DNA from: Halorientalis salina
GTDB taxonomy: Archaea > Halobacteriota > Halobacteria > Halobacteriales > Haloarculaceae
NCBI RefSeq assembly: GCF_005049285.1
Contig: NZ_SOSC01000004.1
Span: 62,001 to 126,000 of the forward strand
Length of the DNA stretch: 64,000 nucleotides
Reading direction: 5' to 3'
Every line of letters begins with the position of its first letter. Within the stretch, counting starts at the first letter, position 1. Below the pieces are notes generated by a model. That model was not told the origin of the DNA. It was given only the letters and a program-made list of their open reading frames with translations, and searched no databases. Below, piece by piece: positions 1 to 64,000 of the stretch. The translations under genes and the position numbers were made by a program.

Positions 1-194
1 GCGAGGTCGTTCGCGTGGCCGAACGCCCACATCGAGTCGCCGCGATAAGTAATGGAGCCGTTTTCGACGCTGATCTCGGCCCGTTCGTACGTGTACTGTG
101 GCTCGCCCTCGTTGGGGAGCAACCATAGCGAGTTCGTCACGCCGAGGAGACCGATCAGAGCGAGGAGGGCGATGCGACGGACGGAGTACGGCAT
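1..194 (-). CDS. Partial N-terminus of a membrane-anchored or secreted protein
   Basis: The reading frame starts at an ATG whose reverse complement lies at 192-194 and runs off the window at base 1. Only about 64 residues are visible. Residues 6-20 form a hydrophobic stretch after two arginines (SVRRIALLALIGLLG), consistent with a signal peptide or N-terminal anchor. The rest (EPQYTYERAEISVENGSITY) looks like an extracytoplasmic beta-rich domain. The remainder lies outside the window, so no function can be assigned. Confidence 0.6.
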   Translation of the reverse strand, partial: MPYSVRRIALLALIGLLGVTNSLWLLPNEGEPQYTYERAEISVENGSITYRGDSMWAFGHANDL

Positions 195-226
195 CGGCCG
201 AAACCCGTTGCCGAAGTGACGTATAG

Positions 227-886
227 CTACCGCCCGGTGTGGAGTCGTTTGCCGATCTTTTCGGGGAGTCCGGCCGCTTCGACGGCGTCCTCGACGGCCT
301 CGATGTCGTACTCGACGCGGTGTTCCTCGACCGTCATCGCGTCCAGGTCGAGCACGGCGTAAGCAGCTCGCGAGTCCTGGTCGCGGGGCTGTCCCACGCT
401 CCCCGGGTTCATCACGATCCCCTCGTCGAACACCTCGTGGGCCTGGACGTGGGTGTGTCCCATAATCAGTACGTCTTCGTCGTCGAGCATCTCGGGTTTG
501 AACAGGGAGGGGTAGGTGTAGCGGTCGGGATCGTCGGGGTGGCCGTGGACGACCTTCACGCGGTCGTCGAACTCGGTGCGTTCGGTCGGGAGCTCGTACA
601 GCCACTCGATCTGGTCCTCGGAGAGGTGCTCACGGCTGTGTTCGACGCCCGCCTGGGCCATGCTGTTGAACGCGAACGCGGAGTCCATCGCGACCGCGCG
701 GTCGTGGTTGCCCATCACCGTCGGTGCATCGAGGTCCCGGACCGTCTCCAGACACTCCGCGGGCCAGGGGCCGTATCCGACCACGTCGCCCGCGCACACG
801 TACGCGTCGACGGCGGGCATGTCGTCCAGTACCGCCTCGAAGGCAACCCTGTTGCTGTGAATGTCCGAGATGACGCCAACTCGCAT
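227..886 (-). CDS. Metallophosphoesterase, YfcE/MJ0936-like
   Basis: A 219-residue calcineurin-like phosphoesterase. The metal-binding blocks appear in the family order: D8-x-H10 (SDIHSN), G33-D34, G59-N-H-D62, then HGHPDD near residue 113 and GHTH near 142. The length is typical of the small archaeal and bacterial YfcE/MJ0936 phosphodiesterases. The family hydrolyses phosphodiester or phosphomonoester bonds with two metal ions; the natural substrate cannot be read from the sequence. The gene lies alone, just upstream of purO on the same strand. Confidence 0.85.
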   Translation of the reverse strand: MRVGVISDIHSNRVAFEAVLDDMPAVDAYVCAGDVVGYGPWPAECLETVRDLDAPTVMGNHDRAVAMDSAFAFNSMAQAGVEHSREHLSEDQIEWLYELPTERTEFDDRVKVVHGHPDDPDRYTYPSLFKPEMLDDEDVLIMGHTHVQAHEVFDEGIVMNPGSVGQPRDQDSRAAYAVLDLDAMTVEEHRVEYDIEAVEDAVEAAGLPEKIGKRLHTGR

Positions 887-931
887 GGTCGAAGCCTCGC
901 GGGCGAGCGTGATAAATCGCCGCCCGGGAAA

Positions 932-1513
932 TCAGTCCTCGCCGTTCTCGATGGCCGTCTCGAAGCCGTCGCCGGCTTTGGCGACGCCCGCGGCACAGAC
1001 CGCGTGTTCGAACTCCAGGTCGTACACCTCCGTGGCGACGCCGGCGGCGTCCTCGGTCACGAGCCCGTGGGCTTCCGGGGTGTCCTTCTCGTAGGTCGCG
1101 ACGAGCGTCGGGTCGTCGACGGCTTCCACCAGCAACGCGTCCCGGCGGACGATGCCGATGTAGCTCTCCTCGTCGCCGACGACGCCCGCGATACGAGGAG
1201 TGTCGTAGTCGTCTTTCTCGTAGTCCAGCGCGAGCAGGGACTCCGCCAGCGCGTCTCGGGCCGGGTAGCCGAGTTCGAGCTTTTCCGTGATCGGGTCGAC
1301 CTGCGTGCCGTTGCCGATAACTGCCGCGTCGTCGGTCTGACGCAGGCAGTTGTAGGAGATGTAGGGGTTGTCCGTCGATTCCGCGTCGTCGGTCGGAACC
1401 ACCGTGAGGGTCCCACCGTCGCGTTCGATGATCTTTCGGTTCGGGAACGACCGCGAGGAGACCCTGTAGGCTGCCCGGTCCGGTGCGACGACGATGAAGC
1501 GTCCGACGTACAT
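932..1513 (-). CDS. purO: Archaeal IMP cyclohydrolase PurO
   Basis: A 193-residue protein with the characteristic PurO start (MYVGRF) and conserved stretches such as NPYISYNC and the C-terminal [17 protein letters not shown]. PurO is the archaeal enzyme closing the ring of FAICAR to IMP in the last step of de novo purine synthesis; it replaces the bacterial PurH cyclohydrolase domain. Full length for the family. It is transcribed away from the LUD gene, with a shared upstream region containing two dyad operators. The family call is from recognition of the conserved sequence. Confidence 0.9.
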
Positions 1514-1597
1514 ACCCTTCTCTGGCCCCCTCGGCGGAAAGTAGGTGTCGATTCCCCGCGTTCCGGCGTTCTATCATCTACTCGTCACGGGGTGGTA

Positions 1598-1626
1598 ACA
1601 CCGGTGTAACCCGATAACACCGGTGT
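1598..1626. promoter_or_regulatory. Twin palindromic operators between purO and the LUD gene
   Basis: The perfect 10-base palindrome ACACCGGTGT occurs twice, at 1598-1607 and 1617-1626, with centres 19 bases apart. The first copy extends to GT-N-ACACCGGTGT-N-AC. The pair lies just upstream of a TATA-like TTTATG near 1636 that would serve the LUD gene. Two identical dyads about two helical turns apart suggest cooperative binding of a dimeric regulator; the regulator is unknown. Confidence 0.55.
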
Positions 1627-1700
1627 CCGCGCCGATTTATGAGGTTTCGGGCTGTAGTGAGTATCGAAGTTATCCCCGTTTCAACAGGATACTGATACCA

Positions 1701-2351
1701 ATGTCACAGAAAGCAGACTACGCGGACGACGCCGACATCGACGAATCGCTCGACCAGGTCCCCGACGAGAAGACCATCGAGGAGACGGTCGCGAACCTCG
1801 AAGCCAACGGGTTCGAAGTCGAGGTCGTCGACTCCGCCGAGGCGGCGCTCGACACGGTTACGGACCTCATTCCGGCGGGAGCCTCCGTGATGAACGGTCA
1901 CTCGACGACCCTCGAAGAGATCGGGTTCACGGACTTCCTGGAGGGCGACCACGACTGGGAGAACCTCGCCGCGGAGATCTGGAGCATCGACGACGACGAG
2001 GAGCGTGCGGTCGCCCGACGCGAGTCCCAGACCGCCGACTACTTCCTCGGGAGCGTCAACGCCATCGCGGAAACGGGCGAACTCGTCGCCGCCGACCGCT
2101 CGGGGAGCCGCATCGGGGCCTACCCCTTCGCGGCGGGCAACGTCGTTATCGTCAGCGGCGTGAACAAGATCGTCTCGGATCTGGACGCGGCGTTCGACCG
2201 CCTCGAATCCGTGGCCTATCCGCTTGAGAACGAGCGTGCGAAGGAGGCCTACGGCGTCGAGAGCGCCATCGCCAAACAACTCGTCTTCCGACAGGAACTC
2301 GAAGAAGGCCGGACGACTGTCGTGTTGGTCCGCGACCAGCTGGGCTACTAA
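1701..2351 (+). CDS. LUD domain protein (lactate utilization type)
   Basis: A 216-residue protein of the LUD/LutC-type fold, recognised by the order ANGFEVEVVDSAEAAL..., GASVMNGHSTTLEEIGF, ...SVNAIAETGELVAADRSGSR and GNVVIVSGVNKIV. Family members take part in L-lactate oxidation complexes or related redox metabolism. Here no lutA/lutB partner is adjacent, so the role is open. The ATG at 1701 is preferred over an upstream in-frame start at 1623, because the extra residues contain rare codons and cover the TATA region. Two dyads upstream suggest dedicated regulation. Confidence 0.8.
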   Translation: MSQKADYADDADIDESLDQVPDEKTIEETVANLEANGFEVEVVDSAEAALDTVTDLIPAGASVMNGHSTTLEEIGFTDFLEGDHDWENLAAEIWSIDDDEERAVARRESQTADYFLGSVNAIAETGELVAADRSGSRIGAYPFAAGNVVIVSGVNKIVSDLDAAFDRLESVAYPLENERAKEAYGVESAIAKQLVFRQELEEGRTTVVLVRDQLGY

Positions 2352-2685
2352 CCGTCGGTCAGTCGTTCGATTGGACCAGTGCTGTCTGTGTTCACAACCT
2401 GTCACCGGCGTCGTTCTCGCGGTGACGAGCCTGCGACTGCGTGGCCATCAGAATCGGAAAAGTGCGGTGACGACGGACCGCTCGTGTGATATCCCCATGT
2501 TGTCGTGTTCTGCGCTCGGGCAGTCGCTGTCACCGCACTGGCACAGTCGACGGTGGCGTCCGAACCGGTTCGGATGCGCCACCTGTGCCTACCCTTCGTT
2601 TCGTGTCGAGATCGTTTCAGTCTAACGGTATGGCCGACCGTTGACAATAGAGGTCGGGGATAGGTACATACCGCACTGGCTGCTA
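2352..2685. other. Intergenic stretch without a convincing gene
   Basis: Open frames exist on both strands here, but they have arginine-rich, non-acidic translations typical of antisense reading of GC-rich DNA. I see no tRNA, no repeat and no clear operator. The 3' part (about 2641-2685) is open in the frame of the next gene but uses codons rare in this genome (ATA twice, AGG, ACA, CTA), so I treat it as leader. Confidence 0.4.
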
Positions 2686-3120
2686 GTGACGGGTGTGCCC
2701 GCAGGATACGCTCCCTCGGAGGTCCCACTGTACGAGAACCGCGAGACCGTCGAAGCCCAGTATCAGGCGGCCGAATCCGACGAAACGCCCTTCTTCGCCG
2801 TCGAGCAGTACGAAGAGGGGTTCGCCGTCACGTACGACTTGCTCCCGGCGGGCTCGGAACTGGCCGAGCCCGTGGTTTCGGAACTCGACGAGCGGGTCAC
2901 CCGCGAGGTCGAGGCCATCGTCGGCGACGAGAGCCGGCCGACGACGGAGGTGAGCCGGAGCGTCGGTGCGTCGCTCGGCCAGCTCTCCTTTTTCGTCAGC
3001 GAGGAGTCCGCACGCGAGGTCGCCGCGACCGTCTCGACGCTCGTGTTGGACGAGGCCAACTGGGTCCCCGCGTCGCCGCCGGATCAGGGATCGAGTACGG
3101 AATTTTCCCGGAACGACTGA
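2686..3120 (+). CDS. Hypothetical acidic protein
   Basis: An unrecognised protein of about 144 residues with strong haloarchaeal codon use. A helical middle (AEPVVSELDERVTREVEAIV) and a C-terminal part (LGQLSFFVSEESAREVAATVSTLVLDEANW) suggest a small soluble alpha/beta protein; there is no membrane segment. The start is uncertain: GTG at 2686 is chosen because the 15 codons between TTG 2641 and this point are atypical. It stands alone between the LUD gene and the large acidic membrane protein. Confidence 0.6.
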   Translation: MTGVPAGYAPSEVPLYENRETVEAQYQAAESDETPFFAVEQYEEGFAVTYDLLPAGSELAEPVVSELDERVTREVEAIVGDESRPTTEVSRSVGASLGQLSFFVSEESAREVAATVSTLVLDEANWVPASPPDQGSSTEFSRND

Positions 3121-3213
3121 CGGCGGCCGACCCCGCCGTGAGTCTCGGGTGGCGTCGCTCGCTCGCTGATACGCCCCCGAACACTTAGTGTCTGGTACCC
3201 GAGAGACAGCACA

Positions 3214-6200
3214 ATGGGGTTTCGCTGGCGGGTCCCTGTGTTCGTTGCGGTCGTGGCGGTCCTCGCCGTAGCGCTCGCCCTCGGCGGTGGGTCGGCCGCG
3301 CCGACAGCGCCGACGACGGCGGTCGCCACCAGTGCGACACAGGCGGGAGCGGACCCACCACCGGAGCGGTGGAACCGTACGTACGGAGCGACGGCCGGAC
3401 GGTTCAACGACGTCGAGAGCACGCCCAACGGAACCGTTCTCGCCGCGGGATCGATCCTCGCGAGCGGCGGGACCGAACTCGATGGCTGGGTGGTGAACGC
3501 GACGACCAACGGGACCGAACGGTGGAACCGAACCTACGGCGGGAGCGAGGACGACGTCATCAACGACGCCGTGCCGACCGACGACGGCGGCGCGCTGCTC
3601 GTCGGGACGAGCGTCTCCCGGGGGCCGGGCGGGGAGGACGGCTGGGTCCTGAAGATAGACCGTCGAGGGGACGTCGAGTGGCGGATCGCGACCGGTGGCC
3701 CCGGGGACGACGGGTTCGCGGCCGTCGAGCGGACGCGGGACGGCTACCTCGCCGCCGGGACCTACGCGGACGGGGAAAACACCGACGGCTGGCTGGCCAA
3801 GGTCGAAACCGACGGGACCCTCGCCTGGACGAAGCGGTACGACGTGCGAGTGGGCGATTCGATCTCGACCATCGAGCGCCGGCCGACGGGCGGGTACGTC
3901 CTCGCCGGGGAGACGGCCTCGGTCGCCAACCCTCGACCCAAAGGGCTGGTGCTGACGGTCGACGCCGACGGGACGCAGCGACGCCGGCACCTCGTCGGCG
4001 GATCGGCGAGCGATCGGTTCCTGGCAGCGCGGGCGACGCCCGACGGTGGGATGGTCCTGACCGGCGCGACCCGCTCGTTCGGGGCGGAGAAACGACAGGG
4101 ATGGGCGGTCCGGCTGGACGCGAACGGGAGCGAGCGCTGGAGTCGGGTCTACGAGACGGGGCCGCTCTCGGACGTGGTTCCGGCCGCTGACGGGGGCTTC
4201 CTGCTCGCCGGCGAGACCAACCCGGCGTCCGGATTCGGTGACGGGGCGCTGGTGCGCGTCGGGGCAGGCGGGGACCCGTCGTGGTCCCGGACCTACGGCG
4301 GGTCGAGCTACGAGTCGTTCGCCGGGATCGATGCCGCGCCCGGTGGCGGCTTCGTCGTCGCCGGCGAGAGCGGCACCGACAGAGGCTGGCCCGGGACCGC
4401 GTGGCTGTTGCGAATCGGTGGTCCCGAGCTGGCGACGCCGCTCGAACCACCGGGAACGCCAGGGGACGGTTCGACGACTCCGGACGGCGAGACGCCCGCA
4501 GGTGGACCGATGCCGGGGACGGCGACCGGAACGCCGGACGCAGCTGCGCCCCCGGCGTCAGGCGACGACGGTGGCGACGAGATGTCGCTGGTGTCGATAC
4601 TGCTCGTCGTCGGCGTGGTGTCGATCTTCTTCGCGGGGTTCCTGTTCCTGCTGTGGGATCTCGCGGACAACCCGCTGCGGACGATCGACCGGCGGACGCC
4701 GCTGGTCGATCTGACGGTGGTGTTCAACCGCTTCGGCGTCGGTGAGAACTCCAAGGCAGGGCCGGACGCGGCCGGGGCCGGCCGGAACGTCGACGGTCGG
4801 GGTGAGGCCGGCAGCGGGCCGGACGGGTTCGGTGGCGCAGGTGGGTCGGCAACGGCGGGGAGCGCTGACGGCACCGCTGGATTCGGAGCGGCGGGTGGCT
4901 CGACCGCGGACGCCGGCGCTGGGTTCGGTGGTGCCGGCGAAGGGTCGACGGACCCCACCGACGAACCGATCGACGTGGGCGGGGGTGCCTCGACTGCCGC
5001 CGGCGCGGCGGGCGCGTCGTCGAGCGCCGGACAAGGAGGGACGGCACAGGAATCGGGAGCGGACGCCGGCGCTGCTGGCCCCGAGTCGGATGCTGGGGAC
5101 GGGGACTGGGAGTACCCCGGCGGGGAGTCGATCGCGGAATCGGTCGCGGCGTCGACCGACCTCGTGGTCGCCGGGAGCGGCGACGAGGAATCGTCGGTCC
5201 CGGCGACGCGGGCACCGGTGCCGGGGACCTTCACGCTCCGGAACGGCGGGTCGCGCGCGCTGATCTGCCGGTTCCGGTGTCACACGACCGACGAGGTCGT
5301 CTTCGACTACTGGGTCGAGGTCGAACCCGGGGCGACGCGTCGAGCCCACGCCACGCCGACCGACGCACCGTTCGAGATTCTCATCAACGTCGAGGACGAC
5401 CTGCTGGCCTCGCAGGTGTTCGTGAACAACGACCGCGGCGGCGCGAACGTTACGGCGACCGTCAGCGAGGACGCCATCGACATCTCGCTCACCGAGGACC
5501 TCGCCGACTCGCCGCTGGCCGAGGCCGACGATCACGAGTCCCCGACCGACGACGACGCGCTGGCCGGCGTCGGAGCGGACGAACGGAGCGGGGACGCGGA
5601 ATCGGTGGCGAGCGAGGCCGACGCCGACGCGTCGTCGGTCGAGACCGCTGGCGAACCCGACGAGGGGGGCTCGTCGGAGGCGAGCGACGACCTGAACGGC
5701 GACCTGGCCGCCGAGGACGGGGACGGGTGGACGCCGGACGTCGAGGTCGCCGAACCGGAGCCAGTCGCGGAGTCGCCGGGAGACGGGGACGCCGCCGGAC
5801 CGGCCGAGGGCGACGACGCGCAACTAGCCGAGTCCGAGGACGCTGCGCTGGACGAGGCGGTGGACGCGGACCCGCTGGCGGCCGAGGAGTCCGGTGCAGC
5901 GGGAAGCGACGACGAGAGCTCCGTGTTTGCGGGCGACGAAGGGGCAGAGACGGAGACGGACGAGGACGGATGGACGCCGGACGTCGAGGTCACCGAACCG
6001 GAGCCGGTCGACGAGGGGTCGGACCCGGCGGAACCCGAGAGCGTCGGTGAGCCGACGGCTGCCGAGGACGACTCGGCGGAGGACCCGGCAGTCGCGGCCG
6101 ACGAACGGACGGCCGAACCCGAGGCTGCCGGAACTGACGGGTTCGAAACCGCCTGGACGGACGAGACCGCCGAGTCGGTCGGTGAGACCGACACGGGGAC

Positions 6201-6828
6201 GGGCGGCATCGATAGCTCGCAAGCGGGCGATATCGACAGCTCACAGCTCTCGGGTCCCGCCGAGGCCGACGATGCCGACGCGACGGACGAGGCGGACGAC
6301 GTGGCTGACGCCGAGACCGGCGAGTCCGATCCGGGAGACGAGGACGGGGACGAGTGGGCTACGGAAGCGACTGACGAGTCGGACGGTGGGGACGCGGACG
6401 ACGTGGCTGACGCCGAGACCGGCGAGCCAGAAACGGGAGACGAGGACGGGGACGAGTGGACTGCCGAGGCGACTGACGAGTCGGACGACGAGGGCGGCTG
6501 GACGGTCGAGTCGGACGACGGGGGAGCAGAGCCGGAGGACCCCTGGATGGAAGACGTCGACATCGACACTGGGGAGTCGGACGACGGTCCGAACTGGACG
6601 GACGAGGTCGACGACTCGGGGATGGACGGTATCGGGTCCTCCTGGGACGAGACCGACGACGACTCGGCGGACGCCGGCGAGGACTGGCCCGGAGCAGGGA
6701 AATCCGGGTTCGACGACCTCGAAGACCTCGACGACGACTGGGCGGGCGATCTGGAACACCCGGACGACGACGAGGACGGTGGTGACGACGGCGGCGACGG
6801 CGACGACGAGGAGTCCGCCGAAGAGTGA
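3214..6828 (+). CDS. Giant acidic membrane protein: beta-propeller, TM, acidic tail
   Basis: A 1204-residue protein. Residues 6-30 form a signal sequence or anchor. Residues about 50-407 hold repeated propeller-like blades (RWNRTYGG, GWVLKIDRRG, GGALLVGTS, DGGMVLTGATRS). A Thr/Pro/Gly linker follows, then a single membrane helix at about 457-480 (SILLVVGVVSIFFAGFLF). After a Gly/Ala/Ser-rich linker (about 510-650), residues about 667-766 form a beta-sandwich-like domain. The rest to the C-terminus is extremely Asp/Glu-rich. This order predicts an external propeller joined to a cytoplasmic acidic tail. A TATA-like TTAGTG at about 3185 supports the ATG at 3214. Function unknown; a sensor or scaffold is a guess. 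Confidence 0.8.
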   Translation: MGFRWRVPVFVAVVAVLAVALALGGGSAAPTAPTTAVATSATQAGADPPPERWNRTYGATAGRFNDVESTPNGTVLAAGSILASGGTELDGWVVNATTNGTERWNRTYGGSEDDVINDAVPTDDGGALLVGTSVSRGPGGEDGWVLKIDRRGDVEWRIATGGPGDDGFAAVERTRDGYLAAGTYADGENTDGWLAKVETDGTLAWTKRYDVRVGDSISTIERRPTGGYVLAGETASVANPRPKGLVLTVDADGTQRRRHLVGGSASDRFLAARATPDGGMVLTGATRSFGAEKRQGWAVRLDANGSERWSRVYETGPLSDVVPAADGGFLLAGETNPASGFGDGALVRVGAGGDPSWSRTYGGSSYESFAGIDAAPGGGFVVAGESGTDRGWPGTAWLLRIGGPELATPLEPPGTPGDGSTTPDGETPAGGPMPGTATGTPDAAAPPASGDDGGDEMSLVSILLVVGVVSIFFAGFLFLLWDLADNPLRTIDRRTPLVDLTVVFNRFGVGENSKAGPDAAGAGRNVDGRGEAGSGPDGFGGAGGSATAGSADGTAGFGAAGGSTADAGAGFGGAGEGSTDPTDEPIDVGGGASTAAGAAGASSSAGQGGTAQESGADAGAAGPESDAGDGDWEYPGGESIAESVAASTDLVVAGSGDEESSVPATRAPVPGTFTLRNGGSRALICRFRCHTTDEVVFDYWVEVEPGATRRAHATPTDAPFEILINVEDDLLASQVFVNNDRGGANVTATVSEDAIDISLTEDLADSPLAEADDHESPTDDDALAGVGADERSGDAESVASEADADASSVETAGEPDEGGSSEASDDLNGDLAAEDGDGWTPDVEVAEPEPVAESPGDGDAAGPAEGDDAQLAESEDAALDEAVDADPLAAEESGAAGSDDESSVFAGDEGAETETDEDGWTPDVEVTEPEPVDEGSDPAEPESVGEPTAAEDDSAEDPAVAADERTAEPEAAGTDGFETAWTDETAESVGETDTGTGGIDSSQAGDIDSSQLSGPAEADDADATDEADDVADAETGESDPGDEDGDEWATEATDESDGGDADDVADAETGEPETGDEDGDEWTAEATDESDDEGGWTVESDDGGAEPEDPWMEDVDIDTGESDDGPNWTDEVDDSGMDGIGSSWDETDDDSADAGEDWPGAGKSGFDDLEDLDDDWAGDLEHPDDDEDGGDDGGDGDDEESAEE
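6295..6498 (+). repeat. Tandem 102-base (34-codon) repeat in the acidic tail
   Basis: Two in-frame copies begin at 6295 and 6397, each encoding DDVADAETGE, then DEDGDEW and ATDESD. The copies are nearly identical at the DNA level, which implies a recent duplication. A second, dispersed repeat in the same tail encodes DGWTPDVEV-x-EPEPV (near 5727 and 5967). The repeats explain the unusual length of the tail. Confidence 0.8.
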
Positions 6829-6852
6829 CGGCGCGGTCGGTGACGACCCTCG

Positions 6853-7386
6853 TCAGTGCAGCGTCCCCTCGCGAACGTCGTCGTCGTAGGCGAACAGGGC
6901 GTAGCCCACCTCGGCCGGCGTGTACCCGGTGTCGTCGGCGATGGTCCGGATCGGGTCGATCATCGTGACGTAGTCCGCTGCGTCGAAGCTTTCCTTGCGA
7001 CCGTCGAGATAGTCCAGTCGGTCCAGCGCCGCCCAGACCCGCGTGTCGACGACTGCGTGCCGTTCGGGGTCGAGCGCGGCCAGGACGCAGGAGGCCGTCG
7101 GGGCTTTGAACCCGCTGAGTCCCGTGACGAGCTGGATCTTCGAGAAGTCGCCTTCGACGGCAATAACGTTCTCCGTGACCTCCCGGCACCGGGACTCGGG
7201 GTTGGATTCGACGTGGTAGGCGCTCCGCGTCGAGGACTCGTAGGCGATGTCGTACAGTTGCTGGCGAGTCAGATGGCCCTGCTGGCGGTACTGTTCGCCG
7301 AACTCGTCGAGTCGCTCGGGGAGAACGCCCTGAGTGTCCCCGTAGGCGTCCAGATACTCGGCGACGAACGCGTCCAGATCCTGCAT
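6853..7386 (-). CDS. Hypothetical protein with a DNA glycosylase-like segment
   Basis: About 177 residues from ATG at 7386; an in-frame TTG at 7449 would add 21 residues. The central part reads LSGFKAPTASCVLAAL, then ERHAVVDTRVWAALDRLDYL. This resembles the helix-rich segment of HhH-GPD/OGG-like proteins in which a conserved Asp-x-Arg motif (VDTRVW) follows a 'crystallised' helix. I cannot see a catalytic lysine motif with certainty, so a glycosylase role is only a possibility. The N-terminal part is helical and acidic. The gene is convergent with the giant acidic protein. Confidence 0.6.
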   Translation of the reverse strand: MQDLDAFVAEYLDAYGDTQGVLPERLDEFGEQYRQQGHLTRQQLYDIAYESSTRSAYHVESNPESRCREVTENVIAVEGDFSKIQLVTGLSGFKAPTASCVLAALDPERHAVVDTRVWAALDRLDYLDGRKESFDAADYVTMIDPIRTIADDTGYTPAEVGYALFAYDDDVREGTLH

Positions 7387-7524
7387 ATTCGGGGCCAGGG
7401 ACGGCCACCCCTTGTGTTGTGGGATCGAGTGGGCCGTCGGGGCGGTCAACCGAAGTGTTCAATCCGGTCGACGAAGGAGAGTGGGTACGATGACACGTCA
7501 CACACGAAAATCGGAGTGGTCGCG

Positions 7525-8106
7525 ATGAGCGCCGACACGCACGATGTCGACCTCGTCGGCGAGGAAGTCGTCGAGAACGTCGCGCGGGCGGCGCTGTTCG
7601 CGGCGCTGATGGGGGCGTTCGCGTACGTCAGCTTCCCGAACCCGTTCTCGCCGGCACCGGTGACGCTGCAGGTGCTGGGCGTGTTCCTCGCGGGCATCTT
7701 CCTCGGTCCCGTCTGGGGCGGGGCGTCGCTGGTGGTGTACCTGGTCGCCGGCGCGGTCGGGGCACCGGTGTTCAGCGGCGGCGCGGCCGGTCTGGGCCAC
7801 CTCGTCGGCTCGAACGCCGGTTACCTCATCTCCTGGCCCGTCGCCGCGTTCGTCGTGGGGGCCATCGTCCACGGCGGCCTCACGGTCGGTGACCCGCGTG
7901 CGGTCGGGTCGGTTCGGCTCGTCGGCGCGATGGTCCTCGCGACGGCGCTCATCTACGCCTTCGGCATCGCGGGGCTGATGATCGTCCTCGGAATGGGCCC
8001 GGTCGCGGCCTTTACGGCGGGCGCGGCGGCGTTCATCCCGGCCGAGGCGTTCAAGATCGCGGCCGCGGTCGGCATCGTTCGCAGCGACGCCTTCATCGCG
8101 GAATGA
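7525..8106 (+). CDS. bioY: BioY, substrate-binding (S) component of biotin ECF transporter
   Basis: A 193-residue integral membrane protein with about six hydrophobic segments. BioY features are seen: ALFAALMGAFAYVSFP near the N-terminus, PFSPAPVTLQVLGVFLAGIFLGP, and VYLVAGAVGAPVFSGGAAG. BioY binds biotin in the membrane and works with an ATPase pair and a T subunit. The next two genes supply those parts, and the ATGA overlap of four bases with the ATPase gene indicates translational coupling. ATG 7525 is preferred over the long upstream open frame, which has no membrane-protein character. Confidence 0.92.
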   Translation: MSADTHDVDLVGEEVVENVARAALFAALMGAFAYVSFPNPFSPAPVTLQVLGVFLAGIFLGPVWGGASLVVYLVAGAVGAPVFSGGAAGLGHLVGSNAGYLISWPVAAFVVGAIVHGGLTVGDPRAVGSVRLVGAMVLATALIYAFGIAGLMIVLGMGPVAAFTAGAAAFIPAEAFKIAAAVGIVRSDAFIAE

Positions 8107-8801
8107 TCGAGACCCGTGACCTCGTGGCTCGCTACGGGGAGACGGCCGTCCTCGACGGCGTCGATCTCTCTATCGGAGACAGGGAGTTCGTCCTGCTGGT
8201 CGGCCCGAACGGGGCAGGGAAGACGACGCTCGTGCGCCACTTCAACGGCCTCGTCGAACCGGACTCGGGCGACGTGCTCGTCGACGGCCGACCGGTGAGC
8301 GAGGACCTCGTGGCCGCACGCACGACCGTTGGAATGGTGTTCCAGGACCCCCGGGACCAGTTCGTCGCGGCGACAGTCCGCGGCGACGTGGCGTTCGGGC
8401 CGGAGAACCTGGGGCTCGCCCGCGAGGAGATTGACCGCCGAGTGGCCGAGGCGCTCGACACCGTTCGAATGGGCGACCGGGGCGACGACCGCATCGATCG
8501 GCTCTCGGGCGGCGAGCAGGCTCGAGTCGCCATCGCCGGCGCGCTCGCGATGGACCCAGACCACCTCGTGCTGGACGAACCGCTCGCGAGTCTCGACCAG
8601 CCGGCCCGCGAGGCCGTGCTCGACCGCCTCGCCGCGCTCCACGACGGCGGGAAGGGAATCGTCGTCGTCACCCACGACCTCCGGGACCTCGCTGACCTCG
8701 CCGATCGGGTCGTCGTTCTCGCCGATGGAGATGTTGCCCTCGACGGTAATCCAGGGGAAATCCGGGACGAACTGTCGGCGTTCGACGTGCGACCATGCTG
8801 A
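8103..8801 (+). CDS. bioM: ECF transporter ATPase (BioM/EcfA-like)
   Basis: A 232-residue ABC ATPase. The Walker A motif GPNGAGKT is at 34-41, the Q-loop at MVFQDPRDQF, the signature LSGGEQ near 134, Walker B HLVLDEP near 157, and the switch histidine in VTHDLRDLADLA. It resembles CbiO/EcfA proteins rather than classical importers. It would power biotin uptake with BioY and BioN; a single ATPase gene implies a homodimer. The gene overlaps bioY by 4 bases and the T component by 7 bases. Confidence 0.9.
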   Translation: MIETRDLVARYGETAVLDGVDLSIGDREFVLLVGPNGAGKTTLVRHFNGLVEPDSGDVLVDGRPVSEDLVAARTTVGMVFQDPRDQFVAATVRGDVAFGPENLGLAREEIDRRVAEALDTVRMGDRGDDRIDRLSGGEQARVAIAGALAMDPDHLVLDEPLASLDQPAREAVLDRLAALHDGGKGIVVVTHDLRDLADLADRVVVLADGDVALDGNPGEIRDELSAFDVRPC

Positions 8802-9508
8802 AATACGAGCCGGGGTCGACGGTCGTCCACGCGCTGGACCCGCGGACGAAACTGGCCGTGCAGGCGGGATTCGCGGTCGCGGCGTTCGCACACACGACGC
8901 CGCGGGGACTCGCGGTGTTGACCGCGATCGCGCTGGGGTTCGTGGGGGCGGCCCGGCTCTCGCCGCTCGGGACCCTCGTCGAGTTGCGGTTCGTGTTGCC
9001 GATCCTGATCGCTGCACCGCTGTTGGAGGGGTTGACGTTCGGCTGGCCGTGGTTCTCGCTCGCTCAGGCGCGCTTCCCGGCGCTGGCCAGCTATCGCGTC
9101 CTGCTGATCCTGTTCGTGAGCGCGGCGTACGTTCACACGACGCCGACGCGGGAGTCCCGGGCAGCCGTCCAGTGGCTTATCCCGGGCAAGCCCGGCCAGT
9201 TCCTCGGGATGGGCGTCGCCGTGGTCTTCCGGTTCCTGCCGGTGATCGTCGACGATCTGGTGCGGGCGCGGGAGGCGATGCACGCCCGACTCGGGACCGA
9301 GCGACCCCTGGCCGAGCGGATACGGATCGTGGCGACGGCGGGGCTCCGGCGGGTCTTCGCCCGGGCGGACGCGCTCTCGCTGGCGCTTCGGGCCCGGTGT
9401 TTCGCGTGGAACCCGACGCTGCCCCGGCTCTCGCTTGGCTGGTGGGACGTGCCCGGGATGGCGCTGGGTCTCGCGCTGGTCGGGTCGGCGGTCATCGGAA
9501 GCGTGTGA
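8795..9508 (+). CDS. bioN: ECF transporter transmembrane (T) component, BioN/EcfT-like
   Basis: A 237-residue membrane protein starting MLKYEPGSTVVHALDPRTKL, the conserved EcfT opening. Several hydrophobic segments lie between residues 20 and 140. A conserved coupling region follows with arginine-containing short motifs (LVRAREAMHARLG, LSLALRARCF). The T component couples ATP hydrolysis to the S component BioY. Last gene of the three-gene operon; a thioredoxin-like gene follows 46 bases downstream. Confidence 0.88.
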   Translation: MLKYEPGSTVVHALDPRTKLAVQAGFAVAAFAHTTPRGLAVLTAIALGFVGAARLSPLGTLVELRFVLPILIAAPLLEGLTFGWPWFSLAQARFPALASYRVLLILFVSAAYVHTTPTRESRAAVQWLIPGKPGQFLGMGVAVVFRFLPVIVDDLVRAREAMHARLGTERPLAERIRIVATAGLRRVFARADALSLALRARCFAWNPTLPRLSLGWWDVPGMALGLALVGSAVIGSV

Positions 9509-9554
9509 CCCGGTGTCGCGACGAACTTACACGATGCAAGCTCGTATGTAGCGT

Positions 9555-9902
9555 ATGAGCGACGATCCCGCGCTGACGGACGCTCGCCCGACGGACCTGG
9601 ACGACGAATCCGACCTCGACGCGTTCGTCGACGAGTCCGACCTCGCACTCGTGGAGTTCTACACGGACGGCTGTACCATCTGCCAGAGTATGGAGCCAGT
9701 GTTGAGCAACGTCGCCCGATCGACAGAGGCGGCGATCGGCCTGATCAACCCGCGCGACGACCCGCCGCTGATCGACCGGTTTCGGGTCCAGAGCGTCCCG
9801 CTGCTCGTCCTGTTCGTCGACGGCGAGCCGGTCGACCGCCGCGCGGAGGGGTTCGTCGGGGCCGACGACCTCGTCTCCTGGATCGAGGAGACTGCCGACT
9901 AG
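9555..9902 (+). CDS. Thioredoxin-family protein with C-T-I-C active site
   Basis: A 115-residue thioredoxin fold with the redox motif C40-T-I-C43 after LALVEFYTDG, the cis-proline in RVQSVPLLVLFVDGE, and a C-terminal helix. The first 27 residues are an acidic extension. CTIC differs from the classical CGPC, so redox potential and partners may differ. The gene follows bioN on the same strand but with its own TATA-like element (CTTACA near 9526). Confidence 0.85.
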   Translation: MSDDPALTDARPTDLDDESDLDAFVDESDLALVEFYTDGCTICQSMEPVLSNVARSTEAAIGLINPRDDPPLIDRFRVQSVPLLVLFVDGEPVDRRAEGFVGADDLVSWIEETAD

Positions 9903-9939
9903 CGATTGGGCGCTCGCAACAATTCTTGCCGGATTTGCG

Positions 9940-9951
9940 ATGATCGATCAT
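9940..9951. promoter_or_regulatory. 12-base palindrome upstream of the microprotein TATA box (A)
   Basis: ATGATCGATCAT is a perfect palindrome lying immediately upstream of the TATA-like TTTATG (9957-9962). The same palindrome occurs at 11257-11268 before the second copy. Its position at the BRE/TATA boundary suits a repressor or activator site. ATG 9990 lies about 30 bases after the TATA box, so the transcript is probably leaderless. Confidence 0.5.
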
Positions 9952-9989
9952 GAAGGTTTATGTGGGTGGCCGGCGACGGTGTAGATACG

Positions 9990-10139
9990 ATGCGTGACGA
10001 AGCGTTCGCACCGACCGTGCCCGAAGTTTCGAGCGAGTCTACCACCAGCCAGCCGGCCATCCGGGCCGACGGCGGCCAGCTCAAACGTTCGGAAGCGGCA
10101 CGCGTAGGCGACGCTCCGATGGTCCCGGACCTCTCCTGA
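9990..10139 (+). CDS. 49-residue microprotein, copy A
   Basis: The frame encodes MRDEAFAPTVPEV, then SSESTTSQPAIRADGGQLKR and SEAARVGDAPMVPDLS. It has no cysteine and no membrane segment, and is rich in Ser, Pro and Ala. Evidence that it is a gene: a TATA box at leaderless distance, and a second copy in which four codon changes are synonymous and only one (F6 to S) alters the protein. No function is recognised. It could be a small regulator, a leader or a secreted peptide; nothing in the sequence decides. Confidence 0.65.
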   Translation: MRDEAFAPTVPEVSSESTTSQPAIRADGGQLKRSEAARVGDAPMVPDLS

Positions 10140-10250
10140 AGCCTGGTTCCGAGACGCGAAGCCTGTTTTCGCCGTAGGTTGCTGGTTTCAATCGTTCGAG
10201 GGACACGCCGTGTCGCGAATCAGAACGTTCTACTGTGCGAGCAGTAACTG

Positions 10251-11213
10251 GTGGCTGTGTACGGGACGATACAGCGCGCCGGATACGTCGCCCTGCTGGT
10301 GACGCCCCTCGCCTTGCTGGTGGCCGCCCTCGGCGACCCGACCGGTGTTTCGGCCGGGAGACTCTCGGTCGAGGGCGGGCTCTTTCTCGCGGCCGGTCTC
10401 ACCGCCGTCGTCGAACGCGAGTACATCGGCGGCCAGCTGGCGGCGTCCGAGTTCACCCACCGTGACGGCCTCGACGTGGCCGCAGTCGTGGCCGGGGCCG
10501 TCGGGACCTACGCGATGAGCGTCCACGCCGGACTCGGTCCGGTCCTGGCCTCGGCTGCCATCGGTCTGGTCGCTGGCGTCGCGCTCCCCGATATCGACGT
10601 CCCCGTCTACTGTGGTTCGTTCGTCGGGATGGTTTCGCCGTCGGTACTGCCGACGGTCGAGCACCTCGCGGTCGCGGCCGTCGTCGCCGGCCTCGCGTTC
10701 GTCGCCGCGACGGAGTCGTTCGGCGGCTTCGGTGGCAAACTCGGCACGCTAGCGCTGTTCGGCTGTCTGGCCGCGGTCGCGCTGCCCGGCGTCACGTTCG
10801 GCACCGGAGCCCCGATTCAGTGGGGCCGCGCCTCCCTGTTCGTCCCGGTGGCCGCCGTCGCCGCCGTGGCGACGGTCGTGCTGAGCGTCCGGTTCGATCT
10901 CGGGGCCGTCGTCGGCTCGGCGCTGGTCGGGCTGGTCGCCGGCGTCGCGTTTCCCGCCCTGTCGCCGGCGGCTGGCGGGACGCTGGCGGCGGTCGCCTTC
11001 TGTGCCTCGTTCGTCGGGATGTCCTCGCCCGACCGACTGACGACCGGCCACGTCGGCCTCGCGGGGGGGCTGTGCGGGCTGGTGTTCGTTCTCGTGTCGC
11101 CCGCCTTCGTCGGGGCCGGCGGGAAACTCGGGACGATCGCGTTCGTCTCTTGTCTCACCGTGGCCGGCGTCACGGAACTGCGCGACACCCTGGCGTCCCG
11201 GACGCCCCTGTGA
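10251..11213 (+). CDS. Polytopic membrane protein with internal duplication
   Basis: A 320-residue very hydrophobic protein with GTG start (10251, or 10257). It contains two related halves. The first, about residues 95-190, reads GLVAGVALP, then SFVGMVSPS, then GGKLGTLALFGC. The second, about 217-310, reads GLVAGVAFP, then SFVGMSSPD, then GGKLGTIAFVSC. Each half seems to hold three to four helices, as in transporters that arose by duplication. The N-terminal 90 residues add two or three helices and lack a counterpart. No family is recognised. The flanking microprotein cassettes suggest a functional or historical link. Confidence 0.75.
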   Translation: MAVYGTIQRAGYVALLVTPLALLVAALGDPTGVSAGRLSVEGGLFLAAGLTAVVEREYIGGQLAASEFTHRDGLDVAAVVAGAVGTYAMSVHAGLGPVLASAAIGLVAGVALPDIDVPVYCGSFVGMVSPSVLPTVEHLAVAAVVAGLAFVAATESFGGFGGKLGTLALFGCLAAVALPGVTFGTGAPIQWGRASLFVPVAAVAAVATVVLSVRFDLGAVVGSALVGLVAGVAFPALSPAAGGTLAAVAFCASFVGMSSPDRLTTGHVGLAGGLCGLVFVLVSPAFVGAGGKLGTIAFVSCLTVAGVTELRDTLASRTPL

Positions 11214-11235
11214 CCGACTCGATCAGCGCCCTCCG

Positions 11236-11460
11236 ACAATTCTTGCCGGATTTACGATGATCGATCATGAAGGTTTATGTGGGTGGCCGGCGACGGTGTA
11301 GATACGATGCGAGACGAAGCGTCTGCACCGACCGTGCCCGAAGTTTCGAGCGAGTCCACCACCAGCCAGCCGGCCATCCGGGCCGACGGCGGCCAGCTCA
11401 AACGTTCGGAAGCGGCACGTGTAGGCGACGCCCCGATGGTCCCGGACCTCTCCTGAAGCC
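11236..11460 (+). repeat. Direct repeat, copy B (225 bp microprotein cassette)
   Basis: Second copy of the segment at 9919-10143. The 71 bases before the start codon differ at a single base, so promoter and palindrome (11257-11268) are preserved. Divergence is higher inside the gene and mostly at third codon positions. Confidence 0.9.
11307..11456 (+). CDS. 49-residue microprotein, copy B
   Basis: Identical in length to copy A and differing by one residue (Ser instead of Phe at position 6). Synonymous differences occur at codons 2, 17, 38 and 42. The TATA-like TTTATG is at the same distance upstream. The longer open frame starting at 11267 in another register is rejected, because copy A has an early stop in that register. 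Confidence 0.65.
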   Translation: MRDEASAPTVPEVSSESTTSQPAIRADGGQLKRSEAARVGDAPMVPDLS

Positions 11461-11796
11461 GAAACTGCGTTCCGTTTTCACCGTTTTCCGCCGACTGTCG
11501 AAGTTGCGCGCGAACTAGTCCTGACTGCCCGTGAGCGACGGTGCGGTCGCTCGCGAGTTCGTCGAACGAAGAGAATCAGACCGCGAACGAAACAGGGCCA
11601 CGCCTGCAGGATTGCCGTCGAGCGAATCGCCGAACTGGCACTTGACGATACGACTCGGGTTTGAGGATGGTCGTGATCGATAGACTAGTTCATCACCGTC
11701 CACTCTATGGTAAGGCACACCATACCATGAACCTTTCGGTGAGAGCAACGCTCGTGGGGCTGTCGTCGCGGTGGAGCCAGCGGCTGTCGAGTTCGC
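11461..11796. other. Intergenic stretch with a short inverted repeat
   Basis: No convincing gene is present. TATGGT at 11706-11711 pairs with ACCATA at 11719-11724 across a seven-base spacer, which could be an operator or the stem of a small hairpin. A 77-codon open frame on the minus strand (11515-11748) has composition unlike its neighbours and no recognisable features. Confidence 0.4.
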
Positions 11797-12123
11797 CTAC
11801 TCGCCGTCGGTGACTGGGCCCTTGTACTTGGATTTGATCCGGTCGCCATCGCGCCACTGCCAGTAGTGATAGCGGTTGTCGTTGATCTCCTTGACCGTGA
11901 GCGTCGCCTTCGCGGGGACGCCGTCGGGCAAGTCCTCGGTGGACTGATCGGCTTCCGTCGTCGCGTCCGCCTGTTCGGTCGACTCTGATTCCTGCTCGCG
12001 GTGGGCCGCGAGTGTCTCGGCGTACGCGGCGAGTCGGCGCAGCGCTGCCGGGGACAGCCCGTCGAGCGAGTCCACGACGGCCGCGGGAAGCCCGTCGGGA
12101 GGGTCCGGTGGCGAGGGTGGCAT
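11797..12123 (-). CDS. Small hypothetical protein with basic C-terminal segment
   Basis: A 108-residue protein. The N-terminal half is proline-rich then helical (SLDGLSPAALRRLAAYAETLAAH). A Glu/Thr/Ala-rich linker follows. The C-terminal part, TLTVKEINDNRYHYWQWRDG then DRIKSKYKGPV, looks like a small beta motif with aromatic residues of the kind seen in short nucleic-acid-associated haloarchaeal proteins. The basic end is unusual against the acidic background. Function not recognised. Confidence 0.6.
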   Translation of the reverse strand: MPPSPPDPPDGLPAAVVDSLDGLSPAALRRLAAYAETLAAHREQESESTEQADATTEADQSTEDLPDGVPAKATLTVKEINDNRYHYWQWRDGDRIKSKYKGPVTDGE

Positions 12124-12172
12124 GGATACGGCTCGTTACCCGACATATCCGCCGAGATGTTAGTCCTATCGG

Positions 12173-12574
12173 TCAGTTGGTGAGTTCGGCGGTCTCGAAG
12201 AGGGGATCGAAATCGTCGGGCAACCCGTCGCGTGCCCGCTGGATCTCGTCGCGGCCGCCGTGGCTGACGATGGTCGCGAGGACGGCCCGGACGTGTCGGA
12301 GGGCGTCGGCCGGTTCCACGCCGAACCCCTGGCGCTCGGCGACTAACTCGACGAACTCCTCGGCGCTGGGTTCGTCCGCCGATTCGTCTCGCTCGGTGAC
12401 CGCGTCGCCGAGTGCGCCGGGCAGGAAGACGCCGAGTGCGTCGGCCTCGCTCCGTGGCACGTACTCTCCGAGAGTGAGCAGGGTCTCGATGGCCGCGCGC
12501 TCGGCCTTGGCGAGGTTGTCGATCTCGGCTCGGGTCGCGATGTCGTCGACGAGGGTGTCGTAATCCGTTCGCAT
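12173..12574 (-). CDS. DUF2267 domain protein
   Basis: A 133-residue helical protein matching the DUF2267 pattern: an N-terminal block with tyrosine and DDIATRAEIDNLAKAERAAIETLLTL, then LPGALGD, then FVELVAERQGFGVEPADALRHVRAVLATI. Such proteins carry two copies of a three-helix unit and often occur near stress genes, but their biochemical role is unknown. A TATA-like GAATATTC about 28 bases upstream of the ATG supports this start. Confidence 0.8.
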   Translation of the reverse strand: MRTDYDTLVDDIATRAEIDNLAKAERAAIETLLTLGEYVPRSEADALGVFLPGALGDAVTERDESADEPSAEEFVELVAERQGFGVEPADALRHVRAVLATIVSHGGRDEIQRARDGLPDDFDPLFETAELTN

Positions 12575-12713
12575 TGGGAGGGACTCTCGGGGCGTCGGCT
12601 TGAATATTCGGGCCGGGTCGCGAGCGGCGCGACCCGGACGAGTGACTGTCCGTCACGTAATCGAGCGCGATCGACGCAGTTTAATCGGCGACTCGGACTA
12701 CACTCGGAGTGCC

Positions 12714-12986
12714 ATGGACTCGATCGTGTGGGCCGTCGTCCTGGCGGTAGCGACGAACGTGTACTTCCTCTCTCGGGGCTGGCAGGACGCGGACTCGAAC
12801 GACGCGGGTACTGGGGCGTACTGGACCGCTCGAACGGCGTCTCGCGACGGCACCCACATGGCGGTCGTCGACGCGGACACGGTCACGTGCCGGCGGTGTG
12901 GCGGGACGAACGACTCGGAGTTCCGGTACTGTCATCGCTGTACCACGCCGCTTCCAGAACGGCAGTTTGCCACTGCCTGCGACTGA
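12714..12986 (+). CDS. Small membrane-anchored zinc-ribbon protein
   Basis: A 90-residue protein with one hydrophobic N-terminal helix (SIVWAVVLAVATNVYFLS) followed, after a short linker, by a zinc ribbon: C-R-R-C-G at about 61-65 and C-H-R-C at about 75-78. The C-terminus is short. A TATA-like TTTAATC near 12680 fits transcription from just before the ATG. Proteins with this layout are common in haloarchaea; none has a role I can name. Confidence 0.75.
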   Translation: MDSIVWAVVLAVATNVYFLSRGWQDADSNDAGTGAYWTARTASRDGTHMAVVDADTVTCRRCGGTNDSEFRYCHRCTTPLPERQFATACD

Positions 12987-13125
12987 CGGCACCCGGCCTC
13001 GCGGTGAGCGGCCGTGTCGACGCTCGCCGCACTCGGATGGGCGAATCGGCGTCCGGTCGGGAACGGGTGTTGTCGGAGCGCAGTGAGTCCGACACGCATA
13101 TCTGGTATCGGACAACCCCTGGTGT

Positions 13126-14766
13126 ATGGCCGACTACGGACTGGTGTCACTGGTGCCGCCGCTGCTGGCCATCGGGCTGGCCATCGTCACCCGGAAGGCG
13201 GTGTTGTCGCTGTTCCTGGGCATCTGGGCCGGTGGCGCGCTGGTCAGTGGCGGACTGGGCCTCGTACGGACCTTCGACTGGATCGTGGCCGCGATGGCCG
13301 ACGAGTTGCACGCCCGGATACTGCTCTTTACCCTGTTGCTCGGCTCGGGCGTGGGGATGGTCTGGCGACTCGGCGGGTCGCAGGCGCTGCGCAACTGGGC
13401 CATCGAGCGCCTGGACACGCCCCGGAAGGCCGGCCTGGTCGCCTGGCTGCTCGGCTTGCTGTTGTTTTTCGACGACTACGCCAACACGGCCATCGTCGGC
13501 AGTACGATGAAAGATGTTTCTGACAGGCTATCGGTGTCCCGGGAGAAGCTCTCCTACATCGTCGACTCGACGGCCGCACCGGTCGCGACGCTGGGCATCT
13601 CCTCGTGGGTCGCCTTCCAGTTGGGGCTGATCGCCGACGCCTACGCGGAACTCGGCGTCGACTCGGCCCCGCCGGCGTTCGAGGTGTTCCTGCGCTCGAT
13701 CCCGTTCAACGCCTACGCCATCCTCGCCATCGCGATGGTCGCGATCGTCGTCGCGTCCGGCCGGGACTACGGCGAGATGCTCGACGCCGAGGCCCGTGCC
13801 CGGCGGACGGGCGAGGTCGTCCGCGAGGGGGCGACGCCGATGCAGGACGTCGAGGGAACGCTCGGGGAGCCGCGGGCGACCCGACCGCGCCTGCTCGCCT
13901 TCTTCGGGCCGGTCGCGGTCCTGATCGCGGTGACCGTCGGGGCCGCGCTGTGGACCGGCTACGAGCCGGGTGCGTCGGCGTACGACGTGGTGACCGGGGC
14001 CGACTACGCCGCAGCCCTGGTCTACGGCTCGTTCGCGATGGTCGGCTCCGGGTTCGTCCTCGGGCGAGTCCTGACTATCATGACGCTGGGCGAACTGACC
14101 GACACGGTGGTCGACGGCTTCGGCGTGATGCTCACGGCGGTGTCGATTCTCGTCCTCGCCTGGGGGCTGGGCGAGGCCGTCGAGGCGCTGGGCACCGGAC
14201 GGTACGTCGCCGGCTACGCCGAGTCCGTCATCGACCCGGCCGTCCTCCCGGTTATCGTTTTGCTCACCGGGGCGTTCGTCGCGTTCTCGACCGGGACGTC
14301 GTGGGGCGCGATGGCCATCCTGACGCCCATCGTCGTGCCGGTCGCCTGGAACCTCACCGGCGACCACACGATGGTCGCAGCCGTCGTCGGTGCGGTGTTC
14401 TCGGGCGCCATCTTCGGGGACCACACCTCGCCTATTTCCGACACGACGGTCCTGTCGGCGACGTTTACGGGTGCCGATCTGATCGATCACGTCCGGACGC
14501 AACTCTACTACGCCGTCACGGTGGCGGCAGTCGCCATCGCTGTCCTGCTTGCGTGGGGCGTCACCGGCGTCACGACGCTGGTGTGGTTGCCGCTCGGCGC
14601 GCTGGCGCTCGTCGGCCTCGTGTACGTCCTCTCGACGCTGGACGCCGCGCGCAAGGACGTGGACCCGGCTGTCGCGACCACGACCGGCGACCGGGCCGAC
14701 GACACGTCCGGGAGCAGTGGGACCGAGAGGACGGACCCGGTCCCAGAGCGGGCCCGCGAGGAGTGA
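13126..14766 (+). CDS. NhaC-family Na+/H+ antiporter
   Basis: A 546-residue polytopic protein with 11-13 hydrophobic segments. NhaC-family blocks are visible: LGIWAGGAL near the N-terminus, GLLLFFDDYANTAIVGSTM with the paired aspartates, DSTAAPVATLGISSWVAFQLGLI, and FSTGTSWGAMAILTPIVVPVAW followed by SGAIFGDHTSPISDTTVLS. These proteins exchange Na+ (or small amines) for H+ at the cytoplasmic membrane, which suits a halophile. The C-terminal 40 residues are a soluble acidic tail. It is a single gene with its own short leader. Confidence 0.9.
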   Translation: MADYGLVSLVPPLLAIGLAIVTRKAVLSLFLGIWAGGALVSGGLGLVRTFDWIVAAMADELHARILLFTLLLGSGVGMVWRLGGSQALRNWAIERLDTPRKAGLVAWLLGLLLFFDDYANTAIVGSTMKDVSDRLSVSREKLSYIVDSTAAPVATLGISSWVAFQLGLIADAYAELGVDSAPPAFEVFLRSIPFNAYAILAIAMVAIVVASGRDYGEMLDAEARARRTGEVVREGATPMQDVEGTLGEPRATRPRLLAFFGPVAVLIAVTVGAALWTGYEPGASAYDVVTGADYAAALVYGSFAMVGSGFVLGRVLTIMTLGELTDTVVDGFGVMLTAVSILVLAWGLGEAVEALGTGRYVAGYAESVIDPAVLPVIVLLTGAFVAFSTGTSWGAMAILTPIVVPVAWNLTGDHTMVAAVVGAVFSGAIFGDHTSPISDTTVLSATFTGADLIDHVRTQLYYAVTVAAVAIAVLLAWGVTGVTTLVWLPLGALALVGLVYVLSTLDAARKDVDPAVATTTGDRADDTSGSSGTERTDPVPERAREE

Positions 14767-14858
14767 CGGCCGGCGGAGTCCGTGGTACGATTCTTGCACG
14801 CTTCGGGAGACGGGAACCGCCCGATGCCGTTCGACGAGCCGCCCGTCGAGACCGTTCG

Positions 14859-15248
14859 CTACCGGGTCCGCGACGGGGGCCCTCGTCGTGTCTGCTCGGT
14901 CGGTCGTGGTTCCGTCGGCGCTCCCTGTTGGATCGGTGGCTGGAGCCGTTGCGGTGGATGGCCGAGTTCGCGCTGGACGGCGGCGACGCGTTCGCCCATC
15001 CGTTGTGGGCGGCGCCGGTCCTCGTCGATCTCGACGGACGTGATGACGCGGTCGTCGGGGATGGCCTGGTGGGCGGCCTGAACGGCGGCGAACACCTGTT
15101 CGCTGGTGTCGGCCTCGATGATCGTGTCCGTGGCTGTCGTCTGATACGAGACGGGGAACTGGTCGAGGGCCCGGAGGGCGCTGGCGATGGCGGTCGACAT
15201 GCGCCGTTCGCCCACCGGGATCACCTCGAATCGGGCAATCACTGACAT
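14859..15248 (-). CDS. MTH1187-family thiamine-binding protein (UPF0045)
   Basis: A 129-residue protein beginning MSVIARFEVIPVG, with ALRALDQFPVSYQTTATDTIIEA and ITSVEIDEDRR, the signature of the small ferredoxin-like MTH1187/YqgV family, which binds thiamine-like pyrimidines. The usual length is about 100 residues; here a basic Pro/Gln/Arg-rich tail of about 33 residues follows, which may reflect a lost stop codon or a frame slip near the end. ATG at 15248 gives the family's normal N-terminus; an upstream in-frame start would add an arginine-rich stretch. Confidence 0.8.
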   Translation of the reverse strand: MSVIARFEVIPVGERRMSTAIASALRALDQFPVSYQTTATDTIIEADTSEQVFAAVQAAHQAIPDDRVITSVEIDEDRRRPQRMGERVAAVQRELGHPPQRLQPPIQQGAPTEPRPTEQTRRGPPSRTR

Positions 15249-15378
15249 GGCTGAGTATCGGCACCACCGTGGGGCTAGCGGACCGGCGGCGGCGCGTCTG
15301 TGGCTACCCACGAACACACGCAAAAGTGTTTTCGCGGGCTGTCGAAAGGTTCCCGCCAAGCCGCCTGCACACCGGCGG

Positions 15379-15759
15379 TCAGTCCCGGTCGGGTGCCGAC
15401 GAGACCAGTACTGCCACGGGGTTGCCGATGCCTGTCAGCACACACCCGAGCAAGGCGAGATACGTGACCAGTCCCCAGGACACCGCGCCGAGCACCCACG
15501 GGACGGCCCGGACGGCGACGACGGCGAGACAGCCGAGGGCAGCCACACCGGCCAGGAAGGGGAGTGGTCGCTCCCAGACCGGAAGCAGGCGGTCGGGATA
15601 CCGCAGAAAGACCGCTTCGATGGCGACCGCGCCGGTGACCCCGACCGCGACCGCCGCGGGCCGCACGAACACGGCGGTGCCCGTCGTCACTAGCGCGGTC
15701 GCGACGAGGACGACCAGCGCGGCGACTGCGACCAGTCCGTCCCGCAGGGCGCTACCCAT
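15379..15759 (-). CDS. Small integral membrane protein
   Basis: A 126-residue protein with four predicted membrane helices: VAVAALVVLVATALVTTG, AAVAVGVTGAVAIEAVFL, PFLAGVAALGCLAVVAVRAV and WGLVTYLALLGCVLTGIG. No catalytic or binding motif stands out. The ATG at 15759 lies 13 bases downstream of the SDR gene's stop codon, so the two are probably co-transcribed. Function not recognised. Confidence 0.7.
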   Translation of the reverse strand: MGSALRDGLVAVAALVVLVATALVTTGTAVFVRPAAVAVGVTGAVAIEAVFLRYPDRLLPVWERPLPFLAGVAALGCLAVVAVRAVPWVLGAVSWGLVTYLALLGCVLTGIGNPVAVLVSSAPDRD

Positions 15760-15772
15760 GGCGTCGTCGCAT

Positions 15773-16690
15773 TCACTTCGCGAGCGCGGCGTCCGAGAGC
15801 GGTTCCGCGACGCCGAGCAACTCGGCGCTCCGTTCCCAGAGCCGATCCTGTTCCTCGCGGTTCCGCGCGTGGCCGGCGGGTTTCCGCTGGCGCTGCTTCG
15901 AGAAGTATCGGCCGGTGACACCAGCCACGCGCTCTGAGGCGGCCAGGTGGACGAGCGCGGCGGCACCGTCCTCGACCGAGGTGACCAGCGGGGCTTTCTC
16001 CAGCAGTCCCATCCCCGTCGAGAGCGGGCCGGGCAGGAACCGGGAGAACTCCGATCCGGGGATGGCACCCGGATGCAGGGCGTTCGAGGTCACGTCGCGA
16101 CCGGCGGCGTCGAGCCGTCGCGCCAGCCCGAGTGCGAACTGGGCGTTGGCGAGTTTCGAGCGCTGGTAGGCGTGGAACGGCGCGTAGTTTTCGACCGACG
16201 TGACGTCGTCCAGGTCGAGTCTGACGCCCCGATGTGCCACCGAGGAGGTGGTGACGATTCGCCCGCCCTCGTCGACGTGATCGAGCAGTTCCGTGGTCAG
16301 CAGGTACGGCGCGAGGTGGTTGACTTGGAAGGTGTACTCGACGCCGACGTCGGTCAGCCGACCCCCGCGGAACAGCCCGCCCGCGTTGTTGACGAGCACG
16401 TCCAGCCCGTCGGACTCGTCCCGAACTGTGGCGGCCAACTCCTCGACGGCCGCGACGTCGGCGAAATCGGCCCGGACGAACTGCGCGTCCGAGCCCACGC
16501 TCTGCAGGTCGTCGACGACCGCCCGGCCCGCCTCGGCGTCCCGACCGTGGACGAACACGTCCGCGCCGAGTCGACCGAGCGACAGCGCCGCCTGCCGGCC
16601 GATGCCGCTCGTCGACCCGGTGACGAGCGCCGTCGTCCCCGAGAGATCGACATCCGTTACCCCCGCCCGCCCTTCCGGTGTCCGTGTCAT
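15773..16690 (-). CDS. Short-chain dehydrogenase/reductase, retinol-dehydrogenase-like
   Basis: A 305-residue SDR. The nucleotide-binding motif TGSTSGIG is followed by NNAGG, an active-site serine in TTSSVAHRG, and YQRSK with the catalytic Tyr and Lys. The pattern FQVNHLAPYLLT and the YFSKQRQR end resemble the RDH/WWOX-like group that reduces hydrophobic carbonyl compounds. HGRDAE after the second strand suggests NADP(H) preference. An in-frame GTG at 16699 would add three residues. Substrate unknown. Confidence 0.85.
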   Translation of the reverse strand: MTRTPEGRAGVTDVDLSGTTALVTGSTSGIGRQAALSLGRLGADVFVHGRDAEAGRAVVDDLQSVGSDAQFVRADFADVAAVEELAATVRDESDGLDVLVNNAGGLFRGGRLTDVGVEYTFQVNHLAPYLLTTELLDHVDEGGRIVTTSSVAHRGVRLDLDDVTSVENYAPFHAYQRSKLANAQFALGLARRLDAAGRDVTSNALHPGAIPGSEFSRFLPGPLSTGMGLLEKAPLVTSVEDGAAALVHLAASERVAGVTGRYFSKQRQRKPAGHARNREEQDRLWERSAELLGVAEPLSDAALAK

Positions 16691-16930
16691 TGTTTCCACT
16701 TTGGCCCCAGCAACAAAAACTGTCGTGAACGGCGCAACACTCCGGTCAGGGGGCGTTTCCAGGCCACCTGGTGGCGGCCTGAGACGGACTGCTGTCGATC
16801 ATTTTCGCATCGACCGCCCGATTACAGGCGGTCGTCGCGGTACACAGCTACCGCAAACCGTATGACCTCCTCGCTCTGTCCCGGCCGAGAGAGGGACGTT
16901 TTATGCTCCCTGCCCGCCTCGTGTACGACG

Positions 16931-17134
16931 ATGTCGAACCACCGGGCGACCGTCACCTGTCCGTCTTGCGAACTCGAGGAGACGTTCGAGAAGCTCCAGG
17001 AGGCCCGTACGTGCATCGAGGACCACCGTGTGGAGACGGGCCACGACCCGCAGTGGGAACTGGCAACGCTCTCCTCGGGAGTCGAACGCGCCGGCGCGGC
17101 TGCCGGCGTCTGTGGCCGCCCTGGGAGTCTGTAG
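16931..17134 (+). CDS. Small cysteine-containing haloarchaeal protein
   Basis: A 67-residue protein: MSNHRATVTCPSCELEETF, then LQEARTCIEDHRVETGHDPQW. It holds a C-P-S-C knuckle at 10-13 and a single Cys with nearby histidines (C-I-E-D-H and T-G-H) that could complete a zinc site. A TATA-like TTTTATG at about 16899 lies 30 bases upstream, consistent with a leaderless message. It reads as a DNA- or RNA-binding zinc microdomain, but no partner or target is known. Confidence 0.7.
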   Translation: MSNHRATVTCPSCELEETFEKLQEARTCIEDHRVETGHDPQWELATLSSGVERAGAAAGVCGRPGSL

Positions 17135-17315
17135 GGGTAGCGCCGGGCGAGTCGGACCGGCGGGGAGACGTTCTGTGGCTGCACCTCGCGCTCGCCGACA
17201 CGACGGCGCGCCCCGGCCGCCGTCGTCGCGACGGCTTGGATCGACTGCTCCTTGCTCGCCGCTCGTGACTGATATTTAACATTAACTTTACTAATAATCC
17301 GCGTGACCACATCAC

Positions 17316-17717
17316 ATGGACGACATTTTCGTCGGGAGAGTCATGTCGGACTCGCTGCATACCGTGCGGCCGGACACGCTCGTCGAGGACGCCGCGCAGG
17401 TCATGCTGGACAACGACGTCGGCTCCGTCGTGGTCGTCGACGACGACAACCGACTCGCCGGCATCCTGACGCGGACCGACTTCGTCACCATCGTCTCGGA
17501 GAGCCATCCGAAAGCCGAGACGTCGGTGTCGCGGTACATGACGACGGACGTGGTCACGGCGTCGGCACAGGACTCGGTGCAGGACGTGGCGGACACGATG
17601 CTCGCTGAGGGCTTTCACCACATGCCGGTCGTCGACGACGACGAGGGCCTCATCGGGATGATCACGACGACCGACCTCGCGGCGTACATCGCGCAGGTGC
17701 GGACGTCGAACCCCTAG
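17316..17717 (+). CDS. Two-CBS-domain protein
   Basis: A 133-residue protein made of a CBS pair: VMSDSLHTVRPDTLVEDAAQ with SVVVVDDDNRLAGILTRTD, then YMTTDVVTASAQDSVQDVAD with HHMPVVDDDEGLIGMITTTD. CBS pairs bind adenosine nucleotides and sense energy state; as a stand-alone protein it is probably a regulatory partner. A TATA-like TTTACTAA about 27 bases before the ATG implies a leaderless message. A second CBS-pair gene lies at 28667. Confidence 0.88.
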   Translation: MDDIFVGRVMSDSLHTVRPDTLVEDAAQVMLDNDVGSVVVVDDDNRLAGILTRTDFVTIVSESHPKAETSVSRYMTTDVVTASAQDSVQDVADTMLAEGFHHMPVVDDDEGLIGMITTTDLAAYIAQVRTSNP

Positions 17718-17767
17718 CGGCGGGTGAACAGCAGGCTCTTGAGGACCGCTCCCGTAGCCCGACAGAC

Positions 17768-18532
17768 ATGTATCTCGCAGACGAGGCCTGGCCCGACCTG
17801 GGGACGTACTTCGAGGAAGAGTCGCTGGCGATCGTCCCGCTGGGCTCGACCGAACAGCACGGTCCACACTTGCCCGAGGGTACCGACCATATGATCGCCG
17901 AGGCACTGGCCCGCGACGCCGCCGAGCGGACCGGCTATCTCTGCACTCCGACCATCAACGTCGGCGTCAGTTCCCATCACCGCCAGTTTCACGGGACGAT
18001 GTGGGTCGACGCCCCCGTCTTCCGGGACTACGTCGAGAGCTTCTCGCGGAACCTCACCTCCCACGGCATCGACCGCATCGTCTACGTCAACGCTCACGGC
18101 GGCAACGTCGAACACCTCCGGGAGGTCGGCCGACGGCTCCACGAGGACGAGGTCGCCTACGCCGTCGAGTGGATGTGGGACGAATCCATTCCGGACCTGG
18201 TCGAGTCGGTCTTCGAGCACAACGGCCCACACGGCGGGCCCAAGGAGACGGCCATGCTCATGCACATCGCCCGGGACCTCGTTCACGAGGACCGACTCAC
18301 CGATGCGCGGGACGGCGGGCTCGTCGAGTGGTCGAACGAACTGACACACGGCGCACGGACCTTCTACGACGCGGCCGACAACACCGACAACGGCGTTCTC
18401 GGCGACCAGACCGACGCCACGCCCGAGATCGGCGCGGAACTGTTCGAGGCCGCCAGCGACCAGCTCGTCCAGCTCTGTGAGTGGCTCACCGCCCAGGACT
18501 ACGCGGACCTGATGCCCGAACCACACGTCTGA
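17768..18532 (+). CDS. Creatininase-family amidohydrolase
   Basis: A 254-residue protein with the family's metal-binding signatures: PLGSTEQHGPHLPEGTDH near residue 23, SSHHRQFHGT, VYVNAHGGNVEHL, and GGPKETAMLMH. The family includes creatininase, mycofactocin protease MftE and the archaeal formamide hydrolase ArfB of riboflavin/F420 synthesis. ArfB is a plausible role in this organism, but the sequence alone does not separate these options. It begins 50 bases after the CBS gene on the same strand. Confidence 0.82.
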   Translation: MYLADEAWPDLGTYFEEESLAIVPLGSTEQHGPHLPEGTDHMIAEALARDAAERTGYLCTPTINVGVSSHHRQFHGTMWVDAPVFRDYVESFSRNLTSHGIDRIVYVNAHGGNVEHLREVGRRLHEDEVAYAVEWMWDESIPDLVESVFEHNGPHGGPKETAMLMHIARDLVHEDRLTDARDGGLVEWSNELTHGARTFYDAADNTDNGVLGDQTDATPEIGAELFEAASDQLVQLCEWLTAQDYADLMPEPHV

Positions 18533-18632
18533 GGGAGTCACTGACCGGTCCCACAGACGCCACTCTCGGAGGGTAGTGTCAGAGTCGACGGCTCGCTCGG
18601 TTAGCAGCCAACTGCCAGCACCGGCGACGGTC

Positions 18633-18722
18633 TCAGCCGTTCAGCCGCCCGCCGCACTCGATGCAATACGTGGGCGGCACCTTCGTATGATGCTCTTTCC
18701 CACATATCTCGCAAACTGTCAC
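18633..18722 (-). CDS. 29-residue zinc-finger microprotein
   Basis: A GTG-initiated frame encodes VTVCEICGKEHHT, then KVPPTYCIECGGRLNG (first residue read as Met). The two C-x2-C knuckles, C4/C7 and C20/C23, form a minimal zinc ribbon. The promoter supports it: TTTATAC centred near 18751 is 29 bases upstream, the normal leaderless distance. The gene is too short for standard gene finding. Zinc microproteins of 30-70 residues are widespread in haloarchaea; the role of this one is unknown. Confidence 0.7.
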   Translation of the reverse strand: MTVCEICGKEHHTKVPPTYCIECGGRLNG

Positions 18723-18801
18723 GGGTCAGGAAATGCTCGGGCGATGTGTATAAAGTCGACGGTCGAAACGGCGGTTGAGTCGCTCTCACATCCGATTCCG
18801 A

Positions 18802-19377
18802 TTATTCGCGTCCGAGCGTGTAGAACTCCGAGTTCGGTCGCATATCTGCTACGTGCGCCATCCTGTTCGAAAGATTATAGAATGCGGTCACGTTGCTCAC
18901 GTCCCAGACTGCCTTCCTGCTGAAGCCGTGGTCGGTCAGGCGTTCGATGTCCGCTTCCTCGATTCGCTCGGGTTCCTCCGTGACTTTGACGGCGAAATCC
19001 AGCATCGCACGGTGGGCGTCGTTGATGTCGGCGGTCCGGTGGTTCGAGGCGAGTTGCTCGGCGAGCGTGGGGTCGTCGGCGTAGATGCGACAGAGCGCTC
19101 CGTGGGCGACGATGCAGTACAGGCAATCGTTCACGCCGCTGACCGTGACGATTATCATCTCGATCTCCTCGCGCTCCAGTGCCGTCTCCTCGAGCAGCGC
19201 GTCGTGGTACTGGATGAACGCCTGTGCCTGCTCGGGCCGGTACCCCAGCGCGCGGAAGACGTTCGGCGTGAACCCGGCGCGCTCCGTCTCCTCTTCGATT
19301 CGCTCTTGCAGCGGTTCGGGAAGTTCCTCGACGTCCGGGACGGGGAACCGTGTCATCGCTGGTATGTCGTCTGCCAT
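18802..19377 (-). CDS. AhpD/carboxymuconolactone-decarboxylase-family peroxidase-related protein
   Basis: A 191-residue helical protein of the CMD/AhpD superfamily, closest to the 'peroxidase-related enzyme' group. The redox motif is C85-L-Y-C88 followed by H92 (NDCLYCIVAHG). Other conserved parts are FTPNVFRALGYRP and FAVKVTEEPERI. Such proteins reduce peroxides or act as alkylhydroperoxidases using the CxxC pair. ATG 19377 gives the usual N-terminus (MADDIPAMTRF). A structured repeat lies about 110 bases upstream. Confidence 0.85.
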   Translation of the reverse strand: MADDIPAMTRFPVPDVEELPEPLQERIEEETERAGFTPNVFRALGYRPEQAQAFIQYHDALLEETALEREEIEMIIVTVSGVNDCLYCIVAHGALCRIYADDPTLAEQLASNHRTADINDAHRAMLDFAVKVTEEPERIEEADIERLTDHGFSRKAVWDVSNVTAFYNLSNRMAHVADMRPNSEFYTLGRE

Positions 19378-19485
19378 ACACTCCGTTCGCGGTGCCAACG
19401 ACATAGGTGTTGTCCGCGGTCGCGTGGTCGGACCCGTGCGTGCACTGGTGATCGACGGCAACGCGACTCCCGGCCTGAAAACCTA

Positions 19486-19613
19486 GGGGGGTGTGGGTGG
19501 GAACCCACGAGAGTGAGAAATGGGGGTGGGTGGGGGAAACCGCTCGAACGCGGTTGTGGGGGGTGGCACGCCGTGTGCCAGTACCTGAAACGAGGCGCTG
19601 ATCGGTAATAAAT
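19486..19613. ncRNA. Structured G-rich intergenic repeat, copy 1
   Basis: About 128 bases match 29866-29994 closely, with sequence diverging on both sides. Three hairpins are visible: 19493-19508 (GTGGGT/ACCCAC), 19538-19555 (AACCGC/GCGGTT) and 19564-19580 (TGGCAC/GTGCCA). Between the first two lies a G-rich run with three or more G-tracts (GGGGGTGGGTGGGGG) that could form a quadruplex. The matched segment ends at TAATAAA. No frame is shared in a way that suggests protein. Both copies lie between divergent genes. Whether it acts as RNA or DNA, and from which strand, is unknown. Confidence 0.5.
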
Positions 19614-19865
19614 GTATCTCGTCTGTTATCATCACTGATATTCATCGGGGCCAGTGCTGTGGGACAAGCGCCGCCAGGTCGGCCGACACCTCGCACCCGC
19701 GAAGCGGTGGCGCTTCCCGGACAGGGAGGCCGGTGACGCCTCTCACTCGTCGCCGACGTACCGACTCGATTCGACCCTGTCCCACGCAGCTATCCCGTCC
19801 GAGAACTGGACCGAACCGTCGAACGGCGACCCGACCGGCCAACTGTCCGAAAGTGGTTTATATTA

Positions 19866-19881
19866 TTTAGGTTTGCCTAAA
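19866..19881. promoter_or_regulatory. DtxR/Idr-type iron box overlapping the promoter
   Basis: TTTAGGTTTGCCTAAA is a perfect 6-4-6 inverted repeat (core TTAGG-N4-CCTAA) directly after the TATA element (TTTATATTA, about 19857-19865) and 3 bases before the ATG at 19885. Haloarchaeal DtxR-family iron regulators (Idr, SirR) are known to use TTAGG/CCTAA-type sites. Its placement between TATA and start predicts repression when iron is available. Confidence 0.75.
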
Positions 19882-19884
19882 ACC

Positions 19885-20229
19885 ATGGGACAGGTACGAC
19901 GACACGACGTGAATCCCGGACGGTTCGTGCCAGGAGCGAGTGTGGTACTCGGTGGTCTGGATGGTGGCTGTTCAGCCGAACTCTCGCCGATGGGAGCCGC
20001 CCAGTTCGAGGGCGTCCCGGACGGTGCAGTCGCCTTCGACGCGGCCCGGGCGGACGGTCTCGTGGGTCTCGGGCAGGGTGACGCGGCCCTGTCGCTCGGG
20101 CATCAGGCGTCGTTCCACGGTGGGTACTACGAGCAGTCCGGCGAGTGGCCCGGCATCGGGACACACGGCGAGCGCGAGCGGCTGTTCGACCGCCGGCGAC
20201 TCGCGGACAGCATCGAGGGGGGCGTCTGA
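19885..20229 (+). CDS. Hypothetical protein under an iron-type operator
   Basis: A 114-residue soluble protein, glycine-rich, with segments GASVVLGGLDGGCSAEL, GAVAFDAARADGLVGLGQG and a charged C-terminus (GERERLFDRRRLADSI). No family is recognised. The ATG at 19885 is fixed by the TATA box about 27 bases upstream and by the operator. The next gene, a small flavoprotein, starts 3 bases after its stop, so the two form an operon probably controlled by iron. Confidence 0.65.
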   Translation: MGQVRRHDVNPGRFVPGASVVLGGLDGGCSAELSPMGAAQFEGVPDGAVAFDAARADGLVGLGQGDAALSLGHQASFHGGYYEQSGEWPGIGTHGERERLFDRRRLADSIEGGV

Positions 20230-20232
20230 GCG

Positions 20233-20970
20233 ATGCAGAAAACCACTCCGTCCAACGTTATCGTCGTCGGCGGCGGCGTCGCTGGCCTCTCGGCTGCGAC
20301 GTTCACCGCCCGTCACGGGCTGGACACGCTCGTCCTCGATTCGGGCGAATCGATCCTCCGGCGCAACGCGCACCTCGAAAACTTCCCCGGCTTCCCGGCC
20401 GGCGTCAACAGCCGGCAGCTGCTCGACCTGCTCGAGGAGCAAGCCGAAACTGCCGGCTGCGAGCGCCGCGAGGCGACCGTCACTCGCGTCGAACCGACCG
20501 ACGAGGGATTCGCCGTCGAGACCGACGGCGACGACCGCCTCCGCACGGAGTACGTCGTCGCCGCGACGAAGAACGCGGTCGGCTACCTCGAAGACATCGA
20601 CGGCGTGGGGACCATCGACCGCGGCACGGTGTTCGTCGACACCGACGAGCGCGGCCGCACCGGGGTCGATGGGCTGTACGCCGCGGGCCGACTCGCCGAG
20701 AAACCCCACCAGGCGGCGGTCTGTGCGGGACACGGCGCCGAGGTGGGCGTCACCATCCTCGAAGACGACGACCGGCCGTTCTACCACGATTGGGTCGCTC
20801 CCGAGGGCTACTTCACTGACCGCGGGCGTGACCTCCCGCCGGGCTGTGAGGAGATCGACGGCGCAGAGCAACGGGACCGCGAACGACAGTCGCTCGACGT
20901 GATGAGCGAGCGGTTCAGCGAGCCACATCCCGCTCCCCAGGAGACCCATCCGAGCCTGGACGACGAGTAA
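20233..20970 (+). CDS. Small FAD-dependent oxidoreductase, thioredoxin-reductase-like
   Basis: A 245-residue flavoprotein. It begins with a Rossmann FAD motif (VIVVGGGVAGLSAA) and has RRNAHLENFPGFP as in the TrxB family, and a second FAD-contacting block GLYAAGRLAEKPHQAAVCAGHGAEV. The central NADPH-binding domain and the CxxC redox pair of true thioredoxin reductases are missing: the chain goes from the first FAD half straight to the second. The length (245 versus over 300) agrees. The electron donor is therefore unclear. Second gene of the iron-box operon. Confidence 0.8.
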   Translation: MQKTTPSNVIVVGGGVAGLSAATFTARHGLDTLVLDSGESILRRNAHLENFPGFPAGVNSRQLLDLLEEQAETAGCERREATVTRVEPTDEGFAVETDGDDRLRTEYVVAATKNAVGYLEDIDGVGTIDRGTVFVDTDERGRTGVDGLYAAGRLAEKPHQAAVCAGHGAEVGVTILEDDDRPFYHDWVAPEGYFTDRGRDLPPGCEEIDGAEQRDRERQSLDVMSERFSEPHPAPQETHPSLDDE

Positions 20971-21023
20971 CGCGACGGAGAGACCGCCGGTGAAAGAGCG
21001 GCGACGGCACCGCCGGCACTGAC

Positions 21024-21162
21024 TCAGCGGAGTTGGGAATACGGACTTCGATCCACGACCCGCGGGGTCGCGTCCGGCACGAACGTGACGCCGTCACGAG
21101 AACACTCGACCCGATCGATCCCAGACGGCGGCGCTCGCCGGGGAACCCTTCGCCGTCGACAC
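21024..21162 (-). pseudogene. Possible decayed or frame-shifted small gene
   Basis: On the minus strand a GTG at 21162 opens MSTAKGSPASAAVWDRSGRV with good haloarchaeal codon use but hits a stop after about 23 codons. A neighbouring register continues with SRDGVTFVPDATPRVVDRSP and SQLR to a stop at 21024. Joining the two by one frame change gives a plausible acidic-neutral protein of about 46 residues. This may be a real frameshift, a sequencing error or chance. Confidence 0.25.
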
Positions 21163-21258
21163 GGACGGGAAACCGGCCGACGAGCGGGTTTAGGCCCAGC
21201 AAAATTCATTCACATAGTGATGGGTATTACGCGGCCAGCGGTCGACGTCCAGACTGTA

Positions 21259-21418
21259 ATGAACACACAGACGGCGGAAGTGCTTCGCGAGGCCGGCAGC
21301 GTCGAGAAGAGACCACGCGCCCGTCGAGATGCTCCGCCAGCAACTGCTCGAACTCGAAGAGTTCGCTCACACCATCGAGCACTTCCTCGGCGACGACTCG
21401 CTGGCAACGTCCGAGTAG
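21259..21418 (+). pseudogene. Small gene interrupted by a probable frameshift
   Basis: ATG 21259 opens MNTQTAEVLREAGSVEK; the register then becomes arginine-rich. Skipping one base after the AAG codon at 21307-21309 restores a typical haloarchaeal sequence, DHAPVEMLRQQLLELEEF and HTIEHFLGDDSLATSE, ending at TAG 21416-21418. The restored protein of about 53 residues is helical and acidic. The single extra base could be a mutation, a programmed shift or a sequence error. Confidence 0.4.
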
Positions 21419-21562
21419 TCGCTCCGTTCTACGCTGCCGTCGCTCGGGTTCACGCTCCCTCATCGGTGGCTCCACACTCCCTCTGGGTAACGGGGAGGCC
21501 GATTTTCAGGCCAGTACAACTGTGTGTGGGGGGACGGGAACGGGGAGCGCCACGGTTCGGCC

Positions 21563-23875
21563 TCACTCGACGGCGTTCAGGCGAACGGTGAACACTGCGC
21601 CAGTGGGTTCGCCGTCGACGTTTCGGTCGCCTCTGTCCTCGATCCACACCTCTCCACCGTAGTTGCCGACGAGGGTATTGACGAGGTACAGGCCGATGCC
21701 AGTGCCGTCGCTGTCGAGTCCCTTGGTGCCCTTGCCGAAGACTTCGTCTTTCCGGTCGTCCGGGATGCCCGGGCCGTTGTCGGCAATCTGCACCGTCACG
21801 GCCGATTCGGACTCCGTGACGGACACCTCGACCTCGGGTGTGTCGCTGTCGTTGTGCTCGACTGCGTTTTTCAGGATGTTGCGGAAGACCGAGCCGAGCA
21901 TCTCATCGGCGTACACCTGTCGCCTGGGGATCGGCGAGGTGGTCCGAACGAGCGCTGATTCGTAGGTCGAGCGGACGTCTGCCAGTTGCGTTTCGAGCGT
22001 GCCGAAAAGCGGCGTCGGCTCCGGTCTGTTGTCGTCCTGCAGGACGGTCTCCATCAGGTCGCGGGCGGTCCGGGTCAGTTCGACGACGCGGTCGGCGTGA
22101 TCCAGCACGCGCGTCGCGTGGTCGGCCAGGTCGCCGTCGGTCTCCAGCGCGAGCACCTCGGCCAGGCTCACGACGATCTGCATGTCGTTTCGGATGTCGT
22201 GCCGGACGATCCTGTTGAGCACCTCCAACTTCTCGTTTTGGGCTTCGAGTCGCCGTTCGCGGGTCTTGCGTTCGGTGATGTCGGTGACGACCCCGATCAT
22301 CCGCTGTTGCCCGTCGTCGTTCTCGACGACCTGTCCCCGGGCTTCGACCCAGTGGGCCGTGCTGTCGTCCGGCTGAATCCGGTACTCGGCCTCGTACAGG
22401 TCGTTGTGTTTGATCGCCTGCTGGTGGGCGCGCGCGATCTCCGGGATGTCGTCGGGGTGGACGAGTTCCATGAAATCGTCGTAGGTACCTTCGAAGGTCT
22501 CTGTGTCGAGGCCGAACAGCTCCTCCATGCTCTCGTTCCAGCTCGTCCGGTCGGTCTCGAGGTTGCGCTCCCAGACGCCGGTGTTCGTCCCGTCGAGCGC
22601 GAGGTCGAGGCGGCGTTTCGTCTCCCTGAGGTCACGATCGCGCGCCTTCCGGCCGGTGATGTCGTGGCTGATGCCCATGACGCCGACGACGTTGCCGGCT
22701 CCGTCCCGGTAGGGGAACTTGTCGGTGAGGAACACGTGCTCGCGGCCGTCGATGTGCGTGACCGATTCGCGAGTCACCGGCTCGCCCGTCTCGATGACCT
22801 CGCGGTCGACCTCGCGGAGCTCGGCCGCACTCGACTCGTCGAACAACTCGGCGTCGGTCTTCCCGAGCAGGTCCTCGGACCCGGAGCCGAACAGCCTCGC
22901 GGCCGCGTCGTTGGCCAGCTGGTACTCCCCATCCCGGTCCTTGATGAAGATGGCGTTTCGCGTGTTCTCGATGATCGCTTCGAGCCGTCGTTCGTACACC
23001 TTGCGTTCGGTGATCTCCCGGGAGAAGACGGACAGCCCGTCGGCGTCGGGATAGACGTCGACCTCGACCCAGTACCCGAACGGCTCGCCGATGTACTCCT
23101 CGAAGGAGACCGGCGCTTCGGTCGCCATCGCCGTCCGGTACTGCTCGGCCATCTCCGTTCCCAGGAGTTCCGGAAACGCGTCCCAGAGCGACTCGCCGAG
23201 GACCTCGGATTCGGGGACGCCCGTCCGCTCGGCGACCCCGTCGTTCCAGTAGGTGATCGTCCAGTCGGTGTCGACCGCGTAGAACCCGTCGTCGACGCGC
23301 TCCGTCAGTCGCTCGTAGCGCTCTTTTTGCGCCTGGAGGTCGGTCCGGGCCTGGATGCCGTCGATGGCGTTCGCGATCGTCTCACCGAGTTCCGCGAGGA
23401 GCGTCCGCTCCGCGTCGTCGAAGCCGTCCGGCCGGTCGGTGTAGACGTTCAGGACGTAACACGCCCCCTCCCCCCAATCGAGCGGGACCGCCGCGCTGGC
23501 CTCGTACCCCCGTTCGAGCGCGTTCTCGCGCCAGGGCTCGTAGTCCGGGTTGTTTCGGATGTCCTGGACGACCCGCACCTCGCACGTCCGGACCGCTTTC
23601 GCGGTCGGCCCGCGGCTCCCCGGTGGTTCGTCGACCGCGATTACGAGGTCGTCACAGTAATCCTCGCCGACCCCGGCGGCCGTTCTCGGCACGACTGCCC
23701 CGTTTTCCGCGTCGTGTTCGCCGATCCAGGCGAATACGTACGGCTCCGACTCGGCGAACGTCTCACAGACGGCCGTCTCGAGCTCCCGCAAGGTGTCCGC
23801 TTCTACGAGTCCCCTGTTGATGTCCCGGATCGTCGCCGAGATCCGAAGTTGCTCCTCGGGGTCCTCGATATCCAT
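21563..23875 (-). CDS. Multi-PAS/GAF histidine kinase
   Basis: A 770-residue soluble sensor kinase. A GAF domain spans about residues 10-170. Three PAS domains follow (about 180-295, 300-415, 420-550), each ending in an ITERK-type linker. The HisKA helix carries the phospho-acceptor in VRHDIRND (near 560). The ATPase domain shows NILKNAVEHN, DNGPGIP and GTGIGLYLV. There is no membrane segment, so it senses a cytoplasmic signal. No response regulator is adjacent, as is common for haloarchaeal kinases. ATG 23875 is preferred to an upstream in-frame start at 23917. Confidence 0.9.
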   Translation of the reverse strand: MDIEDPEEQLRISATIRDINRGLVEADTLRELETAVCETFAESEPYVFAWIGEHDAENGAVVPRTAAGVGEDYCDDLVIAVDEPPGSRGPTAKAVRTCEVRVVQDIRNNPDYEPWRENALERGYEASAAVPLDWGEGACYVLNVYTDRPDGFDDAERTLLAELGETIANAIDGIQARTDLQAQKERYERLTERVDDGFYAVDTDWTITYWNDGVAERTGVPESEVLGESLWDAFPELLGTEMAEQYRTAMATEAPVSFEEYIGEPFGYWVEVDVYPDADGLSVFSREITERKVYERRLEAIIENTRNAIFIKDRDGEYQLANDAAARLFGSGSEDLLGKTDAELFDESSAAELREVDREVIETGEPVTRESVTHIDGREHVFLTDKFPYRDGAGNVVGVMGISHDITGRKARDRDLRETKRRLDLALDGTNTGVWERNLETDRTSWNESMEELFGLDTETFEGTYDDFMELVHPDDIPEIARAHQQAIKHNDLYEAEYRIQPDDSTAHWVEARGQVVENDDGQQRMIGVVTDITERKTRERRLEAQNEKLEVLNRIVRHDIRNDMQIVVSLAEVLALETDGDLADHATRVLDHADRVVELTRTARDLMETVLQDDNRPEPTPLFGTLETQLADVRSTYESALVRTTSPIPRRQVYADEMLGSVFRNILKNAVEHNDSDTPEVEVSVTESESAVTVQIADNGPGIPDDRKDEVFGKGTKGLDSDGTGIGLYLVNTLVGNYGGEVWIEDRGDRNVDGEPTGAVFTVRLNAVE

Positions 23876-24079
23876 GTCGGCGGATCGTCCACCGACAGCT
23901 AAACCGTACCGGCCCAAAAATCAGGATTAATACTCGCTCCGCTAGGGGCCTGCTCGGGGTCGGCGGTCGGATCGCCGAAGCCGGCCAGTCGATACGCGCG
24001 AGCGTCGGTGCAGTCCTCGTTTTCGGCAGCGAACTGAACCCGCAGCGATCCGGGCGAACCCGAACCCTGGCCTATAAGT

Positions 24080-24103
24080 ATTCTCCAGATGATCCTGGAG
24101 TAT
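24080..24103. promoter_or_regulatory. Dyad operator over the queD start site
   Basis: CTCCAGATGATCCTGGAG (24083-24100) has 6-base arms around a 6-base spacer, and the symmetry extends to 9-base arms with one mismatch (24080-24103). It sits between the TATA element CCTATAAGTA (24071-24080) and the ATG at 24102, so it covers the transcription start. A dimeric repressor there would block the archaeosine precursor operon. Confidence 0.55.
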
Positions 24104-24563
24104 GTCTCAACGGGGCGTTCGAGAGCAACCGGGCGGGACGGGACTGGCCGACGCCGGCGAGCGAACCCTGCAAGTCGGTCACGACCGGCCGATCCGCATC
24201 AGTACAGGACACCGTCTCCTGCACCACGACGGGAAGTGCTCCCGCCCACACGGCCACAACTACGAGATCTCGGTCGAAGTCACGGGCGAACTGACCGCCG
24301 AGGGGTGGGTCGTCGACAAGGGAGATATTACTGCAGTCATCTCCGAGTGGGATCACAGGTTCCTCCTCGAAGTGGGGGACCCGCTCGTCGAAGCGTTCGA
24401 GGAGAGCGGTGACGGGGACGCGACGGTCGTGCTCGACCACCCGCCGACGGCGGAGGTGATGAGCGTCGTCCTCGAACGCCGATTGCTCGACCGGCTCCCG
24501 GACACCGTCTCGGACGTGGCCGTCGCGGTCCGCGAGACGAGCGAACTCTGCGCGGGGTTCTGA
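24102..24563 (+). CDS. queD: 6-carboxytetrahydropterin synthase QueD
   Basis: A 153-residue member of the PTPS/QueD family. Zinc ligands are H37, H50 and H52, and the catalytic cysteine is C46 (GKCSRPHGHNY). The C-terminal RETSELCAGF holds the conserved pterin-binding glutamate. The enzyme makes 6-carboxy-tetrahydropterin from dihydroneopterin triphosphate on the way to preQ0, the precursor of archaeosine in archaeal tRNA. First gene of queDEC; its stop codon overlaps the queE start by one base. Confidence 0.92.
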   Translation: MSQRGVREQPGGTGLADAGERTLQVGHDRPIRISTGHRLLHHDGKCSRPHGHNYEISVEVTGELTAEGWVVDKGDITAVISEWDHRFLLEVGDPLVEAFEESGDGDATVVLDHPPTAEVMSVVLERRLLDRLPDTVSDVAVAVRETSELCAGF

Positions 24564-25333
24564 TGCCGGTCTCTGCTGACGCCACCGAGCGCGAACCCGC
24601 GGACACGGACGAGGCCCTGCCGATCAACGAACTGTTCTACTCGGTCCAGGGCGAGGGGCGGCTCGCGGGCGTTCCGACCGTGTTCGTCCGCACCAGCGGC
24701 TGTAACCTGCGCTGCTGGTTCTGTGACTCATACCACACATCCTGGGAACCGACTCACGACTGGCTGACCGTCGACGAGATCGTCGCCGAGGTCGAGGCCT
24801 ACGAGCAGGCCACCCACGTCGTGCTCACCGGCGGCGAGCCGATGATACACGAGGAGTCGGTCGCGTTGCTGAACCGGCTGGGCGAAGCGGGCTATCACAC
24901 CACCGTCGAGACCAACGGGACCGTCTACCGCGATGCGCACATCGACCTCGCGAGCATCAGCCCGAAACTGCAGAGCAGCACGCCCACGCCCGAAAAAGAT
25001 CCGACGGGCGAGGGTGAGTGGGCCGAGCGCCACGACGAGCGCCGCATCGACATGGACGCGCTGACCGCCCTCGTGGACGAGTACGACAGCCAACTCAAAT
25101 TCGTCGTCACCGGGGCGGACGATATGCCCGAGATCGAGCGCCTCGTCGAGCGGGTTCGGGACGGCACGACTACGACCGTCGCCGACGCCGACGTGTTGCT
25201 GATGGCCGAGGGGACGACCCGCGAGGACCTGGACGAATCCCGAAACGCCGTGGCCGAGTTGGCGATGGAGTACGGCTACCGGTACACGCCGCGACTGCAC
25301 GTGGACCTCTGGAACGACGCACCTGGAACGTAA
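24563..25333 (+). CDS. queE: 7-carboxy-7-deazaguanine synthase QueE
   Basis: A 256-residue radical SAM enzyme with the cluster motif C47-N-L-R-C51-W-F-C54, preceded by FYSVQGEG and followed by LTGGEPM and ETNGT. It contracts the pterin ring from QueD into the deazaguanine skeleton. An acidic N-terminal extension of about 18 residues precedes the family start. Middle gene of the preQ0 operon. Confidence 0.92.
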   Translation: MPVSADATEREPADTDEALPINELFYSVQGEGRLAGVPTVFVRTSGCNLRCWFCDSYHTSWEPTHDWLTVDEIVAEVEAYEQATHVVLTGGEPMIHEESVALLNRLGEAGYHTTVETNGTVYRDAHIDLASISPKLQSSTPTPEKDPTGEGEWAERHDERRIDMDALTALVDEYDSQLKFVVTGADDMPEIERLVERVRDGTTTTVADADVLLMAEGTTREDLDESRNAVAELAMEYGYRYTPRLHVDLWNDAPGT

Positions 25334-25335
25334 GC

Positions 25336-26043
25336 ATGACTGACACAGACCGGCGAGCGGTGATCCTCGTCTCCGGTGGCATGGACAGCGCGACCGCGGT
25401 CTACGAGGCGATCGACCGCGGCTACGAACCGTACTTCTTACACGTCTCCTACGGACAGGAGACCGAGGACAAAGAGCGGTCCTGCGCCGGTCGCCTCGCG
25501 ATGGACGTCGACGCGGCGGACCTGCTGGCCGTCGACACCCGACACCTCGCGGCGATCGGCGCGTCGAGTCTCACCGACGACGACATGGCCGTCGCGGACG
25601 CCGACGTCGACAGCGACGAGATTCCCAGTTCCTACGTCCCGTTCCGCAACGCCAACCTCCTCTCGATGGCCGTCTCCTACGCCGAGGCCAACGACTGCTC
25701 GGCGGTGTTCATCGGGGCCCACAGCGAGGACTTCTCGGGGTATCCGGACTGCCGCCCCGACTTCTTCGAGGCGTTCCAGCAGGTCATCGACGTGGGGACG
25801 AAACCGGACACGGAGATCGACCTGGTCGCCCCGTTCGTCGAGTGGTCCAAGACCGAGATCGCCGAACGCGGCCGCGAACTCGGCGTGCCCTACGAGCACA
25901 CCTGGAGTTGCTACCGCTCCCAGTCGCCGGCCTGCGGGACCTGCGACGCCTGTGCGTTCCGGTTGGGGGCGTTCCAGCGACTCGGCGTCGAGGACCCCAT
26001 CGAGTACGAGGAACGGCCGTCCTACGCGGACGGCCCGGCTTGA
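25336..26043 (+). CDS. queC: 7-cyano-7-deazaguanine synthase QueC
   Basis: A 235-residue adenine-alpha-hydrolase (PP-loop) enzyme. The ATP motif is S13-G-G-M-D-S18. Four cysteines near the C-terminus, C192, C200, C203 and C206, form the structural zinc site. It converts 7-carboxy-7-deazaguanine to preQ0 with ATP and ammonia. It starts two bases after the queE stop, so the three genes form one transcript. Confidence 0.93.
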   Translation: MTDTDRRAVILVSGGMDSATAVYEAIDRGYEPYFLHVSYGQETEDKERSCAGRLAMDVDAADLLAVDTRHLAAIGASSLTDDDMAVADADVDSDEIPSSYVPFRNANLLSMAVSYAEANDCSAVFIGAHSEDFSGYPDCRPDFFEAFQQVIDVGTKPDTEIDLVAPFVEWSKTEIAERGRELGVPYEHTWSCYRSQSPACGTCDACAFRLGAFQRLGVEDPIEYEERPSYADGPA

Positions 26044-26161
26044 CGGACCGGAACCAGCCGATGCGACGAGCCCGGAAATCCGTTCGACTGGCATAAATAT
26101 TGTTCTAGGCACGAGTAAAGACGCCGTTCATTTATTGCGACGCCGCGCGTCAGGGGGGAGT

Positions 26162-27400
26162 ATGACACGCGACTACGCCGGGCTCCACGACCCGAACGCC
26201 GAGTACACGATGCGGGACCTCTCGGCGGGGACGATGGGCGTCGAGGCCGAACGCGGCGGCGGGCGCGACGTGGAGATCACGGACGTCCAGACGACGATGG
26301 TCGACGGGAACTTCCCCTGGACGCTCGTCCGCGTCTACACGGACGCGGGCGTCGTCGGCACCGGCGAAGCCTACTGGGGCGCGGGCGTCCCCGAACTGAT
26401 CGAGCGGATGACCCCGTTTCTCGTCGGGGAGAACCCGCTGGACATCGACCGGCTCTTCGAGCACCTCGTCCAGAAGATGTCCGGCGAGGGCTCCATCGAG
26501 GGCGTCACCGTGACCGCGATCTCCGGCATCGAGGTCGCGCTGCACGACCTCGCCGGGAAGATCCTTGAGGTGCCTGCCTACCAGTTGCTCGGCGGGAAGT
26601 ACCGCGACGAGGTCCGCGTGTACTGTGACTGTCACACCGAAGACGAGGCCGATCCGCAGGCCTGTGCCGACGAAGCCGAGCGCGTCGTCGAGGAGTTGGG
26701 CTACGACGCACTCAAGTTCGACCTGGACGTGCCCTCGGGTCACGAGAAAGACCGGGCCAACCGCCACCTGCGGCCGGGCGAGATCCGTCACAAGGTCGAG
26801 ATCGTCGAGGCCGTCACCGAGCGGGTCAAAGACCGCGCGGACGTGGCCTTCGACTGCCACTGGACGTTCTCCCGGAACAGCGCCGACCGGCTGGCCGCCG
26901 CCATCGAGGAGTACGACGTCTGGTGGCTCGAAGACCCCGTCCCGCCGGAGAACCACGACGTGCAGCGCCAGGTGACGAACGGCACGCTGACGCCGATCAC
27001 CGCCGGCGAGAACGTCTACCGCAAACACGGCCACCGCCGCCTCCTCGAAGAAGGGGCCGTCGACATCATCGCACCGGACATGCCGAAGGTCGGCGGAATG
27101 CGCGAGACCCGGAAGATCGCGGACATGGCCGACACCTACTACGTCCCGGTGGCGATGCACAACGTCTCCTCTCCCGTGGCGACGATGGCCAGTGCCCACG
27201 TGGGTACCGCCATCCCGAACGCGCTCGCCGTCGAGTACCACTCCTACGAACTGGGCTGGTGGGACGAGCTCGTCGAGGAGACGGTCATCGAGGACGGCGC
27301 CATCGAGATCCCCGAAGAACCCGGACTGGGCGTCACGCTCGACATGGACGCCGTCGCCGAACACATGGTCGACGGCGAGACACTCTTCGACGCGACGTAG
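26162..27400 (+). CDS. D-gluconate dehydratase (enolase superfamily)
   Basis: A 412-residue mandelate racemase / muconate lactonizing enzyme family protein. The metal ligands appear in FDCHWTF, WLEDPVPP and TAGEN; the likely general base lies in VAMHNVSSP. It matches the haloarchaeal sugar-acid dehydratases (gluconate and xylonate) in length and motifs. Being paired with glucose dehydrogenase, gluconate to 2-keto-3-deoxygluconate in the modified Entner-Doudoroff pathway is the best assignment; xylonate is the alternative. The TATA element ATTTATTG lies about 28 bases before the ATG. The stop codon falls in the loop of a hairpin. Confidence 0.85.
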   Translation: MTRDYAGLHDPNAEYTMRDLSAGTMGVEAERGGGRDVEITDVQTTMVDGNFPWTLVRVYTDAGVVGTGEAYWGAGVPELIERMTPFLVGENPLDIDRLFEHLVQKMSGEGSIEGVTVTAISGIEVALHDLAGKILEVPAYQLLGGKYRDEVRVYCDCHTEDEADPQACADEAERVVEELGYDALKFDLDVPSGHEKDRANRHLRPGEIRHKVEIVEAVTERVKDRADVAFDCHWTFSRNSADRLAAAIEEYDVWWLEDPVPPENHDVQRQVTNGTLTPITAGENVYRKHGHRRLLEEGAVDIIAPDMPKVGGMRETRKIADMADTYYVPVAMHNVSSPVATMASAHVGTAIPNALAVEYHSYELGWWDELVEETVIEDGAIEIPEEPGLGVTLDMDAVAEHMVDGETLFDAT

Positions 27401-27493
27401 TCGCGTCGAGCCAGTGAATCTTCGATTCACGCTGTTCGACGCGGCGTAGCCGCGTCGGGCTAGCCAATCCCCGATTGGCGCTGTTCGACGAAG
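27388..27493. repeat. Tandem hairpin repeat between convergent genes
   Basis: Two 49-base units plus a degraded third. Unit 1 has stem CGACGCGAC/GTCGCGTCG (27388-27408, loop GTA) and stem GTGAATC/GATTCAC (27414-27430). Unit 2 has CGACGCGGC/GCCGCGTCG (27437-27457) and GCCAATC/GATTGGC (27463-27479). Differences between units are compensatory, keeping all pairs. The third unit (CGACGAAGCGTAG, from 27486) has lost pairing. A bidirectional terminator between the converging gluconate dehydratase and glucose dehydrogenase genes is the simplest role. Confidence 0.75.
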
Positions 27494-27500
27494 CGTAGAC

Positions 27501-28595
27501 TCACTCCCGGCCCGCGTCCGGGTCGCTGAACTCGATGGCGGTCTTTATCACGCCGTCGTCGTCGGACCGTGCCGCGAACGCGTCGCGATAGCTCTCGAGG
27601 TCGGTCACGCTCGTGACCAGGTCCGACAGGAGCCACTCGGGGAGCGCCGCGAGCGTCTCGACGGCGGCCTCGAAGTGGCGGCGGTTGGCGTTGACGCTGC
27701 CGACCAGCGCCTTGTTGTGCATGACGAGGTCCTTGTGGATCGCCCCGCCGTCGACCTCGAACTCGTGGGACGAGGGGAGCCCCAGAAGGGCCGCGACGCC
27801 GTTCGGGGCCAGCGCCTGCGTCGACTCGATCCCGTGTCTCGCGTAGCCCGTCGCTTCGTAGACCAGGTCGACCGGTTCGTGAACCGCCGAAAACTCCGCC
27901 AGCGGCGTCTCCCGGGAGTCGACGTAGGTCGCGCCCAGCGACTCGATGACGTCGATGCTCGGGTCGGGGCGGCTGCGCCGACCCATGCAGTAGAGCCGCT
28001 CGTAGCCGCGTTCGTCGAGCATCGCGAGCGTGAGCAGACCGAGCGATCCGTTCCCGAGCACGAACGCGCTCTCGGGCCGCCAGTCGAACGCCGACCGCGA
28101 GGCGGCCGCGAGTTCGAGCGCCTTCTCGGAGACGCTGATCGGCTCGACGAGGAAGCCCCAGGGGAGCAACTCGCGGGGGAGTTCGACCAGCGTCTCGACG
28201 GGACTGGTGAAGTACTCGCTCATGAAGCCGTGTGCGCCCGCGATGCCGCGTTCGAGGCACTCCTCGGGCGGGGCCATGTCCGGCTCGCCACGCTCGAAGT
28301 ATTCGCTTTCCGTGCCCGGGATCGGCCGTCGGACCGTGGCGACGACGGCGTCGCCCGGGTCGAGGTCGCTCCCGTCGGGGGCCGTCTCGACGACGCCGAC
28401 GACCTCGTGGCCGAGGATCATGTAGTCGTCGCCGTCGGGGTAGCCGCCGTGTGTCCCGTCGATGACCTCCTCGTCGGTCCCGTCGATGCCCACCCGGACG
28501 GTCCTTACCAGCGCTTCGTCCGGCTCGGGTTCGGGCCGCGCCACGTCCCGAATCGTGGGTGCCGTCTCCCCGCGCTCGATGACCACTGCGTCCAT
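27501..28595 (-). CDS. gdh: Glucose 1-dehydrogenase (zinc-dependent MDR family)
   Basis: A 364-residue medium-chain dehydrogenase closely resembling the haloarchaeal glucose dehydrogenases. Zinc-site residues D38, H63 and E64 are in place (GIDGTD, ILGHE), with a Glu in FLVEPISV near 151. The Rossmann motif is VLGNGSLGLL, and MGRRSRPDP suggests NADP+ use. It oxidises glucose (or galactose) to the lactone, feeding the gluconate dehydratase encoded by the converging neighbour. Confidence 0.92.
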   Translation of the reverse strand: MDAVVIERGETAPTIRDVARPEPEPDEALVRTVRVGIDGTDEEVIDGTHGGYPDGDDYMILGHEVVGVVETAPDGSDLDPGDAVVATVRRPIPGTESEYFERGEPDMAPPEECLERGIAGAHGFMSEYFTSPVETLVELPRELLPWGFLVEPISVSEKALELAAASRSAFDWRPESAFVLGNGSLGLLTLAMLDERGYERLYCMGRRSRPDPSIDVIESLGATYVDSRETPLAEFSAVHEPVDLVYEATGYARHGIESTQALAPNGVAALLGLPSSHEFEVDGGAIHKDLVMHNKALVGSVNANRRHFEAAVETLAALPEWLLSDLVTSVTDLESYRDAFAARSDDDGVIKTAIEFSDPDAGRE

Positions 28596-28666
28596 GTCCC
28601 TAGCGTCTCTTCACGTGTGCAAAAGGGTTCGTACGGACCGAGTGAATCGATGCGTCGAGTGGCCGA

Positions 28667-29107
28667 TCACTCCTCGAACCGGTCCTCGCTGGACCACGAC
28701 TCCTGCCGCTGTTCGAGCGCGTGCGCTTCGCGGATGAAGGAGTGAAAGTGGGCGTTGATGTCGCTCTGTGTGAGGATGCCGACGACCTCGAGGCCCTCGA
28801 CGACGGGCAGTCGCTTGACTCGCTTGGTCTGCATCCGGTCGATCGCGCTCCGGACCGTCTCGCTTTTCGTGGCCGTGACGAGCGGATGGCTCGCCACTCG
28901 CTCGACCGGGATCTCGGGGAAGGGTCGCTCGGTGACCGCGCCGGCGTGGAGCGCGTCGGTCTGGGTGAGGATCCCGAACGGGTCGCCGTCCCGCGTGACG
29001 ATGACGCTCCCGACGTCGTTCGTGAGCATCCGCTCGACCGCGGTCTGCAGCGTCGCCCCGACGTCGCAGGTCACGATGTCGGTCGACATGATGTCCTTGA
29101 CGCGCAT
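28667..29107 (-). CDS. Two-CBS-domain protein
   Basis: A 146-residue CBS pair: VKDIMSTDIVTCDVGATLQT with DGDPFGILTQTDAL, then HPLVTATKSETVRSAIDRM with GLEVVGILTQSDI. A charged tail of about 25 residues follows. It is likely an adenosine-nucleotide sensor. ATG 29107 is chosen; an in-frame GTG at 29113 would add two residues. It is divergent from nothing and reads toward gdh with a 71-base gap. Confidence 0.85.
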   Translation of the reverse strand: MRVKDIMSTDIVTCDVGATLQTAVERMLTNDVGSVIVTRDGDPFGILTQTDALHAGAVTERPFPEIPVERVASHPLVTATKSETVRSAIDRMQTKRVKRLPVVEGLEVVGILTQSDINAHFHSFIREAHALEQRQESWSSEDRFEE

Positions 29108-29164
29108 ACCCACGGTATTCTCGCCGTGCCGACATCAGTGTTCCCGCCCGTCGGGGACCGGCCG

Positions 29165-29773
29165 TCACGGACCGGGGACTGCCGGGTACGACTGCCGTGG
29201 GCCCGTCGTGTTCCGGGCGACGACCCGCGCGGTCGCGGACCGCCTGCCGTCCCCTCGCTCCTCGGTTCGCTCGTCGTAGTACAGCACCGTCATGTCGAGC
29301 GAGGCGTGGAGCAGTTCGTTCGCGGCGAACCGATAGCGGTCGGTGCTGGGGCCGCTCTCGATGGGGTCGGTCGTTCGCAGGTGGTGCTCCACGAAGAGGA
29401 CGCCGCCGGGCCGGAGCGCTTCTTTGATGTCGGGCAGGCGGTCGACGGCCCGGTAGAAACTGATGGTGATGACGTCGTACGTCTCGCTCGGAAACCCGAA
29501 GGACGGCACGTCGGCCTGGATCCACTCGATGCGGTCGCCGACCCCGCGCTCGCGGGCGTTCTCCCGTGCTATCTCCAGGCCGGCGCGCGACTGATCGATC
29601 GCGTCGACCCGATACCCCTCGCTCGCGAGGAAGACGGCGTTGCGTCCCGTCCCGGTCGCGATATCGAGTGCGCGACCGTCCGGGAACGTCTCGACGTACC
29701 GTTCGAGCACCGACGACGGATCGGGGTCCTGCGGGTACTCCCCGTTTGCGAAGCGGTCATCCCATGTCGTCAT
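29165..29773 (-). CDS. Class I SAM-dependent methyltransferase
   Basis: A 202-residue protein with the SAM-binding motif ALDIATGTGRNAVFLA (motif I), VDAIDQSRAGLEIA (motif II) and DVITISFYRAVDRLPDI (motif IV). The size and opening (MTTWDDRFANGEYPQDP) are like the small TehB-type methyltransferases. The substrate is unknown. ATG 29773 is supported by a TATA-like GTAATTG about 28 bases upstream. Confidence 0.8.
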   Translation of the reverse strand: MTTWDDRFANGEYPQDPDPSSVLERYVETFPDGRALDIATGTGRNAVFLASEGYRVDAIDQSRAGLEIARENARERGVGDRIEWIQADVPSFGFPSETYDVITISFYRAVDRLPDIKEALRPGGVLFVEHHLRTTDPIESGPSTDRYRFAANELLHASLDMTVLYYDERTEERGDGRRSATARVVARNTTGPRQSYPAVPGP

Positions 29774-29865
29774 ATGGCACCGTACCACCGCCCGGATGAT
29801 CAATTACCGGTGCAGGTCTGCCGCTGCTCGATGGCATCCGACGGTCCAGTCGTCACTAAAACGGT

Positions 29866-29994
29866 GTTGGGGGGTGTGGGTGGGAACCCACGAGAGTGAG
29901 AAATGGGGGTGGGGGGGGGAAACCGCTCGAAAGCGGTTGTGGGGGGTGGCACGCCGTGTGCCAGTACCTGAATCGTGACGGTGATCGATAATAA
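29866..29994. ncRNA. Structured G-rich intergenic repeat, copy 2
   Basis: Second copy of the element at 19486-19613. The hairpins are at 29876-29891, 29921-29938 and 29947-29963. The second hairpin here has a perfect 7-base stem with a CGAA loop (AACCGCT/AGCGGTT), where copy 1 loses one pair. The G-rich run is longer (GGGGGTGGGGGGGGG). The matched part again ends at TAATAAA. It sits between the methyltransferase and bolA-like starts. Confidence 0.5.
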
Positions 29995-30101
29995 AAGCAA
30001 CTCTCTGATTTTCACGTCTGATACTCGAACCCCCGTCATCGGCTGCTCGGGCGTCGACGGCGGTGACAACCGTTTTTTGGCTCGGCCGCCTCCGGTGGGA
30101 T

Positions 30102-30353
30102 ATGGACACCGACGACGTCGCGGCCCGCATCGAGGCCGCGATTCCGGACGCAGCGGCCGAGGTCACACACGCGCGCAGTCCCGAGGACGAGGACCACCTC
30201 GCGGCGACGGTGGTTTCGCCCGCCTTCGAGGGGGAGTCGCTGGTCGACCGCCACCAGCGGGTCCACGACGCGCTCGAAGCGCACATGACGACCGACATCC
30301 ACGCCCTGGAGATAGAGACGTACACGCCGGCCGAACGCGACGACGCCGCGTGA
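30102..30353 (+). CDS. BolA-family protein
   Basis: An 83-residue protein with the small BolA fold: DDVAARIEAAIPDAAAEV, then HLAATVVSPAFEGESLVDRHQRVHDAL, and THAxE-type ending HALEIETYTP. BolA proteins bind monothiol glutaredoxins and share a [2Fe-2S] cluster. The adjacent gene encodes exactly such a glutaredoxin, which strengthens both calls. Confidence 0.85.
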   Translation: MDTDDVAARIEAAIPDAAAEVTHARSPEDEDHLAATVVSPAFEGESLVDRHQRVHDALEAHMTTDIHALEIETYTPAERDDAA

Positions 30354-30405
30354 CCACTGCTGAGACGGCGGAAGGCATTTCCACGCGGCGGTCCTCGTAT
30401 CGGGC

Positions 30406-30747
30406 ATGACTTTCGATCCCAACGAGAGCCGCCCGCAGGAGGAGGTTACAGCCGCCGTCGACGACGCCATCGCGGACAACGAGGTCGTCCTGTTCATGAA
30501 GGGGACACCCATGATGCCCCAGTGTGGCTTCTCGGAGAAGGCGATGGGACTGATCGACCGCTATCGCGATGAGTTCGAGACGGTCGACGTCCTCGAATCG
30601 CTCGACGAGTACCGGACCGCCCTCGAGGACCACAGCGGCCGGGAGACCATCCCCCAGACGTTCGTCGACGGCGAGTTCGTCGGCGGCAGCGACATCCTCG
30701 AACAGCTCGACGAGCGCGGCGACCTCGAAGCGAAACTCGACGCTTGA
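30406..30747 (+). CDS. Monothiol glutaredoxin, CGFS type
   Basis: A 113-residue Grx4/GrxD-like protein with C40-G-F-S43 after FMKGTPMMPQ, the TIPQTFVDGEFVGGSDI block containing the cis-proline and glycine pair for glutathione-like thiol binding. Monothiol CGFS glutaredoxins carry and deliver [2Fe-2S] clusters, usually with a BolA partner, encoded immediately upstream. In haloarchaea the thiol ligand may be gamma-glutamylcysteine rather than glutathione (inference). Confidence 0.92.
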   Translation: MTFDPNESRPQEEVTAAVDDAIADNEVVLFMKGTPMMPQCGFSEKAMGLIDRYRDEFETVDVLESLDEYRTALEDHSGRETIPQTFVDGEFVGGSDILEQLDERGDLEAKLDA

Positions 30748-30795
30748 CACCGATCAGTGCGTCCCGCGTTCGACCACTGGGCGCTGGTGAGCACG

Positions 30796-31290
30796 ATGCC
30801 TGAAGACGCGACGCTCACCGTCGACGAGTTCGTCGAGTACTGCCGGGTCCAGGCCGGGTTGCTGTCGGGGACCGTCGAGACGCTCACCGACGAACTCGAC
30901 GACCTGCTGGACGAACTCGACGCGGAGACGGCAGAGATCCGGGCGCGACTCGACGAACATCCGGACAACGCCGCCGAGACGGTCGGGCCGCCGTCGACGA
31001 CGGGGCCGGACGGCGAGACCGTCGACGTGGCGTCGCTGGAAGACATGGAGGGCCGACTCGAAGAAAAGCAGGCCCTCGCCGAGGCAAAGGGGGCCAGACT
31101 GGCCGCCTTCCAGGAACTGGCCGCCGACTACGCGGATCTGGCCGAGGAACTCCTGTCGGACGCCGACGACGGCGAGGACGCGCTCGAACGGGTCGTCCGC
31201 TTCGAGGTCGACCGCGACGCTCCGGACTACTTCCCGGACCGCCAGACGGTCGCCGAGGCCGCCGCGGCCTCCGCTGATGACGGCGACTAA
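30796..31290 (+). CDS. Hypothetical coiled-coil acidic protein
   Basis: A 164-residue protein, mostly helical and very acidic. Residues about 8-55 (EFVEYCRVQAGLLSGTVETL and DELDDLLDELDAETAEI) and 78-130 form likely coiled coils. No family recognised. ATG 30796 is preferred; GTG 30787 is possible. It follows the glutaredoxin gene closely, and its stop overlaps the end of the next, convergent gene by four bases. Confidence 0.65.
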   Translation: MPEDATLTVDEFVEYCRVQAGLLSGTVETLTDELDDLLDELDAETAEIRARLDEHPDNAAETVGPPSTTGPDGETVDVASLEDMEGRLEEKQALAEAKGARLAAFQELAADYADLAEELLSDADDGEDALERVVRFEVDRDAPDYFPDRQTVAEAAAASADDGD

Positions 31291-31589
31291 CCCGACGCGT
31301 CTCGCAACTCGGTCGCCTCGTAGACCCCGGTGATTCCCGTCTCCTGGACAGTCGCTGTTACCTCCTGCCCTTCCGAGGCAGGGGTCTCGGAGACGATCGT
31401 CACCGCTTCGATCGGTCGGCGCGCCAGAAACGACCGCAGGCGCTCGAACCACGAGGGCGAGCCGCCTTCCCGACAGACGAGGACGTACCGGGATTCGGCC
31501 AGCGTCCGGAGGTCCTCGGTGAGTTCGAACGCCTCTCTGTCGTCGGGCGGCACGACGTGGATGACCTCGCCGCGCATCGTCTCGGCCAT
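31287..31589 (-). CDS. Small hypothetical protein
   Basis: A 100-residue protein with pattern GEVIHVVPPDDREAFELTED, then SRYVLVCREGGSPSWFERLR and AVTIVSETPASEGQEVTATV. It looks like a small alpha/beta domain; a tryptophan-bearing basic loop (SPSWFERLRSFLARR) could bind nucleic acid or lipid head groups. Function not recognised. The gene is convergent with and overlaps its neighbour by four bases. Confidence 0.6.
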   Translation of the reverse strand: MAETMRGEVIHVVPPDDREAFELTEDLRTLAESRYVLVCREGGSPSWFERLRSFLARRPIEAVTIVSETPASEGQEVTATVQETGITGVYEATELRDASG

Positions 31590-31633
31590 GGCGGTGGCAG
31601 GCACTGGAGACGGATGTGTCTTGCAGGTTCGGC

Positions 31634-32350
31634 CTACAGGTCGACGGTCTCCAGGTCGGCTTCCAGGTCGGCGACGTGGTCGTTGTACGCCTCGACGAAC
31701 CCCCGGAATGCCGGGACGTGTTCGCGGATGTCGGGCGCGGCGGGCGGTTCGTACTGCGAGAGGAGGTAGATGCCGCCCTCGCCGCCGACCCGGAGGTAGG
31801 ACGCGCCCTCGTCGTTCCACTTCAGTTCCCAGCGGGTCCCGTCGACGCGGGCGGTGAAGGTGCCGTAGTCCCCGCCCTCGAACCGATGGAGGGCGCGGGC
31901 GATCGAGTTACAGACCTCCCGGACCCGGCCGACGATGCGGTCGCGCTCGGCGACGACGCCGTCGATCGGTTCGAGTCGCGGGAACTCGGTTCCCACGTCG
32001 TCGAAGACGCCGGAAAGCGAGTCGACGTGGTCGTTGTACGCGGCGACGAACGCCTCGTAGTCCCGCAGCGCGGTCGCCAGCGCCTCGGGTTCGGGCGGCT
32101 GTTTCGTCGAGACGACGTAGATGTCGCTCCCGGATTTCGGGGCGAAACGCAGATACTCCAGGTCCCCGGCCTCGTATTTGACCGTCCAGGACCCGCGGTC
32201 GGTGTCGAAACTCCGCTGGCCGTAGTCGCCGCCCTGCAGTTTCGCCAGCGCGTAGGCGATGCGTCCGGCGTGGTCCTGGACTGCCGCCAGCACCTCGTCG
32301 CGGCGGTCGGCGACCGCGTCGGGGTCTTCGAGGTCGGGCCAGTCTGTCAT
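31634..32350 (-). CDS. Hypothetical protein with two repeated domains
   Basis: A 238-residue protein built of two copies of one unit. Each holds an opening helix (RDEVLAAVQDHAGRIAYAL / RDRIVGRVREVCNSIARAL), a GGDYG turn, beta strands ending in LEYLRF / ASYLRV, an IYVVSTKQPPEP / IYLLSQYEPPAAP loop, and FVAAYNDHVDSL / FVEAYNDHVADL. The family is unrecognised. The repeated YNDHV motif may mark a binding site. ATG 32350 is preferred; an ATG at 32380 is in frame. Confidence 0.7.
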   Translation of the reverse strand: MTDWPDLEDPDAVADRRDEVLAAVQDHAGRIAYALAKLQGGDYGQRSFDTDRGSWTVKYEAGDLEYLRFAPKSGSDIYVVSTKQPPEPEALATALRDYEAFVAAYNDHVDSLSGVFDDVGTEFPRLEPIDGVVAERDRIVGRVREVCNSIARALHRFEGGDYGTFTARVDGTRWELKWNDEGASYLRVGGEGGIYLLSQYEPPAAPDIREHVPAFRGFVEAYNDHVADLEADLETVDL

Positions 32351-32990
32351 CACCGACGGGAGGCCGTCGCGCGGCATAACGGCTGTGTTCCGGTGGCGTC
32401 GCTGCGAGGTGGCGCCCCGCCTGCGATCGAGCGCCGCTCCGACTGCTGTCCAGACGGATATCCAACCGCGAAACACGACATCGATCAGAGGCGGAATAAA
32501 AGTAATATATCTGGTTGTTCTACAGAATCATACTTTTCCTAATAAATCTTGACTTGTCGCATCCGATTTCAGCTGGCCGACCGTTTGATACAGAAATACG
32601 TCGAAATCAGGCCGGAAAGGCAAATATAACGTTGGTCCAATCGATCTACTCGAACTCCTGTCTTTTGCATCTCCGACCCTGGGAGAATAAGGTAAATATT
32701 CCTACTATAGTGGAATACCTGTCTATATCTGGAATTCAATTGAATATATTGCATATATATGCTGAATAAACTTAAATACTAAAGATTAAAAGCAAGACTA
32801 TAGGATATAATACATATGATAAATAGGATAGACAGAATACTGGTAATATTCGATAGTGCACCTGGTGCCCGGGGTGGCCGATGCGACCGGCCGACCGGCC
32901 GGACGCGCTCGATGCGTACTCGGCCATCACCAGTGCTCGACCCTCTGGAACGCCAGTGGAATAACAGAAATAACGCTGTTATCCTGCTCG
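32351..32990. other. AT-rich intergenic island upstream of the IclR gene region
   Basis: Bases about 32480-32850 are strongly AT-rich in an otherwise GC-rich window. Two perfect 12-base palindromes are present, ATTCAATTGAAT (32734-32745) and GCATATATATGC (32751-32762), with several TATA-like strings. An 84-codon open frame on the plus strand (32515-32769) has isoleucine/asparagine-rich composition unlike any gene here and is not accepted. No origin-linked gene is nearby. The island could be foreign DNA or an integration scar. Confidence 0.45.
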
Positions 32991-33758
32991 TCACGTGAGC
33001 GAGATCTCCAGTTCGAACTCGTTGGCGGTGGCGAGGATGGTCTCGGGGAGTTCCGTCTCGAACCACTCTCCGGTCATCCGGTTCGCGGGGCTGGCCACGC
33101 TGAACGCGCCGAGGACCCGCCCGTCGGGGCCGCTGACGGGGACGCCGACGGCCTTCACGCCGTCGAGTTGTTCCTCGTGGTTGTACGCGTACCCTCGCTC
33201 GTCGACGGCGGCCAGTTCCTCGCGCAGGGCCTCCCGGTCGGTGATCGTGTTGTCGGTTTCGGCCGTGAGTCCGAACTCGTCGACGATCGCCTCGACGCGG
33301 GCCTCTGGGAGCTGTGAGAGGATCGATTTCCCGGCGGCGGTGGCGTAGAGCGGGAAGCGCTTGCCGACCGTCGAGTACGTCCAGACGGCGTGTTCGCCTG
33401 AGAACGTGTACATGTACACGCCCCGGCCGTGTTCTTCCACCGTGAAGACGGCGCGAGAGTCGGTCTCGGCCGCCAGTTGCTCCGTATAGGACTCCGCGAT
33501 AGGATAGGGTTCCTTCCGGGTGCGGACGTGTTCGCCCAGTTCGAGAAACGAGAGGCCCAGATGATAGATGTCGCCCTCTTTGGTCAGATATCCCGCCGCC
33601 ATGAGCGTCGCCAGGTGGCTGTGGACCGTGCTCGCAGCGACGTCCAGTTCGTTTGCGAGCTCCGTCACCCTCGCCCCGCCGCGCTCTTTGAGCAACTCGA
33701 TGATCTCGAAGGTGGTCTGGGTCGTCGAGAGCGTGCGCGGCGCTTCCTTCTTTGTCAT
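32991..33758 (-). CDS. IclR-family transcription regulator
   Basis: A 255-residue regulator. The N-terminal winged helix-turn-helix covers about 14-75 (FEIIELLKERGGARVTELAN, then VAASTVHSHLATLMAAGYL). The C-terminal IclR effector domain shows YATAAGKSILSQLP, DERGYAYNHEEQLDGVKAVG and GAFSVASPANRM. IclR proteins typically control catabolic genes in response to an aromatic or sugar-derived acid. It is the only regulator beside the 34-50 kb catabolic genes. A TATA element (TTTATATG at about 33781-33788) lies 27 bases upstream of the ATG. Confidence 0.9.
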   Translation of the reverse strand: MTKKEAPRTLSTTQTTFEIIELLKERGGARVTELANELDVAASTVHSHLATLMAAGYLTKEGDIYHLGLSFLELGEHVRTRKEPYPIAESYTEQLAAETDSRAVFTVEEHGRGVYMYTFSGEHAVWTYSTVGKRFPLYATAAGKSILSQLPEARVEAIVDEFGLTAETDNTITDREALREELAAVDERGYAYNHEEQLDGVKAVGVPVSGPDGRVLGAFSVASPANRMTGEWFETELPETILATANEFELEISLT

Positions 33759-33875
33759 GGCATGACTTTGCGTACCACCCATATAAATAATTCGCGATGT
33801 CCGAATCCACGCCGGTTCGTGTGCTGGTCAGTCACACTCCGATTAAGATGGGGTCTGGGTTGTCCCTCCAGCAAG

Positions 33876-33940
33876 TATATAAGATTCGTCTCTGGCGAAT
33901 ATCAGTCGGTTTGGGCCGGGTTCTCGACGAGAATCCGGCC
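33876..33940 (+). other. TATA element followed by a strong hairpin, no gene
   Basis: GTATATAAG near 33876-33884 is a strong TATA box on the plus strand. About 30 bases on, GGCCGGGTTCTC (33914-33925) pairs with GAGAATCCGGCC (33929-33940) across a three-base loop, giving a 12-pair stem with one G-T pair. No convincing frame follows. The rest of the 33759-34294 gap holds nothing I can assign. A small structured RNA is possible. Confidence 0.35.
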
Positions 33941-34294
33941 GGGTCCTGTGGCGCTCTGGCGTTGCTCACGATGGCCTGCTCCCGAGACGGCCGAATTCGG
34001 GGGTCTGTTCGGGGACAACTCGGACCGTAGTAAACAACTTGGCCGCTCCCGTTCGGACATGCCGAATGGAATAAACGGCAGAAAACAGAGCCCACGTTTC
34101 TAACCCTCGGCCGAACGCTGGATTTTCGTGGCGGAGTGGCCGAATCCTGCCGGTAGGGCGTCTGGGGGACAGTCGTCGGTCCCACTGCTGTCGAAACGCC
34201 GATTCGGTATGTGTGAAAGAACGTGATATAGCCAGTAACGGCCCAAACGCACGGAATCGGTGCGTCCCTCGTGGTGTGGCGTCGGTCGCGTCGA

Positions 34295-35149
34295 TCAGAG
34301 ACCGAGCATCTCACGCGTCTCGGCGGGGGAGGCGACCGGACGGTCGAGTTCGTCGGCGATGCGCGCGGCTCGGCGGACCAGTTGTGCGTTGCTCTCGGCG
34401 AGCTCGCCCTTGCGGTAGTAGACGTTGTCTTCCATCCCGACGCGGACGTGGCCGCCCATGGCCATCGCCATCGTCGTCATCGGGAGCTGGTGTTTGCCGA
34501 CGGCGAGACACTGCCACTCGACCGGATCGGGGAGGTTCTCGACGAACGTGAGGAGGTTCCCCGGACTGGCCGGCATGCCGTTTTGCATCCCGAAGATCAC
34601 GGTCGCCCAGTATGGTATTTCGAGCAGGCCTTCCTCGATGAGGTGTTCGGCCTCGGGGATGTGTCCCGGGTTGAACAGTTCGAGTTCGGGTTTCACGCCG
34701 GCCGCTCGCATCCGTTCGGCGTACTCCTCGTTCTGTTCGCGGGTGTTCACTGCGGTGCGCGTCTGGCCGAAGTTGATGGGGCCGAGATCGACGGTCGCCA
34801 TCTCCGGGCGCGGATCCGTCTCGAGAATCGGCGCGATGCGCTCCTCGCGCGAGAAGATGCCCCCGCCGCCGGTCGTGAAGTTGACGACGATGTCCTCACA
34901 CTGCCGGTCGATCTCGTCACGCAGTTCCTGATAGCGGGCGACGGATTTGGTGTTCTCACCGTCGTCGTCTCTCGCGTGGAGATGGACGATCGACGCGCCG
35001 GCCTCCTCACACGCCCGGATGTCCTCGGCGACCTCCTCGGGCTGTGTCGGGAGGTTCGGGTTCGCTTCCTTCCCCTGGTGTCCGCCGGTGGTTGCGACAC
35101 TGATGATCACCTTCTTCGAGAAGTAGTCCTCGTAGCCACTGTATGCCAT
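34295..35149 (-). CDS. Beta-keto acid cleavage enzyme (BKACE, DUF849)
   Basis: A 284-residue TIM-barrel protein of the BKACE family. Zinc ligands are in IVHLHARD (H56, H58). Further family blocks are VVNFTTGGGG, ELELFNPGHI, FGMQNGMPASPGNL and GHVRVGMEDNVYY. The family condenses a beta-keto acid with acetyl-CoA to give acetoacetate and a new CoA ester. The divergent SDR could produce the keto acid from a hydroxy acid. TATA element TTTAAATA lies about 27 bases upstream of the ATG. Confidence 0.9.
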   Translation of the reverse strand: MAYSGYEDYFSKKVIISVATTGGHQGKEANPNLPTQPEEVAEDIRACEEAGASIVHLHARDDDGENTKSVARYQELRDEIDRQCEDIVVNFTTGGGGIFSREERIAPILETDPRPEMATVDLGPINFGQTRTAVNTREQNEEYAERMRAAGVKPELELFNPGHIPEAEHLIEEGLLEIPYWATVIFGMQNGMPASPGNLLTFVENLPDPVEWQCLAVGKHQLPMTTMAMAMGGHVRVGMEDNVYYRKGELAESNAQLVRRAARIADELDRPVASPAETREMLGL

Positions 35150-35254
35150 ACGCCTGCAGAATACGCGGACTGGTATTTAAACGTTCGTGTGGCTCTCCCG
35201 AGCGACCACCGCGTCCGGCCGGCGGGCCCACTCACTAGATTTAAGGTGTTGAAC

Positions 35255-36046
35255 ATGAGTCCTGCATACGTGACTCACGATAGCACTGCGATCGTTACCG
35301 GTGGTGGTCGCGGTATCGGGCAGGCGATCTGTGTCGAACTGGCTGCCGAGGGCTTCGACGTGATCGTCGCCGATATCGACGAGGACGCGATGGACGAGAC
35401 GGCCGACCTGATCGAAGCCGAAGGGCAGCGGGCCTATCCGGTGTACACGGACCTCGGCGACGAGGACAGCGTCGAGTCGACCGTCGAGGAGGCCGTCTCG
35501 GAGTTCGGGTCGATCGAAGCCCTGGTGAACAACGCGGGCATCGCCGGTCCGACTGCTCCCTGCGAGGAGGTCGAATCCGACGAGTGGGCACAGACCGTGG
35601 CGGTCAACCTGACCGGCCCGTTCACGATGTGCCGGGCCGTGCTCCCCCACATGAAAACGGCCGGCTACGGGCGAATCGTCAACATCGCGTCGGTCACCGG
35701 CAAGCGCCCGCTCGTCAACCGGACGCCCTACGCGACGACGAAGATGGGGCTGATCGGCTTCACCCGGACGCTCGCCGCCGAGGTCGGTGCCGACGACGTC
35801 AACGTCAACGCGGTCTGTCCGGGATCGGTCGACGGCCCGCGGATCAAGCGCGTCTTCGAGAAACAGGCGGAGGCGACGGGCCGAACGTACGACGCGGTCC
35901 GGGGCGACGTCGAGGCCGAGAGCCCGCGGAACGAACTCGTCGCCCGGGAGGACGTCGCGGATCTGGTCGCGTTCCTCTGTTCGGACCGCGCGGACCGGAT
36001 CACCGGCCAGGACATCAACGTCTCGGCCGGCAAAGTCATGTACTGA
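35255..36046 (+). CDS. Short-chain dehydrogenase/reductase, FabG-like
   Basis: A 263-residue SDR with TGGGRGIG, NNAGIAGP, the catalytic serine in IASVTGKR and Y-A-T-T-K. VVADIDEDAM after strand two suggests NAD(H). It is divergent from the BKACE gene. The start is doubtful: the TATA-like ATTTAAGG centred near 35242 predicts transcription from about 35269, so GTG 35270 (giving MTHDSTAIVTGGG) may be the true leaderless start rather than ATG 35255. Substrate unknown; a hydroxy acid is likely from context. Confidence 0.85.
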   Translation: MSPAYVTHDSTAIVTGGGRGIGQAICVELAAEGFDVIVADIDEDAMDETADLIEAEGQRAYPVYTDLGDEDSVESTVEEAVSEFGSIEALVNNAGIAGPTAPCEEVESDEWAQTVAVNLTGPFTMCRAVLPHMKTAGYGRIVNIASVTGKRPLVNRTPYATTKMGLIGFTRTLAAEVGADDVNVNAVCPGSVDGPRIKRVFEKQAEATGRTYDAVRGDVEAESPRNELVAREDVADLVAFLCSDRADRITGQDINVSAGKVMY

Positions 36047-36136
36047 GTCTCTCCTCGTCGGCCAGAGCCAACGACCCGCGGCGGGCGAACCGCGCTTTTC
36101 CCGCCGCCAGACCAGCAGGATTCGCATCTGAGAACG

Positions 36137-36158
36137 TGTGACTGTGTAGTTCATCACA
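36137..36158. promoter_or_regulatory. Inverted repeat upstream of the ABC importer promoter
   Basis: TGTGA (36137-36141) and TCACA (36154-36158) form a 5-12-5 inverted repeat directly upstream of a strong TATA element (CTATATATAC, 36161-36170). The position upstream of TATA suits an activator. The string TGTGACTG also occurs at the AOR start region (41889-41896), so one regulator may serve both; this link is weak. Confidence 0.4.
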
Positions 36159-36201
36159 AACTATATATACGGTTTCCACAGAACGGTAGAAGTGCATTCG
36201 C

Positions 36202-37482
36202 ATGGCAAGGAATACCAGTAACCAGTCGAGACGGCGGTTTATGAAGCAGACGGCCGGTGCAGGCACGCTCGCGGGCCTGGCCGGCGTCGCAGGCTGTCTC
36301 CAGGGTGAGGCAAGTGGGAACAGCACGTCGATGGGGTCGATCGCGAACCTCCAGAACTCCTACTGGCTCTCCTGGGAGAAAGGCTATTTGGAGGCCGCAG
36401 AGGCACTGGGGTACGACACGAGCGTCCAGACGAACGACGGGAACGTCACGACCCAACAGGAACAGTTCGACACTGCAATCGCGAACAATACGGACACGAT
36501 CGTCGGCCAGACGTACACCAACGCGGCGTCGATTTCGCTGGCCGAAACCTGTGTGTCCGCTGGCGTCCCGACGATTCTGGCGGTGACCCTCGCGGACTGG
36601 TACACGCCACAGGACGCGGGTGACGAGTACGTGCAGTTTTTCGCCCCCCACTTCGTCAATCACGCCTACACGGCGGCGAAGATCCTCTTCGAGTCGATGG
36701 GCGGCGAGGGCGGCTTCGTCCACATCGAGGGGAACCGGGGGACCGCACCCAACATCGGGCGGAACAAGGGTGTCGACCTGGCGATGGAGGAGTACCCGGA
36801 CATCGAGATGCTCGGGGACCGCATCCAGGGCAACTACATCCGCTCGGACTCCCGCGACGCGATGGCGGACAAGGTCTCGCAGTACGGTGACGACATCGAG
36901 GGGTATTTCGGCCAGAACGACGCCGTCGCCATCGGCGGGCAGACCGTGCTCGAGGAGAACGGCATCGACGTGCCGATCGTCGGGATCGACGCGGGCGAAC
37001 CCGGCCTCGCGCGGATCGAGGAAGGGACGCTCACCGCCTCCGTCTCCGGGATGGGGCCGTGGCAGGCCGGCTGGTCGCTCGTGAAGTGTCACGACTTCCT
37101 CAACGGGCACGAACTGCAGCCCGCGGAACGGATGATGGCGTTCAACGCACCGGTCTGTGTGAAAGACCCCGAGGAGTGGACCGACGTCATCGACACGCTC
37201 CCGGTCGTCGACGCCGCCGAGTACAACGAACTGATCTTCGAGGACGAGACGCCCTACGACTGGGAGAAGATGTCCGTCGCCGAATCCGGCGAGGACGCCT
37301 GGGACCCACAGATCGACCTCCAGCCGATGAGTCTGGACGACCTCAAAGAGGTCCTCGACTGGAAGGAAGCGGACAGACCCGACGGCTACTCGATGGCAGA
37401 CGCCTACACGGACGACGCTGCCCAGCAGGAGATCTCCCAGCTGTATACGGACCGCTTCAACAACAACCCGCTGAAGCAATAA
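36202..37482 (+). CDS. Sugar-type ABC transporter binding protein (Tat lipoprotein)
   Basis: A 426-residue periplasmic-binding-protein type 1 (ribose-like) lipoprotein. The Tat signal is R10-R-R-F-M-K, and the lipobox ends at C32 (GVAGC). The mature part contains YWLSWEKGYLEAAEALGY, NTDTIVGQTYTNAASI, GFVHIEGNRGT and VPIVGIDAGEPGLARI, typical of Rbs-type binding proteins. An unusually long C-terminal region of about 110 residues may add a cap. It captures a small polar substrate, perhaps a sugar or polyol, for the next two genes. Confidence 0.88.
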   Translation: MARNTSNQSRRRFMKQTAGAGTLAGLAGVAGCLQGEASGNSTSMGSIANLQNSYWLSWEKGYLEAAEALGYDTSVQTNDGNVTTQQEQFDTAIANNTDTIVGQTYTNAASISLAETCVSAGVPTILAVTLADWYTPQDAGDEYVQFFAPHFVNHAYTAAKILFESMGGEGGFVHIEGNRGTAPNIGRNKGVDLAMEEYPDIEMLGDRIQGNYIRSDSRDAMADKVSQYGDDIEGYFGQNDAVAIGGQTVLEENGIDVPIVGIDAGEPGLARIEEGTLTASVSGMGPWQAGWSLVKCHDFLNGHELQPAERMMAFNAPVCVKDPEEWTDVIDTLPVVDAAEYNELIFEDETPYDWEKMSVAESGEDAWDPQIDLQPMSLDDLKEVLDWKEADRPDGYSMADAYTDDAAQQEISQLYTDRFNNNPLKQ

Positions 37483-37497
37483 GGAACAGATGCACGA

Positions 37498-39081
37498 ATG
37501 TCCAAGACAGATAACTCGGCCGTCGACGCGGATGAAGAAATGAAGGAGGGTACCGCCTCGGCAGCGGCGGGAGAGACGAGTCTCCGCGTCGACGGCATCT
37601 CGAAATCGTTCCGTCACGTCCAGGCGCTCTCGAACGTATCGCTCGATATCAACCGAGGTGAGGTCGTCGGACTGGTCGGTGAGAACGGGGCCGGCAAGAG
37701 CACGCTGTTGAACATCCTCACCGGCGTTCTCGACGCGGACGAGGGGCAGTTATCCGTCGACGGCGAACCCGTCGAGTTCGACAGTCCACGGGAAGCAGCC
37801 GACTACGGTGTCTCGCTCGTCCGGCAGGAACAGGACGTCATCACGAACTTCCGCGGCTACGAGAACCTCTATCTCGGTCGCGAAGAGCAACGCCTGGGCG
37901 TCCTCAGCCGCGACGAGATGCGCGAGGACGCCCAGGCGTTCGTCGACGACCTCGGGATCGACCTGGACGTCGACGCGTTCGTCTCGGAGTACTCGTTCAA
38001 CGAGCGCCAGATGCTCGAGATCGCCAAGTCGTTCCACGTCTCGCAGAAATCGGATAATCCGGTCATCCTGCTGGACGAACCGACGGCCGCACTCGAGGAA
38101 GCGGGCCGGGAACTCCTGTTCGACCTGATCGACGACCTCCGTGACCGGGCGACCTTCGTGTTCGTCTCACACGAACTCGACGAGGTACTGCAGGTGTCGG
38201 ACCGCATCTACGTGCTCAAGGACGGCGAACTGGTCGACGAGACCACGGCAGCGGCGGCGACGACCGACAGCCTCCAGCAGAGCATGGTCGGTCGTGAAGC
38301 CGCGGACGAGTACTACCGCGTTCCACAGCAACGGGCGGCGGCGGACCTCGGACCGGAGACGTTCGGCGTTTCCGACCTGGAGACCGACGACCTCGGGCCA
38401 CTCTCGTTTTCGCTCCGTGAGGGCGAGATATTCGGCATCGTCGGCGTCGAGGGCTCGGGGAAAGAACGGCTCGGTCGTGTTCTGGCCGGCGACGTCCCGA
38501 AGACTGGCGGTACCGTCACTGTCAATGGCGACGCGGTCGGCGATACCTCGGTCGCGAAGATGGTCGATGCGGGTGTCGGGTACATCCCCAAAGACCGGAA
38601 ATCGGAGGGACTCCTCCTCTACCAGTCGGTGCTGGTGAACACCTCACTGGCGATGGTCCGGACGATGAACGGCAGGCTCCCGTTGCTCGACCTCGACAGA
38701 GAGGAACAGGCGACCGCCGACGCCATCGAGGAACTCAACATCAAGACGCCCGGACCGGACGCGCTGGTCCACGGGCTGAGCGGCGGGAACCAGCAGAAGG
38801 TCGTCATCGCCCGCTGGCTCGCACAGGACACGCCGATTCTCGTGATGGACAACGTGACACGCGGTATCGACGTCGGGGCCAAAGAAGAAGTGTACCGACT
38901 CTGTCGCGAACTGACCGATCGGGGCGTCTCGATCGTGTTCATCGGCGACGAACTCCCGGAAGTCATCGGCATGTCGAACCGCATCGCCGTGATGGCCGAG
39001 GGTGAGTTCGCCGGGGAGCCGTTCGACGCCGCAGCCGGAAACAAACCAACCGAAGAGGATCTGATTCAGGAGATGATTTAA
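37498..39081 (+). CDS. Ribose-type ABC transporter ATPase (two ATPase domains)
   Basis: A 527-residue double ABC ATPase like RbsA. The first domain has Walker A GENGAGKST (from residue 61) and a modified signature (EYSFNERQM), with LLDEPTAAL as Walker B. The second domain has the degenerate Walker A GVEGSGKER (near 317), signature LSGGNQQK and Walker B ILVMDNVTRG, in which the usual DEPT is DNVT. Asymmetric catalytic sites are normal for RbsA-type proteins. A 35-residue acidic lead precedes the first domain. Confidence 0.9.
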   Translation: MSKTDNSAVDADEEMKEGTASAAAGETSLRVDGISKSFRHVQALSNVSLDINRGEVVGLVGENGAGKSTLLNILTGVLDADEGQLSVDGEPVEFDSPREAADYGVSLVRQEQDVITNFRGYENLYLGREEQRLGVLSRDEMREDAQAFVDDLGIDLDVDAFVSEYSFNERQMLEIAKSFHVSQKSDNPVILLDEPTAALEEAGRELLFDLIDDLRDRATFVFVSHELDEVLQVSDRIYVLKDGELVDETTAAAATTDSLQQSMVGREAADEYYRVPQQRAAADLGPETFGVSDLETDDLGPLSFSLREGEIFGIVGVEGSGKERLGRVLAGDVPKTGGTVTVNGDAVGDTSVAKMVDAGVGYIPKDRKSEGLLLYQSVLVNTSLAMVRTMNGRLPLLDLDREEQATADAIEELNIKTPGPDALVHGLSGGNQQKVVIARWLAQDTPILVMDNVTRGIDVGAKEEVYRLCRELTDRGVSIVFIGDELPEVIGMSNRIAVMAEGEFAGEPFDAAAGNKPTEEDLIQEMI

Positions 39082-40086
39082 ATGAGTTCGACGAACCCCA
39101 ACGCGATTCAGGAGTGGCTCTCCAAACAGCGCGAGCAACGCACGATGCACGACTGGATAACGGACGTCGGTCCGTTCGCCATGCTGTTTTTCCTGTCGTT
39201 GCTGTTCGCCGTGGGTACACGTGAGTTTCTGACGTACAACAATCTGATCAACAACGTCGCGAAAAACAGCGCGTTCCTGCTGTTGGTCGCGCTGGCTGGC
39301 ACCTTCCCGATCCTCCAGCAGAGCATCGACCTCTCGGTCGAGTCCATCGTCACGCTGACCGGCGTGCTGACGGTGGTCCTGATCGGCGAGTACCAGATGG
39401 GGCTGCTCGCCATCCCGATCGCCATCGGCTTCGGGATGCTCGCTGGACTCGTCAACGGCATCGTCTTCACGAAGCTGAAGGTGCCGTCCTTCCTCGTGAC
39501 GCTCGGGACGCTCTCGATACTGATGGGATTCGCGCTCATCGTCACCGGCGGGTCGACGATCACCTTCCGCAATCAGGCCATCCGCGGCATCGCCACCGGG
39601 ACGTGGATTCCCGGCGTCCCGAACCTGGTGATGTGGGGCCTGCTCATCTACGGTGGGACGGTGTTCCTGGCCTGGCGGACGAAGTTCGGCCGCTACTGTT
39701 TCGCCCTCGGCGAGAACGAACGCGTCGTCGAACTCGCGGGTGCGAAGGTCGACCGCTACAAGATCTACCCGTTCGTCCTCTCGGGGCTGCTCTGTGGGAC
39801 CGCGGGCGTCCTGCTGACGCTGCGCATCTCCTCGGCGTCGCCGAACATCGCCGGCGGGCTGTTGTTGCCCAGTATTGCGGCCATCGTCATGGGCGGGACG
39901 GCACTGACCGGCGGCGTGGGCGGTCCACACCGGACCATCCTCGGCGTGCTGGTCATCGCCGTCCTCCAGAACGGCATGAACCTGCTGTCGATCAACCCGT
40001 TCGTCCAGGAGATCATCCTCGGCGTCGTGGTCGTCAGCGCCGTCGCGATGTCGATCGACCGCGAGAAGATCGACGTGGTAAAGTAA
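39082..40086 (+). CDS. Ribose-type ABC transporter permease
   Basis: A 334-residue permease like RbsC with about eight to ten membrane helices. Family blocks seen: FPILQQSIDLSVESIVTLTG, NGIVFTKLKVPSFLVTLGTL, FALGENERVVELAG with the cytoplasmic EAA-like region, and MGGTALTGGVGG. It follows the ATPase stop directly (no gap), so the three genes are one operon. One permease gene implies a homodimer. Confidence 0.9.
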   Translation: MSSTNPNAIQEWLSKQREQRTMHDWITDVGPFAMLFFLSLLFAVGTREFLTYNNLINNVAKNSAFLLLVALAGTFPILQQSIDLSVESIVTLTGVLTVVLIGEYQMGLLAIPIAIGFGMLAGLVNGIVFTKLKVPSFLVTLGTLSILMGFALIVTGGSTITFRNQAIRGIATGTWIPGVPNLVMWGLLIYGGTVFLAWRTKFGRYCFALGENERVVELAGAKVDRYKIYPFVLSGLLCGTAGVLLTLRISSASPNIAGGLLLPSIAAIVMGGTALTGGVGGPHRTILGVLVIAVLQNGMNLLSINPFVQEIILGVVVVSAVAMSIDREKIDVVK

Positions 40087-40209
40087 CGGTATTCCACGCT
40101 GTCGGCGAATTTTTGCGCTGTCTCACGCGGAAGCGACCCTTCAGTCTCGACCAGCGGTCTCTTTTGAGTCGCTCTCCATCGCAGAAAACAGTGCCACCGT
40201 GAACTCGAG

Positions 40210-41889
40210 TCAGTCAGCCGAGACCGGGCTCTCGCCGGCAGGGTTGTCCGGCACCGTTCCATCCGCGTTCCAGTCGCGCAGTTCGTAGTACTCGTCGAGT
40301 GCGGACTCGAACTCCGGCAGGTCGTAGGGCAACTCGTCGTCGTCGCGGTCGACGCCGCGCTGGTTGTTGAAGTGCCGTTCGAGTTCGACGACGCGCGCAC
40401 CGATGTCCAGGAGGTCGTCGTAGTCCTCGCCGAAGATGGTCTCGAAGCGCTCGGGCGTCATGAAGGAAAAGGCGAACCGGCAGACGATACCACAGTCCTC
40501 CATCGCACGGGCGTTCTCCTGTTCCACGACCATCTCGGGCTTGCCCTCCAAGGTGCCCTTGGGGAGCGCCTCGTCGTCGGAAACCAGCGGGTACTCGAAG
40601 TGGTACATGGTGGTGAACATGTGGTCTGCGCCACGGGTAGCTACAGCATACGAGAGCCCCTGCCCGTTGAGCGTGCGACCGTCGTGGGCCGCGAAGGACA
40701 GGCCCTTGACCGTCCAGTTTTCGACGTCGAGGTCCTCGTGGAAGCGGGCGATCCCCTCCGCGAGCAGGTCGCCCTCGTCCTCGCGGTTGGCGATCTTCTC
40801 GACCGTCTCGTGGACCAGTTCGGTGTTACCGAACTCCCCCTCGCTCTGGAGGTACGCCGCGACGACGTTGCCACAGGAGATGGTGTCCATCCCGTAGCGG
40901 TCACAGAGCTCGTTCGACTGCATCACGTCGACCACGTCGTCGACGTCGCAGTTCGAGCCGAAGGCCATCACCGTCTCGTACTCCGGGCCTTCGGTCTCGA
41001 CCCCGCGTTCCTCGTCTTTCGTCGGCAGTTTGCAGGCGAAGGCACACGACGAGCAGGTCCCTTTCTTGTACTTCTTGTCGCCGACGGCCTCGCCGTTGAT
41101 GCCCTCGACGCCCTCGAAGGACAGTTCCGAGAAGTATCGCGTCGGGAGGGCCCCGACCTCGTTGGCGAGGTCGGTGACGTTGGTCGTCCCCTGCTCTTTC
41201 ATCAGACTGTCGCTGGTGGCCGCCTCACGGTGGATGTCCATCCCTATCGGGTCGATGTCTACGTCCCTGCGGGAGTCTCCTTCGAAGGTAATCGCCTTGA
41301 CGTTCTTGGAACCCAGCACTGCACCGAGGCCGCCGCGGCCGAACGCACGGCTCTCGGTGGTCATGATCGAGGCAAAGCGAACGAGGTTCTCGCCGGCCGG
41401 GCCGATACAGGCCGTGTGTTCCTTGCTCAGGTCGTGTTCGTCGGCCATGTACTCCGTGACCTCCGGCACTGTGGCCCCGTCGAGGTCGGGTACCGCCTCG
41501 AACTCGACACCCTCGTCCGTGACGTGAATGGCGAGCAACTCGTCGCTCTCGCCGGTGATCTCGACGGCACCGTAGCCGGTGTCGGCCAGGTTCCGCGAGA
41601 TGAACCCGCCGGCGTTCGACGACAGGAGGCCGCCCGTCAGCGGCGAGACGCCGGTGCAGTTGGTGCGACCGGTGAAACTCATGTTCGAGGTCTGCATCGG
41701 CCCGGTGGTGAAAAACAGGCTGTTCTCCTCGCTCAGCGGGTCGGCGTCGAACGGAATCCGGTCGTGGGCGAGCCGGGTCGCGACGCCGCGGCCGCCGATG
41801 AACGATTCCAGGACGTCGTCGACGGTCGTGGTCTCCGTGTCGCGGTCACCCACGTCTACGGTCAGCAGTGGACCCTCTACGTGTAGCAT
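40210..41889 (-). CDS. Aldehyde:ferredoxin oxidoreductase family protein
   Basis: A 559-residue tungsten-type AOR. The N-terminal domain shows GGRGVATRL and TGRTNCTGVSPLTGGLLSSNAGG; the arginine-rich AFGRGGLGAVLGSKNVKAI binds the bis-pterin cofactor. The [4Fe-4S] ligands are C279-x2-C282-x3-C286 (CSSCAFAC) with C466 or C470 as the fourth. AORs oxidise aldehydes to acids with ferredoxin. Which subfamily this is cannot be told. ATG 41889 is supported by TATA element TTTAATTG about 30 bases upstream. Confidence 0.88.
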   Translation of the reverse strand: MLHVEGPLLTVDVGDRDTETTTVDDVLESFIGGRGVATRLAHDRIPFDADPLSEENSLFFTTGPMQTSNMSFTGRTNCTGVSPLTGGLLSSNAGGFISRNLADTGYGAVEITGESDELLAIHVTDEGVEFEAVPDLDGATVPEVTEYMADEHDLSKEHTACIGPAGENLVRFASIMTTESRAFGRGGLGAVLGSKNVKAITFEGDSRRDVDIDPIGMDIHREAATSDSLMKEQGTTNVTDLANEVGALPTRYFSELSFEGVEGINGEAVGDKKYKKGTCSSCAFACKLPTKDEERGVETEGPEYETVMAFGSNCDVDDVVDVMQSNELCDRYGMDTISCGNVVAAYLQSEGEFGNTELVHETVEKIANREDEGDLLAEGIARFHEDLDVENWTVKGLSFAAHDGRTLNGQGLSYAVATRGADHMFTTMYHFEYPLVSDDEALPKGTLEGKPEMVVEQENARAMEDCGIVCRFAFSFMTPERFETIFGEDYDDLLDIGARVVELERHFNNQRGVDRDDDELPYDLPEFESALDEYYELRDWNADGTVPDNPAGESPVSAD

Positions 41890-41967
41890 GTGACTGAGAA
41901 TCACGCGCTGTCCAATTAAACATTCCCACTGGCCGGATGGGGCCGAAAAGAGCCGGTAGTTCGCCGT

Positions 41968-42723
41968 CTACGCCGTGAAGCCGCCGTCCATCACGAGGTT
42001 GTGGCCCGTGACGAACGAGGACTGGTCGCTGGCCAGAAACAGCGCGGCGTCGGCGACTTCTTCGGGCTGGCCGGCCCGCCCGAGCGGCGTCTGATCGAGG
42101 ATGCCGCCCGCGGTGTCGCCGTCCTCCATGGTCATCGCCGTCTCGATGAACCCGGGGTTGAGCGCGTTGACGCGGATGTCGTTCTCGCCGTGTTCGACGG
42201 CCAACTCACGGGTGAGGTTCGTCACGCCGCCCTTCGAGGTGCAGTACAGCGAGGAGTCGTCCAGGCCACGGATGCCGCCGATGGAGGACATGTTGATGAT
42301 CACCGACTCGCCGTCCTGGTCGACCATCTGCTGGATGGCGGCCTGACTGCCGAAGTAGACGCCCTTGAGGTTGATGTCCATCAGCCAGTCGTAATCCTCC
42401 TCGTCGGCCTCCTCGATGGGAAGTTGGCGTTCGACCCCGGCGTTGTTGACCATGACGTCGAGCGAGCCGTAGGCGTCGACGGTCGCCGCCACTGCGGCCT
42501 GCAGGTCCTCGATGGAACTGACGTCACACTCGACGAACTGTGCCTCGCCGCCGGCGTCAGTGATGCGGTAGTGTGTCGGCTCGCCGCCCATCCGGGGGTC
42601 GTCGCGGATGTCCGCGACGGTGATACTGGCACCTTCCTCCGCGAACCGGCGCGCGATCGCGCGACCGTTGCCCGAAGACGCTCCTGTCACTAGCGCAGCC
42701 TTGCCGCTCAACTTGCCTGCCAT
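41968..42723 (-). CDS. Short-chain dehydrogenase/reductase
   Basis: A 251-residue classical SDR with TGASSGNG (Asn in place of the usual Ile), NNAGVERQ, a serine in MSSIGG and the catalytic Y-C-T-S-K. VADIRDDPR after strand two suggests NAD. The FVTGHNLVMDGGFTA end is typical of sugar or hydroxy acid dehydrogenases. It lies in the same orientation as the AOR and ALDH genes with a 68-base gap to ALDH, and a TATA-like CTTATG about 22 bases upstream. Confidence 0.85.
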   Translation of the reverse strand: MAGKLSGKAALVTGASSGNGRAIARRFAEEGASITVADIRDDPRMGGEPTHYRITDAGGEAQFVECDVSSIEDLQAAVAATVDAYGSLDVMVNNAGVERQLPIEEADEEDYDWLMDINLKGVYFGSQAAIQQMVDQDGESVIINMSSIGGIRGLDDSSLYCTSKGGVTNLTRELAVEHGENDIRVNALNPGFIETAMTMEDGDTAGGILDQTPLGRAGQPEEVADAALFLASDQSSFVTGHNLVMDGGFTA

Positions 42724-42791
42724 GCTACCCTGTGGTAACTTTCCGCACATAAGTGTTCCCGCTTTCGCCCTAGTGGCCCCCAGATGCGGTC

Positions 42792-44249
42792 TCAGCGCCG
42801 CCCGATGTTCGCACAGACGTTCTTGACCTGCGTGTAGTTGTCGATGGCCTGGACGCCGTTCTCCCGGCCGATGCCACTCGCCTTGTAGCCGCCGAACGGC
42901 GTCTCGTTCCCGCCAGCGAAGAACTCGTTGACGTAGATCTGGCCGGCGTCGACCTCGCGGGCGAAGCGGTGGGCGCGCCCGACGTTCTCCGTGTAGACGC
43001 CAGCGACGAGGCCGTAGTCGGTCGCGTTGGCCAGCTCGATGGCCTCGTCCTCGTCTGCGAACGGGGTGACCGTCAGCACCGGGCCGAAGATCTCCTCCTG
43101 GGCGATGCGGGTGTCCATGGGCACCTCGTCGAAGACCGTCGGTTCGACGAAGTAGCCGTCCCGCTCCAGGACGCTGCCGCCGGTCGCTGGCTCGCCGACC
43201 TCCGCTCGCCCGATCTCGATGTACTTCTGGACTTTCTCCAGATGGGACTCGGAGACGAGTGGGCCCATGTCCGCGTCGTCGATGCCTGGGCCGACGTCGA
43301 GGGCCGCCACACGCTCGAGGAGGTCGGCGACGAACTCCTCGTGGATCTCCTCGTGGACGAGCAGCCGTGACCCGGCCGAACAGACCTGCCCGGCGTTGGT
43401 GAAGATCGCGGTCATCGTGCCGTCGAGGGCAGCTTCCCAGTCGGTGTCCGGGAACACGACGTTCGGGCTCTTCCCGCCGAGTTCGAGGTGTGTCTCGGTG
43501 ACGTTCTCGATGGCACTTTTCGCGACTGCCGTCCCGGTCGGGCCTGACCCGGTGAACGTGAGGCCGTCAACCTCCGGATGGTCGGTGATCGCGGCACCTG
43601 CCTCGTGGCCGTAGCCGGGGACGACGTTGAGCAGCCCCTCGGGCAGCCCGGCCTCGGTCGCGAGCCTGGCGAGTTCGAGTGCGCCCAGTGGCGTCTCCTC
43701 GGCGGGTTTGACGACGGCAGCGTTGCCGGCTGCGAGTGCCGGTGCGACGCTTCGTGCGAAGAGATAGATCGGTACGTTCCACGGGACGATGTGTGCGGTG
43801 ACGCCCAGTGGCTCCCTGATGGTATAGTCGACGTACTCCTCGCCGAGCGGGATGGACTCGCCCTGAATCTTGTCGGCGACGCCGGCGTAGTACTCGAAGT
43901 GGCGGGCAGCACGTTCGACCTGCTCGGCGGCTTCGGCGAGTGGCTTGCCGTTTTCGAGGGTCTCGATCCGGGCGAGCCGATCCGACTCGTCGCGGATGGC
44001 GGCTGCGATGGCAGTGAGAACTCGGGTCCGTTCCTTCGGCGGGCGGCGGTGCCACGGCTCGAAGGCGTCGCGAGCGGTCTCGACGGCGTCGTCGACGTCG
44101 TCGGCCGCCCCCATCGCTACCTCGGTGAGCGGGTCTTCGGTCGCAGGGTCGACGACTGCCAGCCGGTCGCCGGTTCCGGCCGGTCGCTCCGTCCCGTCGA
44201 TCCACAGGTCGTACTGGTCGCTGATCGTCGCGAGCGCTTCGTTCGGCAT
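42792..44249 (-). CDS. NAD(P)-dependent aldehyde dehydrogenase
   Basis: A 485-residue ALDH. The catalytic cysteine is C290 (AGQVCSAGSR), the general-base glutamate lies in LELGGKS near 256, and VPWNVPIYLF and GSGPTGTAV mark the cofactor site. EEIFGPVL and NEFFAGGNETPFGGYK match the family. It oxidises an aldehyde to the acid; the substrate is probably an intermediate of the surrounding pathway. Start at 44249; an upstream in-frame ATG at 44276 would overlap the TATA region. Confidence 0.92.
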   Translation of the reverse strand: MPNEALATISDQYDLWIDGTERPAGTGDRLAVVDPATEDPLTEVAMGAADDVDDAVETARDAFEPWHRRPPKERTRVLTAIAAAIRDESDRLARIETLENGKPLAEAAEQVERAARHFEYYAGVADKIQGESIPLGEEYVDYTIREPLGVTAHIVPWNVPIYLFARSVAPALAAGNAAVVKPAEETPLGALELARLATEAGLPEGLLNVVPGYGHEAGAAITDHPEVDGLTFTGSGPTGTAVAKSAIENVTETHLELGGKSPNVVFPDTDWEAALDGTMTAIFTNAGQVCSAGSRLLVHEEIHEEFVADLLERVAALDVGPGIDDADMGPLVSESHLEKVQKYIEIGRAEVGEPATGGSVLERDGYFVEPTVFDEVPMDTRIAQEEIFGPVLTVTPFADEDEAIELANATDYGLVAGVYTENVGRAHRFAREVDAGQIYVNEFFAGGNETPFGGYKASGIGRENGVQAIDNYTQVKNVCANIGRR

Positions 44250-44310
44250 TGACAACTGTATCGAATTTCTGCCCATGCAAATAGATTGTGCGTTATCTGA
44301 TCTCCCGGTG

Positions 44311-44322
44311 CTGTTTGAACAG
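44311..44322. promoter_or_regulatory. Palindrome in the divergent ALDH/amidohydrolase promoter region
   Basis: CTGTTTGAACAG is a perfect 12-base palindrome located between the TATA-like elements of the two divergent genes (about 44281 for the minus strand and about 44355 for the plus strand). A site shared by both promoters would allow one regulator, perhaps the nearby IclR, to control both directions. Confidence 0.45.
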
Positions 44323-44368
44323 ACCGTAACAACTGCACGCGACCCATCCTAAGTTTTATTACGTATTC

Positions 44369-44382
44369 AGAGAAAGCTCTCT
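44369..44382. promoter_or_regulatory. Dyad between TATA and start of the amidohydrolase operon
   Basis: AGAGAAAGCTCTCT has 5-base arms around AAGC, lying between the TATA element (TTTTATTAC, about 44353-44361) and ATG 44388. The right arm is also complementary to AGAGAG at 44393-44398 inside the first codons, so alternative pairings exist. Its place at the transcription start suits a repressor. Confidence 0.4.
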
Positions 44383-44387
44383 ATGCT

Positions 44388-45464
44388 ATGTTAGAGAGTG
44401 GCGCCCTAGTCGTTGATTCAGTGTCTCACTGTTTCAACCATACAGAGGAGAACCTGAAACACGATCACGCCCAGCGCTGGAACGACGAGACCTTCGAGCT
44501 CGGCGAGCAACTACAGCCCGACGAGTACGTTCACCCGAAGGAAGTCTTCTATCGCGACCACTCGGTCGAGGAACTCGAACGGCTGCTGTTCCTCGAGAGC
44601 GAGGTCGATTACACGAACTACCACTCGCTCCCACTCGACGACTACTTCCACGATGGGCTGGTCTCCCGCGAAAAGGGGTTCGAACTCCGCGACCGCAACC
44701 CCAACCGTGTCTCGATGTACGCCGACATCAACCCGCTCGACGATGACGCCGTCGAGCAGGTCGAGTACTTCGTGAAAGAGCGCAACGTCGAGGGGATCAA
44801 GCTCTACCCATCACGCTACCAGAACGGCCAGGACCTCTCGCTGCAGTTGAACGAGGACTGCGTCCGCCCGGTTCTGGAGAAAGCCGCCGAACTCGACGTG
44901 ACCTCCGTGGGCATCCACAAGTTCATCCCGTTCGCCACTGCGCCTGTCCGCTACTTCAGGATGGGCGACGTCGAGGACGCCGCCAACGCATTCCCCGACC
45001 TCAACTTCGAGGTCATCCACGCCGGCTTCTCGTTCCTCGAAGAGACCGTCTTCGCGATGGCGAGCCACGAGAACGTCTACGCGAACCTCGAAAACACCAT
45101 CCACATGGCCTGCTCACGGCCGCGGAAGTTCGCCCGCTCGCTGGGCGAGATGCTCTACTGGGCCGGTCCGGACCGCATCGTCTTCTCCGGTGGGTCGACC
45201 GCGCTGCACCCGCAGGCGGCCATCGAGTCCTTCTGGGACTTCCAGATTCCAGAGGACATGCGCGCCGGCAACGACTACCCCGAAGTCACCGACGAGATCA
45301 AGGAGAAGATCCTCGGGAAGAACGCACTCCGACTCCTGGACAAGGACCCCGAACAGGTCAAAAAGGACATCGAGGGCGACAAGTGGGACAAACTGCGCCA
45401 GGAACGCAAGGAAGACGGCGACTTCCCCGCCGAACCGTGGTCGACCTACGAAACTCCCGCCTAA
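44388..45464 (+). CDS. Amidohydrolase 2-family protein
   Basis: A 358-residue TIM-barrel metalloenzyme of the amidohydrolase-2 group. Typical features are GIKLYPSRYQNG on strand 4, VGIHKF (His at strand 5), FEVIHAGFSFLEET (His at strand 6), VYANLENT and DRIVFSGGSTALHP on strand 8. The last has Ser/Gly where the usual Asp sits, and the N-terminal His-x-His is replaced by SHCFNH, so the metal site may be altered. Members act as decarboxylases or hydrolases. First gene of a three-gene operon. Confidence 0.82.
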   Translation: MLESGALVVDSVSHCFNHTEENLKHDHAQRWNDETFELGEQLQPDEYVHPKEVFYRDHSVEELERLLFLESEVDYTNYHSLPLDDYFHDGLVSREKGFELRDRNPNRVSMYADINPLDDDAVEQVEYFVKERNVEGIKLYPSRYQNGQDLSLQLNEDCVRPVLEKAAELDVTSVGIHKFIPFATAPVRYFRMGDVEDAANAFPDLNFEVIHAGFSFLEETVFAMASHENVYANLENTIHMACSRPRKFARSLGEMLYWAGPDRIVFSGGSTALHPQAAIESFWDFQIPEDMRAGNDYPEVTDEIKEKILGKNALRLLDKDPEQVKKDIEGDKWDKLRQERKEDGDFPAEPWSTYETPA

Positions 45465-45467
45465 ACA

Positions 45468-45917
45468 ATGAGTATCTACGATACAGACACAGATCCCGAG
45501 GCGGACCTCGGCCACGTCACGCCCGATACCGAGTTCGAGAGCGACCTCGCGATGGACGTCAAAGCGCAACTGCGAGAGGTACTCGACCCCTGCAGTTGCA
45601 TGAGCGACCATCCCATCGACATCGTCGACCTCGGCCTCGTCGACGACATTGCGGTCGACGAGGAGACGGGGGAGGCCCGAATCGACATCCTGTTGACGTC
45701 CCAGCGCTGTATGTACGTCATCGACATCACCGACGAGATTCGGGACCGGGTCGAGTCGGTTCCCGAAATCGAATCGGCTGATGTTCATCAGGTGACCAGC
45801 GGGAAGGTCTGGACGGCCGAACGCATGTCCGACGAGCAGCGCAACGAGCGCCGCGAGCGGTTCGAGGCCCGCATCGAAGCCGCGGATATCACACCCTATG
45901 CCGAACAGTCCGACTGA
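45468..45917 (+). CDS. DUF59/MIP18-family metal-sulfur assembly protein
   Basis: A 149-residue protein with the DUF59 core: LREVLDPCSCM, IDIVDLGLVDDIAVD, ARIDILLTSQRCMY, then VESVPEIESADVHQV. These small proteins take part in Fe-S cluster assembly or maturation, as in PaaD and SufT. Here the Pro in the usual DPE is followed by Cys-Ser-Cys, and a third Cys lies in SQRCMY, so it may bind a metal cluster itself. It might mature the AOR or serve the amidohydrolase; both are inferences from context. Confidence 0.82.
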   Translation: MSIYDTDTDPEADLGHVTPDTEFESDLAMDVKAQLREVLDPCSCMSDHPIDIVDLGLVDDIAVDEETGEARIDILLTSQRCMYVIDITDEIRDRVESVPEIESADVHQVTSGKVWTAERMSDEQRNERRERFEARIEAADITPYAEQSD

Positions 45918-45920
45918 GCC

Positions 45921-46358
45921 ATGACACACCAGATCCTGGTCGCAGTCGACGACTCACCGCAGGCGATGGCTGCCGTCGAACACGCAGTCACACACTACGC
46001 GGACGCCGACATCACGCTCCTCTCCGTCATCGAGTACACGGAGAAGAAAACCAGTCTCAAACGCGGTGGCCGCGGCCGTGACGAAGGCTGGTACGCCGCC
46101 GAACGGGAGGCCGCCGAGGAACTGCTCGACGACGCCAGTGACCTCGCGGCCGACCACGATGTCGAGGTCGGCACTGCCATCGAAGACGGCAGTCCATCCA
46201 CCGAGATACTCGACTACGTCGACGACCACGATATCGATGTGCTCGTGATGGGGTTCCGCAAGCGGAGTCCGACCGGCAAAGCCCTCTTCGGGTCCACCGC
46301 ACAGGACGTGCTGCTGTCGACGGACTGCCCGGTCGTCACCGTCCCGAAGGATAGCTAA
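45921..46358 (+). CDS. Universal stress protein (UspA family)
   Basis: A 145-residue single Usp domain: ILVAVDDSPQAMAAVEHAV at the N-terminus, DIDVLVMGFRKRSP near 95-110, and FGSTAQDVLLSTDCPVVTVP at the end. The ATP-binding G-x2-G-x9-G pattern is only partly kept (SPTGKALFGS), so nucleotide binding is uncertain. It starts three bases after the DUF59 stop and closes the operon. Confidence 0.88.
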   Translation: MTHQILVAVDDSPQAMAAVEHAVTHYADADITLLSVIEYTEKKTSLKRGGRGRDEGWYAAEREAAEELLDDASDLAADHDVEVGTAIEDGSPSTEILDYVDDHDIDVLVMGFRKRSPTGKALFGSTAQDVLLSTDCPVVTVPKDS

Positions 46359-46445
46359 TCGGAGAAATCGACGACCGACCTGTCGTCTCCACGTCTGGCC
46401 ACTGCCGCAGCTTTTTCCGGCAAACCCGAATCCGTTTCGCGACCG

Positions 46446-48515
46446 TTATCTGGCGTTCTCGACGTCGTCGAGCGCCTCGGGATTCTCGATACTGCTCATA
46501 TCGCCCAGATCCTCGTCCGTGTAGGTCGCCTGGACGGCCCGGCGGATGATCTTGCCCGACTGGGTCTTGGGGAACTCGTCGACGAACAGCACCTCCCGGG
46601 GCCGGAAGGGTTTGCCGTGTTCCTGCCCGATGACCGCGCGGATGTCGTCGCGCAACTCGTCGGTCTCCGCGACGCCGTCTCGCGGCTGCGCCGCTCGACT
46701 GTCTGGGGACTCGCTCCGGTCGTCCCCACCGTCCTCGACGATGACGTAGAGCACGACGGCGGTCCCGGTAGTATCGTCGGGTACCCCGACGGCGGCGGCC
46801 TGATTGACGCCGTCGTGTTCCATCGCTGCGCCCTCGACCTCTGCGGGGCCGACCTTGCGGCCGGCGACGTTGAGCGCATCGTCGGACCGTCCGTGGAGGA
46901 ACCAGAGGCCGTCCTCGTCTTTCTGGGCCCAGTCGCCGTGGTCCCACAGCGGCGGGTCCTCGAACGTCGACCAGTACTCCTCGAGGTAGCGTTCGTCGCC
47001 GCTCCAGAGCGATTTCGTCATCGACGGGCAGGAGTCGCGCGCGACCAGATAGCCGCGCTCGTGGTCGTCTCTGATGCTCGTGCCAGCCTCGTCGACGATG
47101 TCTATGTTCATCCCGAGGCCGGGGCCGCCGAGCGTCCCGGGTTTGAGCGGCTGGGTCGGCATGGGCATGAGAAAGCAGCCCATGATCTCGGTCCCGCCCG
47201 AGATGTTGACGATCGGTGCCTCGCCGCCGCCGACGTGCTCGTAGAACCACTGCCAGGACTCGGGGTCCCAGGGCTCGCCGGTCGAGCCGAGCATGCGGAG
47301 CGAGGAGAGGTCGTGGCCCTCGACCCAGTCGTCGCCTTTCTTCCGGAGCGCTCGGATGGCGGTCGGGGAGATGCCGAACTGGGTGAGGTCGTGGCGGTCG
47401 ATCATCCGCCAGAAGCGGTCGGGCTGGGGGTGATCCGGCGCGCCCTCGTACATGAACATCGTGCCGCCGAAGGCGTGGGTCCCGATGAGCGTCCACGGCC
47501 CCATCATCCAGCCGATGTCCGAGACCCAGAAAAACCGGTCCGAGGGTTTCAGGTCGAACCCGAAGTGGAGTTCCTTGGCGGCCTGCATCAGCGCGCCCGA
47601 ATGGGTGTGGACGATCCCCTTCGGTTTGCCTGTGGTGCCTGATGAATACAGCAGCATCGACTCCTGATCGCTGGGGAGCGATTTTGTCTCGTACTCGTCG
47701 TCCTGGGTTTCGACGGCCTCGTCCCAGTGTTCGTCGCGGTCGTCGTCCCAGGGAATCTCGCCGTCTCCTGCTAGGCCCAGCCGATCGTAGACGATGGTGT
47801 GTTCGACGTGGCCGGCTTCTTCGATGGCCGCGTCGGCGGTCTCTTTGAGCGTGATCTCGCCGCCGCGGCGCTGGAAGCCGTCGCCGGTGAACAGCACGGA
47901 ACACTCGGCGTCCTCGATCCGCGTCGCGGCGGCGTCGACGCCGAAGCCCGAGAAGATCGGCACCGCGATGGCACCGACTTTGAAACAGCCGTAGAGGATG
48001 GCGATGACCTCGGGGACCATCGGCATGTACAGGTCGACGGTGTCGCCGGTCCCGATACCCCGTGCTTCCAGAGCGTTGGCGACCTGGTTGGCCCGCCGGG
48101 CGAGTTCGTGGTAGGTGACCTCCCGAATCTCACCGTCTTCGCCCTCCCAGATGCAGGCGACCTTGTTCCGGCGTTCGTTGTCGGGGGCGGCGTGCCTGTC
48201 GAGGACGTTGTGCGCGATGTTGATCTCGCCGCCGGGGTACCAGTCGGTGAACTGTGGCCCCTCACTGTCGTCTCGAACGTCGTCGTAGTCCTCGTAGAAT
48301 TCGACGTCGAGATAGTCGACGAGTTCGTCCCAGAACCAGTCGACACCCGACTGGGGAACGCCCTCGATCTCGGTCGTCGTGCGCTCGATGAGTTCGTCGT
48401 AGTCGTCGATGCCGTACGCCTGCATGAACTGCCAGACGTTCGTCGACTCGACGAACGCCTGCGTCGGTTCGTGGACGATACCCGTCTCTGTCGGTGACTC
48501 CGCTTGCTCGGTCAT
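46446..48515 (-). CDS. Acetyl-CoA synthetase-like acyl-CoA ligase
   Basis: A 689-residue AMP-forming ligase of the Acs type. The phosphate loop YSSGTTGKPKGI, WVSDIGWMMGP, SGGTEIMG and HGRSDDALNVAGRKVGPAEVE are all present; the catalytic lysine is in TQSGKIIRRA. The length and the opening part (WFWDELVDYLDVEF) match Acs. An acidic insertion of about 20 residues sits in the C-terminal lobe. The preferred acid is not readable; it may activate the acid made by the neighbouring dehydrogenases. GTG/ATG choice: ATG 48515, with another at 48527. Confidence 0.9.
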   Translation of the reverse strand: MTEQAESPTETGIVHEPTQAFVESTNVWQFMQAYGIDDYDELIERTTTEIEGVPQSGVDWFWDELVDYLDVEFYEDYDDVRDDSEGPQFTDWYPGGEINIAHNVLDRHAAPDNERRNKVACIWEGEDGEIREVTYHELARRANQVANALEARGIGTGDTVDLYMPMVPEVIAILYGCFKVGAIAVPIFSGFGVDAAATRIEDAECSVLFTGDGFQRRGGEITLKETADAAIEEAGHVEHTIVYDRLGLAGDGEIPWDDDRDEHWDEAVETQDDEYETKSLPSDQESMLLYSSGTTGKPKGIVHTHSGALMQAAKELHFGFDLKPSDRFFWVSDIGWMMGPWTLIGTHAFGGTMFMYEGAPDHPQPDRFWRMIDRHDLTQFGISPTAIRALRKKGDDWVEGHDLSSLRMLGSTGEPWDPESWQWFYEHVGGGEAPIVNISGGTEIMGCFLMPMPTQPLKPGTLGGPGLGMNIDIVDEAGTSIRDDHERGYLVARDSCPSMTKSLWSGDERYLEEYWSTFEDPPLWDHGDWAQKDEDGLWFLHGRSDDALNVAGRKVGPAEVEGAAMEHDGVNQAAAVGVPDDTTGTAVVLYVIVEDGGDDRSESPDSRAAQPRDGVAETDELRDDIRAVIGQEHGKPFRPREVLFVDEFPKTQSGKIIRRAVQATYTDEDLGDMSSIENPEALDDVENAR

Positions 48516-48604
48516 GCTCGCGTACACGTGTGCGCGCCCGAATAGTTAACCTGACGGTCAACAGCAACTGGTCGCGACGCTCGGCCGCGTCGGCAACTGA
48601 GCCG

Positions 48605-49105
48605 TCACTCGAAGTGGCCCTCCTCTTTGTACTGCTGGCCGTGTTCGACGTACAGTTCGTGGACGCGGCCGATTTCGGCTCGCTGAGCGTCGGTGAGCGG
48701 CTTCGTCTCGGCCGGCGCGCCGTAGGCGAGGTGGCCCTCGGGAATCGTCTGGCCTTCGGTGACCAGGCTGCCCGCGGCGACGAGACAGTCCGACTCGACG
48801 GTCGCGCCCTTCTGGACGGTGCTCGACATGCCGACGAGCGAGTGGTCCTCGACGGTCGCGTAGTCGACGACGACGTTGTGGCCGATGGTCACCTCGTCGC
48901 CGACTGTCGCGCCGTGGAGCATCGAGAACTCCTGGACGTTGGTCTCCGCGCCGACGGTCGTCGGGCCGCTGTCGCCGCGCAGACAGACGAACGGCCAGAG
49001 GCTCGCGTTCGGGCCGACGGTCACGTCACCGACGAGGTAGGCCATCTCGGAGACGAAGGCTGTCGAATCCGTTTCGGGGGTCGTGGCTGCCAGTGAACGC
49101 TGCAT
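48605..49105 (-). CDS. Gamma-carbonic-anhydrase-like hexapeptide protein
   Basis: A 166-residue left-handed beta-helix protein (YrdA/CaiE type), with repeats such as VGDVTVGPNASLW and TVGDEVTIGHNVVV. Two of the three zinc histidines of gamma carbonic anhydrases are seen (SMLHG and TIGH), but at the third position VVDYATV has Asp where LHGC is usual. Carbonic anhydrase activity is therefore doubtful. It lies between the acyl-CoA ligase and the MFS gene, all on one strand. Confidence 0.82.
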   Translation of the reverse strand: MQRSLAATTPETDSTAFVSEMAYLVGDVTVGPNASLWPFVCLRGDSGPTTVGAETNVQEFSMLHGATVGDEVTIGHNVVVDYATVEDHSLVGMSSTVQKGATVESDCLVAAGSLVTEGQTIPEGHLAYGAPAETKPLTDAQRAEIGRVHELYVEHGQQYKEEGHFE

Positions 49106-49157
49106 GCCGCCGAATTCGGCGCTCCCCGGATTAACAGTTTCGGGGCGACTGCTGCCG

Positions 49158-50330
49158 TCAGTCGGCGGCGCCTGCCGTCGGTGCCCCTCGGTCGACGCGG
49201 CGTTTCGACGCGGCGACGACCAGCGCCAGCGCGGCCATGGCGAGAATCAGCAGTCGCATCGCGGTCGTGATCGCGTACTGGTCGCTGACGACGCCCATGA
49301 TCACCGGAACGACCGACAGGCCGAGGAAGTTCGCACTGATGGCGATGGCGTTGACGGGGCCGCCGTGGTTCGGCACCGTATCGATGCCGAAGGCCGAAAG
49401 CGTCGGAAAGAACCCGGAGACGAGGAATCCGATCACGAAGACGCCTGGGAGCAGGCCGTAGCCGTCGCTGGCGAAGAAGACGAACGCGAGGGCCGGCATC
49501 GCGGCCAGCGCGAGCGAGAGAACCAGTGTGAGTGGCTCGATCCGTCCCGCGAGCCGACTGTAGACGAACCGTCCGGGGATGTACGCGACCAGAAACCCGG
49601 AGAGCACGACGTTGGCGGTCGTCTGCGGGACGTACTGGCTCGCGTAGTAGGGCAACCAGGTGAAAAAGCCGCCCTCGATACCCCCGCTGAAAAAGAGTGC
49701 CAGCGCCATGCCGGCGATTCCGGGTCTCCGGAACAGCCCCCTGAGTTCGCTCAGCGAGAACGGGTCTCCCTTCTCTCTGGTCGACGGGAGTTCGAGTCGG
49801 GTGATGAGGCCAAAGGCCGGGAGGAAGACGGCCGCCAGTATCAGGAAGGTCACGCGCCAGTCGCTGGTCGTGAGGACCTGGTTGACGAACAGCGGGCCTG
49901 CCGTGGCACCAACGGCCCACGTCAGGGCGTAGAGATTGAACAGTCGTCCGCGATTCTCCGGGTAGAGGGAACTCAACAGCGGCCTGTCCAGGCCGCGGAA
50001 TATCCCGATCGTCGCGCCCTGCCCGAGCAGGAAGACGAGCAACAGCGCGTACGTGGGGACCTGGCTCAACAGCGCCAAAAACAGCACCGTCCCGCCCGCG
50101 CCCAGCAGCAGGAACCGACGGGTATCGAGCCGACTCGCCGCGAACCCGACGGCCACTGCCGCGAAGAGATAGCCGAGCGTTCCGGCCGGCGCGACCAGCC
50201 CCAGCAGACTGTCCGACACCGTGAACGACTCCTTGATACTCGGCAGCAAGGCGCCGCGAACCTGCGTCGTCATCCCGTCGCCGACGACGAACAGGAACAG
50301 CGCCGCTGCCCACAGCCTTCGCTTACCCAT
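49158..50330 (-). CDS. MFS transporter
   Basis: A 390-residue transporter with 12 hydrophobic segments and the MFS loop-2/3-type motif GFAASRLDTRRFL. N- and C-terminal halves each have six helices. The pattern is like oxalate/hexuronate or nitrate-type exporters, but the substrate is not identifiable. ATG 50330 is preferred because an 18-base palindrome, placed between TATA and this start, overlaps the alternative ATG at 50345. Probably the first gene of a unit with the hexapeptide protein. Confidence 0.85.
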   Translation of the reverse strand: MGKRRLWAAALFLFVVGDGMTTQVRGALLPSIKESFTVSDSLLGLVAPAGTLGYLFAAVAVGFAASRLDTRRFLLLGAGGTVLFLALLSQVPTYALLLVFLLGQGATIGIFRGLDRPLLSSLYPENRGRLFNLYALTWAVGATAGPLFVNQVLTTSDWRVTFLILAAVFLPAFGLITRLELPSTREKGDPFSLSELRGLFRRPGIAGMALALFFSGGIEGGFFTWLPYYASQYVPQTTANVVLSGFLVAYIPGRFVYSRLAGRIEPLTLVLSLALAAMPALAFVFFASDGYGLLPGVFVIGFLVSGFFPTLSAFGIDTVPNHGGPVNAIAISANFLGLSVVPVIMGVVSDQYAITTAMRLLILAMAALALVVAASKRRVDRGAPTAGAAD

Positions 50331-50333
50331 GTC

Positions 50334-50351
50334 GCTACGATACATCGTAGC
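50334..50351. promoter_or_regulatory. 18-base palindromic operator at the MFS promoter
   Basis: GCTACGATACATCGTAGC has two perfect 8-base arms and a 2-base spacer. It is located between the TATA-like element (GATAAAAAG on the plus strand, 50359-50367) and the ATG at 50330 on the minus strand, so it covers the predicted transcription start. This is the strongest dyad in the window. Confidence 0.65.
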
Positions 50352-51055
50352 GCCTGGGATAAAAAGTGATACGGCCCCGTCCTCGTCCGGGGTTTCACTC
50401 ATTCAAAGTCGCACGGCCGTAATTATCAAAAGAAAAATATTAGGCCTACTTTAGACACCTCCATTTCGTATGCGATTAATGATTGGTTTGGCACGCGATT
50501 CGCAGTCGTCTCGTAGCGTCTTTCGAGGCTAAGGAGCCTCTAGAGTGAAATATACGTGGGAATCGAACCGGACATCTCTTCCGATCGGTTCGCACTGCCG
50601 GTGTTCGGTACGGAATCTAACATATCTGCGTCAAACGCCATTATTATGGGCTTTCGAGGGGGAATAGGGCGAGAACGGGGGTGGTGCTGATTCAGCACAC
50701 GACGATACATGTCGGAACGAGGATAATACGTGGAGCTGACATATTCTCCAACTGAAGAAACAGTTAGATATAATAAATGATGGCCACTTTCATCTACGGG
50801 AGTGGGGAATCTAGTTGCGTCACGTGACCGTGGTTATCCCCGTGCTGAGGGCACGTCCAGCGGAACAGCGACCAGGTCCCAACCTGGAGTAGTATTGTGG
50901 TAAAAGAAAAATACTACGACACAGTATAACATCGATACGTCTGTATAAGGCCTAATATATCGCTATCATTGTTTGAGTCTGGAACGAGATTTCGATAAAA
51001 CAACAATATCGACCCAACGTTTATTGCTGCTCGGCCCGCCTACTCTGGCAAGAAC
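50352..51055. other. AT-rich, hairpin-rich intergenic island
   Basis: About 650 bases without a gene. An imperfect inverted repeat, ATATTAGGCCT (from 50437) and AGGCCTAATAT (ending near 50958), brackets the region. AAAAGAAAAATA occurs twice (near 50428 and 50903). Short hairpins: GAGGCT/AGCCTC (about 50526-50541), GTGCTG/CAGCAC (about 50684-50698) and CCAGGT/ACCTGG (about 50871-50886). A TATA-like GATATAATAA near 50768 could start a transcript across the hairpins. A tRNA-like T-arm string near 50556 does not fold. Possibly a MITE-like remnant or a small RNA gene. Confidence 0.4.
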
Positions 51056-52213
51056 ATGTCGAGTGTCACGGAGATAACGCCCGAGGAACTGTACGCGAAG
51101 ATGGAGGCGGGCGAGTCGGTGACGGTCGTCGACGTGCGCCAGCCCCACGAGTTCGAGAAGTGGCGCATCGAGGGGCCGAGCGTCGAGACGATCAACGTGC
51201 CGGACCGGAAGCTGACGCGGACGGACCCGGCGGACGTGCTGGCGGACGTCCCGACGGAGACGGTCGTGACGGTGTGTGGCACGGGCAAGATCAGCCGGGG
51301 CTCGGCGCGACACCTCCAGCGGGCCGACGTCGACGTCAGGAACCTCGCCGGCGGGATGGAGGCGTGGGCCGACCTCTCGGCGGCCACGGAGCTGACGACG
51401 GACGCGGCCGCGACGATCGTGCAGTTCCGCCGGCCCTCGAGCGGGTGTCTCTCGTACCTCGTCGTCTCGGCGGGGGAGGCGGCCGTGATCGACCCGCTAC
51501 TGGCGTTCGCCGACGAGTACGTCGACGCCGCGGCCGAGTACGGGGCCGACCTCACGTACGCCGTCGATACGCACGTCCACGCTGACCACGTCAGCGGGGT
51601 CCGGGCGCTCGCCGAACACACCGACGCGACGGCGGTCGTCCCCGTGGCGGCGACGGACCGCGGCGTCGAGTACGACGCTCCCTACGAGACGATCGGGGAC
51701 GGCGAGGCCCTGGCGGTCGGCGAGAGCACCATCGAGGCGATCCACACCCCCGGCCACACGTCGGGGATGACCGCGTACTACGTCGACGAGGCGGTCTTGT
51801 TCACCGGTGACGGCCTGTTCGTCGAGAGCGTGGCACGCCCGGACCTGGAGGCCGGGTCGGAGGGCGCGCCGGAGGCGGCCACCCAGCTGTACCACTCGCT
51901 GCAGGACCGCGTGCTGTCGCTCCCGGACTCCACGGTCGTCGCCCCCGGCCACTACAGCGACGCCGCCGAGCAGGCGGCCGACGGCAGCTACACGGCGACG
52001 CTCGGTGAGGTGGCGGACGCGATGGACGCCCTGTCGATGCCGGTCGACGAGTTCGTCGAGTCGGTGCTCGCGGACATGCCACCGCGACCCGCGAACCACA
52101 CGCAACTCATCGCGAGTAACCTCGGGCAGCGTTCGCTGTCCCGCCAGCGCGCCCTGCAACTCGAACGGGGGCCGAACAACTGCGCCGCGACGACGGACGC
52201 GATGACGGAGTGA
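51056..52213 (+). CDS. Rhodanese-metallo-beta-lactamase fusion (persulfide metabolism)
   Basis: A 385-residue fusion. The N-terminal rhodanese domain (1-110) has its active cysteine at C74 (VCGTGK). The metallo-beta-lactamase domain (about 120-330) has H173-V-H175-A-D177-H178, with GHTSG, FTGDGLF and APGHYSD. The set resembles persulfide dioxygenases, which oxidise persulfides, joined to sulfurtransferase; usually the rhodanese part is C-terminal, here it is first. A TATA element (GTTTATTG, about 51019) gives a short leader. Confidence 0.88.
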   Translation: MSSVTEITPEELYAKMEAGESVTVVDVRQPHEFEKWRIEGPSVETINVPDRKLTRTDPADVLADVPTETVVTVCGTGKISRGSARHLQRADVDVRNLAGGMEAWADLSAATELTTDAAATIVQFRRPSSGCLSYLVVSAGEAAVIDPLLAFADEYVDAAAEYGADLTYAVDTHVHADHVSGVRALAEHTDATAVVPVAATDRGVEYDAPYETIGDGEALAVGESTIEAIHTPGHTSGMTAYYVDEAVLFTGDGLFVESVARPDLEAGSEGAPEAATQLYHSLQDRVLSLPDSTVVAPGHYSDAAEQAADGSYTATLGEVADAMDALSMPVDEFVESVLADMPPRPANHTQLIASNLGQRSLSRQRALQLERGPNNCAATTDAMTE

Positions 52214-52231
52214 CGCCCCTGGCCGCCGGCG

Positions 52232-53101
52232 TCACTCGTCGCTTCCCGCGCGGACCGAGAGAACGGGGGCTTCGGCAGTCCGAACTACGTGTTCGGTGAC
52301 GCTTCCCAGGAGGTACCGGTTCAGCCCGGTGCGGCCGTGTGTGCCCATCACCACGAGATCGACGTCGTGGTCGGTGACGTAGTCGCGGATCGCCGTCTCG
52401 GGGTCGCCGCGGCCGACGCTGCCCTCGATGGCGTCGACGTCGGCGGCCTCGGCGCGGAGGATGGCGTTGTCGAGGATTTCCTTCCCGGCGTCGTCGAGTG
52501 CCGCCTCGTCGACGACCGCGGTCCAGGGTTTGCTGGTGTCGACGAGCGTGATGAGGTGGAGCGTCGCACCGGTCTCGGCCGCGAGGTCGATCCCGCGGGC
52601 GACGGCGGCATCGGCACTCCGGCTCCCGTCGGTCGGGACGAGCACGTCGTCGAGAGCCAGGTTCTCCGGGAGGCCGTCGCCCTCGTGGACAGTCAGTACC
52701 GGCACGTCGGATTCCCGGAGGGTCCGTTCGGTGACGCTCCCCAGGACCAGTCGGTCCAGGCCCGTGCGGCTGTGGGTCCCCATGACGACGAGGTCGCTGT
52801 CGTGGTCGGTGGCGTGGTCGATGATGGCCTCGTGGACGGGTCCGCTCGATTCCACGATCTCCGCGTCGACGTCGACGCCGGCCTCGCTGGCCATGTCGGT
52901 GATCTCGTCGACGGCGCGCTCGCCAACGGAGGCCAACGCGTCCGTGCCGTCGACGTCGGCTCCGGGCGGCAACTCGTCGAGTCCCAGGACGTACAGGGCC
53001 TGGACGGTCGCGTCGAAGCGGCTGGCGAGTCTGATGGCGCTCTCGGCGGCGTTCCGTGCGATAGCGCTCCCGTCCGTCGGCACGAGAATCCTGTCGAACA
53101 T
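52232..53101 (-). CDS. Double-domain universal stress protein
   Basis: A 289-residue tandem UspA protein. Domain 1 (1-140): ILVPTDGSAIARNAAESAI, SDLVVMGTHSRTG, LVLGSVTERTL. Domain 2 (about 150-289): VLVPTDGSRSADAAVARGI, VDLVVMGTHGRTG, YLLGSVTEHVV. Both ATP-binding patterns (G-x2-G-x9-G-S) are intact, so both domains should bind ATP. It converges with the rhodanese fusion gene and diverges from a second double Usp gene. Confidence 0.92.
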   Translation of the reverse strand: MFDRILVPTDGSAIARNAAESAIRLASRFDATVQALYVLGLDELPPGADVDGTDALASVGERAVDEITDMASEAGVDVDAEIVESSGPVHEAIIDHATDHDSDLVVMGTHSRTGLDRLVLGSVTERTLRESDVPVLTVHEGDGLPENLALDDVLVPTDGSRSADAAVARGIDLAAETGATLHLITLVDTSKPWTAVVDEAALDDAGKEILDNAILRAEAADVDAIEGSVGRGDPETAIRDYVTDHDVDLVVMGTHGRTGLNRYLLGSVTEHVVRTAEAPVLSVRAGSDE

Positions 53102-53191
53102 ACCTGTACAAACGACCGCCGGGGATTTGAGTGCGGGGGCTGTCGAGCGGCCAAACCCACATTTAACAGCGGGCGCGGTGACTACCCGTCC

Positions 53192-54073
53192 ATGACCGAA
53201 CACATTCTGGTCGCCGTCGACGGCAGCGATGGCCAACCCGTCGCGATGGCTCACGCACTGGCGGTGGCGACCGCCACGGGCGCGACAGTCGACGTCGTTC
53301 ACGTGATCGACCGCGGACTGACCGCGCTGGTCTCGATGACCGACGAGGGGACGCTACGCGAGCGGGGGCGCGAGATCCTCGCCAAAGCCGAATCGCAGGC
53401 GGCCGACGCCGGCGTGTCAGTCGAAACCCATCTCACCGACGGGACGCCCAGCACGGCGATTCTCGAGTTCGCGGCCGACCGGGACAGCGACCTCGTCGTC
53501 GTGGGTCGACACGGTCCACACGGCGTGCGGGAGCGACTGCTCGGGAGCGTCGCGGACAAGGTCCTCCGAAAGGGGTCCGTCCCGGTCCTGACCACGTCGT
53601 ACGACGACGAGACCGACCCCGAGGCCGTGGCCATCGAGCGGGTGCTCGTCCCGACCGACGGGAGCGAGGCGGCGGCCGTCGCGGCACCGACCGCCGCGAC
53701 GTTCGCTGGGCGGTTCGACGCGACGGTCGACGTGGTGTCCGTCATCGACCTGCTCGTCGAGGCCGGCCCCTTCGACGCCGGCGGCGTCTCCGAGGAGTTC
53801 GTCCAGAAGCTGGAAGGGAACGCGGCCGACGCCGTCGAGGGCGTCGCCGATCGGCTCCGCGACACCGACCCCGACGTCGGCGTCGAGACCGCCGTGACTC
53901 GCGGTCGGCCCCACGAGGAACTGAGCGCGTACGTCGCGGACAACGACATCGACCTGGTCGTGATGGGGTCGCACGGCCACTCCGGCGTCAGTACGGGGTT
54001 GCTGGGGACCGTCACGACGCGGCTCCTGCAGTCGGTCGGCGTGCCCGTGCTCGTGGTTCCGCCCGAGGCGTGA
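53192..54073 (+). CDS. Double-domain universal stress protein
   Basis: A 293-residue tandem UspA protein. Domain 1 has ILVAVDGSDGQPVAMAHAL, DLVVVGRHGPHG and RLLGSVADKVL; domain 2 has VLVPTDGSEAAAVAAPTAA, IDLVVMGSHGHSG and LLGTVTTRLL. The nucleotide patterns are mostly kept. TATA element CATTTAAC at about 53159-53166 lies 29 bases before the ATG (leaderless). The two divergent Usp genes share a promoter region of about 90 bases. Confidence 0.92.
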   Translation: MTEHILVAVDGSDGQPVAMAHALAVATATGATVDVVHVIDRGLTALVSMTDEGTLRERGREILAKAESQAADAGVSVETHLTDGTPSTAILEFAADRDSDLVVVGRHGPHGVRERLLGSVADKVLRKGSVPVLTTSYDDETDPEAVAIERVLVPTDGSEAAAVAAPTAATFAGRFDATVDVVSVIDLLVEAGPFDAGGVSEEFVQKLEGNAADAVEGVADRLRDTDPDVGVETAVTRGRPHEELSAYVADNDIDLVVMGSHGHSGVSTGLLGTVTTRLLQSVGVPVLVVPPEA

Positions 54074-54123
54074 CGGGTTCCGGCACCCGAACACTAATCG
54101 GGCGCTCGCCCCTCCTTCGGTCT

Positions 54124-55137
54124 GTGACAGCCGATACCAACAGACAGTGGATTCTTGACAGTCGCCCCACCGGTGAACCGACGATGGAGAACTTCGAACT
54201 CGTCGAGAACGATGTTCCCGACCCCGGCCCCGGCGAGGTGCTGGTCGAATCCCGCTATCTCTCGGTCGACCCGTACATGCGTGGGCGGATGCGCGACGCC
54301 GAGTCCTACGCCGAACCGTGGGACGTGGGCGACGTAATGAAAGCCGCCGTCGTCGGCGACGTGGTCGAATCGAACCACCCCGACTTTGAGTCCGGCGACG
54401 TGGTGACGGGCGAACTCCGCTGGGCCGAGTACGCCACCGCCGACGGTGACGCTCTCCAGCCCGTGGACCCGGACCTGGCCCCCGTTTCGACTGCGCTCGG
54501 CGTCCTCGGAATGCCGGGTCGGACGGCCTACTTCGGCCTGCTCGAGGTGGCCGAGCCCAAACCCGGCGACACGGTGCTGGTCTCGGGTGCGGCCGGGGCC
54601 GTCGGATCTGCCGTCGGCCAGATCGCGAAACAGAACGGCTGTCGCGTGGTCGGCGTCGCCGGGGCCGAGGAAAAGACCGACTGGCTGACCGACGACCTGG
54701 GCTTCGACGCCGCGATCAACTACGAGACCGCCGATAACCTCTACAGCGCCGTCGGCGAGGCCTGTCCCGAGGGCGTCGACGTCTACTACGACAACGTGGG
54801 CGGCGAGATCACCGACGCCGCCTTCGCGAACCTCAACGAGTTCGCTCGCGTCGCGGTCTGTGGTCAGATCTCCCTGTACAACGCCACCGAACAACCCGTG
54901 GGACCGCGGAAACTCGCCACGCTCATCGAGAAGAAGGCCCGCGTCCAGGGGTTCATCGTCAGCGACTTCGCTGTGCACTTCCGCGAGGCGACCGAGCGAC
55001 TCGCCCAGTGGGTCGCCCAGGGCGACCTCCAGTACGAGGAGACAGTAACGGAGGGCTTCGAGAACATGCCCGAGGCGTTCCTCGGCCTCTTCGAGGGTGT
55101 CAACATCGGCAAGCAGCTCGTGAAAGTCGAGGACTGA
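54124..55137 (+). CDS. Zinc-free MDR oxidoreductase (alkenal/curcumin reductase-like)
   Basis: A 337-residue NADP-dependent reductase of the leukotriene-B4-dehydrogenase/CurA type. The opening NRQWILDSRPTGEP is typical. The cofactor motif is VSGAAGAVGSAVGQIA, followed by YYDNVGGEITDAAF and CGQISLYN. No zinc ligands are present. It reduces the double bond of alpha,beta-unsaturated ketones or aldehydes. GTG 54124 is chosen because it gives the family N-terminus and lies about 28 bases after a TATA-like ACTAATCG. Confidence 0.88.
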   Translation: MTADTNRQWILDSRPTGEPTMENFELVENDVPDPGPGEVLVESRYLSVDPYMRGRMRDAESYAEPWDVGDVMKAAVVGDVVESNHPDFESGDVVTGELRWAEYATADGDALQPVDPDLAPVSTALGVLGMPGRTAYFGLLEVAEPKPGDTVLVSGAAGAVGSAVGQIAKQNGCRVVGVAGAEEKTDWLTDDLGFDAAINYETADNLYSAVGEACPEGVDVYYDNVGGEITDAAFANLNEFARVAVCGQISLYNATEQPVGPRKLATLIEKKARVQGFIVSDFAVHFREATERLAQWVAQGDLQYEETVTEGFENMPEAFLGLFEGVNIGKQLVKVED

Positions 55138-55186
55138 GAGGACAGCCAACACAAAGTCTTTACCGGGACGCCACATCCGGTTGCCT

Positions 55187-55819
55187 ATGCAACATTTCTG
55201 TCGTCGCCGTACCCTTGCGCTCGTCGGTGCTGGGCTCGGAACAGCGATTTCCGGGTGTCTCGACGGCGACGAAAGCGGGGGATCGACGCCTGGAGCCCTG
55301 TCCGGGCACGTCAGGCCGGACGGTGACCCTCCGGCAGTGCCGCCAGCGCTGACCTGTGAGGACGAGGGATTCGAGCGGCTTCAACAGTCGTATTTCAGCG
55401 AGCAGTCGCTTTCCTGGGGCGACACTAGCACGGAAGATGAAACGCCCCAGTTTGCGCTTCGGGTCGAGCGACTGGAATACGACTACGGCGAGACAGCGAC
55501 GATCGAATTCACCAACGTCAGCGACGAGGTGCAAACGACCGGGAATCGCCACAAGTACAGTATCGAAGTCAAGACTGAAGCTGGCTGGCAGGACGTGCGG
55601 GGAAAAACGAGTGACCGCGGGTTTGAGTATAATGATCTGGGCATCGAGCACCAGCCAGAGGAGGGCTTCGAGTGGACGCTCGAACTCACCGAGGACGGCG
55701 TCATGGCCGGACACACCCACGAGGACCGACTCACGGTCTGTCCGGACCTGCCCGCCGGCCGGTATCGCTTCGTCTACTGGGACCCGGCCGTCGCCGTGGC
55801 GTTCGACCTGATGCGCTGA
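55187..55819 (+). CDS. Hypothetical lipoprotein
   Basis: A 210-residue exported protein. The leader carries three arginines (R6-R-R) before a hydrophobic stretch and the lipobox I-S-G-C24, probably a Tat lipoprotein. The mature part is acidic with a beta-rich core (FALRVERLEYDYGETATIEF, NRHKYSIEVKTEAGWQDV, AGRYRFVYWD), like a small immunoglobulin-type domain. No function recognised. A TATA-like CTTTACC lies about 27 bases upstream. Confidence 0.75.
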   Translation: MQHFCRRRTLALVGAGLGTAISGCLDGDESGGSTPGALSGHVRPDGDPPAVPPALTCEDEGFERLQQSYFSEQSLSWGDTSTEDETPQFALRVERLEYDYGETATIEFTNVSDEVQTTGNRHKYSIEVKTEAGWQDVRGKTSDRGFEYNDLGIEHQPEEGFEWTLELTEDGVMAGHTHEDRLTVCPDLPAGRYRFVYWDPAVAVAFDLMR

Positions 55820-55885
55820 TCCCGGGTACCGGCCCGTCTCGCCGCGACCACCGAACCCTTGTCCGGACGACCCCTCGATTCCCTG

Positions 55886-56983
55886 ATGACTGACGACCTT
55901 TTCACACCGCTTTCCCTCGCCGAAACCGAGATTCCGAACCGCGTGATGGTGTCGCCGATGTGTCAATACTCCTGCGATGACCGGAACGGCCTCGCGACGG
56001 ACTGGCATTTCCAGCATCTCACGAGTCGCGCCGTCGGCGGGGCCGGCGTCGTGATGACGGAGGCGACCGCCGTCGAGCCCCGCGGGCGCATCTCCCCGGA
56101 GGACCTGGGCATCTGGAGCGACGAGCACGCCGACGCGCTGGCCGACACGACGGCGTTCATTCGCGACCAGGGCTCCGTTCCCGCGATTCAGCTGGCCCAC
56201 GCCGGGCGGAAAGCGTCGACGAGCCGACCCTGGGAGGGGCACGACCCGCTCCAACCGGCCGACGGCGGCTGGGACGTGGTCGGACCGACCGACGAGCCCT
56301 ACCCCTACGAGGGCGACGTGCCGACGACGCAGGCGATGACGACCGAGGACATCGCGGACGTCCGGGAGTCGTTCGCGGACGCGGCCCGTCGGGCACGCGA
56401 TGCCGGCTTCCAGATCGCGGAGGTCCACGCCGCACACGGCTATCTCCTCCACGAGTTCCTCTCGCCGGTGACCAACACTCGCGACGACGAGTACGGCGGG
56501 AGCTTCGAGAACCGCGTCCGGTTCCCGCTGGAAGTCGTCGAAGCCGTCCGAGAGGTCTGGCCGTCGGACCTGCCGGTGTTCGTCCGCATCTCCGCGACCG
56601 ACTGGCTGCCCGATCGCGAGTCCTGGACCGTCGAGCAGTCGATCCGCTTCGCCGACCGCGCCGCCGACGCCGGGGCGAACCTCGTCGACGTCAGTTGCGG
56701 GGGCATCCACCCCGAGCAACAGGTCCCGTCGGCGGGACCGGGCTACCAGATCCGCTACGGGCGACAGATCCGGGAGGGCGTCGAGTCGGACGTGGCCGTG
56801 GGTGCTGTCGGCGGCATCACGACGCCCGAACAGGCCGACTCGCTCGTTCGCAACGACCGTGCGGACCTGGCAATCGTCGGCCGCGAACACCTCCGTGACC
56901 CCTACTTCACGCTCCACGCCGCCCAGCAGTTGGGTCGCGAAGACGAGGTCGAGGTGCCGCCCCAGTACCACCGCGCGTTCTGA
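55886..56983 (+). CDS. Old yellow enzyme family NADH:flavin oxidoreductase (YqjM-like)
   Basis: A 365-residue FMN enzyme. The start PLSLAETEIPNRVMVSPMCQYS places a cysteine at C26, as in YqjM-type enzymes. QLAHAGRKA, VHAAHGYLLHEFLSP, and the FMN-phosphate block AVGGITTPEQADS and DLAIVGREHLRDPYF follow. The family reduces activated C=C bonds with NAD(P)H. It may act with the neighbouring MDR reductase on electrophilic compounds (inference). Confidence 0.92.
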   Translation: MTDDLFTPLSLAETEIPNRVMVSPMCQYSCDDRNGLATDWHFQHLTSRAVGGAGVVMTEATAVEPRGRISPEDLGIWSDEHADALADTTAFIRDQGSVPAIQLAHAGRKASTSRPWEGHDPLQPADGGWDVVGPTDEPYPYEGDVPTTQAMTTEDIADVRESFADAARRARDAGFQIAEVHAAHGYLLHEFLSPVTNTRDDEYGGSFENRVRFPLEVVEAVREVWPSDLPVFVRISATDWLPDRESWTVEQSIRFADRAADAGANLVDVSCGGIHPEQQVPSAGPGYQIRYGRQIREGVESDVAVGAVGGITTPEQADSLVRNDRADLAIVGREHLRDPYFTLHAAQQLGREDEVEVPPQYHRAF

Positions 56984-57072
56984 CGCGTCCCGGCGAGCAA
57001 TCGCGACTGCGGGGCCGAACGCCGGACGGGCGGCCCGCGAACAGGTATTTACCGCTCCCGTCCCTAGCCGAA

Positions 57073-58185
57073 GTGATGTCGAGGCCGACAGCCTCCGTCC
57101 CGAGTAACCTCCCGGATCCGGCTGCGTTGACTGACGCGTTTCACGTCTACGAGGTGGAGGTCGACGACGGAAACGTCCGCTACTACGGGGAGCCACTGGA
57201 CGGCGAGGACACGGTCGTCCAGCGGCTGGCTCCCCGCTTTCGCGACCGGGGGTACCGGATCGACCTGCGTTACGAGACCGGCGAGCACGTGCTGGTCGCG
57301 ACCGAGCGCTCGCTGGCCGTCGACACCGTTCCGTGGACGAACGTCGTGCTGTTCCTCGCCACCGTCGCGACTACGCTGCTGGCCGGCGCGCGCTGGTACG
57401 GCCTGCCGGTCTCCGACGCGCCGCTGCGCGTCCTCGAAGCGTGGCCCTTCGCCCTCGCCGTCCTGTCGGTGCTGGCGATCCACGAGTTCGGCCACTACGC
57501 CCTGAGCCGCCACCACGAGGTCGAGGCCTCGCTGCCCTATTTCATCCCGGTCCCGAACCTCCTGGGGACGCTCGGGGCACTCATCCGCATGAACGACCAC
57601 ATCCCCGATCGGGAGGCGCTGTTCGACATCGGCGTCGCCGGACCGCTCGCCGGACTGGCAGCGACCGTCGTCGTCACCGCGATCGGCGTCTCGCTGCCGC
57701 CCGTCGAGGTGGCCGGCTCGGAACTCGTCCAGCAGACGGAACTGGGCTATCCGCTCCTCATCCAGGGGATCGCGGCGGCGCTCGGCCAGCCGCTCGCGTA
57801 CAGCGACCCGTCGCTGATGGTCAATCCCGTCGTCATCGGCGGCTGGGTCGGCGCGTTCGTCACCTTCCTGAACCTGCTGCCGGTCGGGCAACTCGACGGC
57901 GCACACGTCACTCGCGCGCTGGTCGGCGACCGGATGGACGTCGTCGGGAAACTCGTGCCCGCGGCGCTGTTCTCGCTGGCCGGCGGGTTGCTGGTGTTCG
58001 CCGACGGACAGGCCGCGTTCATCTGGGTCGTCTGGGGCTTTTTCGCCCTGCTGTTGGCCCGCGTCCCCGGCGCGGAACCGATCGACCAGTCGTCGGTCGG
58101 TCCCGGCCGGCAGGCGATCGGCGCGCTGACGCTCCTGCTCGGCCTGCTCTGTTTCACGCCGATTCCCATCGTCGTCTCGGTGTGA
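57073..58185 (+). CDS. Site-2 protease family intramembrane metalloprotease
   Basis: A 370-residue membrane protein of the M50 family. H137-E-F-G-H141 is the zinc motif, and the second conserved block is NLLPVGQLDGAH near 266-277. There are about seven membrane helices. The N-terminal 75 residues are a soluble acidic domain. S2P enzymes cut membrane-bound regulators or remnants of signal peptides. GTG 57073 lies about 27 bases after a TATA element (GTATTTACC); ATG 57076 is the next codon. Confidence 0.9.
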   Translation: MMSRPTASVPSNLPDPAALTDAFHVYEVEVDDGNVRYYGEPLDGEDTVVQRLAPRFRDRGYRIDLRYETGEHVLVATERSLAVDTVPWTNVVLFLATVATTLLAGARWYGLPVSDAPLRVLEAWPFALAVLSVLAIHEFGHYALSRHHEVEASLPYFIPVPNLLGTLGALIRMNDHIPDREALFDIGVAGPLAGLAATVVVTAIGVSLPPVEVAGSELVQQTELGYPLLIQGIAAALGQPLAYSDPSLMVNPVVIGGWVGAFVTFLNLLPVGQLDGAHVTRALVGDRMDVVGKLVPAALFSLAGGLLVFADGQAAFIWVVWGFFALLLARVPGAEPIDQSSVGPGRQAIGALTLLLGLLCFTPIPIVVSV

Positions 58186-58249
58186 GACCCGGACTGCCCG
58201 GAAACCCCCGATGCTCTTGTGGGATCCGACAGTCGTGTTAACCCGAGCT

Positions 58250-58978
58250 ATGGCAGCGACTGACAGGAGCGCGGTCGTCATCGGCGCGTCGTCGGGGATC
58301 GGCGAGGCAGTCGCCCGTGAACTCGCCGCGGAAGGATACGAACTCGGACTGACCGCCCGCCGGCAGGAGAAACTGGAGGAACTCGGCGACGAACTCCCCA
58401 CGAAGGCCTACGTCGCGCGGATGGACGTAACCGAACCCGAGGCCGCTCGCGAGGCCTTCGTCGACCTGGTCGAGGCGATGAATGGGGCCGACCTCGTCGT
58501 CGTCAACGCCGGGATCGGCCGCCAGAACCGCGACCTCGACTGGGAACCGGAACGGGACACCATCGACACGAACGTCCGCGGGTTCACCGCGCTGGCGACC
58601 GCCGCCATGACCCACTTCGAGGACCAGGGCCACGGCCACCTCGTCGGCATCTCCTCGGTCGCCGCCCACGCCGGCGACGGCACGATTCCGGCCTACAACG
58701 CCTCGAAGGCGTTCGTCTCGAACTACCTCGACGGCCTTCGCTACCGGGCTCACTCCCGCGATGCGGACCTCACGGTCACGACGATCGAACCCGGCTTCGT
58801 CGACACGAAACTGGCCGGCGGGGACTTCTGGAAGGCCTCGACGGAGACGGCGGCCAGACAGATCGTCGACGCCATCGAGGACGGGAAGCGCCACGCCTAC
58901 ATCACCCGTCGCTGGCGACTGGTCGCGCTCGCCGTCGACCTCATGCCCGATTTCGCCCTGAAACGGGTGTTCGGGTGA
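58250..58978 (+). CDS. Short-chain dehydrogenase/reductase
   Basis: A 242-residue SDR with IGASSGIGEA, a VNAGIGRQ block, the catalytic serine in GISSVAAHAG and Y-N-A-S-K. TARRQEKL after strand two suggests NADP(H). The C-terminal basic amphipathic stretch (RHAYITRRWRLVALAVDLMP) could touch the membrane. It converges on the thioesterase gene with a single base between stop codons. Confidence 0.87.
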   Translation: MAATDRSAVVIGASSGIGEAVARELAAEGYELGLTARRQEKLEELGDELPTKAYVARMDVTEPEAAREAFVDLVEAMNGADLVVVNAGIGRQNRDLDWEPERDTIDTNVRGFTALATAAMTHFEDQGHGHLVGISSVAAHAGDGTIPAYNASKAFVSNYLDGLRYRAHSRDADLTVTTIEPGFVDTKLAGGDFWKASTETAARQIVDAIEDGKRHAYITRRWRLVALAVDLMPDFALKRVFG

Positions 58979-58979
58979 C

Positions 58980-59414
58980 CTACAGTTTGTACCCGATGTC
59001 CGCGGTGAGTTCCACGTCGCTCTTCCGGAAGGTCCCGGTCCCGCGGGCGAGTTCGTTGCCCTCGTCGTCGTAGGCGACCGCGCCCGCGACGAGTTGACTG
59101 GGGTTGTCGTTGAGCACCTCGCCCTCGGCGCGGATCGTACCCTCCGAGACGGGTCGTTCGAGGTAGAGGTTGAAGTCGGTCGTCAGGACGAACACGTCCT
59201 CCACCAGCGAGTTCGCCGCGAAGAAGGCCGCGTCGTCCAGCGCCTTGAAGTAGTACGACCCGTGGACGCCGCCGAGCGCGTGGTAGTAGTCCTCGGAGAT
59301 CGGCAGTTCCAGGGTCGCGCCCCCCTCCCGGACGCTCAGGTCCGCGGGGACGTGCTCGTTGACGTTCGTCGCGTGGTACATCGATTCGAGTTTCCGGTAG
59401 TGGTCCTCGTTCAT
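58980..59414 (-). CDS. PaaI-type hotdog thioesterase
   Basis: A 144-residue hotdog-fold protein: ALGGVHGSYYFKALDDAAFFAA holds the catalytic region of the PaaI/YiiD type (HG followed by the acidic residue in LDDA), and NLYLERPVSEGTIRAEG the central strands. It would hydrolyse acyl-CoA esters. Its start overlaps the stop of the metallo-beta-lactamase gene by four bases (ATGA), so the two are one operon. Confidence 0.85.
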   Translation of the reverse strand: MNEDHYRKLESMYHATNVNEHVPADLSVREGGATLELPISEDYYHALGGVHGSYYFKALDDAAFFAANSLVEDVFVLTTDFNLYLERPVSEGTIRAEGEVLNDNPSQLVAGAVAYDDEGNELARGTGTFRKSDVELTADIGYKL

Positions 59415-60214
59415 GGGAGTCCCTCCGCGAGTCGCTCGGCGTCGTCGGAATCGTGGCCGCAGTACACGTCGGCGTCGTGTCGGCGCTCGATGTCGCGAAG
59501 CCAGCGCAGGCTCTCCTGCCAGTCGCGTTTGCTCCAGAGCAGATCGCCGCCCATCGGGTGGCCGTCGTCGTAGTTCTCCCGGACGTACGCCTGGTCGCCG
59601 GCGAGGACGACCGTGCCGTGGCCGTCGAGGTCGAGTTTCGTTCCCAGGAGTCCCGGCGTGTGGCCGGGCAGGTGCAGGAACTCGACGTCCTCGAAGTGGG
59701 TTTCGCGGTCGCGGTGGATCACCTGCCAGTTTATGTCGTGGTCGAAGTCCGCGCGGACGTACGCGTCAGAGCCGTGGTCGGTGCTGGCGCTGTAGTAGGC
59801 GTATTTCAGTTCGGCCTCGTGGACGTAGACGGGCACGTCGGTCCCGGCGAAGTTGTGCAGGCCGCCCGCGTGGTCCAGGTGCAGGTGGGTCTGGACGACG
59901 GCGTCGATGTCGTCGACACCGTACCCCGCGTCGTCCAGTGCGTCCGGCAGCGCGTGGTCGTCGGCGTCGAAGTGCTCGAAGGCCGCGTACAGCTCGGCGG
60001 GCCAGTAGCCGTCGCCGGCGTCGGGATGGGAGCCGGTGTCCCAGAGGATCGTCGCTTCGGGGTGGTCGATGACCAGGTTGTACACCGGGCCTTCGCCCCG
60101 CAGCAGATCGGGGTTCGGCTCGTCGGCGGTCCCCACGACGGCGTTTTCGAGCATGAAGTTCGCGTCCGCTCGGATCGTCCCTCTGTCGACGAGCGTCACC
60201 GTCGCGTCTACCAT
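59411..60214 (-). CDS. Metallo-beta-lactamase-fold hydrolase, N-acyl homoserine lactonase-like
   Basis: A 267-residue MBL protein with H110-L-H112-L-D114-H115 (QTHLHLDHAGG), then LPGHTPGLLG, LAGDQAY and VYCGHDSDD. The overall pattern (GPVYNLVIDHPEATILWDTG) matches the AiiA/AttM-type lactonases. Whether it truly opens lactones of acyl homoserine is not shown; acyl-CoA or other lactones are possible given the neighbouring acyl-CoA genes. First gene of an operon with the thioesterase. Confidence 0.83.
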   Translation of the reverse strand: MVDATVTLVDRGTIRADANFMLENAVVGTADEPNPDLLRGEGPVYNLVIDHPEATILWDTGSHPDAGDGYWPAELYAAFEHFDADDHALPDALDDAGYGVDDIDAVVQTHLHLDHAGGLHNFAGTDVPVYVHEAELKYAYYSASTDHGSDAYVRADFDHDINWQVIHRDRETHFEDVEFLHLPGHTPGLLGTKLDLDGHGTVVLAGDQAYVRENYDDGHPMGGDLLWSKRDWQESLRWLRDIERRHDADVYCGHDSDDAERLAEGLP

Positions 60215-60294
60215 GGCCTGTACGTCTGGTGACGGTCTGTTAAGCTTTGCTCCGATCTGCCGACCAGCTTTTTATAAGCGGCGGCTGAACGTGT

Positions 60295-60310
60295 GTATCG
60301 TTACCGATAC
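60295..60310. promoter_or_regulatory. Palindromic operator at the acyl-CoA synthetase promoter
   Basis: GTATCGTTACCGATAC has perfect 6-base arms and a 4-base spacer. A TATA element (TTTTTATAAG, about 60269-60278) lies about 25 bases upstream, so the palindrome covers the predicted transcription start of the ligase gene at 60333. This position is typical of a repressor site. Confidence 0.6.
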
Positions 60311-60332
60311 GATCGGACGAGATTACCAATCT

Positions 60333-61994
60333 ATGACACCTGACCGCCTCGACGCATACCGGTTCGACGAACGCGAGTGGGAGAGCTACGACCAGCTGCT
60401 GGAGGCCTTCGAGTGGGAGGTCCCCGAGCAGTTCAACATGGCCACGTACGTCTGTGACCGCTGGGCATCGGAGAAGGGCCGGGTTGCACTGTTCGGCGAG
60501 AACGCCGCCGGCGAGACGGAGACGTACACGTACTGGCAGTTCCGCAACGTCACGAATCGGCTGGCCAACTACCTCCGCGAGCGGGGCGTCGAGCGGGGCG
60601 ACCGCGTCGGCGTGAACGCCCCACAGCGCCCGGAGACGATGTTCGCCCACGTGGCCTGCTGGAAACTCGGAGCGATGTCGGTGCCGCTGTCGACGCTGTT
60701 CGGCCCCGACGCCCTGCAGTATCGCCTCGACGACTGCGATGCGGTGGCCGCGATCGTCGACGAGACGAACGTCGACAACCTCCGCGAGGCGCGCGCGGAC
60801 CTCCCGGAACTGGAGACCGTCCTGACCGTCGGGGACGTCGACACGCGTGACGACGAGGCCGACCTCTGGAGCGCTATCGAGGGGTACTCCCGGGAGTTCG
60901 AGACGGTCGCGACCGACGCCGAGGACGACGCCATCCTCATCTACACGTCGGGGACGACGGGTGACCCGAAGGGGGTGCGACACGTCCACCGGATGTTGCT
61001 GGGGCACCTGCCGCTTTTCGTCACCACGTTCGGGAACATGGAACTGCGGGACGGGGACGTCTACTGGACGCCCGCCGAGTGGGCCTGGATCGCCTCGCTG
61101 TTCGACGTGGTCGTCCCGGCGCTGTACTACGGGAAGCCGGTCGTCGCGTACAACGGCGGCCAGTTCGATCCCGGCGTCGCTTTCGAGGTCATCGAGCGAT
61201 ACGGGGTGTCGAACTTCTTCGCCCCGCCGACGGCGCTGCGGATGATGATGCAGGTCGAGGACACGGACGGGTACGACGTGGGCACGCTCCGGACCATCGC
61301 CAGCGGCGGGGAGTCGCTCGGCCAGTCCATCGTCGACTGGGCCGAGGACGTCTTCGGCGGCGCGACCGTTCACGAGGGCTACGGCCAGACCGAAGCGAAC
61401 GTCCTCGTCGGCGGCTGTACCGCCCTCACTGAGTTCAAAGAGGGCTACATGGGCCGTCCCGCACCGGGCCACGAGATCGCCATCGTCGACCCCGAGACCG
61501 CCGAACCGACGGTCGACCGCGGCGAGGTCGGCGAGATCGCCGTCCGGTACGAGGGCGATCCGGTCTGTTTCAAAGAGTACTGGAACAAGCCCGAGAAGAC
61601 CGCCGGGAAGGTCCGGAACGGCTGGCTCCTCACCGAAGACCTCGGCGTGATGGACGAGGACGGCTACGTCGCCTTCAAATCGCGCAAAGACGACGTGATC
61701 ATCTCGGCCGGCTACCGGATCGGCCCCGAGGAAGTCGAGGACTCCGTCGCGGGCCACGAGGCGGTCGCCGACGCCGCCGTCATCGGCGTGCCCGACGACG
61801 AGCGCGGCCAGGTCCCCAAGGCGTTCGTCGTGGCGTCGGGCGATCGGGACCCCGACGACGACCTCCGGGAGTCGATCAGAGCCCACGTCCGCGACCGACT
61901 CGCCAAGTACGAGTACCCACGCGAGATCGAGTTCGTCGACGCCCTCCCAAAGACCGCGACCGGGAAGGTGCGGCGGGCGTCCCTGCGCGACTAG
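60333..61994 (+). CDS. Acyl-CoA synthetase (medium-chain / aromatic acid type)
   Basis: A 553-residue AMP-forming ligase. The phosphate loop is IYTSGTTGDPKGV; WTPAEWAWIASLFD, GYGQTEANVLVGG, and FKSRKDDVIISAGYRIGPEEVE follow; the catalytic lysine is in KTATGKVRRASLRD. The pattern fits the acetate/medium-chain/benzoate ligase group (AcsM- or BclA-like). A 30-base leader with a palindrome precedes it. It probably supplies acyl-CoA to the convergent acyl-CoA dehydrogenase gene. Confidence 0.9.
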   Translation: MTPDRLDAYRFDEREWESYDQLLEAFEWEVPEQFNMATYVCDRWASEKGRVALFGENAAGETETYTYWQFRNVTNRLANYLRERGVERGDRVGVNAPQRPETMFAHVACWKLGAMSVPLSTLFGPDALQYRLDDCDAVAAIVDETNVDNLREARADLPELETVLTVGDVDTRDDEADLWSAIEGYSREFETVATDAEDDAILIYTSGTTGDPKGVRHVHRMLLGHLPLFVTTFGNMELRDGDVYWTPAEWAWIASLFDVVVPALYYGKPVVAYNGGQFDPGVAFEVIERYGVSNFFAPPTALRMMMQVEDTDGYDVGTLRTIASGGESLGQSIVDWAEDVFGGATVHEGYGQTEANVLVGGCTALTEFKEGYMGRPAPGHEIAIVDPETAEPTVDRGEVGEIAVRYEGDPVCFKEYWNKPEKTAGKVRNGWLLTEDLGVMDEDGYVAFKSRKDDVIISAGYRIGPEEVEDSVAGHEAVADAAVIGVPDDERGQVPKAFVVASGDRDPDDDLRESIRAHVRDRLAKYEYPREIEFVDALPKTATGKVRRASLRD

Positions 61995-62033
61995 CCCCAC
62001 GCGCGACGGGCACGTCGCCGCGATGCCGACGCC

Positions 62034-63251
62034 TCACTCCCCGAAGCGGGTGACCTGCTGGAGTTCGGACTCGTCGACGTCGGCAAAGGCCTCGCGGGCG
62101 ATGGTGCGCTTGTGGACCTCGTCGGCCCCGTCGACGATGCGGAACTGGCGGATGTCCTCGTAGAAGTCCGCCACGGGAAGGTCCTTGGCGATGCCGTTGC
62201 CGCCGAGGAACTGCAGGGCCGTGTCGACGGCCTCCTGGGTGACGTTCGCGGTGAAGACCTTGCTCATCGACACCGCTTCGCGGGCCTCCTTCCCCGCCGA
62301 GATCTGATCGGCGGCCTGCCGGACCAGCGACCGGGCGGCCGCCAGTCGCGTCTCCTGTTCGGCGATCTCGAAGCGCGGGGCCTGCTTGTCGGCCATCGAC
62401 GAGCCGAACCCGTCGCGTTCGTGCATGTACGCCTTCGTGATGTCGAGTGCGCGCTCGGCCATCCCCGAAAAGCGCATGCAGTGGGTCAGCCGGGCCGGAC
62501 CCAGCCGCTCCTGGACGTGAGCGAAGCCCTTGCCCTCCTCGCCGAGCAGGTGTTCCTCGGGGACTCGGACGTCGTTGTACTTGATCTCGGCGTGGCCGAC
62601 GCCGTGGACGTCGCTGCCGACGTGGGGGATGTTCCGGACGATCTCGACGCCGTCGGCTTCCTTGGGCACGAGGAACACCGAACACCCCTCGTAGGGGTGA
62701 GCCTCCTGGTCGGTGCGGGCGAACACGAGCAACACGTCGGCCTGAATGCCCTTGCTCGTCCACCACTTGTGGCCGTTGATGACCCAGTCGTCGCCGTCCT
62801 TTTCGGCGGTGGTCTGGAGCATCTTGGGGTCCGAGCCGCCGCCCTGCATCGGCTCGGTCATCGAGAAGCCCGACGCGATCTCGCCTTTGACGAGGGGTTC
62901 GAGGTACTGCTCTTTCTGTAACTCCGAGCCGTGGAGTTCCAGCAGGTGCATGTTCCCCTCGTCGGGGGCGTCGACGCGCATCGCCATCGCGCCCAGCAGC
63001 GACCGACCGGCTTCCTCGAAGGTCGGGAGGGTGTCGCGGAAGTCGTAGCCCATGCCGCCGTATTCCTCGTCGATCTGTGGCGCGTAGACGCCGTACTCGC
63101 GGGCCGCCTCCCGGAGCTCGCGGATGGTACCGTCCGAAACGGTCATGCCGGGGTCGAGTTCGCGCTCGGCCGGGATGACCACCTCTTCCATCAGGTCGTG
63201 GGCCCGGCCTGCCAGTTCTTCCGCCGCCGCCGAGTCGCTAAAGGATAGCAT
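62034..63251 (-). CDS. Acyl-CoA dehydrogenase
   Basis: A 405-residue FAD enzyme. FSMTEPMQGGGSDPKMLQTTA and INGHKWWTSKG mark the FAD and substrate site; the C-terminal domain has QFLGGNGIAKDLPVADFYED and RIVDGADEVHKRTIAREAF. The family's catalytic base would be in the DGADEVH region (the Asp/Glu position of isovaleryl/long-chain types is not certain). ATG 63251 is chosen; TTG 63260 is possible. Converges with the ligase gene. Confidence 0.92.
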   Translation of the reverse strand: MLSFSDSAAAEELAGRAHDLMEEVVIPAERELDPGMTVSDGTIRELREAAREYGVYAPQIDEEYGGMGYDFRDTLPTFEEAGRSLLGAMAMRVDAPDEGNMHLLELHGSELQKEQYLEPLVKGEIASGFSMTEPMQGGGSDPKMLQTTAEKDGDDWVINGHKWWTSKGIQADVLLVFARTDQEAHPYEGCSVFLVPKEADGVEIVRNIPHVGSDVHGVGHAEIKYNDVRVPEEHLLGEEGKGFAHVQERLGPARLTHCMRFSGMAERALDITKAYMHERDGFGSSMADKQAPRFEIAEQETRLAAARSLVRQAADQISAGKEAREAVSMSKVFTANVTQEAVDTALQFLGGNGIAKDLPVADFYEDIRQFRIVDGADEVHKRTIAREAFADVDESELQQVTRFGE

Positions 63252-63295
63252 GTCTGCCAACTGTTCAGTCCCGACGGTAATAAGAATCGGGGCAA

Positions 63296-63341
63296 ACTCT
63301 CACAATGTTAGAATATGGCTGCCCCACTCTCACGATGTTAG
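63296..63341. promoter_or_regulatory. Two direct repeats with internal dyad upstream of the acyl-CoA dehydrogenase
   Basis: ACTCTCACAATGTTAG (63296-63311) and ACTCTCACGATGTTAG (63326-63341) are 16-base direct repeats with a 30-base period, close to three helical turns. Each core (CTCACAATGTTAG) has dyad symmetry CT-N-ACA-N-TGT-N-AG with one mismatch in the second. They lie in the divergent region between the dehydrogenase and the SprT-like gene, and are probably sites for a dimeric regulator. Confidence 0.6.
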
Positions 63342-63391
63342 GGGCTGGTGGCACAACGCATTTCTCGGCCGCGGTCCAGCCCCCACCTACC

Positions 63392-63952
63392 GTGTCGAAG
63401 GACGCTCCCCGGACCCGCCCCGAACTGCTGGACCGAGCGGCCGCCTACGCCGAGACGGTCGACGTCGACGTGCCCGTCGAGGACCTCGAATGGACGATTT
63501 CGGAACGAGCCAAGCGCCGGGCCGGGGGCTGTCGGTACGATCCCGAGACGGGCGACATCACCGTCGTCCTGACCTGGGATGCCTACCAGGCGTTCGGCTG
63601 GGCGGAGTTCACCGGGACGATCCGGCACGAACTCGTCCACGCCTGGGAGTTCCACCGCTTCGGCGAGTCGGGCCACGGCGAGCGCTTTCGCCGGCAGGCG
63701 GACCGACTCGACGCGCCGCGGCACTGCCGGACGTTCACCGACGGGCGACTCGAACTCGTCTGCACCGCCGCGGACTGTACGTGGCGACCGGACCGCCACC
63801 GCGCCTCCAAACCGGTGAAGTTCCCCGACGATGGGTACCGGTGTGGCGAGTGCGGCAGCGCCTACGAGGTCCGCCACGTCGACTCGGGCCGCACCTGGCG
63901 GACTCACGAGGGGTACCGGCGCGCACGCGACGCACTGGGCGACGACTGGTAA
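63392..63952 (+). CDS. SprT-like zinc metalloprotein
   Basis: A 186-residue protein with the zinc motif H79-E-L-V-H83 (IRHELVHAWEFH), followed by GHGERFRRQADRL. A C-terminal zinc ribbon has C-T-A-A-D-C and C-G-E-C. This is the SprT/Spartan-like layout, a family linked to proteolysis of DNA-bound proteins. GTG 63392 is preferred to an in-frame ATG at 63305 because the extra stretch overlaps the operator repeats and has poor codon use. Confidence 0.87.
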   Translation: MSKDAPRTRPELLDRAAAYAETVDVDVPVEDLEWTISERAKRRAGGCRYDPETGDITVVLTWDAYQAFGWAEFTGTIRHELVHAWEFHRFGESGHGERFRRQADRLDAPRHCRTFTDGRLELVCTAADCTWRPDRHRASKPVKFPDDGYRCGECGSAYEVRHVDSGRTWRTHEGYRRARDALGDDW

Positions 63953-64000
63953 TAAGATTGACAGGGAACGATACAGTACCGCTCCGGAGACTATAGGGGG

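Follow-up and report, generated by a model that had tools for sequence, protein, structure and literature searches.

A duplicated 49-residue microprotein in Halorientalis salina belongs to a haloarchaeal family with its own promoter element

The window, a 64,000-nucleotide stretch of the Halorientalis salina genome (C18:62001-126000 of the host assembly, G000), contains two copies of a 225 nt unit on the forward strand, copy A at 9919-10143 and copy B at 11236-11460, which a repeat search of the window and direct comparison found to be 97% identical. Each unit consists of a promoter region and an ORF for a 49-residue microprotein (9990-10139 in copy A and 11307-11456 in copy B, both on the forward strand), and the homology extends from 9919 and 11236 on the left to 4 bases beyond the stop codon on the right. 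Only one of the seven mismatches lies in the 71 nt upstream part (9937), while the six in the gene leave the codons for R2, S17, R38 and A42 silently changed and cause a single replacement, F6S in copy B relative to copy A, through two bases (TTC to TCT). The original prediction had described the same two segments, the four silent changes with the Phe6-to-Ser replacement and the lone upstream difference, and direct comparison recovered all of them at the same coordinates. By a simple binomial with ~24% synonymous sites, P is ~0.013 for at least four of five codon changes being silent. No terminal repeats or target duplications were visible in the flanks of either copy, and the second copy may have arisen by duplication, conversion or insertion.

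Between the copies lies the gene for a 320-aa polytopic membrane protein (10251-11213, forward strand), whose own internal repeat, already pointed out from the letters alone, consists of SFVGM[VS]SP and GGKLGT, each present twice, with 73% identity over 51 nt. Modelled by AlphaFold2 from its own sequence alone, this protein gave a structure of too little confidence (pLDDT 45) to support a fold search. Upstream on the same strand, Pfam and domain searches identified bioY (7516-8106, start approximate), a cbiO-like ATPase gene (8103-8801) and a cbiQ-like gene (8795-9508), together the context of an ECF biotin-type transporter (7516-9508), followed by a thioredoxin-like gene (9555-9902, forward strand; domain search). 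In four other genomes of the host's genus (G075, G078, G079 and G080), bioY, cbiO, cbiQ and the 320-aa gene are contiguous, with neither the thioredoxin gene nor the peptide there, and the thioredoxin orthologue is located elsewhere in these genomes. The window's lineage has the thioredoxin gene and copy A between cbiQ and the membrane protein gene, which by synteny is the last gene of the cluster, and copy B behind it. The peptide and the membrane protein had been suggested to form a peptide-transporter pair, and in this one genome the peptide does flank a polytopic protein. However, the four sister species keep the membrane protein with bioY-cbiO-cbiQ and without the peptide, and the peptide is not always found near a homologue of the 320-aa protein: the two are far apart in other genomes, for instance at 478 kb and 3581 kb in G077. 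Sister-species synteny and dispersed homologues thus rule out the pair as a general arrangement, and we assign it hardly any probability. The BioY-type cluster accounts for the presence of a membrane protein gene here, only the window's lineage has it flanked by the peptide, and the 320-aa protein, judging from gene order, belongs to the transporter cluster and is a bystander, no partner of the peptide. It has no Pfam family or assigned transporter role, and plays no demonstrated part in the function of the microprotein. Separately, the retention of the 320-aa gene directly behind bioY-cbiO-cbiQ in the sister species (L284-L287) raises the possibility that its product is an accessory part of the biotin-type ECF transporter. 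A DUF2267 gene is near the peptide both in the window and in Halorientalis marina, on different sides.

Profile searches recovered 74 strong members of the microprotein family, 45-70 aa in length and usually present in one to five copies per genome. Members occur in 56 of the 146 genomes of the host's taxonomic family (E≤1e-3), and strong matches are rare outside it, where G154 has two. The host genome carries five copies, namely the two in the window and those at C16:280713, C19:186105 and C21:35955, the weakest match of which may be spurious; G121 likewise has about five. Among named relatives that have the peptide, the nearest is H. marina GDY88, whose single copy is 76% identical. Pairwise dN/dS among the strong members rises from 0.15 at 90-100% identity to 0.32 at 60-70%. 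The expectation that the peptide is translated and selected, originally drawn from the excess of silent changes, is therefore borne out by homologues in many haloarchaea and by dN/dS values of 0.15-0.32. Purifying selection acts on the product, and the microprotein is almost certainly a real protein-coding family. The original prediction named no described system with this layout; in agreement, sequence searches of Pfam, NCBIfam, PHROG and PDB with the peptide gave no credible match and no matching family, a plasmid collection contained no match, and the titles and abstracts listed by literature searches on small proteins of haloarchaea and on MinD in archaea do not describe the family. Copies A and B are duplicates of one member of this family, which is undescribed as far as these searches extend; clearly defined and under selection, it joins the many small genes of haloarchaea that have no assigned function. 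Another local duplication is seen in G077, of the host's genus, where two members stand in tandem ~330 bp apart (C1:3536680 and 3537011; L182).

The strong members share three near-invariant motifs, an N-terminal P-x-V-P, a central DGG and a C-terminal V-P, and most of them end in [DE]APLVPDL[SR]. The N-terminal P-[LM]-V-P resembles the near-identical C-terminal A-P-[LM]-V-P-D, so that one kind of motif appears at both ends. AlphaFold2 modelled the peptide from three close sequences as an extended polypeptide whose only secondary structure is a single helical turn (pTM 0.13), and both motif ends scored higher than the middle. The microprotein is thus predicted to have no stable fold of its own, although this evidence for disorder is weak because the alignment of three sequences is shallow. 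Haloarchaeal u-proteins (<70 aa), which include C(P)XCG zinc-finger proteins such as HVO_0758 (PMC10716476, PMC11241148), share with the microprotein their size class, their haloarchaeal hosts and their many paralogues. In contrast to the zinc-finger members, the window peptide has PxVP, DGG and PLVPD as its own motifs and no cysteine pairs or zinc finger; the absence of any cysteine from both window copies rules out this class. Ubiquitin-like SAMP proteins have a beta-grasp fold and a C-terminal GG. The microprotein is not of this type, since its DGG is internal, its C-terminus is S, R or similar, and no strands are predicted. The small size, the several paralogues per genome and the variable middle would suit a secreted or modified peptide, such as a pheromone, a halocin-like peptide or a RiPP precursor. 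But the sequence has no hydrophobic signal sequence, both ends are conserved with no variable core at one end, and reading and clustering of the neighbourhoods of ~60 members revealed no recurrent exporter or modification genes; we rejected a RiPP precursor on the last ground and consider secretion or modification in general improbable. A longer subfamily of ~60-90 aa (L174, L179, L180, L181, L186, L187 and L188) has the form ..RPPETDYA..EEIEPLVPDLR. Its genes are preceded by long upstream regions that share a further conserved sequence, approximately GATGCTCGCTGTACGCGTACGCnACTGATTCT, which may be a 5′ leader element.

The upstream regions of the two copies contain a family-specific promoter element, ATCATGAAGGTTTAT in copy A (9947-9961) and its counterpart in copy B (11264-11278), both on the forward strand and located by genome motif searches. 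The pattern ATCATKAANRTTTA has exactly four sites in the 3.66-Mb host genome, and all four are immediately upstream of family genes. When relaxed to ATCATKA-N2-3-TTTAW and searched in 15 genomes, it gave 30 sites versus two for the pattern read backward, and 25 of the 30 precede family members. Two of these 25 (L258 and L261, the former apparently degenerate) were missed by the protein profile and recognised by reading downstream of the motif. The core CATKA-N2-3-TTWA is present within 120 nt in 49 of the 74 strong members versus 0.8% of random stretches. This figure is descriptive, since the pattern was drawn from the family members themselves, and the counts over whole genomes test the association better. 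The element is close to exclusive to this family, and each gene carries its own promoter region; the promoter proposed by the original prediction from the two copies has turned out to be a genome-wide signature of the family, a stronger result than the window could have provided. Reading of the upstream regions also identified the palindrome GCAACAATTCTTGC (9916-9929) ~74 nt 5′ of the copy A start, a longer-spaced version of the GCA-N5-TGC palindrome found at about -70 in many members, whose left half is lacking in copy B because it falls outside the repeat. Since a TATA-like TTTAT lies ~30 nt upstream of the ATG, leaderless transcription of copies A and B is plausible, and it fits the g15 members as well. 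In several Halorientalis paralogues the element is 53-64 nt from the ATG, and a short leader is therefore likely in those. Because the signature is so specific that it picks out members overlooked by the protein profile, a one-family regulon is directly testable. Dispersed copies that carry their promoter along, and repeat boundaries in the window that coincide with the functional unit, might also be expected of a mobile mini-cassette of gene and promoter propagating itself in the manner of a selfish element. This is very improbable in our judgement, as the gene neighbourhood of some orthologous copies is the same in different species, the protein is under selection, copy number is low, and the copy ends show none of the terminal repeats or target duplications looked for.

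The commonest conserved neighbour of ~60 members is a MinD/ParA ATPase gene. The peptide and minD genes are divergently oriented, their starts 109-159 bp apart, in 15 genomes of three genera (12 of g15, two of g9 and one of g21), among which the 12 g15 cases are not independent because these genomes are related. In four g6 genomes, two g7 genomes and G131, the two genes have the same orientation and are 3.5-6 kb apart. Searched across 392 genomes, the neighbouring MinD has exactly one strong match in each of 235; against the archaeal MinD model TIGR01969 it scores 191.6 bits (E 1.3e-56), just missing the curated cut-off of 201.75. A conserved ORF of no assigned function follows minD in most cases. 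This order resembles that of the Haloferax minD2 locus HVO_0595-HVO_0596, where a conserved ORF without assigned function comes after minD, and MinD2 organises cell shape, motility and CetZ1 (PMC11588486, PMC11621097); the neighbouring ATPase is, by this analogy, probably a MinD2 orthologue. The divergent microprotein is described here only in Haloarculaceae-level relatives, and the consulted portions of the two Haloferax reports do not mention it (PMC11588486, PMC11621097). The minD gene is also present in many genomes without the peptide. In Halorientalis, the genus of the window, no peptide copy is beside minD and several copies are dispersed, and the host assembly contains no orthologue of this minD (best match 39%). 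As the other Halorientalis genomes searched do have the orthologue, its absence from the host reflects either true loss of the gene or a gap in the assembly. Other copies of the peptide have as neighbours genes named by reading as cobO-like, SDR, AAA ATPase, truD, ABC transporter and NYN domain, and the link to MinD is therefore suggestive but not general.

These observations are consistent with a regulator or adaptor role of the peptide, which is possible. Our tentatively favoured account is that the microprotein is a disordered, two-headed docking peptide, whose two similar motifs would engage a single partner twice or link two different ones, or else would compete for a two-site partner, and whose amount would be set by the dedicated transcription signal. 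In the window's lineage, the 320-aa gene of the transporter cluster would have ended up between two copies. A function of another kind, such as regulating transcription or translation specifically under stress or in one growth phase, with the copies forming one regulon and the minD site merely ancestral, is a considerable possibility that we regard as somewhat doubtful: the private promoter implies one shared expression condition and, outside g15, g9 and g21, most copies have no adjacent minD, yet three genera retain the minD arrangement although the neighbours of other copies differ. For the docking peptide, the original partner may, with less assurance, have been the machinery of the conserved MinD-type ATPase, and we consider a partnership with MinD unlikely on gene order as it stands.

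MinE binds MinD and stimulates its ATPase. The microprotein resembles MinE and other small bacterial partners of MinD as a small protein beside a MinD ATPase gene in several genera, the partner role being hypothetical here. It differs from MinE in lacking sequence similarity and a predicted MinD-binding helix and in being divergent rather than operonic, and Pfam scans of 11 and 30 members gave no match to the MinE family (for A1 no Pfam family at all reached E≤5, and for A2 none was credible). In the part of PMC11621097 consulted, no clear MinE equivalent is identified for archaeal MinD2. Because of this gap and of the gene position, MinD-dependent organisation is the leading candidate for the process served by the peptide, and members of the family are candidate partners of archaeal MinD2. 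That its members are the missing small partners of MinD2, which would couple MinD to CetZ or the polar machinery, MinE-like but unrelated and dosed by their promoter, is a rather unlikely, specific version of this idea. The CetZ-like proteins of the host have tails ending in DELDPLF, DIEPLF or DLDDLF (L201, L207, L211 and L214), which loosely resemble the microprotein motifs; the likeness of an N-terminal DEIEPLVP to DELDPLF and DIEPLF is too short to score and is only a lead. The tails of FtsZ2 in the same set of host loci, DGG..GLDVIR, show a similarly loose resemblance to these motifs.
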